Source: an uncultured Flavobacteriales bacterium
Lineage (GTDB): Bacteria; Bacteroidota; Bacteroidia; Flavobacteriales_G; Salibacteraceae
Direction of reading: 5' to 3'
DNA length: 42,569 nt
Assembly (NCBI GenBank): GCA_913062955.1
Contig: CAJXZP010000032.1
Location: 1 to 42,569, forward strand
A model generated the notes under the pieces. The model was given only the letters and a program-made list of their open reading frames with translations. It ran no database searches and was not told where the DNA came from. Within the stretch, counting starts at the first letter, position 1, and the number at the start of each line of letters is the position of its first letter. The translations under genes and the position numbers were made by a program. Below, one piece after another: positions 1-42,569 of the stretch.

Positions 1-2042
1 TGTATTTTATTATGGAACCCCTGGTTAATATCCACTCGTGCACGATCCCGGTCATCAGGGTGAATGAGATTTAAAATATTTTCCTTTTCCTGCACGTCAA
101 TTTCATGAATATTGAATAGCGTGCTGGCGGTAGAATTTGCGTAAAGGATAGTATGCTCCAAATCGAATTCAATGACCGAAACGGGTAGTTGGTCCAGTAA
201 ATCTTTAAATTTCTTTTCGCTAGATTTTAGCTCTTTTCGAATCGCATATTCTTTACTTATGTCGTTTTGAACAGAAAGAAAATGGATGATGGTTCCGTTT
301 TTATCGATTATAGGGGAAAGCGAGGCACTTACCCATAATTTATCACCCGTGTTGCTTGTGATTTGAAATTCACCCTTCCATTCTTTACCTTCTAATAATT
401 GTTCTTTTATTTTTTCTGGGTGCGGGTAATTTTCAAGAGTGAAAATAGAGGATGGACTTGCGAGTACGTCTCTACTCGTACGTCCAGTTAGTTGCGTAAA
501 TTTTGGGTTGACATACGTAATGATTCCATTTGGAGACGTAATCGCAATAGCATTAATACTTTGCTCCACGGCCTTGGTGAGTTTATAAACCTGATATTCA
601 GCTTCTACCTTGGTTGTTACATCTTCAAAGGTACCCAAAGTTCCAATTATTTCATTTTGATGGTTCTTTAATGGGATTTTACTAATATCCAACCAAGCCA
701 ACATATCCTGAGGTAAGTCCTTCGAAACTAAACGATGAAATTCTGACTTTCCGGTTGCCAAGATCTCTTTGTCCCAATTAATAAAGTAGTCGGCTTCCTT
801 GTTATTTGTGGAAATATCATAATCGGTCTTTCCAATAATATCTACCGGTGAAGAAAGCCCCGTTAAGGAAATGAAATTCTTATTACATCCCAAGTAGTTT
901 GAATTTTTGTCTTTCCAATAAATGTATTGTGGAATGGCATTCATAACCAGCTTTAGCATAGCCTCATTGTCTTTAAGAGCCTGTTCTGCTATTTTACGTT
1001 TCGTAATATCTGTGCATACCCCTAATATCCTTGTCACCTCTCCTTTTTCATTTCGAGTATGAATAGAAAGAACTTCTATGTATCTTATTTCTTTTGATTT
1101 TGGGATAATCCGGAAGTCAGTTGAAAAAAGTGTTTTTTTGTTGGTGGGATCTAAACTTTTTAGAAAAGCTTCTGACATCCGTAACTTATCATCTGGGTGA
1201 ATTACATCGTTGAAATGTTGATTTCTATTTTTAGTACTCTCTATATCCAGGTTAAATAACTCATGCATGGTCGTATTCCAATACAAATGGCCATCTGGGA
1301 GTTTCCAGTCATAATGACCCGCTCCGGTAGATTTTGCAATTAAGGAAAGGCGTTCGGAGCTGATTCGTAATTCTTCCTCTGCATTTTTTAAATCCGTTAC
1401 ATCGGTAAGTGAAACGACTTTGTAGGTTTGATTTTCAATAGGATGATTTTGGGTACTTACACGTACTGGAAATTTGGAGCCATCCCTTCGAACACATACC
1501 GATTCATAGGTGGTGTTGGTGGAGCGTTTAATTTTTTTAATCACATTCGGGTGTTCCGATTCGATGACAAATCGGAGGAGGCTTTGCCCAATTAACGCTC
1601 TTCTTTCCGTTTCATTAAATATGTCCAATACCGCATTATTCACATCCACAATAATGCCGTTTTGGTGAATAATCAAACCTTCTGTGGCTACATTAGAAAG
1701 TAGTTCAAACCTATTTTCAATCTTTTCTTGTGTCCTTTTTTGATTAATTTTAAGGGAGAGAATCTTTAAATGACTTTCTGTGAGCGCAATAGTCAGTTCG
1801 CTCATTTTTTTAGGAATAGACAAATGCCAACAATTTGGCTTTATTTGATCTAAAAAATAGTCTTCTCCTGGAGTCACAATAATTCCTACAAAAGAAGAAT
1901 ACTCCGAACCAAAGTAGGTTTCAAATACGGTGATAGAGGAGGAGTAGACAGCTCTCGGTGTTGGATATTTATCTGAGTCTAAGGTAGGAGGGAATTGGAA
2001 ACCTAATGGATGATCGGAAACAATAGATTGGAATTGACTCAT
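1..2042 (-). CDS. Multi-PAS sensor protein, C-terminus cut by the window edge
   Basis: About 680 codons are visible from the ATG at 2042 down to base 3, open throughout, with no stop before the window edge. The first 100 or so residues match nothing I recognise. From about residue 110 there are five consecutive PAS/PAC-like units, shown by repeated motifs such as GIITYVNPKFTQLTG, IHPDDRDRAR and LGVCTDITKRK. No signal peptide or transmembrane segment is visible, so the sensor should be cytoplasmic. The output domain lies outside the window. In this lineage it would usually be a histidine kinase, but GGDEF or another output cannot be excluded. The gene appears monocistronic, with a 202-base spacer to the next gene. 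Confidence 0.85.
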   Translation of the reverse strand, partial: MSQFQSIVSDHPLGFQFPPTLDSDKYPTPRAVYSSSITVFETYFGSEYSSFVGIIVTPGEDYFLDQIKPNCWHLSIPKKMSELTIALTESHLKILSLKINQKRTQEKIENRFELLSNVATEGLIIHQNGIIVDVNNAVLDIFNETERRALIGQSLLRFVIESEHPNVIKKIKRSTNTTYESVCVRRDGSKFPVRVSTQNHPIENQTYKVVSLTDVTDLKNAEEELRISSERLSLIAKSTGAGHYDWKLPDGHLYWNTTMHELFNLDIESTKNRNQHFNDVIHPDDKLRMSEAFLKSLDPTNKKTLFSTDFRIIPKSKEIRYIEVLSIHTRNEKGEVTRILGVCTDITKRKIAEQALKDNEAMLKLVMNAIPQYIYWKDKNSNYLGCNKNFISLTGLSSPVDIIGKTDYDISTNNKEADYFINWDKEILATGKSEFHRLVSKDLPQDMLAWLDISKIPLKNHQNEIIGTLGTFEDVTTKVEAEYQVYKLTKAVEQSINAIAITSPNGIITYVNPKFTQLTGRTSRDVLASPSSIFTLENYPHPEKIKEQLLEGKEWKGEFQITSNTGDKLWVSASLSPIIDKNGTIIHFLSVQNDISKEYAIRKELKSSEKKFKDLLDQLPVSVIEFDLEHTILYANSTASTLFNIHEIDVQEKENILNLIHPDDRDRARVDINQGFHNKI

Positions 2043-2244
2043 GAAAATGATTGTGGATGCCCTACAATAATAAAGAAATTTTCATGAAATTTAAGCTAGA
2101 GTGAGTAGGTGGTGTGCTGGGTGATGTAGTACGTTTATTTCGTTACGTGCCTATGTATTAGACGTTTGTAATTTGAGGATATGGAGTCAGAAACAAAGGA
2201 ATTGAACCTATAGTTAGGTAGTTTGATTGTATGTTTTAAAACCC

Positions 2245-4137
2245 TTAGGGATTAAATCTTCGTGCCTGTTTAATATATAATGTTCTGTTGGGTCCCGCAA
2301 TCTTAAACTCCACGTCCATGGCGAACGAATGGAAATCTTCCAATTGCAGGGTTTGATTGTAAAAGAATTTTTTAATTTTTTCCAATTGGTTGGCTAAGTT
2401 CAATATTTCCTTGGCGGTCATTACCAAGGTGCCCTGATGAATATTAGAAGTCGTTATGATCTCAATGGTATTGTTTTCGTCATACATATTGTTTAAGGTG
2501 TTGGGGTAACAAATAAACTGATCGCAAATAACCCCTTTTGTTGGTTTTACCACCGATTCGTTACCCAATTGGGCATTTACCACATAGCCAAAATAACTAT
2601 CACGGTACAGGTTTTTTGTGATGGCAACCCCATTGACATGTTCCTTAGGAAAAGAACGATGAACCAAAATGCCCATGTAAACGGTATGTTGATTTATTCC
2701 GTAATATTCACGTTCCATAAAGGCCGCATACGACCATAAACTGGCCCAAACCTTTTTGATGGCTTCATCCACGGGTTTGTCCATGTCCTCAATAATACCT
2801 GTTTTGGAAGTGTATAAACCAGCTCCCGAAAAACCATCCATATCTTCTGCATTGGTGGAAGATCGAAATCGGAAACGAGTATCTTCCCCTAGGGATTTGG
2901 CGGTTTTGGTAATGTTGGCTGCCAGCTGTTGATCTAAGGTGTAGTATTTTATTTTGTTTCGGATTTCCTTCAAAATAAATTGAATGGAATCTGAAGGGGA
3001 TTGATGCGCTCTATAAAGGAGTAATTTATGGATGAGAGATTCGGCTCCGCAGGTTTGGATATGTTGGTAATAGTAGTAAAATGGAATCGCAAATGCACTT
3101 TCGGGTGTTTTGAAATTGCTGTATTTACTGAGCTCCACTAATTGAGAGAAATTGTAGGCTTTATTCCCTATATACTTGTACGATTTCCGGTTGACTTTAT
3201 CAAGTACGACAAGAGAATCCTTCTTTAAATCCACTTTTAGGTGGATGGTTTTGGTTTTAACTTTAATCTTCGGCAGTTTTTCAAGGGGGGTTAGTTGAAA
3301 CGAGTCGTTGCTTACCCTAAAGAAAACAGGTTTGTTCTCGTATTTACGTAGTTCAATGTTAGCACTCGCATTCTTAAGAGCCATGATGGGTAAGTGCCTG
3401 TTTTGGCCCAAGATCGATAAATGACTGAGTGGTGTTTGAAATTCGGTCACAATGATTGCGGCTACTTTGGGCAATTGAATTGGGGTTTTGTTAATCACAA
3501 TAATATCTGTAGGTAAGATGGTATGATATTCTTTTTTCAAATTGGAAATGTATCGAATGGTGCCTTTGGTTTGACCATTGGAAACAGATTGAAACTGTAG
3601 ACCCGCGTATAAATCAGAAGTCTTCAATAAAGGAAGATGAGCGAAGGAGTCGGCTGCTATTTGTAAACGATGACTATTTAAAATAAACTGAAGATTGGAA
3701 TCCATAAATGTATGGGTGAGGGTGGCACGATACAGTTTTTTGATATTTTCGGCATTCATCAAATCACTGGGTGAAAGTTCCAGAAAATACGTGTGTGAGC
3801 TATGGAGGTGATTAATGTTTGCTAGCAGGTATTCTCTTTTACTGGAATGGGAATAATTGATATCGTTGAAGGTTCCTAGGGGTTGGTAGTTCTTTAATAT
3901 ACGACTGCAGAACTCATGGTGAAACTCAAAGTCTTGGGCATTTAAAAAATAGATTTGTTCGGTATGTATATCATAAACCAGTTTCACGGCATCAATTTGG
4001 CCATATTTACCCGAAATAGGTAAACCACTCAACTGTTGGAAATCGGATGGGTTTTTCAATTGGGTCAAATAGGATTGGGCTACGCTTATAGAACAATACG
4101 AAATTGTGAGCCACAATAGAAAAATGGTTTTTTGCAT
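2245..4137 (-). CDS. Exported PEP/pyruvate-binding (PPDK N-terminal-like) protein with phosphohistidine swivel domain
   Basis: The 630-residue protein begins with a clear Sec signal peptide (hydrophobic core residues 5-18, likely cut after SVA near residue 20). Residues about 180-260 resemble the swivelling phosphohistidine domain of PEP-utilising enzymes, with the candidate His239 in TEFQTPLSHLSIL. Residues about 320-630 match the ATP-grasp domain of PEP synthase/PPDK: a Lys326 loop (GNKAYN), the RFRSSTNAEDMDGFSGAGLY segment near 423-442, and the closing LYIKQAR. The TIM-barrel PEP site is missing, and the His domain comes before the ATP domain rather than after it. Predicted export is odd because ATP is scarce outside the cytoplasm. 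The family call is good; substrate and role are unknown. The gene stands alone. Confidence 0.8.
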   Translation of the reverse strand: MQKTIFLLWLTISYCSISVAQSYLTQLKNPSDFQQLSGLPISGKYGQIDAVKLVYDIHTEQIYFLNAQDFEFHHEFCSRILKNYQPLGTFNDINYSHSSKREYLLANINHLHSSHTYFLELSPSDLMNAENIKKLYRATLTHTFMDSNLQFILNSHRLQIAADSFAHLPLLKTSDLYAGLQFQSVSNGQTKGTIRYISNLKKEYHTILPTDIIVINKTPIQLPKVAAIIVTEFQTPLSHLSILGQNRHLPIMALKNASANIELRKYENKPVFFRVSNDSFQLTPLEKLPKIKVKTKTIHLKVDLKKDSLVVLDKVNRKSYKYIGNKAYNFSQLVELSKYSNFKTPESAFAIPFYYYYQHIQTCGAESLIHKLLLYRAHQSPSDSIQFILKEIRNKIKYYTLDQQLAANITKTAKSLGEDTRFRFRSSTNAEDMDGFSGAGLYTSKTGIIEDMDKPVDEAIKKVWASLWSYAAFMEREYYGINQHTVYMGILVHRSFPKEHVNGVAITKNLYRDSYFGYVVNAQLGNESVVKPTKGVICDQFICYPNTLNNMYDENNTIEIITTSNIHQGTLVMTAKEILNLANQLEKIKKFFYNQTLQLEDFHSFAMDVEFKIAGPNRTLYIKQARRFNP

Positions 4138-4203
4138 GTTGATTTTTTAGATTCCTTTACAAGGATTGCACCGTTTGTAAATCTAAAAAATAATTGGAAA
4201 GTA

Positions 4204-4265
4204 AAAAGCAAACCAGAGTCGTGTAAACCTGTTTCTCATTAAATAATAACAGCGACTCTGATTTG
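4204..4265 (-). terminator. Intrinsic terminator after the sigma-linked barrel gene
   Basis: The 13-base arms 4209-4221 and 4253-4265 pair along their full length with one G-T wobble, around a loop of about 31 bases. Read on the minus strand, the hairpin follows the stop at 4282 and leads into a T-rich tail (CTTTTTACTTT). This fits the end of the sigma-factor operon. Confidence 0.65.
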
Positions 4266-4281
4266 CTTGGGAGTTCGCGAT

Positions 4282-5766
4282 CTAAAAGCGATAAACTATC
4301 CCGGCATTTATACCGTAATAGAGTACCTGTGGGGAGATCGTGGAATTATCTGGGTAAACGGAATTTAAGTTTAGTTTCATTTGTGGACGCACACTCATCC
4401 ACCAATGATCATTTAGTCCGTACGAAATTTCTGTTCGCACTAAGAAATTGGCCTGGAACGAATTGAAATCTTTACCGCTTGAAATTTCTTTAGCGAACGG
4501 ATCTAAGGAACTAAAATAGCTTCCCTTGGAATTTATGACGGTTCCAATACTAATTCCAGAGGATACCTGTAGGTTGAATCTATTCATACCGTAGTTGTAG
4601 GTGAGTAAAATAGGAACTTCAATGGTTTGGACTTTATGGGAAATTTGCTCTTTTTGAGAAACAGTATCCATCTCACGTACATAAATATCGGTGAGGATGG
4701 TGTCAAAGGTGTTTGGGTAATAGTACCAGCCTCCTAACCACCAAACTCGATTGGTCACGGTTTGAATGTCTTGTTCTTCGGTCCAATAACTATTGTCAAT
4801 AGTACCTTGGTATTGGTGTTGTTGTGAAACCTGAGTTTGAGACCATGAAATTCCCGATTGAATACCCCATCGTTTTTTGAATAAGTATTCGGCCGTAAAT
4901 TCGATGTTTCGATCCGTAAAATTGCTGGAAATCAACGCGTTTTGGGTCGGTTTATTTTGGCTCCAAAGAAAACCTCCCGACAAACGCAGTGTGAGTGGGG
5001 TATAGATTCGTTTTGGTTTCACCTCAGGCTTTGGGGCAAACGTTTGCTCCCTGTTTTCAAGAGGTAATATTCCTAATGGAAAACTGTGCATATACTTCAA
5101 TGATGTGATCTCTAAAGAGGAGTTCCAAGTCGTGTATTGCGCTTCGGCTTTATTAAATGGAAGTCCTTTTTGAATTGCGGTCTTATTTATAGTTGGGATA
5201 ATATGTTTTTGGCCCGGTATCGATTTGGAAATGAGTGTCGAATTATTTACCGGTGTATTCGTTGGTTCTGAAATGGTAAAGCTCTCAGGATTCACCTGGT
5301 TTTTCGAAGCAGTGAAAAAGCTAGTAGTCGTATTTACAGCGGTAGAACTCTTTTCTTTTGGTGTGAATTGGGTTGTACTACTAGAAACGAGTTGTTTTTC
5401 AATTTTTGCCGTAGGGGTGACTGTTGGGCTTTCTTTTAGGGAAATAGCCATTTTATGTTTTTTAATTTTAGTAGAGATAGAGTTCTCGGCAATTAATTTT
5501 GTAGGCTGTTCCATTGAAAGAATGGATGGATCTATGGCCATTTTTTCATTTTCAGGAGTAGAATCTAAAAACAAAATAGCGGAAAGGCCCAAGACCGCAA
5601 TGGTACCCATGAGAACTAACGGACGCGCATAAAATGGTACTGGAGCCACTTTACTGGCTTGTATCATTTGCTGTGCTTCTTGCCAATAGCCAGGAACAAA
5701 TTCATGTTCTTCTGCGCTAAAAGCATCCTTAAATAACTCGTCTAAGTTTTTATCACCTCTACTCAT
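4282..5766 (-). CDS. Putative anti-sigma-like protein: inner-membrane helix plus C-terminal beta-barrel
   Basis: The 494-residue protein has a short acidic cytoplasmic head (LDELFKDAFSAEEHEF) of the kind found in Bacteroidetes anti-sigma-like barrel proteins. One transmembrane helix follows at about residues 48-67, then a Ser/Thr/Lys-rich linker to about 260. A C-terminal region of alternating, aromatic-rich strands ends in Phe (GINAGIVYRF), typical of an outer-membrane beta-barrel (PorT/OMP_b-brl type). Its ATG overlaps the stop of the upstream ECF sigma gene by four bases (ATGA), so the two are translationally coupled. I infer that the head binds the sigma factor. No peptidase or known anti-sigma domain name can be assigned with certainty. 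Confidence 0.7.
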   Translation of the reverse strand: MSRGDKNLDELFKDAFSAEEHEFVPGYWQEAQQMIQASKVAPVPFYARPLVLMGTIAVLGLSAILFLDSTPENEKMAIDPSILSMEQPTKLIAENSISTKIKKHKMAISLKESPTVTPTAKIEKQLVSSSTTQFTPKEKSSTAVNTTTSFFTASKNQVNPESFTISEPTNTPVNNSTLISKSIPGQKHIIPTINKTAIQKGLPFNKAEAQYTTWNSSLEITSLKYMHSFPLGILPLENREQTFAPKPEVKPKRIYTPLTLRLSGGFLWSQNKPTQNALISSNFTDRNIEFTAEYLFKKRWGIQSGISWSQTQVSQQHQYQGTIDNSYWTEEQDIQTVTNRVWWLGGWYYYPNTFDTILTDIYVREMDTVSQKEQISHKVQTIEVPILLTYNYGMNRFNLQVSSGISIGTVINSKGSYFSSLDPFAKEISSGKDFNSFQANFLVRTEISYGLNDHWWMSVRPQMKLNLNSVYPDNSTISPQVLYYGINAGIVYRF

Positions 5767-6332
5767 ATGGCGATTGCTTTATTAATGTTTAACGAATGGG
5801 TGATCATCACCTTTAATTTTTTTCTGGCTTCGGCTAGTAACCATTTTGAAGTACCCAATGGAATATCCATGAGTTCCGCAATTTCTTTATGGTTATAGCC
5901 ATCTAATACATATAGGTTAAATACTTCTTTTTGAGATGTCGGGAGTTTGTGAATAAATGACTTTATATGATCGACATCGATTTGTTGGGTAATCTCATTT
6001 AATGAAAATGTATCAAAAATTTGGTCTTCCGAATTGAAATCGGTCGGAACAAATAATTGTTTGTTGGTTTGTTGACTCTTGTACTCGTTAATAATGGTAT
6101 TGATCATTATTTTTTTTATCCATCTATCAAACGGTACTTCCGTACGGTATTTGGACATGTTTTGAGTGATTCGCAAAAATGCCTTGTTTAAAACAGGAGC
6201 CGCCTCTTCTTTGTTTCTAAAATATCTCACGCACACCGACATTAAGGGTGAAAAGCAAAGCTTATACAAGGTGTAATAAGCTTTCTCGTCTCCTTTAATA
6301 CATTGTTTTAAAAGTGAGCGGTCTAAATGCAT
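5763..6332 (-). CDS. ECF-type RNA polymerase sigma factor
   Basis: The 189-residue protein shows sigma region 2 at about residues 5-85 (KGDEKAYYTLYKLCFSPLM, then FDRWIKKIMINTIINEYK) and region 4 at about 125-175 (LPTSQKEVFNLYVLDGYNHK, then the helix-turn-helix IAELMDIPLGTSKWLLAEAR). There is no region 1 or 3, as expected for an extracytoplasmic-function sigma. It directs RNA polymerase to a dedicated promoter set. The downstream overlapping gene encodes a membrane-anchored probable partner. The gene upstream on the same strand, 64 bases away, encodes a T9SS cargo protein, which could be a target or just a neighbour. Confidence 0.92.
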   Translation of the reverse strand: MHLDRSLLKQCIKGDEKAYYTLYKLCFSPLMSVCVRYFRNKEEAAPVLNKAFLRITQNMSKYRTEVPFDRWIKKIMINTIINEYKSQQTNKQLFVPTDFNSEDQIFDTFSLNEITQQIDVDHIKSFIHKLPTSQKEVFNLYVLDGYNHKEIAELMDIPLGTSKWLLAEARKKLKVMITHSLNINKAIAI

Positions 6333-6347
6333 TGAGAATTGAAAACC

Positions 6348-6371
6348 GGGAGAACTACGAATAGTTCCCCC
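6348..6371 (-). promoter_or_regulatory. Hairpin with TTCG tetraloop before the sigma gene
   Basis: Two 10-base arms (6348-6357 and 6362-6371) pair except at one position. On the minus strand they close a TTCG loop, one of the most stable RNA tetraloops. The hairpin sits between the T9SS gene stop (6397) and the sigma ATG (6332). It is followed by only a weak T stretch (GGTTTTC). It could be a leaky terminator or attenuator between the two genes, or a 3'-end stabiliser. The function is inferred. Confidence 0.5.
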
Positions 6372-6396
6372 GATGTTACTAACTATAAACTATCTT

Positions 6397-8121
6397 TTAT
6401 TTAACGAATTTGTAGTTGGAAATATTTCCGTTATTCTGAATGTTCAGAATGTAAATTCCTTCGTTCAAATTAGACGTATTCATTTTTAAAACGTTGGTTC
6501 CCGATTGGGAAACCGTTTGAATTACTTTGCCTGTGACATCTATTAGGGTGAAAGTAGCCTCTCCCGAAATTTGCTCGCCTAAATCAATAGTAAGCTCATT
6601 AAGAACCGGGTTTGGATATAACTTCAATCCGGTGAACGCCACACTTGGAGAAATTCCAGTAGTGATACCTACATCTACTGTGGTGCTATTTACAGTCACT
6701 CCAATTTCTGAAGTTCCAGGAGTGCTCGCAGTTAAAGTCACCACTAATGGGCTGGTAACTCTTCCTTGAACTTCTGGATATACCGTATATGTTCCAAATG
6801 GAAGGTTGCTTATTTGGAATGTTCCTTGATTGTTACTATACGTGTACGCTACCGGATTGTTATTTTGATCGTATACCATGATGTTGATGTCAGAAATAGG
6901 ATCTCCCGTTTTGTTCGCTCCTTGAGAAACCGAACCACCAATGAAACCTGGTCCTCCGCTATTTGTTCCAGCGACTAATGCAATATCAATATTGTTTAAA
7001 TAGGGCATATTTAATAATAGATTGTTTGCGTTACTCCAAAGTAAAGCTCCACCTGGTAAAGCAGGGGTACCTCCGTGGTAAGTCGGTAAATAATTCGTGA
7101 AATTACCAGAGTTTGGACTCAAAGCAGCCTTTACCAAATAATTACCGTATACTACATTTGAAAAATAATACATTCCAAGAGAGTCAATTTGGGTGGTATC
7201 TACCATAGAAAGAATTCCATTTGAGTCTAGCGTTATTAAGAATACAACTCCAGCATCTGCATAGGTACTACCCATATCGATTACTCCTGAAATAGAACCA
7301 AAAGCAGGACCTCCAGCTATAGTGATGGTTGCATAACTTGTATCAAAACAGGGGCTTATAGGTGTCCCGATAGTACATAATACGTGGAAGGTACCTCCAG
7401 AAGAATATACGTGAGTTGGCGAAGCGCTAGTAGATGTATTTCCATCTCCAAAATCCCAAAAATAAGGTAGGGTAGCACTCGGTGTGTTAGGTACAAAAGA
7501 GTAGGTGTTTCCTTGATTGGTATAGGTAAATGAGGCATCACAATTTGTACCTCCAATGCCGGTAACTACTACGGTGTTGGTCACCGTGTCTGAACACCAA
7601 ATACTATCCATAAAGATACAGGTGACATTATAGGTGCCATTTGCAGTATAGGTATGTGAAGGGGTATTAGTTCCCCATGCGACTGATCCATCTCCAAAAT
7701 CCCAATCATACGAATAATAACCAGGAGGAGCCGTTGGCGTTCCTGTGGGTGTAAATGTAAAACTTGGAGAACTCCCCGAAATCATAAAGGCTGCGGTACA
7801 AGATGATCCGGATATAGGTGGAACAATAATGGATAAGGAATCCACGTCTCCACACATATTGATACTATCCCCAAAATAGGCAATTACGGCATATGAACCG
7901 GCTGTTGTATACGTATGTGATGATGTTTGACCACTACCGTAGGTCCCATCACCAAAGTCCCAGCTATGGTATTGCTGTAAACTTGTAGGATTGGTGGAGG
8001 TAAAGGTAAATGTGGCCCCCGAATTGGACGCGCTAATTGTTCCGGTACATTGTGCGCTCGCCCACTGGGTAGTGAGAAGGGCAAATGCCAGAAGTAAAAA
8101 AGAGTTTATTTTTTTCATCAT
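6397..8121 (-). CDS. Secreted PKD-repeat protein with T9SS type A sorting domain
   Basis: The 574-residue protein has a signal peptide (ends WASAQC, about residue 24). Three PKD domains follow at about 30-100, 110-188 and 194-268, each with the WDFGDG signature and an HTY/HVY strand. Two carboxypeptidase-regulatory/SdrD-like beta domains follow at about 272-360 and 393-480 (NNQGTFQISNLPFGTYTVYP). The last 80 or so residues are a Por secretion tail (LKLYPNPVLNELTIDL, GIYILNIQNN, YKFVK). The protein should be exported through Sec and type IX secretion, and held on or released from the cell surface. No catalytic domain is seen; an adhesive or structural role is inferred. It lies just upstream of the sigma gene. 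Confidence 0.92.
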   Translation of the reverse strand: MMKKINSFLLLAFALLTTQWASAQCTGTISASNSGATFTFTSTNPTSLQQYHSWDFGDGTYGSGQTSSHTYTTAGSYAVIAYFGDSINMCGDVDSLSIIVPPISGSSCTAAFMISGSSPSFTFTPTGTPTAPPGYYSYDWDFGDGSVAWGTNTPSHTYTANGTYNVTCIFMDSIWCSDTVTNTVVVTGIGGTNCDASFTYTNQGNTYSFVPNTPSATLPYFWDFGDGNTSTSASPTHVYSSGGTFHVLCTIGTPISPCFDTSYATITIAGGPAFGSISGVIDMGSTYADAGVVFLITLDSNGILSMVDTTQIDSLGMYYFSNVVYGNYLVKAALSPNSGNFTNYLPTYHGGTPALPGGALLWSNANNLLLNMPYLNNIDIALVAGTNSGGPGFIGGSVSQGANKTGDPISDINIMVYDQNNNPVAYTYSNNQGTFQISNLPFGTYTVYPEVQGRVTSPLVVTLTASTPGTSEIGVTVNSTTVDVGITTGISPSVAFTGLKLYPNPVLNELTIDLGEQISGEATFTLIDVTGKVIQTVSQSGTNVLKMNTSNLNEGIYILNIQNNGNISNYKFVK

Positions 8122-8271
8122 TTTTGTTTTAATGTTGTTACAATAATTATTAAAGGTCGACTTTCATATACATAGACAAGTTCAAAAGAGTAAAGGGTTG
8201 GTGAATTTGAAAAATATATATGATACGTTTCCAAAACGTACTGTGAATCACTGAAATAGATCAAAAATTAC

Positions 8272-8302
8272 TTGTTAAATTTTATCCGTAAACCTACTTT
8301 TG
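8272..8302 (+). promoter_or_regulatory. Bacteroidetes-type promoter for the barrel gene at 8356
   Basis: TACTTTTG at 8295-8302 matches the -7 box TAnnTTTG, and TTG at 8272-8274 lies 20 bases upstream as a -33 element. Transcription would begin near 8309, giving a leader of about 47 bases. This is a consensus match only. Confidence 0.6.
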
Positions 8303-8355
8303 GAATGGTAATTGCTAAATGAAAACCTTTTTTACTTATATAAATACCTTAATAC

Positions 8356-9789
8356 ATGCTCAAATTAATAACGATCCTTGGAATCTCCTTGCTTTCCTAT
8401 ACGCTCCTTGCTCAGGATTCTGCTTCCTCCAGTTTTAGTATCAAAGATTTCTCCTTACGAGATTATGAAGCACCTGATATTCGGTTTAAACGCCTTAATA
8501 TAGGAACTAATATGAATGGCTATGGTAGAGGTCATGGGGATTACTACAGCGATAGTCACAATGGAGATTTACGAATGAGTTTATATCTGTATGGTAATAC
8601 AGATGTCTACCAAGGAAGTAGTTCTGCCTCTGTAACCTATAGATGGCAATTGTATAACAGAAGGGATACGCTATATCAAGATAAATCGAATTATCATCGT
8701 GTTTTTTTAAATTACTCATCTATCAATAGGTGGTACGTTTCAGAAAAACACTTTTTTGCAATTCACCCCAGGGTATCTTATCAGCACGGTTTAAACACTG
8801 GGAAATACCGTCAGGATACTGTTTATCAGAACAGTAGGGATATTGAGCATGCTATTGACCTTTCTGTTTTTTTAAGTATGGGTTCTGGGCGTATTCAACC
8901 TATTGCGCCAGCTAGAGAAGCTTTAAATATCCTGATTTCATTAGAAAGGCACAATAGGTTGGCTGTAGCACCTGATTCAACTGCTATCGATTCTTTAGCC
9001 CGAATTGCAAATAGAATACAATACAAAAGATTTTACGATAGGCGGTTTAAACGTATTTATCAATTGGAAGAACTAGATAAAGGTTTGCAAGAAATGGGCT
9101 TAGTCACCCATCCAGATATGGTGTATGCGGCTAACTTAAGTGATATATGGAATTATGGAACTAATTATTCCCGAGGCTCTGGATCTCGCTGGGAAATTGG
9201 TGTAGTCCCAGGGGTGAAATATTCATTTAAAAAGCAATTTCAAGATGAAAATACGAATGAACATTTGGGAGAAGGATCTAACATTAGTGGCTACGGCTTT
9301 GTGGGATGGACAAAAAAAGTACCATTATCATTTTCGTTGCAGTCTGATTTTTCGGCAATTATATCTGCTGGATACTCGGATAATAAATCGAATTCAACGT
9401 ATGAAATTCAGGATACTACGGGTGTTACCTCACAAATGATTAATGTAAATTATACCTTGGGGTATTATCCAAATACCCGAACTTATTTGGGCGTTACTCC
9501 TTCCGTGACTGTTTCAGCAAATCAAATGAACTCACCGGAAGAAAAGGAGGAGTACTTGGGAATGACTGCAGGTATTCGACTAAACAGTTATTATTACGTG
9601 TCCCCCAGGTTTAGGCTGAGTTTGAATGGGAACATGAGTGCTTTGTCTGATGACTATTTAAATCAAGGCCCACTTCCGTCATCAATTACTGGAGGAATTC
9701 CATTAGCGATCGGAGGTAATGAAAATCTTACGGGAGAAAATAAACTTTCTTTCAGTTATGGCTTTAGTATAGGTTATGCATTGTTTTAA
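8356..9789 (+). CDS. Outer-membrane beta-barrel protein of unknown function
   Basis: The 477-residue protein starts with a signal peptide (MLKLITILGISLLSYTLLAQ). It contains many short alternating strands rich in Tyr, Trp and Ser (SSASVTYRWQLYNR, HPRVSYQHGLNTGKYR, TYLGVTPSVTVSANQ) and ends in a terminal Phe (SIGYALF), the usual barrel insertion signal. A helical, charged segment at about residues 180-245 (LISLERHNRLAVAPDSTAID onward) interrupts the strands. I recognise no specific family. It stands alone between a consensus promoter and a strong terminator. A porin-like or structural role is possible but not shown. Confidence 0.75.
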   Translation: MLKLITILGISLLSYTLLAQDSASSSFSIKDFSLRDYEAPDIRFKRLNIGTNMNGYGRGHGDYYSDSHNGDLRMSLYLYGNTDVYQGSSSASVTYRWQLYNRRDTLYQDKSNYHRVFLNYSSINRWYVSEKHFFAIHPRVSYQHGLNTGKYRQDTVYQNSRDIEHAIDLSVFLSMGSGRIQPIAPAREALNILISLERHNRLAVAPDSTAIDSLARIANRIQYKRFYDRRFKRIYQLEELDKGLQEMGLVTHPDMVYAANLSDIWNYGTNYSRGSGSRWEIGVVPGVKYSFKKQFQDENTNEHLGEGSNISGYGFVGWTKKVPLSFSLQSDFSAIISAGYSDNKSNSTYEIQDTTGVTSQMINVNYTLGYYPNTRTYLGVTPSVTVSANQMNSPEEKEEYLGMTAGIRLNSYYYVSPRFRLSLNGNMSALSDDYLNQGPLPSSITGGIPLAIGGNENLTGENKLSFSYGFSIGYALF

Positions 9790-9791
9790 AT

Positions 9792-9822
9792 AAAAAAGAG
9801 CCGCTAAAAGCGGCTCTTTATA
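9792..9822. terminator. Bidirectional intrinsic terminator
   Basis: The arms AAAGAGCCGC (9795-9804) and GCGGCTCTTT (9810-9819) pair perfectly around a five-base loop, with an A-run before and a T/A-rich end after. It lies between convergent genes ending at 9789 (+) and 9824 (-) and can serve both. Confidence 0.9.
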
Positions 9823-9823
9823 T

Positions 9824-10876
9824 TTAACGATCTTGATACATATCACTGTAATACTTTTGATAATCACCCGAGGTGATGTTTTTCATCCACTCTTCGTTAT
9901 CCATATACCAATTAATGGTTTTTTCAATTCCTTCTTCAAATTGTAAGGAAGGTTTCCAGTCTAATTCAGTCATTAGTTTATTGGAGTCGATAGCGTAACG
10001 TAAATCATGTCCGGCTCTATCGGTTACATAGGTGATTAACTTTTCAGATTCACCTGTTTCACGACCTAATTTCTTATCCATGGCTTTACAAATAACCTGG
10101 ATGAGGTCAATGTTGGTCCATTCGTTTTCTCCTCCAATATTATACGTTTCTCCTTGTCTTCCATTATGAAAAATAACATCAATGGCACGGGCGTGATCTA
10201 CCACAAATAACCAATCGCGAATGTTCTCTCCTTTTCCATATACTGGAAGTGGTTTGTTACTTCGGATGTTATTAATAAATAACGGAATCAGTTTCTCAGG
10301 AAACTGATTTGGGCCATAATTATTAGAACAATTAGAAATTACGATAGGCATACCATAAGTATCGGAATAGGCTCTTACAAAATGATCCGAACTTGCTTTG
10401 GAAGCAGAATAAGGACTATGAGGATCGTAAGCGGTGCTTTCTAAAAACATACCTTCTTCGCCTAATGAACCATATACCTCATCGGTACTTACATGGTAAA
10501 ACAACTTGTTCTCGAAATTGTCTTTCCAAATATGTTTGGCTGCGTTTAATAGATTAACGGTTCCAACTACGTTGGTCATGACAAATTCTAATGGATTTGA
10601 AATAGAACGATCCACATGGCTTTCGGCCGCTAAATGAATAACGGAATCAAATTGATGTTCTTCAAAAATAGATTGGATGTATGGACCATCTACAATATCT
10701 CCTTTTAAGAAAGTATAGTTAGCCGCGGATTCTATATCCGATATGTTTTCCAAATTACCTGCGTAGGTCAATTTGTCTAGATTAAAAATATGTACGTCTG
10801 GATAGGTCGTAACAAACAAACGAACTACATGACTACCAATAAATCCGGCACCACCGGTAATTAAAATTTTCTTCAT
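9824..10876 (-). CDS. rfbB: dTDP-glucose 4,6-dehydratase
   Basis: RmlB/RfbB makes dTDP-4-keto-6-deoxyglucose from dTDP-glucose, the second step toward dTDP-rhamnose and related surface sugars, and uses tightly bound NAD+. The extended-SDR signatures are present: the dinucleotide loop GGAGFIGSH, HLAAESHVDRSI, the STDEVYGSLG strand, the YSASK catalytic pair, and SNNYGPNQFPEKLIPLF, which is typical of this enzyme. I chose the ATG at 10876 (350 residues) because the upstream alternative at 10897 lies about where transcription should start from the box at 10900-10907. No other rml genes are nearby, so the pathway is scattered in this genome. An alternative symbol is rmlB. Confidence 0.93.
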   Translation of the reverse strand: MKKILITGGAGFIGSHVVRLFVTTYPDVHIFNLDKLTYAGNLENISDIESAANYTFLKGDIVDGPYIQSIFEEHQFDSVIHLAAESHVDRSISNPLEFVMTNVVGTVNLLNAAKHIWKDNFENKLFYHVSTDEVYGSLGEEGMFLESTAYDPHSPYSASKASSDHFVRAYSDTYGMPIVISNCSNNYGPNQFPEKLIPLFINNIRSNKPLPVYGKGENIRDWLFVVDHARAIDVIFHNGRQGETYNIGGENEWTNIDLIQVICKAMDKKLGRETGESEKLITYVTDRAGHDLRYAIDSNKLMTELDWKPSLQFEEGIEKTINWYMDNEEWMKNITSGDYQKYYSDMYQDR

Positions 10877-10899
10877 AAACAAGGAAACGATTTGCAATA

Positions 10900-10907
10900 C
10901 AAATTTA
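10900..10907 (-). promoter_or_regulatory. -7 promoter box for rfbB
   Basis: The minus strand reads TAAATTTG, an exact match to TAnnTTTG. Transcription would start near 10893, about 17 bases before the ATG at 10876. No clear -33 TTG is seen, so the call rests on one box. Confidence 0.45.
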
Positions 10908-10933
10908 ATACATTAGGTAAGTTGGAATCACTT

Positions 10934-11443
10934 TTATTTTTTCGGTTTTCTATACAACGGAACCGAAGAACAAGGTTCGCCAAACATGATGGATTTGGCG
11001 AATGGTTTTAATTTGCTGATGTAGTTCGTATACGCTTGCTGCGGGATGGGTAAATTGCCACACCCTTTAACCATGACCATGGCATCTTTGTATTGTGAAA
11101 AATCATGGTTGGCAAATACATCTTCAAATAGCACGGTCTCCAAAGTTTCCTGATTTCCATACACCGATTTTTTCGCAAATGGTTCTAATGCAATGGAGAT
11201 TAATAGGAAAGCCCACGATGGAACAATGACATCTGCCGAACATCCAATGGATACATATTTATCTTGGTATTGAGCCCAGTCATGATTAGCCACATGTTCA
11301 CGGAAATCTTTTTCTTTAAGGATGAGCTCTTGAAATAACCACGGTTTTAGATCAAAAGTGCTTCGCTTTCCTTTTGGGTAAAAGGTGGCTAAATCAATTT
11401 GAACTAAACTACTATTTGCTACTTTATTTACGATCTCTTCCAT
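10934..11443 (-). CDS. DUF2480 family protein
   Basis: This is a 169-residue soluble protein with no signal peptide or membrane helix. The sequence (VNKVANSSLVQIDLATFYPK, then FREHVANHDWAQYQDKYVSI and GCGNLPIPQQAYTNYISKLK) fits DUF2480, a family I know only from Bacteroidetes, where it often sits beside SUF genes. Two cysteines (GCSADV and GCGNLP) lie in similar contexts in the two halves, and the halves share a rough NHD.(A/S)QY(Q/K)D pattern, suggesting an internal duplication. Function is unknown. Here the suf operon lies just beyond an opposite-strand DUF389 gene. Confidence 0.8.
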   Translation of the reverse strand: MEEIVNKVANSSLVQIDLATFYPKGKRSTFDLKPWLFQELILKEKDFREHVANHDWAQYQDKYVSIGCSADVIVPSWAFLLISIALEPFAKKSVYGNQETLETVLFEDVFANHDFSQYKDAMVMVKGCGNLPIPQQAYTNYISKLKPFAKSIMFGEPCSSVPLYRKPKK

Positions 11444-11565
11444 TATCCCAATTTTAGAACGAAAGTACTGGTTTGATAGGGGAATTACACCTAAGAAATA
11501 AAAATATAGTAAATATTTAGCTTTTTGAATTCGATTCTTAACTTGCCCTCAGAAATACAGCAAAA

Positions 11566-13029
11566 ATGAGCGTAAATAACGACCCTAACGCAAAGAAATT
11601 ATCTGGTGCTAAAGAAGAAGTAAAAGAAAAAGTTTCCAACCTGTACGATTCAATCAAGGTTTTTTTGACTTCTTTGGTCAGTGTAAAAAGTGAAATTGAT
11701 TACCATCAAACGCATTTACGAATTGCGGATAATATCAAATTTCAAGGGTTTAATGTATGGGTATTAATCTGCTCCATATTTATTGCTTCTGTTGGATTAA
11801 ACTCCAATTCCACCGCCATTATTATTGGGGCCATGCTTATTTCGCCTTTAATGGGTCCCATTGTAGGGATTGGATTTTCACTAGGTACCAATCGGTTTGA
11901 ATTACTAAAACGGTCGGTATTAAATTTTGTCATCATGATGTTGGTGGCTTTGATAACCTCTTGGATGTACTTTTTCTTAACTCCCTTGGATAAAGCTGAT
12001 ACGGAGATTTTAGCAAGAACATCCCCTACCATTTTGGATGTGTTAGTGGCCTTGTTTGGAGGGTTGGCTGGGGCTATTTCGGTTACCAAAAAGAATAAAG
12101 GGCTCACTGTGGTACCTGGAGTGGCTATTGCAACGGCTTTGATGCCTCCATTATGTACGGTAGGTTATGGCTTGGCTACGTGGCAACCCGAATTTGCTTT
12201 TGGAGCGATGTATTTGTTCCTGCTCAATTCGGTAATTATTAGTATTTCAACGACTGTTTTTGTGCGAATCGTTCAGTTTCCATTACACACCTTTGTAGAT
12301 CAGAAAGTAGAGAAAAGAGCGAAGGTCCTGATTACGCTGTTTTTAATTGTATTAATTGTTCCCAGTGTGATGTTTTTTATCTCCGCTACCCGTAAATCCT
12401 ATTTTGATACCAATGCCGCTAATTTCGTGAAAACGGAAATTTATCACACCAATAGTTTTATTATTTCTCAGGATATTTCGTTTAATAAAAGAGAAAACTC
12501 TACCATCATTATTTTAATGGGAGGTGAAATGGTGCCGGATAGTACGCTGAATAAATGGAAATTAACATTGATGGATTATAGTTTAAATGGCACGGATTTA
12601 ATCATTAAACAAGATGTTCATAATGAACATTTATCGGATAAAATTAGGGAGTTGGAACGGAGCTCCATGGAATTAAATGAAATCAATAAAACACGCTTAA
12701 ATGCAATGATTATTGAAAATAGAATTGAGCTTCGGAGAATGGATTCGATGATTAAAGAAGGGCAAGTTGAAATGGCAGATACATTGCGGTTAGATTTCGA
12801 ACAAATATGTACCGAAATAGAAACCATGTATTCGGGAGTGAAAAAGGTAGCTTACGGAGAAATTACCGAGTATCAAGAGGGTCGCTTGGATACTATTCCG
12901 GTGATATTTATTAATTGGGATCGGAGATTGGCTACGACTACTAAAAATAAACAGGTAAAAGAAATGAAGAAATGGCTACTCATTCGTACCCATAATCCTC
13001 ATCTTGAAATTAGACAGTATTTGCCGTAA
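11566..13029 (+). CDS. DUF389 family membrane protein
   Basis: The 487-residue protein has a short cytoplasmic N-terminus, then about six transmembrane segments between residues 55 and 275. The family hallmark motifs are present: SNSTAIIIGAMLISPLMGPI and VPGVAIATALMPPLCTVGYG. The C-terminal 200 or so residues are soluble and include a charged, probably coiled-coil stretch (IRELERSSMELNEINKTRLN). DUF389 proteins occur widely in bacteria, but their transport or signalling role is not settled. The gene is on the opposite strand to its neighbours and lies between DUF2480 and the suf operon, with its stop three bases from the DUF59 stop. Confidence 0.88.
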   Translation: MSVNNDPNAKKLSGAKEEVKEKVSNLYDSIKVFLTSLVSVKSEIDYHQTHLRIADNIKFQGFNVWVLICSIFIASVGLNSNSTAIIIGAMLISPLMGPIVGIGFSLGTNRFELLKRSVLNFVIMMLVALITSWMYFFLTPLDKADTEILARTSPTILDVLVALFGGLAGAISVTKKNKGLTVVPGVAIATALMPPLCTVGYGLATWQPEFAFGAMYLFLLNSVIISISTTVFVRIVQFPLHTFVDQKVEKRAKVLITLFLIVLIVPSVMFFISATRKSYFDTNAANFVKTEIYHTNSFIISQDISFNKRENSTIIILMGGEMVPDSTLNKWKLTLMDYSLNGTDLIIKQDVHNEHLSDKIRELERSSMELNEINKTRLNAMIIENRIELRRMDSMIKEGQVEMADTLRLDFEQICTEIETMYSGVKKVAYGEITEYQEGRLDTIPVIFINWDRRLATTTKNKQVKEMKKWLLIRTHNPHLEIRQYLP

Positions 13030-13032
13030 ATA

Positions 13033-13359
13033 TTACAGCATTCCCAATTCTAACATCGCTTCTTCACTCAACATGTCTTTGGTCCATGGTGGCTCAAATG
13101 TAAGATCTACATTTGCTTTGGTTACATCGTGTATTCCAGCTACTTTATCCTCAATTTCTTGTGGCATAGACTCCGCTACCGGACAGTTTGGAGTCGTTAA
13201 TGTCATCAAAATATCAACCGAATAATCGTCATTAATTTGAACATCGTAAATTAATCCTAGCTCATATACATCTACCGGAATTTCTGGATCATAAATGGTT
13301 TTTAAAACCCGAATGATTTCATTTCCTAACAGTTTTTTATTCATTATTGGTTCTGCCAT
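13033..13359 (-). CDS. DUF59/MIP18-type SUF-associated Fe-S assembly protein
   Basis: The 108-residue protein shows the DUF59 core: VLKTIYDPEIPVDVYELGLI and a LTTPNCPVAESMP segment with the conserved cysteine. The family (SufT-, PaaD- or MIP18-like) helps maturation of Fe-S proteins. This short form is the one usually found at the end of Bacteroidetes and Firmicutes suf operons. It is the last gene of the operon, three bases after sufE, so it is almost certainly cotranscribed. The closing WTKDMLSEEAMLELGML is also usual for this group. Confidence 0.9.
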   Translation of the reverse strand: MAEPIMNKKLLGNEIIRVLKTIYDPEIPVDVYELGLIYDVQINDDYSVDILMTLTTPNCPVAESMPQEIEDKVAGIHDVTKANVDLTFEPPWTKDMLSEEAMLELGML

Positions 13360-13362
13360 GAT

Positions 13363-13794
13363 CTATTTCTCTTGGTTTTGTTTAGCTCGGTAGGCTAAAG
13401 CGGTCATTTTTATTTTTTGTACCATGGATACCAATCCGTTTGCTCTATTGGGAGAAAGGTGTTCTTTCAGTCCAATTTTTTCAAGTGCATACAAATTCGT
13501 AGTGGCAATATCTTGTGGCGTTTGACCTGAAAAAATCTCAAGTAATAATCCAATGATTCCTTTGGTAATAATCGCATCTGAATCCGCATCGAAAATTAAT
13601 TTTCCGTCTTCAACTTTTGCCGTTAACCATACGTTACTCTGACATCCTCGAACAATATTATCTTCGTTCTTATCGCTATCCGATAAACCCTTTAAACTTT
13701 TCCCGTAATCAATGATGTTCTCATATTTATCCATCCATTCATCAAACATGGAAAACTCTTCAATAAGCTCGTCTTGTTTTTCGTTGATTGTCAT
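13363..13794 (-). CDS. sufE: SufE, sulfur acceptor for SufS
   Basis: SufE takes the persulfide sulfur from the cysteine desulfurase SufS and passes it to the SufBCD scaffold. The 143-residue protein carries the acceptor cysteine (Cys51) in NIVRGCQSNVWL and the usual tail (LSPNRANGLVSMVQKIKMTA). I chose the ATG at 13794. A longer reading frame exists, but it would begin with TTG inside the inverted repeat and add LAKSHRLKHKK, which is not part of the family. The spacer from sufS is 148 bases, long for this otherwise compact operon. Confidence 0.93.
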   Translation of the reverse strand: MTINEKQDELIEEFSMFDEWMDKYENIIDYGKSLKGLSDSDKNEDNIVRGCQSNVWLTAKVEDGKLIFDADSDAIITKGIIGLLLEIFSGQTPQDIATTNLYALEKIGLKEHLSPNRANGLVSMVQKIKMTALAYRAKQNQEK

Positions 13795-13809
13795 TTTTTT
13801 ATGCTTTAA

Positions 13810-13929
13810 GCGATGGCTTTTGGCCAAGGCTTCTTGTAAATCTAATTGTCCAAAGCGAACGCTATGGATTTAATTTCATATTTTCTAAAATCTCTCATCC
13901 TTTTTTTAGCTTTGGCCAAAAGCCTTCGC
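13810..13929 (-). repeat. Long inverted repeat in the sufS-sufE spacer
   Basis: The 21-base arms 13810-13830 and 13909-13929 are inverted copies with 19 of 21 positions pairing, and are separated by 78 bases. Each arm contains the palindrome TTGGCCAA. In the mRNA this would form a long stem just upstream of the sufE ATG (16 bases away). It could act as an attenuator or a processing and stability site. The intervening bases show no gene. Confidence 0.7.
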
Positions 13930-13942
13930 CTTCGCTTTTTTA

Positions 13943-15166
13943 TTAAGAAAGCATCTTCACCGCACGTTTCACACCCGCAATAAAAACATCCACTTCTTCC
14001 TTGGTATTGTAAATCGCAAAACTGGCTCTTACCGTACCTGAAATTTGGAAACGATGCATCAAGGGTTGGGTACAATGGTGACCCGTGCGAACGGCAATTC
14101 CAAGTTGATCTAGAATCACTCCTAAGTCGTAATGATGAATATCTCCAATAAGAAATGACACCACACCTGCTTTATTATCGGCAGTTCCGATTAATCGAAT
14201 ACCGTCCATTTTTTTTAGTTCCTCCGTGGCATAGTCATGCAACATTTTTTCATGTGCAGCGATATTCTCTATTCCGTATTTGGCTAAGAAATCAATGGCT
14301 GCACCAAACGCAATGGTGTCTGCAATACTGGGAGTTCCAGCCTCAAACTTGAAAGGAAGATCGGCATACGTGCTTTCTTCCAAGCTCACCGATTTGATCA
14401 TTTCTCCACCTCCATGATACGGAGTCATTTTTTCTAATATTTCTGCTTTTCCGTACAGAAATCCAATACCGGTAGGCCCATACATTTTATGTGCCGAAGA
14501 AGCGTAAAAATCAACATCCAATTCCTTTACATCCACTTTGATGTGTGGTAAAGCTTGGGCTCCATCCAATAAAACAACAGCGCCAAACTCATGGGCTTTG
14601 TCAATTATGAATTTGACATCATTGACGGTTCCAAGGGTATTGGAAATATGTGCGACAGAAACAATCTTAGTGCGATCGTTTAATAATTTGACATATTCGT
14701 CTAACTCTAGTTCTCCCTTGTCGTTAATAGGAATGATTCGAAGTTTCGCACCTGTTTTTTTACACCACATGTGCCAAGGTACCATGTTGGAGTGATGCTC
14801 TAAGGTGGAAATGATGATTTCATCTCCTTCTTTCAAATTATCAGAGCCATAGGTAGAAGCAAATAGATTGATCGCTTCCGTGGTTCCTCTAGTGAAAATA
14901 ATTTCCTTTGATTCTGCTCCAATCCAATGGGCTAACTTATCTCGTACTTCTTCGTAACGTGAGGTAGCCTTCTGACTTAAAGAATGGACGCCTCTATGAA
15001 TATTGGCATGTTCTTTTAAGTAATAATTGGAAATGGTGTTTATGACCGATAAAGGCTTTTGAGAGGAAGCCGCATTATCAAAATACACCAATGGTTTTCC
15101 ATTCACCTTTTCTTCTAAGATTGGAAATTCTTTTCGTATTTCTGATATGTTTAATGGCGTACTCAT
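13943..15166 (-). CDS. sufS: SufS, group II cysteine desulfurase
   Basis: SufS is a PLP enzyme that removes sulfur from cysteine, giving alanine and an enzyme-bound persulfide for Fe-S assembly. The 407-residue protein has the PLP lysine (Lys227) in SSAHKMYGPTGIGFLYG and the catalytic cysteine (Cys365) in RTGHHCTQPLMHRF, the short-loop arrangement of group II enzymes that need SufE. An N-terminal IRKEFPILEEKVNGKPLVYF matches family starts. The gene begins two bases after the sufD stop, so translation is close-coupled. It is full length. Confidence 0.96.
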   Translation of the reverse strand: MSTPLNISEIRKEFPILEEKVNGKPLVYFDNAASSQKPLSVINTISNYYLKEHANIHRGVHSLSQKATSRYEEVRDKLAHWIGAESKEIIFTRGTTEAINLFASTYGSDNLKEGDEIIISTLEHHSNMVPWHMWCKKTGAKLRIIPINDKGELELDEYVKLLNDRTKIVSVAHISNTLGTVNDVKFIIDKAHEFGAVVLLDGAQALPHIKVDVKELDVDFYASSAHKMYGPTGIGFLYGKAEILEKMTPYHGGGEMIKSVSLEESTYADLPFKFEAGTPSIADTIAFGAAIDFLAKYGIENIAAHEKMLHDYATEELKKMDGIRLIGTADNKAGVVSFLIGDIHHYDLGVILDQLGIAVRTGHHCTQPLMHRFQISGTVRASFAIYNTKEEVDVFIAGVKRAVKMLS

Positions 15167-15168
15167 TT

Positions 15169-16443
15169 TTAAAATTTGGCGCTTTTTGAAGCAATAGACT
15201 CCATAATAACTTCTTGAAACGGTTCGTAATTTACATTTGCAATCGCATCTGCGACAAAAGCACTTACTAACATTTTTTCCGCTTCAAGTCTTCTAATTCC
15301 TCTGGCCATCATATAAAACAAGGCGTCTTCGTCTAATTGTCCAATGGTAGAACCATGCGAACATTTAACGTCATCAGCATAAATTTCTAATTGTGGACGA
15401 GAATAGGCATTGGCGTCATCGCTCAATAAAATGTTTCGGTTGGTTTGAAACGCATTAATTAATTGCGAATCTTTACGAACGTAAATTTTACCGTTAAATA
15501 CTCCCGATGCTTTGTCAGACATAACGCCTTTGAAAGTTTGGTTCGAGTTACAATGAGCGGCTTTATGATCGACAATTACTCTGAAATCAGCTGTTTGTTT
15601 GTCGTTCAATATATACGCACCGTTAATGGTCGTTTCACAATTCGTCCCTAAAACGGATACGTAAATGTTTTTACGTAACATCTTACCACCGAAAATATAG
15701 GATCCTAAATTGATGTGACTATTTGCATATTGATGAGCAATGGCCACCGATACAAGATTGCTTAGATCCCCATTTTGGTGGTAATCAAATGCATTTAGAA
15801 CTGCATTGTCGGCTACTAAATAACTCGAAAATTGATTCGAAAATGAGATCTCTTGATCGCCTTCAAATACAGTAATGAAAGTGGCTTCAGATCCAGTCGC
15901 TAATTCGAAATAGTTACGATTTGCACTGCCTGTTTTATCGCCATTTTGAATATGTACAATAAAAAGAGGCGCTTCAATTTTGGTGTTTTTAGCTACCGAT
16001 ACATGGATACCATCCGTAAATGAAGCCTCGTTTAATAAGGTAAATGCTTCTTGTTCGTTTTCCCAATCTACTGGAAACTTAGCCAAGTCATTTTCAGAAA
16101 GGTCTGATAGACCGGTTACGGAAATACCACTTTCGGTAGGCAGAATACTTAAATCCAAATTCAAAAATCCGTTAACGAAAATTAAACGTGGGTTATCCCC
16201 CATCATCGCTAGCGTTTCTTCTGAAATTACTGGATTGACGATTTTGTTAATCGTAAATTCCTTATTCAGTAAACCTGAAACCTTGGTGTATTTCCAATAC
16301 TCATGTCTAAGTGTTGGGAACGGAGTAGATTCTAATCCTTTATTTCCTTTTGAACGCAATTGATCAAATCCAGATACAAACTCTGAATTAGCCAAAATGG
16401 CGTCCATAAATTTTTTATTTTTAATGGGTGCAATGACACTCAT
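15169..16443 (-). CDS. sufD: SufD, Fe-S scaffold subunit
   Basis: SufD forms the SufBC2D scaffold with SufB and SufC and helps bring in iron. The 424-residue protein has the beta-helix core of the family, with ILLSDDANAYSRPQLEIYAD and the signature DDVKCSHGSTIGQLDEDALF followed by YMMARGIRRLEAEKMLVSAF near the C-terminus. These mark SufD rather than SufB. It is full length. It lies between sufC (84-base gap) and sufS (two-base gap). Confidence 0.95.
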   Translation of the reverse strand: MSVIAPIKNKKFMDAILANSEFVSGFDQLRSKGNKGLESTPFPTLRHEYWKYTKVSGLLNKEFTINKIVNPVISEETLAMMGDNPRLIFVNGFLNLDLSILPTESGISVTGLSDLSENDLAKFPVDWENEQEAFTLLNEASFTDGIHVSVAKNTKIEAPLFIVHIQNGDKTGSANRNYFELATGSEATFITVFEGDQEISFSNQFSSYLVADNAVLNAFDYHQNGDLSNLVSVAIAHQYANSHINLGSYIFGGKMLRKNIYVSVLGTNCETTINGAYILNDKQTADFRVIVDHKAAHCNSNQTFKGVMSDKASGVFNGKIYVRKDSQLINAFQTNRNILLSDDANAYSRPQLEIYADDVKCSHGSTIGQLDEDALFYMMARGIRRLEAEKMLVSAFVADAIANVNYEPFQEVIMESIASKSAKF

Positions 16444-16527
16444 AATTTTCTTTTTTTTAATGATGCGATGACTTCGGTTTTAGCCTTTGTGACTATGACT
16501 TGGGTCTCCCGTCTTCAAACTGCTATC

Positions 16528-17277
16528 TTACTTCAACCAGTCGTACCCTTTTTCTTCGAGTTCAAGCGCTAAGTCTTTGTTGCCTGTTTTGACAATCTTT
16601 CCATCGTACATAACATGTACAAAGTCAGGAATGATGTGATCCAAAAGTCTTTGGTAATGCGTGATTATTAAGAAACTGTTTTCTTTGGTGTGTAATTGAT
16701 TTACACCATTTGCAACAATCTTTAATGCATCAATATCTAATCCAGAATCGGTTTCATCCAAAATCGCAAATTTTGGATCTAACATGGCCATTTGGAAGAT
16801 TTCGTTACGTTTCTTTTCACCTCCAGAAAAACCTTCGTTAACCGAACGATTAGCCAAACGACCTTTCAATTCCACTAACTCTTGTTTCTCTTTCATCAAC
16901 TTTAAGAAATCTTTTGCTTTCAAAGGATCTTTACCATGATACTCACGAATGTTGTTTACAGCCGCTTTCATGAAATTGGTGTTCGATACCCCAGGAATTT
17001 CTATCGGATATTGAAACGCAAGAAATACACCTTCAGCTGCCCGTTCATTTGGATCTAATTCTAGAATGTTTTTTCCATTAAAGATGACTTCCCCTTCGGT
17101 TACTTCGTATTCATCTTTACCCGCAATTACAGCTGCCAAAGTACTTTTTCCAGTACCGTTTGGCCCCATGATCGCATGAATCTCTCCCGGATAGATATCC
17201 AAGTTGAAACCTTTCAAAATTTTATGACCTTCTACCTCCGCATGAAGATTTTTTATTGAAATAATTGGTGTGCTCAT
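16528..17277 (-). CDS. sufC: SufC, Fe-S assembly ATPase
   Basis: SufC is the ABC-type ATPase of the SufBC2D complex and powers scaffold rearrangement. The 249-residue protein shows Walker [10 protein letters not shown] (residues 38-46), the Q-loop in [15 protein letters not shown], the signature [11 protein letters not shown], Walker [13 protein letters not shown] and the switch His in [18 protein letters not shown] and ETDSGLD are typical of SufC and separate it from transporter ATPases. The spacer to sufB is 63 bases. Confidence 0.97.
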
Positions 17278-17340
17278 TTTTATTTTATTGACCGAAACGT
17301 CTTGAATTTTGTTTCGGAAGATGCTTTTAAATTTGTTTGA

Positions 17341-18789
17341 CTATCCGACTGAACCTTCTAAGGTAATGGCGAGTAATTTTTGGGCTTCCGCAGCGAACTC
17401 CATTGGTAATTGGTTCAATACTTCTCTGGCGTATCCATTCACAATTAAGCTAATCGCTTTTTCTTCGCTAATCCCTCTTTGTTGACAGTAGAAAATTTGA
17501 TCTTCTCCAATTTTTGAGGTCGTGGCTTCATGCTCTACTTTAGAACTTTTGTTTTTCACCTCAATGTATGGGAACGTATGTGCCCCACATTTGTCGCCTA
17601 ATAAAAGCGAGTCACATTGAGAAAAATTTCTAGAGTTGGTTGCGTTTTTATGAACCTGAACCAATCCACGGTAACTGTTCTCAGAAACTCCCGCAGAAAT
17701 TCCTTTTGAAATAATGATACTTTTTGAGTTTTTACCCAAGTGAATCATCTTTGAACCGGTATCGGCCATTTGATGGTTGGACGTAACGGCTACGGAATAA
17801 AATTCTCCTTCGGAATAATCACCTTTCAAAACACACGATGGATATTTCCAGGTGATGGCCGAACCGGTTTCTACTTGGGTCCAAGAAACTTTGGATTTGT
17901 ACCCTTCGCACATGGCTCGTTTGGTGACGAAGTTGTAAACTCCACCCACCCCTTGAGCATCCCCAGGATACCAGTTTTGAACTGTCGAATATTTGACTTC
18001 AGCTTCTTTCTTTACCATGATTTCTACCACTGCAGCATGCAATTGGTTTTCATCACGCGCAGGTGCCGTGCAACCTTCTAAGTAACTAACATAAGAACCT
18101 TCATCGGCTATAATAAGTGTTCTTTCAAATTGCCCTGTACCGGCTTCGTTAATACGGAAGTAGGTAGATAACTCCATGGGGCAACGAACCCCTTTAGGAA
18201 TGTAACAAAAAGATCCATCTGTAAATACAGCAGAGTTCAACGCAGCATAATAATTATCACCTGGAGGAACAACAGAACCTAAATACTCTTGAACTAATTC
18301 TGGGTATTCTTTAACCGCCTCTGAAAACGACATAAAAATGATTCCCTTTTTTAATAAAGTATCCTTAAATGTAGTCGCTACCGATACAGAGTCTACAACT
18401 ACATCAATGGCAATTCCATTCATCCGCATTTGTTCTTCTACCGTTATACCCAGCTTATCGTACATTTTTTTAAGCTCTGGATCCACATCATCTAAACTGT
18501 CTAATTTCTTTTTCGGTTGCGGGGCAGAATAATATGATATGGCTTGAAAATCTGGTTTGTCGTATTTAACGTGTGCCCAATTTGGCTCTTCCATTGTTAA
18601 CCAATGACGGTATGCCTTAAGTCTAAATTCTAACAACCATTTCGGCTCTTCTCGTTTACTAGAAATTAAACGAATAACATCCTCATTCAGGCCCTTTTCT
18701 ATACGGTCTGTTTCAAAGTTGGAAACAAATCCGTATCCGTATTCCTTTCCTTCTAAGTCCTTCTCTAAATCTGATTCGGTATAGCCCAT
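17341..18789 (-). CDS. sufB: SufB, Fe-S scaffold subunit
   Basis: SufB is the main site of cluster assembly in SufBC2D. The 482-residue protein has the usual N-terminal motif [20 protein letters not shown], the core [20 protein letters not shown], and the C-terminal [20 protein letters not shown] followed by the [20 protein letters not shown] region. The full length matches SufB from other bacteria. It starts 18 bases after the A-type carrier gene, consistent with a single operon. Confidence 0.97.
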
Positions 18790-18807
18790 TTTCTGTGCTT
18801 TATAAAA

Positions 18808-19134
18808 TTATACGGCAAAACTTTCGCCACATCCGCAAGTTCGAGATGCGTTGGGATTGATAAATTGAAATCCTTTTCCATTCAAACCGCCAGAAAAATC
18901 TAATTCGGTGCCAATTAAATACAGAAAACTCTTTTTGTCTACCACTACCGATAGACCATTGTCGTCCATTTTTTTGTCGCCTTCTAATAATTTGTTGTCA
19001 AAATCTAAATCATACATCAATCCTGAACAACCGCCACCTTTAACTCCAACACGAATAAACGCTTCGGAACCTAGGTCACTTTGATCTAATAATCGTTTGG
19101 CTTCATCTCGAGCCGCATCTGTTACTTTTATCAT
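18808..19134 (-). CDS. sufA: A-type Fe-S carrier (SufA/IscA/HesB family)
   Basis: This protein carries Fe-S clusters from the scaffold to apoproteins. The 108-residue sequence has the three ligand cysteines in GGGCSGLMYDL and RTCGCGESF. It is the first gene of the suf operon and directly follows the promoter and candidate Fur-family box. Sequence alone does not separate SufA, ErpA and IscA; I use sufA because of the operon position. Confidence 0.93.
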   Translation of the reverse strand: MIKVTDAARDEAKRLLDQSDLGSEAFIRVGVKGGGCSGLMYDLDFDNKLLEGDKKMDDNGLSVVVDKKSFLYLIGTELDFSGGLNGKGFQFINPNASRTCGCGESFAV

Positions 19135-19147
19135 CGTTTGATTTTAT

Positions 19148-19162
19148 TTAGAATGATTCTAA
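19148..19162 (-). promoter_or_regulatory. Candidate Fur/PerR-family operator of the suf operon
   Basis: TTAGAATGATTCTAA is a perfect 7-1-7 palindrome. It has the AATnATT core shared by Fur, PerR and Zur boxes and differs from the PerR consensus TTATAATnATTATAA by one base in each arm. It lies immediately downstream of the -7 box at 19170-19177, about where transcription begins, 14 bases before the sufA ATG. A bound repressor would block the promoter. Which family member binds is not known. Confidence 0.6.
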
Positions 19163-19169
19163 TTAAGCG

Positions 19170-19199
19170 CAAAAGTACCTATTTTTAGGTAGGTAACAA
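19170..19199 (-). promoter_or_regulatory. suf operon promoter (-33 TTG, -7 TACTTTTG)
   Basis: On the minus strand TTG (19199-19197) is followed after 19 bases by TACTTTTG (19177-19170), an exact TAnnTTTG match with proper spacing. A perfect six-base inverted repeat (TACCTA, TTTT loop, TAGGTA; 19176-19191) fills the spacer and could be a second regulator site. The predicted start is near 19163. Confidence 0.65.
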
Positions 19200-19232
19200 G
19201 TGAAAAAAAGCACTTTGCCTAATTCAGTTATA

Positions 19233-19295
19233 AGGAATTAAAATACCTTCCGAAAAAGTCGGGAGACTGCCTCCCTATAAGGTACGGAAATTCCT
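19233..19295. other. Folded intergenic element of unknown function
   Basis: Three nested perfect stems are visible: 19233-19239 with 19289-19295 (AGGAATT/AATTCCT), 19244-19249 with 19279-19284 (TACCTT/AAGGTA), and 19261-19265 with 19271-19275 (GGGAG/CTCCC). An alternative pairing, TTCCG at 19248-19252 with CGGAA at 19285-19289, would compete with the middle stem, so two states are possible. It lies in the 316-base gap 19135-19450 between the divergent suf and TonB genes. It matches no riboswitch class I know. It could be a small RNA, a leader element or a protein-binding site. Confidence 0.5.
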
Positions 19296-19380
19296 GTTAA
19301 ATAAAGCATAAATTCCCGGTTTCCGGCTTATTTATGGACTTAGGTGGGGAGAGAAATAAGAGTCAAAAGAGATTAGTTTA

Positions 19381-19388
19381 TAGATTTG
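19381..19388 (+). promoter_or_regulatory. -7 promoter box for the TonB receptor gene
   Basis: TAGATTTG matches TAnnTTTG exactly. No TTG is seen at the -33 distance. Transcription from here would start near 19395 and leave the folded element at 19233-19295 outside the transcript. Confidence 0.4.
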
Positions 19389-19492
19389 CAAGGTGTCGAA
19401 GTTCAACGAGTTATTTGACATCTGTAGATAGCATACGAATCCAGTAGTGAATGAAAAATAGTACGTTAAAAAGAATGGCCTTACGAGTGAAA

Positions 19493-21658
19493 ATGAAGCG
19501 TGTTATTTTAGGGCTGATTTGTGTGCTTTCATGGGGCGCTGTATCTGCTCAGAAATTGAGTGGTGAAGTTAAGGACACCGAGGACACCCCTTTGGCCTTT
19601 GTGAACCTGTTATGGGCGAACACCAATGTGGGAGTGAGTACGGATGAAAATGGTTGTTTTAAAATTGAGAAGCCCTCTGAATACCCGGCATTACTTGTTG
19701 TTTCGTATGTAGGATTTAAAACCGATACCATTAAGGTTTGGCCCAACATGAAAAAGGTGAAAGTGGTTTTGAAAAGTACCTTGCAGTTAGCCGAGTTTGA
19801 ATTACAAGCGCGTAAAAAGGCGACCACTATAGGGACCATAAGCCCCAATTTGATCGAGACTTTAAATCAAGATGAATTACGAAAAGCGGCTTGTTGTAGC
19901 GTTTCTGAAAGTTTTGGAACTAATGCCTCGGTAGATGTTAACGTAACAGATGCCGTTTCTGGAACCCGAAAAATTAAGATGTTGGGACTGGATGGAATTT
20001 ATACCCAAATCCAATTCGAAAATTTGCCGCTAGTTCGGGGACTTTCTGCTGCGAATGGATTGGACTTTATTCCGGGTACATGGGTGGAGTCTATTCAAAT
20101 CAAAAAAGGAGCGGGCTCTGTTGTTAATGGGTATGAAAGTATTGCCGGACAAATAAATGTAGAGTTCTTGAAGCCCGATGAAGCAGAGAAATTGTTTGTG
20201 AATATCTATGCCAATGAAATGGGACGATTTGAACTAAATACTCATTTTTGTAAAAAGTTAAATGAAAAGTGGAGTACCATGTTGTTTGTTCATGGAGGCA
20301 ATCAAGGACTTGAAATTGACCGGAACAAGGATGATTTTTTAGATATCCCGTTAAAGAATACAGCGATTGTGTTTAATCGTTGGAAATACTTTGGAAAAAA
20401 GGTGCGGGCGCAGTTTGGCGTTCGTGGTGTATTTAACGATGTCAACTCGGGGCAAAAAACGGAAATAGAAAATCCATACGAAGTAAATATTAAAACAAAC
20501 CAGTTTTATGCTTTTGCAAAAACGGGTTACTTGTTCGATAGTGAGAATAGTTTTGGAGTGGTGTTGAAATACAAGTTTCACGATCATCAGTCCCAATACG
20601 GATTAACGCAGTACAATGCCGATCAACATAATATGTACATCAATACGGTGTATTCGGATGCCTTTAAAGATAAAAAGAGCAGCATAAAAACAGGGGTAAG
20701 CTTGAATTACGATCGTTACCGTCATCAATTTAACGATTCCAGTTTCACTAATCTGGAAGTGGTTCCTGGTGCGTATTTGGAATATGCATACGTTACTAAA
20801 AAAATGTCGGTAGTGGCTGGTTTAAGAGGAGATCATCACAATCAGTTTGGCGCATTTGCGTCCCCTCGATTGCATTTTAAATACAATTTACGTCCACGCT
20901 CAGCGCTTCGTTTATCGATAGGCAAAGGGTTTAGGACGAGTAATGTATTGATTGAAAATTCTTCCTTTTTGGTAAGTGCAAGGCAAGTCCGATTTACCGA
21001 GCCTTTACGTCCCGAACAAGCTTGGAATTATGGCGTTAGTTATTCGCATAAATGGACTTTAGGGAAAGAATTGGAATTGGCTGTTAATGGAGATTACTAT
21101 TACACTGATTTTGAAAATCAAGTGGTGGTGGATGTAGAGAATAAGGATTACGTATCATTTTACAATTTGGATGGTAAATCGTATTCACACGCCATTCAAG
21201 GAGAGGTTTCGGTGGAATATAAAAGGTTTGATATTAAAACCGCTTACAAGTACTTGGATGTGAAAACCGATTACCTTTCTGGATTAAAAACAAAACCTTA
21301 TACGGCTAAAGATCGGGTTTTGGTGAATCTAGGATATCGTACTCGGTTTGATAAATGGAAATTCGATTTAACCACTTTATGGACAGGTTTGAGTCGTGTA
21401 CCTTCTACAGAGGGTAATTTGCCAGAGAACACCCGCACCAATGAATCCGAAACATATGTGCTATTAAACGGACAAATAACTAAGAAATTCAAAACTTTTG
21501 AAGTATACTTGGGTGCTGAAAACTTATTAAATTACAAACAAAAAAATCCAATTGTAGACAGTGATAATCCATTTGGAGATGAATTTGATGCCTCCATGAT
21601 TTGGGGCCCAGTTCAAGGAAGAATGGTATATGCTGGTTTACGATTTGCGATTAAATAA
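19493..21658 (+). CDS. TonB-dependent outer-membrane receptor, probably metal-related
   Basis: The protein has a signal peptide (MKRVILGLICVLSWGAVSAQ), which is why I prefer the ATG at 19493 over the in-frame ATG at 19451. A carboxypeptidase-regulatory-like domain follows (VKDTEDTPLAFVNLLWANTN, then VVSYVGFKTDTIKV). Next is a plug domain (TRKIKMLGLDGIYTQIQFEN, IKKGAGSVVNGYESIAGQIN) and then a 22-strand-type barrel ending GRMVYAGLRFAIK. A double cysteine before the plug (RKAACCSVSESFGTN) and the downstream gene for a periplasmic metal-binding protein point to a metal or metallophore substrate. Haem or iron is possible but not shown. SusD is absent, so glycan uptake is unlikely. Confidence 0.9.
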   Translation: MKRVILGLICVLSWGAVSAQKLSGEVKDTEDTPLAFVNLLWANTNVGVSTDENGCFKIEKPSEYPALLVVSYVGFKTDTIKVWPNMKKVKVVLKSTLQLAEFELQARKKATTIGTISPNLIETLNQDELRKAACCSVSESFGTNASVDVNVTDAVSGTRKIKMLGLDGIYTQIQFENLPLVRGLSAANGLDFIPGTWVESIQIKKGAGSVVNGYESIAGQINVEFLKPDEAEKLFVNIYANEMGRFELNTHFCKKLNEKWSTMLFVHGGNQGLEIDRNKDDFLDIPLKNTAIVFNRWKYFGKKVRAQFGVRGVFNDVNSGQKTEIENPYEVNIKTNQFYAFAKTGYLFDSENSFGVVLKYKFHDHQSQYGLTQYNADQHNMYINTVYSDAFKDKKSSIKTGVSLNYDRYRHQFNDSSFTNLEVVPGAYLEYAYVTKKMSVVAGLRGDHHNQFGAFASPRLHFKYNLRPRSALRLSIGKGFRTSNVLIENSSFLVSARQVRFTEPLRPEQAWNYGVSYSHKWTLGKELELAVNGDYYYTDFENQVVVDVENKDYVSFYNLDGKSYSHAIQGEVSVEYKRFDIKTAYKYLDVKTDYLSGLKTKPYTAKDRVLVNLGYRTRFDKWKFDLTTLWTGLSRVPSTEGNLPENTRTNESETYVLLNGQITKKFKTFEVYLGAENLLNYKQKNPIVDSDNPFGDEFDASMIWGPVQGRMVYAGLRFAIK

Positions 21659-21668
21659 AAACAACGAG

Positions 21669-22010
21669 ATGAAAAATTTAGGATTATTATTGATATTTGT
21701 ATTGGCTACGGTTTTTTCTGCAAATGCATTTGCAGCGGAAAATGAAACCATCAAAATTCAAACTTCTTCGCAATGTGACATGTGTAAAGAAACCATTGAA
21801 AAAGGAATGGCCTTTGTAAAGGGAGTTAAAAAAACATCTCTGGATGTAGAAAGTAGTGTTTTAACGGTAGAGTATAATCCGAATAAAACCAACCCAGATG
21901 AAATTAGAAAAGCAGTGGCTGCTATTGGGTACGATGCCGATGACGTTGTTGCAGAAACAGAAGCGTACAATAACTTAAATAAGTGTTGTAAAAAAGGGGC
22001 ACATAAATAA
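21669..22010 (+). CDS. Exported heavy-metal-associated (HMA) domain protein
   Basis: The 113-residue protein has a signal peptide (MKNLGLLLIFVLATVFSANA) and one HMA ferredoxin-like fold with the metal site CDMC (TSSQCDMCKETIEKG) and the closing AAIGYDADDV. The C-terminus adds further possible ligands (CCKKGAHK). It should act in the periplasm as a soft-metal (copper, zinc or similar) chaperone. It starts 10 bases after the TonB receptor stop, so the two form an operon. I chose the ATG at 21669, since the longer frame overlaps the receptor and lacks a signal peptide start. A terminator follows at 22027. Confidence 0.9.
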   Translation: MKNLGLLLIFVLATVFSANAFAAENETIKIQTSSQCDMCKETIEKGMAFVKGVKKTSLDVESSVLTVEYNPNKTNPDEIRKAVAAIGYDADDVVAETEAYNNLNKCCKKGAHK

Positions 22011-22026
22011 ACGTACACGTAAAATT

Positions 22027-22065
22027 ATTCAAGGCCTGTTTTCGAAAGAAAGCAGGCTTTTTTTA
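22027..22065 (+). terminator. Intrinsic terminator, copy 1 of a duplicated 39-base element
   Basis: A GCCTG/CAGGC stem, with an inner TTTC/GAAA stem, is followed by seven T. It ends the TonB-HMA operon. The same element recurs at 24439-24477 with only two base changes. Confidence 0.88.
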
Positions 22066-22182
22066 TTAATGTGAATTAATTTGCTAGTTCATTTTTTTTT
22101 TAATTATGCACCGTCTTTCTAGAACCGGGAAGGTGGACCTAGCCGAAAACCCAAAGAGTAGGCATATTTTAATCTATATTTA

Positions 22183-22698
22183 ATGAATTATTCTAAAATT
22201 TTTGTCGGGCTATTTTTAGCCGGATTAACAATGGCTTCGTGTCAAAAAACAGAAGCAGAGCCTGTCCAAGAAATATTGGAAGTACCTTCTCCTCAATTTA
22301 AAGTTCCCTCTTACATGCAAGCATTGATTAATTATGATGATCATGGCCAACAAGTCATCTTTTGTATTAATGTGCCGTCCAATTGTTTCCCTGAATTTGT
22401 ACTCACTGCCAGTCATTCAGCGAATATTGCTGAATTTGATGATGCAATTGATAATGATGAGGTGCCTTACTATTTTGATAACGTAAGCTATATAGACCTT
22501 TTTCCTGAGTTGGAAGGCTTTAATGATGGCGAAGTGGTAAATGATTTAATAAGTGGAGATTTGGTTATTCATCGTTATTTTCAAGATTATGATCAAAAAA
22601 CTTACTACTTAATAGTTCCAGCAAATATTAGAATTGATTATTCTGAAATGTCTGAGTGGGTTAATGATGTTGTTGCAACACTTGTTGTTGTTAAATAA
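22183..22698 (+). CDS. Putative lipoprotein of unknown function
   Basis: The 171-residue protein has a lipoprotein signal peptide with lipobox MASC (cysteine at residue 20: KIFVGLFLAGLTMASCQKT). The mature part is acidic, with two cysteines (FCINVPSNCFPEF) that could form a disulfide, and ends in a hydrophobic strand (VATLVVVK). I recognise no family. It is a single gene between its own terminator (22703) and the upstream terminator copy. A surface or periplasmic role is implied by the lipobox only. Confidence 0.7.
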   Translation: MNYSKIFVGLFLAGLTMASCQKTEAEPVQEILEVPSPQFKVPSYMQALINYDDHGQQVIFCINVPSNCFPEFVLTASHSANIAEFDDAIDNDEVPYYFDNVSYIDLFPELEGFNDGEVVNDLISGDLVIHRYFQDYDQKTYYLIVPANIRIDYSEMSEWVNDVVATLVVVK

Positions 22699-22702
22699 AT
22701 GT

Positions 22703-22749
22703 AATTAGAGGCCAAGGAGCTTTTGTAGTTCTTAGCCTCTAATTTTTTT
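22703..22749 (+). terminator. Intrinsic terminator
   Basis: The ten-base arms AATTAGAGGC (22703-22712) and GCCTCTAATT (22735-22744) pair perfectly, and a T-run follows to 22749. The loop is 22 bases. It ends the lipoprotein gene. Confidence 0.85.
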
Positions 22750-22860
22750 GTTTTAAGAACGGTTATTAGGTGACGAATTTTTTTATTTGGCTACAAACAT
22801 ATTGTGTATCAAATAGTGAGATAGTTTTTACTTTTAGCAATTATAAATATTGGAAATTAT

Positions 22861-23973
22861 ATGAGAAAAAAAATAATCAACTTAAAGATTAGTAAATATG
22901 TTTTATTCATTTCGTTAATTTCTTTAAACTCGTGTTCCTCATATCAAGGTCAAAAAATGGAAATTGAAATCCTTAAAAAATCAAGTAAGGATAAGTTGCC
23001 ATTTGCTGGGGAGGTTTTGGCAAGTAGTGGTTTAAGTGATATAGTTGGTGTCTTTGATTTAAAAAAGAAAACAGTTTCGTTTATTGAATTGAGTACTTTT
23101 GACGTAAAGGAGGTGGAGTTGCCAGATTCAATTTTTGATTTGTCAGAGTTTCCAATTTTTTATAGGTTTTATATTAAGTCAGCAGATTCAATTTTTTTTA
23201 TTTCTGATGAAAATGTTTTGAAAATGTTTGACAAGAACTTGAACTTGAAGGAGGAGATTGCAATTCCTAAAGCCTATCCTCCCATCTCGCTTTTGCCAAG
23301 TTCATATGTTGTCTCAGATTTTGAATTAATGTACAACTGGATGATTTATAATCGTTACGGAGGTCAATCTGTCGAAGAAAGAAAGGCGAGATATGCTAAG
23401 GGGCATCCCATGGCTAGCTTTTTTTATGGTGCTAAGAAATCAGGAAAAATATCCACTTTTGGTAGTTATCCTGAAAAATACAAGAGTACGGGCAATAATT
23501 ATTATTTAAATGAGCCATATTTAAATAAGGGAGCAAAAGATAAATTGGTAGTCTCATTTTCCGCTGAGGAAAATGTGTTCATATATGAAAAAGGGAAATT
23601 GCGTCAAACTAAAAAGTGCAAAAGTAAATATGTGAATAAGATAGGACATGTGCCTAATGATAAATTAAGGAATATTGCATTTGTAAGTGATTATCAGAGC
23701 GAAGAACCTAAATATTTAGGAATCTATTATGATAGATTCTTAAATAGATATTATAGAAAAGTTAGAGTTAGTAGAAATCGAGAGCATCCAGAAGACGGGC
23801 TGTGGTCTATTATTGTATTAGATGAAAATTTTGAAGTGTTAGGAGAGGTATTGATTAAGAATAGTGATTATTCTCATACGCTTTTGATTCCTACGGAAAA
23901 TGGGATTTATTTAAAAGAAAGTAAGCCAGATTCTTTAGGTTATGCGGTATTAACCCTAGTGAACTTTATATGA
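22861..23973 (+). CDS. Lipoprotein with six-bladed beta-propeller-like fold (DUF4221-like)
   Basis: The 370-residue protein has a lipoprotein signal peptide with lipobox LNSC (cysteine at about residue 25). The rest consists of repeated strand blocks such as GVFDLKKKTVSFIELSTFDV, SIFFISDENVLKMFDKNLNL and EPKYLGIYYDRFLNRYYRKV. The last resembles the DUF4221/TolB-like propeller lipoproteins of Bacteroidetes. Function is unknown. Base composition is visibly more AT-rich than in the neighbouring operons. Its stop overlaps the next ATG by four bases (ATGA), so the two genes are coupled. Confidence 0.65.
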   Translation: MRKKIINLKISKYVLFISLISLNSCSSYQGQKMEIEILKKSSKDKLPFAGEVLASSGLSDIVGVFDLKKKTVSFIELSTFDVKEVELPDSIFDLSEFPIFYRFYIKSADSIFFISDENVLKMFDKNLNLKEEIAIPKAYPPISLLPSSYVVSDFELMYNWMIYNRYGGQSVEERKARYAKGHPMASFFYGAKKSGKISTFGSYPEKYKSTGNNYYLNEPYLNKGAKDKLVVSFSAEENVFIYEKGKLRQTKKCKSKYVNKIGHVPNDKLRNIAFVSDYQSEEPKYLGIYYDRFLNRYYRKVRVSRNREHPEDGLWSIIVLDENFEVLGEVLIKNSDYSHTLLIPTENGIYLKESKPDSLGYAVLTLVNFI

Positions 23974-24422
23974 TGAAGATATTTCTATGTTCATTGGTAG
24001 TGGGTCTTAGTATGGCTTGTTCTATGAGTTTTACTAAAGAAACGAATTCATTAGTAAGTTTATTGAAGTCTTATGATAAAAGAATTCCAAATAGTGAGTG
24101 TGTATATATTTTACGTTCAAACCTGAGTTGTAAGGGATGTGTGCAAAGAATGTTTTATCAAATTGATAGCATCGCAGATGAGGGTTTTAAAATTCCAATG
24201 GTGGTATTGGCTACCTCCATTAAGGATGTGCCTCCGCAATTATTGGATAAAATAACGTTTGTTGAGGATGTGAAAAACGAGGTGATGACCCAATTTATTT
24301 GGTCGGTAAACTTAACGCTTATTCGAACTAAAGAAGGGGAGGTGATTGAATTCAAGGTAATTGAAACAACAGATCCTAGTATTTATCCGAAAGAAGTGGC
24401 CGATTTTTTCCAGACGGAATGA
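23970..24422 (+). CDS. Small CxxC lipoprotein, possibly thioredoxin-like
   Basis: The 150-residue protein has a lipoprotein signal (MMKIFLCSLVVGLSMAC). A CxxC motif follows a hydrophobic strand (VYILRSNLSCKGCVQRMF), then a strand IPMVVLAT and a late hairpin LTLIRTKEGEVIEFKVI. This order suits a thioredoxin-like fold, but the match is weak and no cis-Pro is obvious. It is translationally coupled to the propeller lipoprotein upstream, so they probably work together at the membrane. A redox role is inference. Confidence 0.6.
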   Translation: MMKIFLCSLVVGLSMACSMSFTKETNSLVSLLKSYDKRIPNSECVYILRSNLSCKGCVQRMFYQIDSIADEGFKIPMVVLATSIKDVPPQLLDKITFVEDVKNEVMTQFIWSVNLTLIRTKEGEVIEFKVIETTDPSIYPKEVADFFQTE

Positions 24423-24438
24423 GTGAGATACTTAATAT

Positions 24439-24477
24439 ATTCAAAGCCTGTTTTCGAAAGAGAGCAGGCTTTTTTTA
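24439..24477 (+). terminator. Intrinsic terminator, copy 2 of a duplicated 39-base element
   Basis: This is the same sequence as 22027-22065 with two base differences: GCCTG/CAGGC stem, inner TTTC and GAGA, then seven T. It ends the lipoprotein pair and, with copy 1, brackets the cassette. Confidence 0.88.
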
Positions 24478-24526
24478 TGTTTTATAGAGCATTTTTTTCT
24501 TTATTTTCGAACGAAATACCGGGTGA

Positions 24527-25654
24527 ATGACATTGAATCCAATCGTATTATCAATTCCTATCTATTTTGTTCTGATTGTATTGGAATGGAGTTGGGATCT
24601 GTATACAGGGAAAAAACACTACACGTTTGAAGATGCTTTGGGTAATATTGGTTGCGGTTTAACCCAGCAATTAACCAATTTATTATCCAAGGTAGGAGTG
24701 GTCGCATTGTATACCTGGATTTATTCCGAATACCGTTTTTTTGATATCGAGCACACTTGGTATGGGGCGTTTGTATTATTTGTGTTGATTGATTTTTGTT
24801 ATTATTGGGCGCATCGTTTGTCGCATGAGGTAAACCTGTTTTGGGTAGGTCATGTGGTCCATCACCAAAGTGAAGAGTACAATTTTTCGGTGGCTTTACG
24901 TCAAGGAACTTTTCAAACATTTTTTACCTCCCCCTTTTATTGGCCTCTGGCGCTTTTAGGTTTTGATCCGTATTGGTTTTTGTATATCGGGGCTTTTGTG
25001 ACTTTATATCAGTTTTGGATTCATACCGAATACATAAAAAAAATGGGATGGTTTGAATTTGTATTTAATACACCATCGCATCATCGGGTACACCATGCTA
25101 CGGATGCGCAGTATATTGATAAAAACCATGGCGGAACATTGATTATCTGGGATCGAATGTTCGGGACTTTTATAATGGAAAATGAGGCGCCAACCTATGG
25201 TATTACCAATCCGTTAAATTCCTTCAATCCCGTTTATGCTACCCTTCATCCAGTGGTGAGTTTATGGAAACGATTTGTTCAAACTCCTGGCGTAAATAAT
25301 AAATTGCAAGTCTTGTTTCGCTCACCGGCTTGGAAATATGAAAATGAGATAGAAACAACGGATGTTACTGCAAAACCTTCGACAAATGGCGCAACCAAAA
25401 AGGTAAGGATATATACGGGCATTTGGTTTTTGTTGGTTATCGGGTTGGCAGCTAACTTGCTTTTTAACTACCAAAATTACGATTTGAGTTTCAATGTGTT
25501 TTATGTTTTTGGTTTGCTTTTTTCGTTGTGGAGTATTGGTAATTTAAATGATGGATTGGCTTACGCAAAGAAAGTCGAGGTGTTAAGATCAATGTTAGTG
25601 GTGGGGGTTTTGCTATGGTTTTTGTGGCAATCTAATCTCTCTGGTTTAATTTAA
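24527..25654 (+). CDS. Sterol desaturase / fatty acid hydroxylase family membrane protein
   Basis: The 375-residue integral membrane protein has the di-iron histidine boxes of the superfamily: HRLSH, HVVHHQSEEYN, WIHTEY and HHRVHH (about residues 95-190). Transmembrane segments lie around 5-20, 45-65, 78-92, 128-165 and two or three near 295-370. Members hydroxylate or desaturate lipids (fatty acids, sterols, hopanoids, carotenoids). The substrate cannot be read here. The C-terminal membrane part beyond the catalytic domain is common in Bacteroidetes versions. It is monocistronic and followed by a bidirectional terminator. Confidence 0.88.
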   Translation: MTLNPIVLSIPIYFVLIVLEWSWDLYTGKKHYTFEDALGNIGCGLTQQLTNLLSKVGVVALYTWIYSEYRFFDIEHTWYGAFVLFVLIDFCYYWAHRLSHEVNLFWVGHVVHHQSEEYNFSVALRQGTFQTFFTSPFYWPLALLGFDPYWFLYIGAFVTLYQFWIHTEYIKKMGWFEFVFNTPSHHRVHHATDAQYIDKNHGGTLIIWDRMFGTFIMENEAPTYGITNPLNSFNPVYATLHPVVSLWKRFVQTPGVNNKLQVLFRSPAWKYENEIETTDVTAKPSTNGATKKVRIYTGIWFLLVIGLAANLLFNYQNYDLSFNVFYVFGLLFSLWSIGNLNDGLAYAKKVEVLRSMLVVGVLLWFLWQSNLSGLI

Positions 25655-25696
25655 GAGGTGGTAATTCTACGTTTAATAGTACTTCGAACTAAAGAA

Positions 25697-25725
25697 AAAC
25701 CCGCTCCAATAGAAGAAGCGGGTTT
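25697..25725. terminator. Bidirectional intrinsic terminator
   Basis: AAACCCGCT (25697-25705) and AGCGGGTTT (25717-25725) pair perfectly around an 11-base loop. A/G-rich sequence precedes it and a T-rich stretch follows. It separates the convergent genes ending at 25654 (+) and 25732 (-). Confidence 0.85.
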
Positions 25726-25731
25726 AATTTT

Positions 25732-26583
25732 TCATCCGGCTAAATAGCCCATTTTACCGGTTTCATAATCGCGTAGTGCTTGCATGATTTCCGTTTGTGT
25801 GTTCATGACATACGGACCCCACATAGATTTGGGCTCCTTAATGGGCGCGCCTGCCAGAACCAATAATTTGGAGGTCTTGGATGCCTTAATTTCAATCTCT
25901 GTTCCTTCCGGACTTAATTGAAGCAATTGCTTGGCCTGCATCGCATTTCCATTGAATAGCGTATCGCCATTTAATTGATATGCTAAGGCATTGTGTCCTT
26001 CGGGTAAAGTGAATGTACTGATCCCTTCGGGTTCTAACTCCACTGTGAAAGCGGTGATGCCCGTTAAAGATTTAATGGGCCCCGTCAATTTGTTTTGTTC
26101 CCCCGAAATAATATTAATCCGACTCTTGTGTTGAACAATACTAGGAATGTTTTCGGTGTCAAAAGCTTGATAATTGGGAGTTGTCATTTTTAGCGAAGAC
26201 GGAAGATTTATCCATAACTGGATAATTTCTAGCGTGCCTCCTTTTTCAATAAAGGACTTTGGATTTCCTTCGGAATGAATAATTCCAGACCCTGCGGTAA
26301 TCCATTGCACACCTCCCGCTTTTACAATGGATTCATTACCTAAAGAATCTTTGTGTTCGACTTCCCCTTGAAAAACAAAAGTGACGGGTTCAAAACCTCT
26401 ATGCGGATGGGGCGGAACAAAAAATCCGGGGCCATTAGCGGTCATGGTTTTAGGCGTTGCATGATGCAGCAATACGAAGGGATTTACCTCTTCTAAAATT
26501 CCTTGGGGTATCGGTTGGCCAATTTTCACATTGCCCATCCGAACCGTTTGACTATTTACGATTTGTACAATCGATTTTTTCAT
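25732..26583 (-). CDS. Pirin family protein (cytoplasmic)
   Basis: The 283-residue bicupin protein has no signal peptide. The N-terminal cupin carries the metal-site pattern HPHRGFEPVTFVFQGEVEHKD, then GSGIIHSEGNP. The C-terminal cupin ends with APIKEPKSMWGPYVMNTQTE, usual for the YhaK/YhhW-type pirins. Some pirins have quercetin dioxygenase activity; others are redox or iron sensors. It is the last gene of the yceI-pirin-nitroreductase-pirin operon, 27 bases after the nitroreductase gene, so a role in electrophile or redox stress is likely. Confidence 0.9.
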   Translation of the reverse strand: MKKSIVQIVNSQTVRMGNVKIGQPIPQGILEEVNPFVLLHHATPKTMTANGPGFFVPPHPHRGFEPVTFVFQGEVEHKDSLGNESIVKAGGVQWITAGSGIIHSEGNPKSFIEKGGTLEIIQLWINLPSSLKMTTPNYQAFDTENIPSIVQHKSRINIISGEQNKLTGPIKSLTGITAFTVELEPEGISTFTLPEGHNALAYQLNGDTLFNGNAMQAKQLLQLSPEGTEIEIKASKTSKLLVLAGAPIKEPKSMWGPYVMNTQTEIMQALRDYETGKMGYLAG

Positions 26584-26610
26584 TTTTACCTCCTTCAGGT
26601 AATTAAGTTA

Positions 26611-27240
26611 TTAAATGACTTCAAATATTTCGTTGAAGGGTTTTCTTACTTTTTTGCCGTGTTGGGTTTTGTCTTCTTCCGATCTGTATCCGATAGGTAG
26701 AACTAGTGCAGCCGTTAAACCTTTGGCTTCTAACCCTAATATTTCGCTGTATTTTGCAGCATCAAATCCTTCCATTGGGCAGGAGTCAATTTTTAGTTCC
26801 GCACAGGCAGCCATTGCATAAGCGATGGCAATATATGTTTGTTTAGCCGTCCATGTTTTTACGGTTTCTACTGGAATATTCCCAATACTAGATTTCATGA
26901 AATCACCATAGCCATTCAGGTTTTCTAATTCAACCCCTTGCGTTTCCGACTTTAATTTAAGCATGGCTTCAATATGTTCGGGTGTCACCTCATTGAATCC
27001 ACAAAACACTAGTAGGTGAGATGCATCCGTAACTTGAGACTGCCCCCAAGATGCAGGTTTTAATTGTTCTCGTATTTCAGGATTCTCTACCACCAATACT
27101 TTGTAGGATTCTAGTCCATAGGAAGTGGGTGTTAGACTGATGGCTTCTTTGATGATATTTAAATCTGAATCCGATATTTTTTTACTGGAATCGAATTGTT
27201 TAGTGGCATAACGCCATTTCAAATTTTCTACTAATGACAT
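26611..27240 (-). CDS. Nitroreductase family NAD(P)H-dependent FMN oxidoreductase
   Basis: The 209-residue protein fits the NfsB-like nitroreductases: the FMN-binding RYATKQFDSSKK at residues 10-21, SLTPTSYGLESYKVLVVENP near 36-55, and ALVLPIGYRSEEDKTQHGKK followed by VRKP at the C-terminus. These flavoenzymes reduce quinones, nitro compounds and similar electrophiles, using NAD(P)H. It lies between two pirin genes in one operon controlled, by inference, by the MarR regulator upstream. This is a common arrangement for quinone or electrophile defence. Confidence 0.9.
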   Translation of the reverse strand: MSLVENLKWRYATKQFDSSKKISDSDLNIIKEAISLTPTSYGLESYKVLVVENPEIREQLKPASWGQSQVTDASHLLVFCGFNEVTPEHIEAMLKLKSETQGVELENLNGYGDFMKSSIGNIPVETVKTWTAKQTYIAIAYAMAACAELKIDSCPMEGFDAAKYSEILGLEAKGLTAALVLPIGYRSEEDKTQHGKKVRKPFNEIFEVI

Positions 27241-27250
27241 AATCGTATTG

Positions 27251-28132
27251 TTAATTTTTATTTTGCAGAGGTACTTCCATCAATAGGATTTTACTCCCTG
27301 TGCTTGCTTTTATTTTTATTTCCGTTGAATCCCATATTCCCATCCCATCTCTTGGGTTCAAGGTTTCATTTTCTAAAATGACTTCCCCTTCAATTAAAAA
27401 GGCATACACCCCGTTAGTGGCATCCTTTAGTCGGTATGTATAGGTTTCGTTGGCTTTCAATTCACCCAAATGAAACCAGGCATTTTGATGAATCCAAACG
27501 CCTGCATCATTCGCATTCGGAGAAAGGATTTGTTTGAACCCATTTTCCGTAGCTAAATTAGTAAATGCCAATTGATCGTAACGTGGAGTGACCTTAGTTT
27601 TATTTGGGATCAACCAAATTTGTAATAACTTTAATTCTTGGTCTTTGTTTTTATTGTATTCGCTGTGTTGAATCCCTGTGCCGGCACTCATCACCTGTAC
27701 TTCTCCAGGACTAATAACACCCGAATTTCCCATGCTGTCTTTATGTTCTACTTGGCCACTTAATGGAATGGTAATGATTTCCATATTTTCGTGTGGATGG
27801 GTTCCAAATCCCTTTCCTGGGGCAATTTGGTCGTCATTCAATACCCGTAGAACTCCAAAATTCATTCTTTCTGGATTGTAGTAGTTCGCAAAACTAAAAG
27901 AATGATTGGCTTTCAACCATCCATGGTCTGCATGGCCTCTGGTGTTCGCTCTGTGTAATACCGTTTTCATTGTACGTATCTCCTTGTTTGGGATATGATT
28001 GAATCCCTCTTGTGAAACTATTTTGGTGGTGTCGGTCGTTCTTTGCTTTATTTCTGTTGCCAGAAGGGTAGGAGCTAATGCTCCTACGGATCCTGAAATA
28101 AGCGCTTTTTTGATAAAACTTTTTCTATCCAT
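27251..28132 (-). CDS. Pirin family protein with N-terminal leader
   Basis: The 293-residue protein has the pirin cupin core from about residue 55: HRANTRGHADHGWLKANHSF, the metal site FGTHPHENMEIITIPLSGQV, and GTGIQHSEYN. It resembles the YhhW quercetinase-type pirins. The first 54 residues are extra: MDRKSFIKKALISGSVGALA, then PTLLATE, looks like an export leader, but it lacks twin arginines. An AAGGAG sequence lies just before the internal ATG at 27970 (Met55), where ordinary pirins start, so a cytoplasmic short form may also be made. It lies second in the yceI operon. Confidence 0.88.
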   Translation of the reverse strand: MDRKSFIKKALISGSVGALAPTLLATEIKQRTTDTTKIVSQEGFNHIPNKEIRTMKTVLHRANTRGHADHGWLKANHSFSFANYYNPERMNFGVLRVLNDDQIAPGKGFGTHPHENMEIITIPLSGQVEHKDSMGNSGVISPGEVQVMSAGTGIQHSEYNKNKDQELKLLQIWLIPNKTKVTPRYDQLAFTNLATENGFKQILSPNANDAGVWIHQNAWFHLGELKANETYTYRLKDATNGVYAFLIEGEVILENETLNPRDGMGIWDSTEIKIKASTGSKILLMEVPLQNKN

Positions 28133-28167
28133 GGAATGTTTGTTGAAATAGCGGATAGTAAGTTAAA

Positions 28168-28761
28168 TTAATGTGCGGTATAAATAGTTACATCTAAGCT
28201 GAATTCATCGCTGATGGCCTTGTCGCCTAAGCTATCAAAAAAACTAGTTGAACCATATTTCACCTCATATTTGGTGCGATCAATATTTAGTTTCGCAGTC
28301 ACAATATGCTGTTTTCCATCCGGACTTACGGTGGCTAAAAATGACTGGCTATGCGTAATCCCTTTTATGGTAAGGTCCGCTGTAACCTGGTACGTATTGG
28401 CATTGGAACCCGGAGTGACTTTGGTTATCGAAATGGTGGCTGTTGGAAATTTTGCCGTTGAAAAGAAATCATCGGAATTTAAATGTCCTACCAATTTTTG
28501 ATTCCATTCCCCTTCTAAATCTGTATTGGTAATGGTGGTCATATCGGCCGTAATTGATCCGCCAACTAATGCCCCTTTTTTAAATTTTAATTGCTCTTCT
28601 TTAATGCTAATGTTTCCTATATGATCCCCGCCTACCACTTTAGATCCGATCCATTTGATGGTAGATGTGTGCTTGGGGTTGTCGGTCGTTGTTTTTGTAG
28701 AGAATGCGCTTAAACCAATGATGGCTAATCCTAATCCGAGTACTAATGCTGATTTTTTCAT
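28168..28761 (-). CDS. YceI family periplasmic protein
   Basis: The 197-residue protein has a signal peptide (KSALVLGLGLAIIGLSAFS) and the YceI lipocalin-like barrel: STIKWIGSKVVGGDHIGNIS near residue 34, then LKFKKGALVGGSITADMTTI, HLNSDDFFSTAKFPTATISI and TIKGITHSQSFLA. YceI proteins bind isoprenoid lipids in a hydrophobic pocket and are often induced by stress. It is the first gene of the pirin-nitroreductase operon, with a MarR-type palindrome and a tandem repeat just upstream. Confidence 0.92.
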   Translation of the reverse strand: MKKSALVLGLGLAIIGLSAFSTKTTTDNPKHTSTIKWIGSKVVGGDHIGNISIKEEQLKFKKGALVGGSITADMTTITNTDLEGEWNQKLVGHLNSDDFFSTAKFPTATISITKVTPGSNANTYQVTADLTIKGITHSQSFLATVSPDGKQHIVTAKLNIDRTKYEVKYGSTSFFDSLGDKAISDEFSLDVTIYTAH

Positions 28762-28778
28762 GTGCGTTAATTTTTAAT

Positions 28779-28826
28779 TGTTGTTGTTTACTGTTGTTGT
28801 TTACTGTTGTTGTTTACTGTTGTTGT
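28779..28826 (-). repeat. 13-base tandem repeat in the yceI leader
   Basis: TGTTGTTGTTTAC occurs three times exactly (28779-28791, 28792-28804, 28805-28817), followed by nine bases of a fourth copy. On the mRNA strand it reads GUAAACAACAACA and lies between the operator region and the yceI ATG at 28761. It would be an unstructured CAA-rich leader. Slippage could change its copy number. Confidence 0.85.
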
Positions 28827-28833
28827 GTTAATA

Positions 28834-28852
28834 ATTGTCTATACAATGGTTG
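28834..28852 (-). promoter_or_regulatory. Candidate MarR operator upstream of yceI
   Basis: ATTGT/ACAAT arms (28834-28838, 28843-28847) form a 5-4-5 palindrome. Bases 28836-28852 match 29341-29357, upstream of the MarR gene itself, at 15 of 17 positions. A TTTGACA sequence lies just upstream on the minus strand (28852-28858), so the site probably lies within the promoter. Confidence 0.6.
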
Positions 28853-28864
28853 TGTCAAATTTTT

Positions 28865-29317
28865 TTACCCCCGAACCTTATCTAAAAGCATGGCTAATGT
28901 GCTTGCTTCTTCTTTTGTCAATCTTTGTTCGATTTCCTTTTCGGCTACTTTCAAAGTGGAAATGACATTTTCTAATAGGTCCAAGCCAGCTGTAAGAATA
29001 GAGATATCTACTTTTCTCCTATTGTTTGGACAAACCTCCCTGGTGACCAACCCTTTAATTCGCATTTTTTCAATCAAACGTGTGGTATTACTCATTTTAT
29101 GAACCATTCGGCTTGAAATTTGTTGGAGGTTCAAGGCATTCCCTTTCTGACCTCTTAGAATGCGAAGAATATTGTATTGCTGTTCAGAAATACCAAATGG
29201 TTTTAGAATCGTGTTCATTCTTTCTGACATGTATACGCCTGTAAAAACGACATTTAAGGTGGCGCGGTGATAGGGTGCCAATTCTACACTCATTTTAAGT
29301 TCTTCTTCTAATTTCAT
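28865..29317 (-). CDS. MarR family transcriptional regulator
   Basis: The 150-residue protein has a MarR winged helix: FGISEQQYNILRILRGQKGN at about 42-61, NLQQISSRMVHKMSNTTRLI (recognition helix) near 64-83, and the wing RREVDISIL-like segment RRKVDISILTAG. One cysteine (REVCPNNRR) lies in the wing. It should be a dimeric repressor of the yceI operon directly downstream. A near-perfect palindrome just before its ATG suggests self-control. The inducing ligand is unknown. Confidence 0.92.
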   Translation of the reverse strand: MKLEEELKMSVELAPYHRATLNVVFTGVYMSERMNTILKPFGISEQQYNILRILRGQKGNALNLQQISSRMVHKMSNTTRLIEKMRIKGLVTREVCPNNRRKVDISILTAGLDLLENVISTLKVAEKEIEQRLTKEEASTLAMLLDKVRG

Positions 29318-29333
29318 CTGGTCGCTGTTGAGA

Positions 29334-29357
29334 CAACAAATGTATATACAATTGTTG
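29334..29357 (-). promoter_or_regulatory. Palindromic operator upstream of the MarR gene
   Basis: This 24-base sequence is self-complementary at 22 positions: outer arms CAACAA/TTGTTG around the perfect core TGTATATACA. It starts 17 bases upstream of the MarR ATG (29317) and overlaps a TACATTTG -7 box on the minus strand (29344-29337). It is the best candidate site for MarR self-repression. Confidence 0.7.
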
Positions 29358-29366
29358 AATATGTCG

Positions 29367-29801
29367 CTATTTTTGTAAAAGTTTTAACATTTTCCACATT
29401 CCAGATCGTAATTGGTCCAATTCCTCATACGGAATATGACTCGACTGAGCTAGTTTTTCAGGAATAGTCGAAGCTGCTTGTTTCATGTCTTTACCTTTAG
29501 TGGTCAGTTGAATCATGACCACGCGTTCATCGATGGAACTACGTGATTTTTCTAGTAATCCCTTTTGTTTCATCTTTTGAAGAAGTGGCGTTACCGTATT
29601 GGTGTTTAGTAAAAGTTGACCTCCGATATCCGAAACGGTTTGTGCATCCTTTTCCCATAAAACCAGCATCACTAAATATTGGGGGTAGGTGAGGTCAATT
29701 TCGTCTAAATACGGTTTGTACAAACGTGTAATTAACCGTGAGGTGGCATAAATAGGAAAACACAATTGGTTTTCTAAAAACAGATTTTGATCATCATCCA
29801 T
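29367..29801 (-). CDS. ohrR: OhrR-type MarR regulator, peroxide sensor
   Basis: The 144-residue protein has the OhrR signature LENQLCFPIYATSRLITRLY with the reactive Cys14, followed by LTYPQYLVMLVLWEKDAQTV and a winged helix (LLLNTNTVTPLLQKMKQKGL, RSSIDERVVMIQLT). OhrR senses organic hydroperoxides or hypochlorite by oxidation of that cysteine and then releases DNA. It lies two bases after the glutathione peroxidase gene in an operon, taking the place of the usual ohr partner. It lacks other cysteines, so it would be of the one-cysteine type. Confidence 0.9.
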   Translation of the reverse strand: MDDDQNLFLENQLCFPIYATSRLITRLYKPYLDEIDLTYPQYLVMLVLWEKDAQTVSDIGGQLLLNTNTVTPLLQKMKQKGLLEKSRSSIDERVVMIQLTTKGKDMKQAASTIPEKLAQSSHIPYEELDQLRSGMWKMLKLLQK

Positions 29802-29803
29802 GC

Positions 29804-30280
29804 TTATTTTATTAACTTGATTATGTCTTTTTCAATATTCACAGGTACGGTGGTAGGTGCATATCTTTTGTAGGGTACGCCATCCGGTCCAATTAAAAAC
29901 TTAGTGAAGTTCCATTTAATTCGTTTTCCTAAAAAACCGCCTAGTTCGTTTTTTAAATATTTAAATACGGGATCTGTATGCTCCCCATTCACATCTACTT
30001 TTTTTGCTAATTGAAAAGTAACCCCATGATTAATGCGGCAAGCTTCTTCAATAGTGTCATTGGTTTCCGGTTCTTGATTTTTAAATTGATTGCATGGAAA
30101 CCCTAGAATAACCAATCCTTGGTCCTTGTATTTTTGATTCAACTCTTCTAATCCATCAAACTGTGGCGTTAACCCACATTTGGTAGCGGTATTAACCACC
30201 ATTACCGTTTTGCCTTTGTATTCGGACATAGAAATGGTTTTTCCTGCAGGGGTATCGAATTTTAAATCGTAAAAGTTCAT
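29804..30280 (-). CDS. Glutathione peroxidase family thiol peroxidase
   Basis: The 158-residue protein has the peroxidatic Cys35 in VNTATKCGLTPQFDGLEEL, the second conserved motif LGFPCNQFKNQEP (Gln and the possible resolving cysteine region), and the WNFTKFLIGPDG strand. The tetrad is complete: Cys, Gln, Trp, Asn. Bacterial members usually take electrons from thioredoxin rather than glutathione. I chose the ATG at 30280, because the in-frame ATG at 30325 lies upstream of the predicted transcription start. It is cotranscribed with ohrR. Confidence 0.92.
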   Translation of the reverse strand: MNFYDLKFDTPAGKTISMSEYKGKTVMVVNTATKCGLTPQFDGLEELNQKYKDQGLVILGFPCNQFKNQEPETNDTIEEACRINHGVTFQLAKKVDVNGEHTDPVFKYLKNELGGFLGKRIKWNFTKFLIGPDGVPYKRYAPTTVPVNIEKDIIKLIK

Positions 30281-30297
30281 GGTGTAATCTTTAATTA

Positions 30298-30322
30298 ATT
30301 TGTATCGTGCACGACAAAAATA
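30298..30322 (-). promoter_or_regulatory. Promoter and palindromic site of the peroxidase-ohrR operon
   Basis: TATTTTTG on the minus strand (30322-30315) matches TAnnTTTG. Next to it is the perfect palindrome TCGTGCACGA (30305-30314), flanked by partly symmetric TTTGT and ACAAA. The palindrome would cover the transcription start, where OhrR could block RNA polymerase. No good -33 is seen. Confidence 0.5.
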
Positions 30323-30363
30323 CATTGAATTCTTCGGAGTATGGAAGTTCCAAACATTAAAAA

Positions 30364-30831
30364 ATGTTATCTATAAATAATACCTTTGAGTTTTTAATAA
30401 ATTCAATGATCATGATTTCAATTCAACATACTTTTCATATCAAGGCATCCATTAATACGGTGTATGACGCTTTAACTACTATTGACGGATTGTCGGAATG
30501 GTGGACTCGAGATACTATTGGTAATTGTGAAATAGGGGATTCTATCTATTTTACTTTTGGGCAACATGCTACGTTTGAATTTCAAGTCGCTCAATTGGAT
30601 TCCAATAAATCGGTCAACTGGAAATTTGTGGATGGCTATTCAGATTGGGCAAATACGTTTGTTTCGTTTGTATTATCTGAAAATGAAGGAATGACTCAGC
30701 TAGAATTCGTACATGAGGAGTTCCAAGAGGATTATGAAGGATATGGAAATATCAACTTTTCCTGGGCCGGTTATTTATCCAGTTTGAGGGCTTATTGTGA
30801 AAACGGTGAAGGGAGTCCGTTTTCCAATTAA
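30364..30831 (+). CDS. SRPBCC (START-like, AHSA1-type) domain protein
   Basis: The 155-residue frame contains a full SRPBCC fold: FHIKASINTVYDALTTIDGL, EWWTRDTIGNCEIGDSIYFT, VNWKFVDGYSDWANTFVSFV and NFSWAGYLSSLRAYCENGEG. Members bind hydrophobic ligands or act as co-chaperones or toxin-like domains; no specific role can be assigned. The true start may be Met15 (30406) or Met17 (30412), since the first 14 residues are not part of the fold. It is divergent from the peroxidase gene. Confidence 0.85.
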   Translation: MLSINNTFEFLINSMIMISIQHTFHIKASINTVYDALTTIDGLSEWWTRDTIGNCEIGDSIYFTFGQHATFEFQVAQLDSNKSVNWKFVDGYSDWANTFVSFVLSENEGMTQLEFVHEEFQEDYEGYGNINFSWAGYLSSLRAYCENGEGSPFSN

Positions 30832-30886
30832 AAAGTGGGTGTTGTACGAAATACATTAAGGTAATAAATTCAATAAAACTATTTAT

Positions 30887-31423
30887 ATGACCTATCTGTG
30901 GTTGAAATCATTACATATCATCTTTGTGGTGACTTGGTTTGCGGGGTTGTTTTACATCATCCGATTATTTATTTATCAAACGGAAGCGCAGGATAAACCT
31001 GCGTTGGAACGAGATATTCTAACGGCTCAGTTTAAATTAATGAGTAAAAGGTTATGGTATGGAATTACTTGGCCTTCTGCAGTTTTAACAGCCGTATTAG
31101 GAACCAGTGTATTGTGGCAAGTTCCAGTGTATTTATCCCAACCCTGGATGCATTTAAAACTCGCGTTTGTGGGGGGCTTGTTTGCCTATCATTTTTTAAG
31201 CCATCGTGTATTTAAGCAATTACAAAATGACGTATACACCTATAGTTCTACCAAATTGCGAATTTGGAATGAAGTAGCCACCCTAATTTTGTTTGCCATC
31301 GTATTTCTGGTCGTGTTTAAAAATGCGACCGATTGGCTCAAAGCATTGGGTGGTCTTATTGCTTTTGCCATTGTATTGATGCTAGCCATTAAGCAATACA
31401 AAAAAATAAGATCTAAAAAGTAA
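30887..31423 (+). CDS. hemJ: HemJ, protoporphyrinogen oxidase (UPF0093/CopD-like)
   Basis: HemJ oxidises protoporphyrinogen IX to protoporphyrin IX at the inner membrane. The 178-residue protein has four to five transmembrane helices and the family motifs LWLKSLHIIFVVTWFAGLFY (with the conserved His10), KRLWYGITWPSAVLTAVLG, QPWMHLKLAFVG and FLSHRVFKQLQ. The context strongly supports the role: the haem operon lies convergent to it, 16 bases away from the hemN stop. No hemG or hemY is in the window, so this fills the penultimate step. Confidence 0.9.
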   Translation: MTYLWLKSLHIIFVVTWFAGLFYIIRLFIYQTEAQDKPALERDILTAQFKLMSKRLWYGITWPSAVLTAVLGTSVLWQVPVYLSQPWMHLKLAFVGGLFAYHFLSHRVFKQLQNDVYTYSSTKLRIWNEVATLILFAIVFLVVFKNATDWLKALGGLIAFAIVLMLAIKQYKKIRSKK

Positions 31424-31439
31424 ATCCTCGGAATTCTAA

Positions 31440-32804
31440 TTAGATGGTCATGGAAAAAACACGTGTACTTGGTTTTTTTCGTACTAACCTTAAATCAAAG
31501 GCCATGCATATATTTCGAACAAAGGGGCGTGCTTTCTCGGGAACCGTTAAATGGGTGCCCTGGATGTGAACCAATCCATCTTGTTCCATTACTTTTAATT
31601 TAGCCAGGCAATCGCTTAGCTCTGGAAACTGAAGGTCAGGAGCATCCCAATTCGTTTTAAAATGGCACATAATGTTTAGGATGTGTTGCCGAATAATTCG
31701 ATCTTCTTTCGTCAATAAATGACCTCTGAATATAGGTAATTTACCCGCGTTTGCCCGTTTCTCATAATCGGATACCGATTTCTCATTTTGAGCAAAGGCG
31801 TACCATGAATCACTAATGGACGACATACCTAAACCGACCATTAATTGAGTTTTACTTGCGGTATATCCCATGAAATTTCGGTGTAACGTTTGGTTTTCTA
31901 GAGATTGGTACAAGGAATCTGTTTTTAATGCAAAGTGGTCCATACCGATTTCTACATAACCCAACTCAGAGAATAACTTCTTACCGGTTTCATATAATTC
32001 CCTTTTTATATCCGTGGAGGGTAAATCAGCTTCACTGTATCCTCGCTGTCCTGTACCTTTAATCCAAGGAACATGTGCATAACTGTAAAAAGCCAAACGA
32101 TCGGGTAAAAGCCGATTTGTTTTTAATATGGTGTCTTTAATATTCGCTAAGGTTTGATGCGGTAACCCAAAAATGAGATCATGACTAATGGAAGTGTATC
32201 CAATTTCTCGAGCCCAGTTGGTCACTAATTCAACTTGCTCAAAACTTTGAATTCGATTAATGGTTTTTTGAACTTTCGGATCGTAATCCTGAATTCCAAA
32301 ACTGCATCGTTTAAATCCAAGTTGGAACAGTGTAGATAGGTGTTCTTTAGTGGTGTTGTTCGGGTGAGCTTCAAAACTAAATTCATAGTTCTCTGCTTTT
32401 TCCGCCCGATTGAAAATTCCGTTTATAAGTCGTTGAAGTTGCTCGGGACTAAAGAACGTTGGTGTACCACCTCCCAAATGCAATTCTTTGATACGCGGTG
32501 TATCCGTGAACTTGGAGCAATAGGTTTTCCATTCATTTAATAAAGCGGTAATGTATGGGTTCTCTACTTCATGGCGTTTGGTAATTTTTTTATGGCATCC
32601 ACAAAACGTACATAAACTCTCGCAAAATGGAAGGTGAATGTAAACACTAATTCCTTCCGTACCGTTACTTTCATTAAACGCCCGAATGGCGGTTTGTTCC
32701 CAGGTGGTTTCTGTAATAGAACCTTCTTCCCAGTAGGGAACTGTTGGATAACTCGTGTACCGTGGACCGGGAATATTGTACTTCTGAATGAGATTGGATG
32801 CCAT
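31440..32804 (-). CDS. hemN: HemN, oxygen-independent coproporphyrinogen III oxidase
   Basis: HemN is a radical-SAM enzyme that decarboxylates two propionates of coproporphyrinogen III to give protoporphyrinogen IX. The 454-residue protein starts with IPGPRYTSYPTVPYWE (substrate-binding lid), followed by the radical-SAM cluster CESLCTFCGCHKKIT, LHLGGGTPTFFSP, and SFGIQDYDPKVQKTINRIQS. The extra Cys after CxxxCxxC and the YTSYPT start separate true HemN from the HemW type. It is the last gene of hemACDEBN, 11 bases after hemB. Confidence 0.95.
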   Translation of the reverse strand: MASNLIQKYNIPGPRYTSYPTVPYWEEGSITETTWEQTAIRAFNESNGTEGISVYIHLPFCESLCTFCGCHKKITKRHEVENPYITALLNEWKTYCSKFTDTPRIKELHLGGGTPTFFSPEQLQRLINGIFNRAEKAENYEFSFEAHPNNTTKEHLSTLFQLGFKRCSFGIQDYDPKVQKTINRIQSFEQVELVTNWAREIGYTSISHDLIFGLPHQTLANIKDTILKTNRLLPDRLAFYSYAHVPWIKGTGQRGYSEADLPSTDIKRELYETGKKLFSELGYVEIGMDHFALKTDSLYQSLENQTLHRNFMGYTASKTQLMVGLGMSSISDSWYAFAQNEKSVSDYEKRANAGKLPIFRGHLLTKEDRIIRQHILNIMCHFKTNWDAPDLQFPELSDCLAKLKVMEQDGLVHIQGTHLTVPEKARPFVRNICMAFDLRLVRKKPSTRVFSMTI

Positions 32805-32815
32805 AATTTTATTTT

Positions 32816-34817
<2,002 letters not shown>

Positions 34818-34821
<4 letters not shown>

Positions 34822-35492
34822 GTGTTTTGAAATAAGTCAATTGTCTTTTGAATAACCGATGAAATGCGATGATTGTCGGCTACATAAATATTTTTAGAAT
34901 AGGGTTGAATACTGGCGAGGGTCGTTTGACCGATGCATATTATTTTCTCCTGTTTTATGGCGTTTTTTGAAATGTAACTCTCCACAGCTGATGGGCAAAA
35001 AAAAAGGATGGCATTAAAATTTTCGGTTCGTTTCGTAGGTGTAAGTTCGGAGATATAGGTAATTTCTTGAGTAAACGAAATATGGTGGTCATTTAGAATG
35101 TTAGGAAGCTCTGGACGGCTTCTGTTTCCACATAAAATGGAGATGTTATTCTCCTTTTGGGAGATCATAAATAGACCCATTTGCAACGCGTTTTCAAAAG
35201 ACTGGGTCACCGTAATTTGATGCCCTTTAAGAAGTTTTTCGATGGATTCACCTACACAATAAATAACCTTCCCTTTAAGTGTGGCAGTCTGGTTAAATTG
35301 GATAAGTGATCTAACCGCATTTTTACTGGTGATTAAAACAACAGTACACGATTTTACCGATAATAAACTAGCCTGGGTGAATTGGATCGAAATAAAGTCT
35401 TTTTCAATCCATTCAATTCCGTTAGAATGGAGCATTTCCCGATGAGTATCGGAAATTACTTTAGTGGATAATATGAAAGGTTTCCCTGTCAT
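34818..35492 (-). CDS. hemD: HemD, uroporphyrinogen-III synthase
   Basis: HemD closes hydroxymethylbilane with ring D inversion to give uroporphyrinogen III. The 224-residue protein has the two-domain layout of this poorly conserved family, with [10 protein letters not shown] (residue 54 on), [11 protein letters not shown] and, in the second half, [18 protein letters not shown] and [11 protein letters not shown]. The call rests partly on position: between hemC (one-base gap) and hemE (four-base overlap). No signal peptide is present. Confidence 0.92.
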
Positions 35493-35493
35493 G

Positions 35494-36411
35494 TTACGAT
35501 TCTTTTCGGATTTCCATTAGAATTTCACGAGCCCCCATTTCTAAAATTTCAGCGGCACATAATCCTCCAAAACCCTCCGCATTGTGAATGGGAGTTGTTT
35601 TGTGTATTTCTATTTGTTGGTTTCCATCCAGCGAAGTAACGACACCCGTAAATGAAATTTCTTGGTCAGTTATCTTAGCATATGCACCCACTGGGGCTGT
35701 ACAACCGGCATTTAAATCGTGCATGAATTGACGCTCTATTTTAACAGCAATAGAGGTCGGCTGATGATTTAGTTGGCGGATGATTTCTTGCAATTCGGTA
35801 GCGTTGCCTTGACCCATAACCAACAATGCCCCTTGAGCGGCCGCAGGGATCATCCAGTCTAAACGAAAGGAATTCTCAGGTAATTGGTCAATTCGTTTCA
35901 AACCCGCTTCCGCAAAAATGGCTCCGTCCCATGGATGGCTCGCTAATTTTTGGAGTCGCGTAATGACATTTCCTCGAATACCTGTAATCGTATCGTTTTT
36001 GTACTTATGTAGCCATTGCGCTTGTCTTCGTAAACTAGAAGTGGCAATGGTTCGATGCGTATGGGATTCGAACTCTTCTGGAGTCCCATTAAATACCATG
36101 ACATCATGAATTAATCCACGTTCAGGTACCGCAAATTCCACCAGACCTTTGGGTAAAACAGTAGGTACATCTTTCATAGAATGGACCGCAATGTCTATTC
36201 TGTTTTCCAATAAGGCAATGTCTAAACTTTTGGTGAAAATTCCCGTTACTCCAAATTCGTATAAGGGAACCGTAGTATCCTGGTCTCCGGTAGTGTGGAT
36301 GGTAACAATCTCGGTCTGGTGCCCCAATGTGGTAATCGCATCTGCGATAAAATGAGCTTGCCACATAGCTAACACACTGCTCCTGGTACCAATGCGTATC
36401 CGTTTATTCAT
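35494..36411 (-). CDS. hemC: HemC, hydroxymethylbilane synthase
   Basis: HemC (porphobilinogen deaminase) joins four porphobilinogens into hydroxymethylbilane. The protein has IRIGTRSSVLAMWQAHFIAD at the start, the catalytic Asp in DIAVHSMKDVPTVLPKGLV, the arginine cluster ATSSLRRQAQWLHKY, and the dipyrromethane cofactor cysteine in LNAGCTAPVGAYA. I chose the ATG at 36411 (305 residues), which puts the overlap with hemA at eight bases. An ATG five codons upstream at 36426 is an alternative. Confidence 0.95.
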   Translation of the reverse strand: MNKRIRIGTRSSVLAMWQAHFIADAITTLGHQTEIVTIHTTGDQDTTVPLYEFGVTGIFTKSLDIALLENRIDIAVHSMKDVPTVLPKGLVEFAVPERGLIHDVMVFNGTPEEFESHTHRTIATSSLRRQAQWLHKYKNDTITGIRGNVITRLQKLASHPWDGAIFAEAGLKRIDQLPENSFRLDWMIPAAAQGALLVMGQGNATELQEIIRQLNHQPTSIAVKIERQFMHDLNAGCTAPVGAYAKITDQEISFTGVVTSLDGNQQIEIHKTTPIHNAEGFGGLCAAEILEMGAREILMEIRKES

Positions 36412-37666
36412 TGCTTTGGCTTTCATCCAATTTAAATATTTGATGAATAAAATTTAAATCTTTATCAAAATCAGTACTGTTTTTACGCAAATAGCCAGCG
36501 AAATTACCCGTGAGTTTTTGTACGATTTTATCGGTTAACTGCATCATCAATTCTGAATCGTCTTTGCTGATAGATTTTGTCAGCTTTTGAAGCTCACTAT
36601 CTTTATATTGTTTCAGTTTGGCGTTTAAAGAATTTAAAGTGGGAATCATTTTTCTGGAATCTACCCATTCATAAAATTCCTCTTTAATATGATCCATTAC
36701 TTCATAGGCCTTCGGAAGGTGCTCCTGCCTGTTTTTAAGCGTTTCATTGGTAAGTTGACTCAATTCATCCATATGAATAAGGGTAACTCCCGGTAGTTGG
36801 GCTACTTCTGGGGCCACGTTTCTGGGAATGGATAAGTCCAGGATGAGTAAGGGTGTTTCTAAAGTAATATTATGCTGCGTGATCGTGGGTATAGAAGCCC
36901 CTGTAGCAACAAATAAAATATCACTATTGGCTATTTCTTCATTTAAAAAATCATGACTTTTGACATGAACGTCAAATTTATGACCCAATATTTCCGCCTT
37001 TTTTTGACTTCTATTTATTAATGTAATAGAATCATGATTGGAGTGTTTTATTAAATTATCACACGTATTTCGCCCGAGTTTCCCCGTGCCATATAAAAGG
37101 ATCTTTTTATTATTTAAATCACTAAATTGATTACGGATATATTGAACTCCCGCAAAAGAAACCGAAGTGACTCCAGAGCTTAATTGGGTTTGGGCCTTCA
37201 CTTTTCTACTGGCTTGAATCACCGAATTGATTAAGCGATCTAGAAATACATCCGAAGGTTGCAAGGATAACGATTGCTTATAGCTCTTTTTTACTTGACT
37301 AATCACCTCAAAATCGCCAATAATCTGACTATCTAATCCACACCCTACTTTAAAAAGGTGATTCACTGCCTGGGTCCCTTTATAAATAAAAGCGTTTTGT
37401 TTTAGAAGTTCAATTTCCCCATTCGAAAATTCCACTAATAAATGAAGTAAGGTTTTAGCTTCAGAAGCAAACCCGTATAATTCGGTTCGGTTGCATGTTG
37501 AAATTAAAAAAACACTGGTGCAGTTTAGTTTCTTGGCTTCTGTTAATAATGCGACTTGATTTTCTGAAGTAATGCTGAATACCCCCCGAGTTTGGGCATC
37601 TGTTTTTTTGTAAGAAATACCAATGGAATAGAATTGAATGTTATTTTGTTCTTCTAAATATCGCAT
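36404..37666 (-). CDS. hemA: HemA, glutamyl-tRNA reductase
   Basis: HemA reduces glutamyl-tRNA to glutamate-1-semialdehyde, the committed step of C5 haem synthesis. The protein has the catalytic cysteine in FLISTCNRTELYGFAS, GLDSQIIGDFEVISQVKKSY, the NADPH loop LLYGTGKLGRNTCDNL, and SIPRNVAPEVAQLPGV. I chose the ATG at 37666 (420 residues). The upstream in-frame ATG at 37696 falls inside the -7 box at 37694-37701, so it cannot be translated from that promoter. It is the first gene of hemACDEBN. Confidence 0.95.
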   Translation of the reverse strand: MRYLEEQNNIQFYSIGISYKKTDAQTRGVFSITSENQVALLTEAKKLNCTSVFLISTCNRTELYGFASEAKTLLHLLVEFSNGEIELLKQNAFIYKGTQAVNHLFKVGCGLDSQIIGDFEVISQVKKSYKQSLSLQPSDVFLDRLINSVIQASRKVKAQTQLSSGVTSVSFAGVQYIRNQFSDLNNKKILLYGTGKLGRNTCDNLIKHSNHDSITLINRSQKKAEILGHKFDVHVKSHDFLNEEIANSDILFVATGASIPTITQHNITLETPLLILDLSIPRNVAPEVAQLPGVTLIHMDELSQLTNETLKNRQEHLPKAYEVMDHIKEEFYEWVDSRKMIPTLNSLNAKLKQYKDSELQKLTKSISKDDSELMMQLTDKIVQKLTGNFAGYLRKNSTDFDKDLNFIHQIFKLDESQSNE

Positions 37667-37693
37667 GTATCTATTTTGTCCTTTTGGAGGTCG

Positions 37694-37701
37694 CAAATAT
37701 A
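37694..37701 (-). promoter_or_regulatory. -7 promoter box of the hem operon
   Basis: The minus strand reads TATATTTG, an exact TAnnTTTG match. Transcription should begin near 37687, about 20 bases before the hemA ATG at 37666. No TTG is found at the -33 distance. Further upstream, a small palindrome (AACTG, CTAT, CAGTT; 37811-37824) lies between hemA and hemH. Confidence 0.5.
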
Positions 37702-37899
37702 CTTCGCTAGCCTCACTATAAGTAGGTAGGTTTGTAGTGGAAATGTCATATTTTATAGGGGGTTCAAGTTGGTGGTGTTTGGCGTCAAAACATTTGTTTC
37801 TTTTGCATGGAACTGCTATCAGTTAGTGACTAAAAATGAATTTATCCCCTTTTGTATTGGAGAGGGGGTATAAATAATAGGATTTTAATTTCGTGAAAT

Positions 37900-38925
37900 A
37901 TGAAGGGGATATTATTGGTGAATTTAGGGTCTCCAGATAGTCCAGAGGTGAAGGATGTAAGGAGGTATTTGGGCGAATTTTTAATGGATGAGCGCGTCAT
38001 TGATATTCCATTTTTATTCCGTTTTCTTCTGGTAAAAGGAATTATTGTAAACACGCGATCAAAAAATTCGGCTGCAGCCTATGCTAAAATATGGACCGAT
38101 GAGGGCTCTCCTTTAATTGTGAATTCCGAGAAACTAGCTAAAGCATTGCAAAGTGAAACGACCTATCCCATTGCCCTTTCAATGCGCTATGGGGAGATGT
38201 CCATTGCTAAAGGGTTTGAGGAGTTACATGGAAAAGGGGTAGATGAAATTCTTTTAGTGCCTTTGTACCCGCAACATGCCATGTCTAGTACGGAAACCGC
38301 TATTGAAAAAGCGAAAGAAATTCGGGCAAAGCAATTTCCAGAAATACGGATGGAAGTGTTACCTGCATTTTATGATCAGGAAGATTATTTGTCGGTGCTT
38401 ACTTCCAAAGTGAAAAAGGAAATGAACCCAGATGAATTTATGGTGTTTTCATACCACGGTTTACCCGAAAGGCAAATAAAAAAATTGGATGTCACCAAAT
38501 CACATTGTTTGATGACAGAAAACTGCTGTACAACTCCTTCACCCGCTCATAAAACCTGTTACCGTCATCAATCGTTTAAAATTACCAGTGAAATGGTAAA
38601 ACGATTAGGTTTAAAAGAAAATCAATATGTCAGTAGTTTTCAAAGTCGTTTAGGTAATGATCCGTGGTTACTACCCGCTACCGATGAAACTTTAAAAAAA
38701 CTGGCTCGAAATGGTCTGAAGAATGTGCAAGTAATAGCACCTTCTTTTGTAGCAGACTGTTTGGAAACGGTGGAAGAATTAGCGATCGAGAATCGGGATT
38801 ATTTTATGGGTGCCGGAGGTCAAAATTATCATTATATTTCCTGTTTGAACCATGATTCTAGTTGGGTACAAGTATTGAAAAAATGGTGTGAGGAGTGGGT
38901 TTCTGATACGGTTAACGTAAAATGA
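37900..38925 (+). CDS. hemH: HemH, ferrochelatase
   Basis: HemH inserts ferrous iron into protoporphyrin IX, the last step of haem synthesis. The 341-residue protein has GILLVNLGSPDSPEVKDVRR at the start, the MRYGEMSIAKGFEEL and LVPLYPQHAMSST motifs, the metal-binding His in VFSYHGLPERQIKKLD, and FVADCLETVEELAIENRD near the end. Four cysteines are grouped in HCLMTENCCTTPSPAHKTCY (about residues 205-224), as in the class with an internally ligated [2Fe-2S] cluster. It diverges from hemA and is followed 21 bases on by hemL. Confidence 0.95.
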   Translation: MKGILLVNLGSPDSPEVKDVRRYLGEFLMDERVIDIPFLFRFLLVKGIIVNTRSKNSAAAYAKIWTDEGSPLIVNSEKLAKALQSETTYPIALSMRYGEMSIAKGFEELHGKGVDEILLVPLYPQHAMSSTETAIEKAKEIRAKQFPEIRMEVLPAFYDQEDYLSVLTSKVKKEMNPDEFMVFSYHGLPERQIKKLDVTKSHCLMTENCCTTPSPAHKTCYRHQSFKITSEMVKRLGLKENQYVSSFQSRLGNDPWLLPATDETLKKLARNGLKNVQVIAPSFVADCLETVEELAIENRDYFMGAGGQNYHYISCLNHDSSWVQVLKKWCEEWVSDTVNVK

Positions 38926-38946
38926 ATAGGTTAAATAAAATTTAAT

Positions 38947-40233
38947 ATGAGTTATAAAAGAAGTAGTGAGCTTTTTCAAGAGGCTAAAAAGTATATTCCT
39001 GGAGGGGTGAATTCTCCTGTTCGTGCGTTTAACTCGGTAGGAGGCACGCCTATTTTTATGAAAAGCGCAGCGGGTGCTTATCTCATGGATGAGGATAATA
39101 ATAAGTATATTGATTATATAAATTCTTGGGGGCCCCAAATTTTAGGGCACGCTTTTCAACCCGTAGTGGATGCGGTTATTGAACGTACAAAATTAGGAAC
39201 CTCATTTGGGACTCCTACGGAAATTGAGACCGAAATAGCACAATTAATTGTTTCCATGGTTCCCGGTATTGATCAAATCAGAATGGTTAATTCGGGTACA
39301 GAAGCCTGTATGAGCGCTATCCGTTTGGCAAGGGGTTTTACAGGAAAGGATAAGATTATCAAATTTTCTGGGTGTTATCACGGACATTCCGATTCCTTTT
39401 TAATTGCAGCGGGTAGTGGGGCAGTTACTTTTGGAGCTCCTAATAGTCCTGGAGTAACCCAAGGTACCGCCAAAGATACCTTGTTGGCTAACTTCAATGA
39501 TATCGCACATGTTTCTCAGATTATTGCAGAACATGAAGGAGAGATAGCCGCTATAATAATTGAACCTGTTGCAGGAAATATGGGATGTATTCCACCTATG
39601 GAAGGCTTTTTAAAAGCATTAAGAGAGGTGACTGCCAAACATGGGATACTCCTCATTTTTGATGAGGTTATGACAGGCTTCCGTTTGGCTCCAGGAGGGG
39701 CGCAGGAATTGTTTGGAATTACAGCCGATATCGTGTGTTTTGGTAAAATTATTGGCGGAGGTCTTCCTGTAGGTGCCTTTGCTGCGAGAAACGAAATAAT
39801 GAATCATTTGGCTCCTTTGGGAGCGGTTTATCAAGCTGGTACTTTATCAGGTAATCCGTTAGCTATGTCGGCAGGTTTAGCCATGTTAACGGCTCTAAAC
39901 AATGATACGGAAGTGTATGATCGAATAAATAACAAAACAGCCTATTTACACCAGAAATTAGAGAAAGTACTTCGGGAATCGGGGCATGATTTTACCATTA
40001 ATCGTAAAGGATCAATGATTTCTCTTCATTTTTGTGAGGATGAAGTGCTTGATTTTGAATCCGCAAAAGCAGGGGATAATCCAAAATTTAAAGCCTTTTT
40101 TCATGGGATGTTAGAACGAGGGATTTATTTAGCCCCTTCCGCTTATGAAACATGGTTTATTTGCGATGCGTTATCCTATGAGGATTTAGATCAAACCGTG
40201 AAAATGGTAAAGGAAACTCTAGATTCGATCTAA
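38947..40233 (+). CDS. hemL: HemL, glutamate-1-semialdehyde 2,1-aminomutase
   Basis: HemL converts glutamate-1-semialdehyde to 5-aminolevulinate with PLP. The 428-residue protein starts with [20 protein letters not shown] and shows the [18 protein letters not shown] loop, [35 protein letters not shown] and the PLP lysine in [17 protein letters not shown]. It is full length. It probably shares a transcript with hemH, so the first and last pathway enzymes after hemA are paired here. Confidence 0.96.
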
Positions 40234-40267
40234 TTGGATAAACCTAGGGCCTTGAATTCAATACGAG

Positions 40268-40636
40268 TTATTTAGCATAAAAAGCATATTTCAATAAAAC
40301 ATCCATAGGTACAATATCTATCGCTTTTTCATTGGTGGCTTCCAATACTACTAATGGGGCAGCGTTGTTTTGATGAGCTTCTAAAAATCGAGCGGCACAT
40401 AAACACCATCTATCTCCTGGTTTTACTCCGGCAAATTGCCATTGAGGTAAAGGGGTGGATAAGTCATTTCCAACGCTTTTCGAAAATGCTAAAAATTCTT
40501 CGGTAGCCACTATACATACCGTATGTGACCCTTGGTCGGTCGCATCTGTGTGGCAACAACCATCTCTAAAGAATCCCGTTATTGGGGTGGTGCTACACGT
40601 TATTACAGGGTCTCCGAAAACATTGGTAGTTTGCAT
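40268..40636 (-). CDS. DUF2237 family protein
   Basis: The 122-residue protein matches DUF2237: NVFGDPVITCSTTPITGFFR, DGCCHTDATDQGSHTVCIVA, FSKSVGNDLSTPLPQWQFAG, KPGDRWCLCAARFLEA and EKAIDIVPMDVLLKYAF. Six cysteines, mostly in conserved places (CS, CC, C, CLC), suggest metal or Fe-S binding. Function is not known. It has no signal peptide. It converges on hemL, 34 bases from its stop. Confidence 0.88.
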   Translation of the reverse strand: MQTTNVFGDPVITCSTTPITGFFRDGCCHTDATDQGSHTVCIVATEEFLAFSKSVGNDLSTPLPQWQFAGVKPGDRWCLCAARFLEAHQNNAAPLVVLEATNEKAIDIVPMDVLLKYAFYAK

Positions 40637-40679
40637 AGTTTTTTTTTGCTAAAATAGTGGAATTCTAAAAACACAAGGC

Positions 40680-40709
40680 GTAAAAGCCGGTGATTAAACC
40701 GGCTTTTAC
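40680..40709 (-). terminator. Intrinsic terminator-like hairpin
   Basis: The 12-base arms GTAAAAGCCGGT (40680-40691) and ACCGGCTTTTAC (40698-40709) pair perfectly around a GATTAA loop. It lies right after the stop at 40711 on the minus strand. There is no long T tail beyond the stem, so termination may rely on the stem itself. Confidence 0.75.
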
Positions 40710-40710
40710 C

Positions 40711-41445
40711 CTATAAACCCATGAAGGCTGTTTTTCCCAGTTCGTGTAAGGATGTTTTATTGGAATTAATATTGGCGTGTGATTGGTAGATTCCGGGTTT
40801 GTCTGCCACCTGCATTAATTTCCCATACGTGTCTTTTGTGGAAATGACCACCACCTTTCGGTCTTCTTGTAACGATGCTTTAATAGCAGATTTGTCTACT
40901 TTATTGAAAAATTCTCGGGTGTAATTGTCCCGTTTTTTTTGATCGGACTTGTTTATTTGACCTTCACGAATAACTTCTTCAAAAGGAAATCCAAAGGTTA
41001 GTACCTGCTCCTCTACATGTTCATTCCGTGCTTTAAATAAGCGTGCTTCCTCTTTGTTTAAATGAAGTATTAAATAGCTTTTGGCCAATTGTTGTTCTTG
41101 TAAAAGAAGGTCAACTTTAAAATGATCTCCTATAAAAACGGTGTTTTGATTAAGGGGAAGCTCCGATTGGATCACTTTTACAGTCTCCGTAGAAACAAAT
41201 AAATGTAAAGAATGGGATAAACGGGTGAAATCAATTTCGGAAATCATGTTGGCCAAGGAATTTAGAGTTATCCTGGAGTACATTTCATCGTATTTTTTAT
41301 CTAATTCTTGTTTCGCTTCCTTTAAGATGTTTTTGAGTGCGATTTCATCTTGTTCATAATCCGGGTAAGACTTATGGGTGTTTAACGAAATACTAACCAG
41401 ACCGGTTCCTCTTTCTTTGGCTAATTGATCAATTACTTTCTTCAT
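40711..41445 (-). CDS. Probable eRF1-like (baeRF) family protein
   Basis: The 244-residue soluble protein shows the start LVSISLNTHKSYPDYEQDEI, the lysine-rich KNILKEAKQELDKKYDEMYS, a mid strand LHLFVSTETVKVIQSELPLN, and a SYLILHLNKEEARLFKARNE strand. This order resembles the bacterial archaeo-eukaryotic release-factor-like families (baeRF), which are shorter than eRF1 and are thought to act at stalled ribosomes. The match is from memory and the GGQ loop is not seen. An alternative is an unassigned stress protein. It is monocistronic. Confidence 0.5.
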   Translation of the reverse strand: MKKVIDQLAKERGTGLVSISLNTHKSYPDYEQDEIALKNILKEAKQELDKKYDEMYSRITLNSLANMISEIDFTRLSHSLHLFVSTETVKVIQSELPLNQNTVFIGDHFKVDLLLQEQQLAKSYLILHLNKEEARLFKARNEHVEEQVLTFGFPFEEVIREGQINKSDQKKRDNYTREFFNKVDKSAIKASLQEDRKVVVISTKDTYGKLMQVADKPGIYQSHANINSNKTSLHELGKTAFMGL

Positions 41446-41515
41446 ACTCGTTATTTTTTAGTTGTTTCTAATTTTATACGAGTAAACAAGTGTTTTTGTT
41501 TCTTTTAGGTTGTTT

Positions 41516-41983
41516 TCATCTAAATAAAGGTCTGCTAATCAATGGGGAAAAGCTCCATGGTATTGAAGAAAGGATAAGGAATAAGCCAATAATCATCCAA
41601 ATAATCAAGGATTTATACTTGTCATTATCCATTACTTTTTTGTTGCTTTTTAGTATTCCATAGTGAATTATACCTACGGCTACTAGCATAACGGTTATAT
41701 GTTCTAATCCGAAAAATCGGATTTCTCGTTCTTTCATGGCTTCGGGTAAATTGTTCCAGAAATAACGGGGGAATGGACTGTAATAATACAAGAGTAATCC
41801 GAGGGTTAATTGAAAATCCAAGGAGATGAGTACGACCTTTTGTAAAACCGGAATACGATGATGAAATGAAATGCCCTGTTTTTTTTGAATCCAAGCCAGA
41901 CCAATAATGCCGATTAATGAGGCTAAAATTAGCCATCTGTTGTAGGAATGTAGAATTAATGAAAGATTGTATAAGGAACCCAT
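41516..41983 (-). CDS. Small integral membrane protein, cytochrome-b-like in databases
   Basis: The 155-residue protein has four transmembrane helices (about residues 15-32, 48-66, 91-110 and 125-143). Conserved-looking histidines lie in LILHSYNRWLILASLIGIIG and GLEHITVMLVAVGIIHYG. Similar small Bacteroidetes proteins are often labelled cytochrome B, but I see no bis-His pattern that proves haem binding. It is divergent from the ABC-F gene by 86 bases. Function is unknown. Confidence 0.7.
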   Translation of the reverse strand: MGSLYNLSLILHSYNRWLILASLIGIIGLAWIQKKQGISFHHRIPVLQKVVLISLDFQLTLGLLLYYYSPFPRYFWNNLPEAMKEREIRFFGLEHITVMLVAVGIIHYGILKSNKKVMDNDKYKSLIIWMIIGLFLILSSIPWSFSPLISRPLFR

Positions 41984-42069
41984 TTTATGATTTAAAGGTC
42001 AAAAGTAGGTGAATACGAATCGAATAATTGAGGAAAGAATAATTAGTTTTGCCGCCCAAAATTGGCAGT

Positions 42070-42569
42070 ATGATTTCAATAGATAATATCGGAGTAGAAT
42101 TTAGTGGGCACACCCTTTTTAGTGATGTTTCGTTTGTAATAAACGACAATGATAAAATTGCATTAATGGGTAAGAATGGTGCCGGTAAATCTACCCTGAT
42201 GAAAATTATTGCCGGTGTAAATAAACCTTCTTCGGGTTCTGTTCGTGCTCCCAAAGATGCGGTAATCGCCTATTTGCCCCAGCATTTATTAACCGAAGAT
42301 AAGTGTACTGTTTTTGAAGAGGCCTCCAAAGCATTTGCACATGTGTTTGAAATGCGGGATGAAATTGATGAACTCAATAAACAATTAGAAACCCGTACCG
42401 ATTACGAATCGGACGCGTACATGAAAATTATTGAACGAGTAACCGAATTGGGGGAATCGTTTTATGCATTAGAGGATATAAACTTTGATGCCGAGGTAGA
42501 AAAAGCGTTGCAAGGATTGGGTTTTAAAAGATCGGATTTTAAGCGTCAAACCAGTGAGTTTAGTGGCGG
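42070..42569 (+). CDS. ABC-F family ATPase, 3' end outside the window
   Basis: The first 166 codons are visible. They include Walker A MGKNGAGKSTLMKIIAG (about residues 33-49), the Q-loop IAYLPQHLLTEDK, the acidic linker and the start of the signature (TSEFSGG) at the window edge. No transmembrane segment is present, as in soluble duplicated ABC-F proteins (Uup/EttA type), which act on ribosomes. The YLPQHLL motif and start MISIDNIGVEFSG are typical. Which ABC-F subgroup cannot be told from this part. Confidence 0.85.
   Translation, partial: MISIDNIGVEFSGHTLFSDVSFVINDNDKIALMGKNGAGKSTLMKIIAGVNKPSSGSVRAPKDAVIAYLPQHLLTEDKCTVFEEASKAFAHVFEMRDEIDELNKQLETRTDYESDAYMKIIERVTELGESFYALEDINFDAEVEKALQGLGFKRSDFKRQTSEFSG

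Follow-up and report, generated by a model that had tools for sequence, protein, structure and literature searches.

A predicted exported dikinase-like protein with ATP-grasp and phosphohistidine domains, and its association with DUF4956 and VTC-like genes

The locus and its genes

The window analysed here is the whole stretch of 42,569 nucleotides, contig C32 of a draft genome (3.9 Mb, 95.8% complete). It carries a real open reading frame (ORF) on the minus strand at 2245-4137; an earlier interpretation made from the letters of the window, hereafter the sequence-only reading, had given no strand. At E 0.001, no PPDK_N protein other than its product was found in the draft genome. The features of the gene and of its upstream neighbours are as follows (RPH, rifampin phosphotransferase).

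2245..4137, minus strand: whole gene for the putative exported ATP-grasp/phosphohistidine protein; 630 aa plus stop, ATG start
4075..4137, minus strand: signal-peptide-like leader, residues 1-21, MQKTIFLLWLTISYCSISVAQ; from the sequence and the leaders of homologues
3604..4074, minus strand: N-terminal domain, residues 22-178; without a Pfam match or an informative PDB fold match
3274..3603, minus strand: phosphohistidine swivel domain, residues 179-288; PF22973 below cut-off, VIA-align match to the RPH swivel
3421..3423, minus strand: codon of His239, the predicted phosphorylated histidine, in QTPLSHL; H in 38/38 rows
2257..3174, minus strand: ATP-grasp (PPDK_N) domain, residues 322-627; PF01326, profile match to PEP synthase and RPH PDB chains
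3160..3162, minus strand: Lys326, counterpart of RPH Lys22; K in 38/38 rows, alignment to PDB chains
2842..2865, minus strand: RSSTNAED motif, from Arg425 (counterpart of RPH Arg117) to Asp432; alignment and conservation
2260..2268, minus strand: C-terminal QAR motif, Gln624-Arg626; sequence and conservation
4282..5766, minus strand: upstream neighbour, 494 aa, 144 bp from the gene; one membrane segment by eye, OMP_b-brl_2 just below cut-off
5763..6332, minus strand: ECF sigma factor gene, overlapping the start of the gene for the 494 aa protein; order common to three same-genus loci

The ECF sigma factor and the 494 aa protein (4282-6332) may form a sigma/anti-sigma pair to which a barrel has been fused. 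In the window and in two loci of the same genus (L044 and L045), the order is PKD-type protein, ECF sigma factor, barrel-type protein and dikinase-like gene; the order of the PKD, sigma factor and barrel genes was not seen in the other contexts among 21 compared. Directly upstream of the sigma factor gene in the window lies 6397-8121, whose product ends in a type IX secretion tail and is matched three times by PKD. The ORF at 3-2042, which is truncated by the contig end, has at least four PAS matches and probably encodes a sensor kinase.

Domain composition

PF01326 (PPDK_N) matched residues 322-627 with an E value of 6.4e-22, over the Pfam cut-off. K326, RSSTNAED (425-432) and QAR (624-626) lie where the sequence-only reading had placed them, and its claim of intact ATP-grasp motifs holds. 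A DVE motif occupies residues 608-610. The domain preceding the ATP-grasp domain, with the candidate swivel histidine proposed in that reading, His239, was matched weakly at residues 182-282 by PF22973 (GWD1_pHisD; E 0.0022, 18 bits versus a cut-off of 27). The same family was matched at E 0.1 or better in 5 of 8 aligned relatives, the best at 1.2e-5.

None of the PEP/pyruvate-barrel families of Pfam was matched in the protein up to E 1, in agreement with the absence of a PEP-binding barrel noted earlier. PF08757 (CotH) was likewise absent among the Pfam matches up to E 1, and residues 1-181 had no Pfam match at that level, carbohydrate-binding modules included. Scores against the NCBIfam equivalog models were far under their cut-offs (84.7 versus 598 bits for NF005057; 77.9 versus 739.75 bits for TIGR01418). 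With these scores and no barrel found, we rejected an ordinary PEP synthase. The PPDK_N domain is common to the protein and to PEP synthase and pyruvate phosphate dikinase, but the protein differs from them in having no barrel match, in its inverted domain order and its predicted export as well as in its score.

The sequence-only reading had described this order as reversed. The order itself stands, with the histidine domain (179-288) ahead of the ATP domain (322-627), but its unusualness does not. In plant glucan, water dikinase (GWD), and likewise in GWD/PWD enzymes generally, the phosphohistidine domain precedes a C-terminal PPDK-type nucleotide-binding domain, and the swivel domain was matched to the GWD family in most relatives. 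Domain order alone is therefore not new, and we dropped it as a novelty.

A full-length structure model, built with 5 sequences as input, was poor (pLDDT 62.4, pTM 0.39), and much of its ATP-grasp domain was below 50. Residues 176-284 of this model were top-ranked against the RPH swivel domain 5hv2 (VIA-align Z 10.6, rmsd 2.5, 98 aligned). Other RPH entries and a chain of S. aureus pyruvate kinase (3t05, Z 10.2) tied with it, and several unrelated proteins reached Z 7-8, so that the match is to the fold and not to RPH alone. The match of residues 304-496 was to the ATP domain of RPH (Z 9.4, rmsd 3.4, 156 aligned). The N-terminal domain folded alone gave a good model (pLDDT 82.9), for which there was no Foldseek match at E 0.001 and the best Z was 4.1. 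It holds His73, invariant in all 38 homologue rows, and may be the acceptor-binding domain.

Homologues and conserved residues

Relatives were present in four contigs of Flavobacteriales and Flavipsychrobacter metagenome-assembled genomes (MAGs) and, with the threshold at E 0.001, in 9 of the 42 genomes of the order. With the threshold at E 1e-30 they were found in 25 of 395 class genomes (three of them weak matches), in 12 of the 395 genomes of a phylum draw that shared several genomes with the class draw, and in 7 of 147 genomes of family f37. All counts and the tree below refer to 38 non-duplicate homologue rows, from which we omitted four proteins of 973-1001 aa (L013, L036, L037 and L038), a partial one (L012) and an ordinary PPDK_N protein (L014). 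Against the family profile, thirty rows scored about 560 bits or higher, and the other eight form a more distant branch; judged by these sequence comparisons, the homology of the 38 rows is far above chance. Identity goes down to about 24%.

Fourteen positions were identical in 38/38 rows: H73, H239, G324, K326, R425, S426, S427, E431, D432, G440, S444, N521, Q523 and R626. S238 was kept in 36 rows, with Cys instead in L049 and L084. D608, E610 and Q624 were kept in 37, the exception being L092, which is truncated by its contig end.

The sequence-only reading had pointed to RPH for comparison, and the phosphate-holding residues of that enzyme do have counterparts here. K326 and R425 align with Lys22 and Arg117 in the PDB chain alignment, and counting onwards from Arg117 places S444 at Thr136. 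These three RPH residues are reported to touch the ATP phosphates; Lys22Ala abolished activity, and Arg117 and Thr136 mutants kept ATP cleavage and lost transfer to the drug (PMC4844700). The Glu297Ala mutant described there remains active, so conserved acids need not all be essential (PMC4844700).

The four proteins of 973-1001 aa constitute a second leader-bearing PPDK_N family. They have an SH motif before a C-terminal ATP-grasp domain and RSDT in place of RSST; most ATP-grasp residues are kept and other family residues differ.

Export

By inspection and hydropathy, a hydrophobic leader opens all 38 rows; behind it comes an AQ-type site, a lipobox-like cysteine or an apparent membrane anchor. 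The leader described in the sequence-only reading is borne out at residues 1-21 as signal-peptide-like, and it is conserved among homologues. The 11-residue hydropathy was at least 2.0 in 38/38 rows (exactly 2.0 in the window protein). The background is high: within these contexts, 2.0 was also reached by 131 of the 265 remaining ORFs that are 200 aa or longer. Hydropathy by itself is therefore weak evidence of export.

The type IX tails argue for export more strongly. All seven scanned members of the divergent branch exceed the Pfam cut-off for Por_Secre_tail, the type IX secretion signal; the eighth row of this branch, L091, is truncated by its contig end. In the same scan of nine proteins, the tail was absent from L024 (850 aa, main branch) and from L036 of the other family. 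Overall, export looks like a trait of the family. Sec-exported proteins cross the membrane unfolded; therefore any catalysis by the exported protein would occur outside the cytoplasm.

Gene neighbourhood: DUF4956, VTC and CotH

The link to DUF4956 and VTC genes and the CotH operon slot described below are new beyond the sequence-only reading. DUF4956 is a family of multi-pass membrane proteins. Of the 38 contexts, 11 had a DUF4956 gene adjoining the dikinase-like gene or within 0.8 kb of it; the other 27 showed no such adjacency, and some contexts were short (8 of 35 had less than 3 kb on one side, and L003 and L005 were also short). With 3500 genes assumed, roughly 0.02 would be expected by chance when only direct neighbours are counted, and 0.07 when three genes on either side are. 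Eight of the pairs were convergent, 3-53 bp apart (L050, L051, L063, L080, L086, L087, L088 and L089), and three were on the same strand (L056, L083 and L005). The eight convergent rows make up one clade in the tree, in which the gene is not co-transcribed with DUF4956. L056 and L083 lie apart from it, with L005 the sister of L083; the adjacency therefore arose or survived at no fewer than three points in the tree.

In the three same-strand contexts, a VTC polyphosphate-polymerase-like gene joins the pair. The order in L056 is VTC, DUF4956, DUF2490, dikinase-like gene, and that in L083 and L005 is dikinase-like gene, VTC, DUF4956. The DUF2490 and VTC proteins of L056 matched models built without them (E 1.6e-12 and 4.8e-46, respectively).

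In the window's own genome, a different contig (C2; L064:3274-8777) carries a lipoprotein-like gene, VTC, DUF4956, DUF2490 and a CotH kinase gene with lamin-tail (LTD) and type IX domains, in this order; the dikinase-like gene, on contig C32, is not beside them. L065 and L067 have the same order as L064, with CotH matches at the corresponding places. Since these three loci carry CotH after VTC, DUF4956 and DUF2490, the dikinase-like gene of L056 occupies the CotH slot. In other genomes, CotH was elsewhere near the gene set or absent. The VTC protein of the window's genome matched PF09359 at 5.4e-24, and a single-sequence search with it against PDB sequences returned nothing meaningful. Charged residues of the kind expected in the VTC tunnel were invariant in 10 of 10 aligned VTC proteins.

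Another link of the two kinase kinds was seen in G415, where the dikinase-like gene is divergent from a gene for a 1331 aa leader-bearing CotH-type protein (L079:3147-5015 and 5210-9202).

Co-occurrence across genomes

DUF4956 was present in 210 of 395 class genomes. It was detected in all 22 genomes carrying the full gene and in 188 of the 373 others (Fisher 5.3e-7, relatedness uncorrected). The gene survey and the DUF4956 survey covered 395 class genomes each, drawn evenly, which were taken as one draw with negatives partly listed. Three genomes with weak matches (G237, G345 and G384) were not counted as gene-bearing; among them only G237 was DUF4956-positive. With DUF4956 so widespread in the class and the genomes sharing ancestry, the Fisher values treat the data as more independent than they are.

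In family f37, DUF4956 was present in 5 of 6 further gene-bearing genomes versus 1 of 20 without the gene (Fisher 5.3e-4), the 20 controls being those listed among 140 genomes without a gene match and not a random sample. Two of the five, G780 and G834, had already shown DUF4956, and the part unseen beforehand was 3/4 versus 1/20 (Fisher 0.0076). DUF4956 was not found in G878, an assembly of 280 contigs where the gene is present as a match with one stop. Among hand-picked genomes, a strict count gave DUF4956 in 30/30 gene-bearing versus 9/29 other genomes; in view of that selection, we give weight to the class and f37 surveys instead. G014, which has only a match of the L013 kind, was excluded from the strict gene-bearing set; it also has DUF4956.

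Among 60 genomes searched, VTC was not matched in nine that carry both the gene and DUF4956 (G009, G115, G139, G259, G551, G579, G583, G598 and G686), and in six of these (G115, G139, G551, G579, G583 and G686) CotH was also absent. One of the nine, G009, is assembled in 350 contigs. Given these nine genomes, VTC is not essential. The control genomes of C. glutamicum and M. acetivorans had DUF4956, VTC and CotH.

Comparison with known systems

The window protein resembles GWD/PWD not only in domain order but in the PF22973 matches of its relatives. Unlike them, its family is bacterial and apparently exported, another N-terminal domain stands where GWD has carbohydrate-binding modules, and PF22973 is below cut-off. 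GWD is reported to phosphorylate alpha-glucan with the beta-phosphate of ATP (PMC7569903), and its swivel histidine to be essential (PMC12892837).

RPH and the two-component HpeHI/PpsAB share with the window protein an ATP-grasp domain and a swivel histidine without the PEP barrel. The likeness to RPH extends to Lys22, Arg117 and Thr136 (Lys326, Arg425 and Ser444 here) and to structural matches of both domains. We know of no export of either RPH or HpeHI/PpsAB. In RPH, the ATP-grasp domain comes first and the swivel is C-terminal (PMC4844700), whereas the window protein has the swivel first and RPH has a different acceptor domain. PPDK relatives with new roles keep turning up, for example HpeHI (PMC12167813) and VadK (PMC13400623). 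The literature searched gave no report of an exported ATP-grasp/phosphohistidine family of this kind.

The CotH kinases with VTC and DUF4956 partners are like the dikinase-like gene of L056 in export and in their slot beside VTC, DUF4956 and DUF2490. They differ in sequence, being unrelated to the window protein, which PF08757 does not match. In Gram-positives (streptococci, clostridia and bifidobacteria), genes for CotH, polyphosphate polymerase, DUF4956 and DUF4832 are described next to pel genes, and CotH is suggested to regulate Pel via protein phosphorylation (PMC7112168). An iron stimulon table of Bacteroides thetaiotaomicron has DUF4956 and a DUF2490 gene together (PMC10434189).

Proposed function and alternatives

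We think it probable, at roughly 65%, that the protein is a phosphohistidine phosphotransferase acting outside the cytoplasm, in the service of a surface-phosphorylation system linked to VTC/DUF4956 in which donor and acceptor are conjectural. Our confidence rests on the gene adjacency, the operon slot and the class-level co-occurrence with DUF4956. Against this reading weigh the separate position of the gene in the window's own genome, the 27 contexts with no DUF4956 neighbour, the nine genomes with no VTC match, G878 and the weak full-length model. The leader would carry the protein out of the cytoplasm, into the periplasm or to the outer membrane, and type IX secretion would take some relatives beyond these. 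Once exported, the protein would use its ATP-grasp domain to put phosphate on His239 of the swivel domain, from which the phosphate would go on to an acceptor that is either bound by the N-terminal domain or docks from outside. An envelope polymer or a surface protein is our best guess for this acceptor.

The partners would be DUF4956 and, in many genomes, a cytoplasmic enzyme like VTC-type polyphosphate polymerases, with the exported protein taking the role that secreted CotH kinases have in the commoner form of the gene set. The donor might be exported polyphosphate or ATP reaching the periplasm. VTC with DUF4956 could provide polyphosphate outside, by analogy with the yeast VTC complex, which is reported to couple polyphosphate synthesis to passage through the membrane (PMC9911596). 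Genomes with DUF4956 and no VTC would need another source, or DUF4956 might act otherwise, for example by moving a nucleotide. A tentative extension of the analogy, which we hold to be unlikely as a whole, is that surface phosphorylation is powered by polyphosphate: a VTC-type polymerase would make it, DUF4956 would move it across the inner membrane, much as the yeast VTC complex delivers it to the vacuole, and exported kinases whose folds are unrelated (CotH or the ATP-grasp/phosphohistidine family) would draw on it, or on ATP made from it, to phosphorylate envelope molecules outside the cytoplasm.

An exported GWD-like glycan dikinase, with ATP as donor and a cell-surface polysaccharide as acceptor, would make the DUF4956/VTC link merely a shared envelope function. 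We consider this doubtful. The GWD order of the domains, the PF22973 matches in 5/8 relatives and the Gram-positive gene sets next to genes of the Pel polysaccharide (PMC7112168) speak for it, but in the window protein PF22973 falls short of its cut-off, and no match to a carbohydrate-binding family was seen. Inspection of 21 contexts by eye, with most neighbours unannotated, recognised none of the shared clusters beside the gene as a polysaccharide-synthesis gene. ATP is scarce outside the cytoplasm. The sequence-only reading had also entertained a repurposed fold, a secreted protein that binds nucleotide or phosphate without phosphotransfer. In its favour, no donor supply is known outside the cytoplasm, and the low-confidence model leaves a closed pocket unproven. 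Strict conservation nevertheless disfavours this idea, which we rate as quite improbable: the residues of both half-reactions, His239 included, are identical in 38/38 rows at identities down to about 24%, and binding alone would make a swivel histidine needless. Least probable by far is a misread leader on a cytoplasmic PEP-synthase-like enzyme. Hydrophobic starts are common in the background (131/265), but every row has a signal-peptide, lipobox or membrane-anchor leader, type IX tails end all seven tested members of one branch, and the PEP barrel was not found.

Implications

The dikinase-like gene is real and conserved, and its interest lies more in its partners than in the order of its domains. 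Together, conserved export signals, conserved active-site residues and the linkage to DUF4956 point to a system, so far little studied, that phosphorylates molecules at the bacterial surface, where kinase function with scarce ATP is an open question. Beside CotH, the family would represent another kind of exported kinase, unrelated in sequence but associated with the same DUF4956/VTC genes; two folds therefore seem to meet one need. Their occurrence with these genes offers a way to test directly what DUF4956 and the bacterial VTC proteins supply. A gene that resembles 'phosphoenolpyruvate synthase' may, in such genomes, have an exported product with another function.
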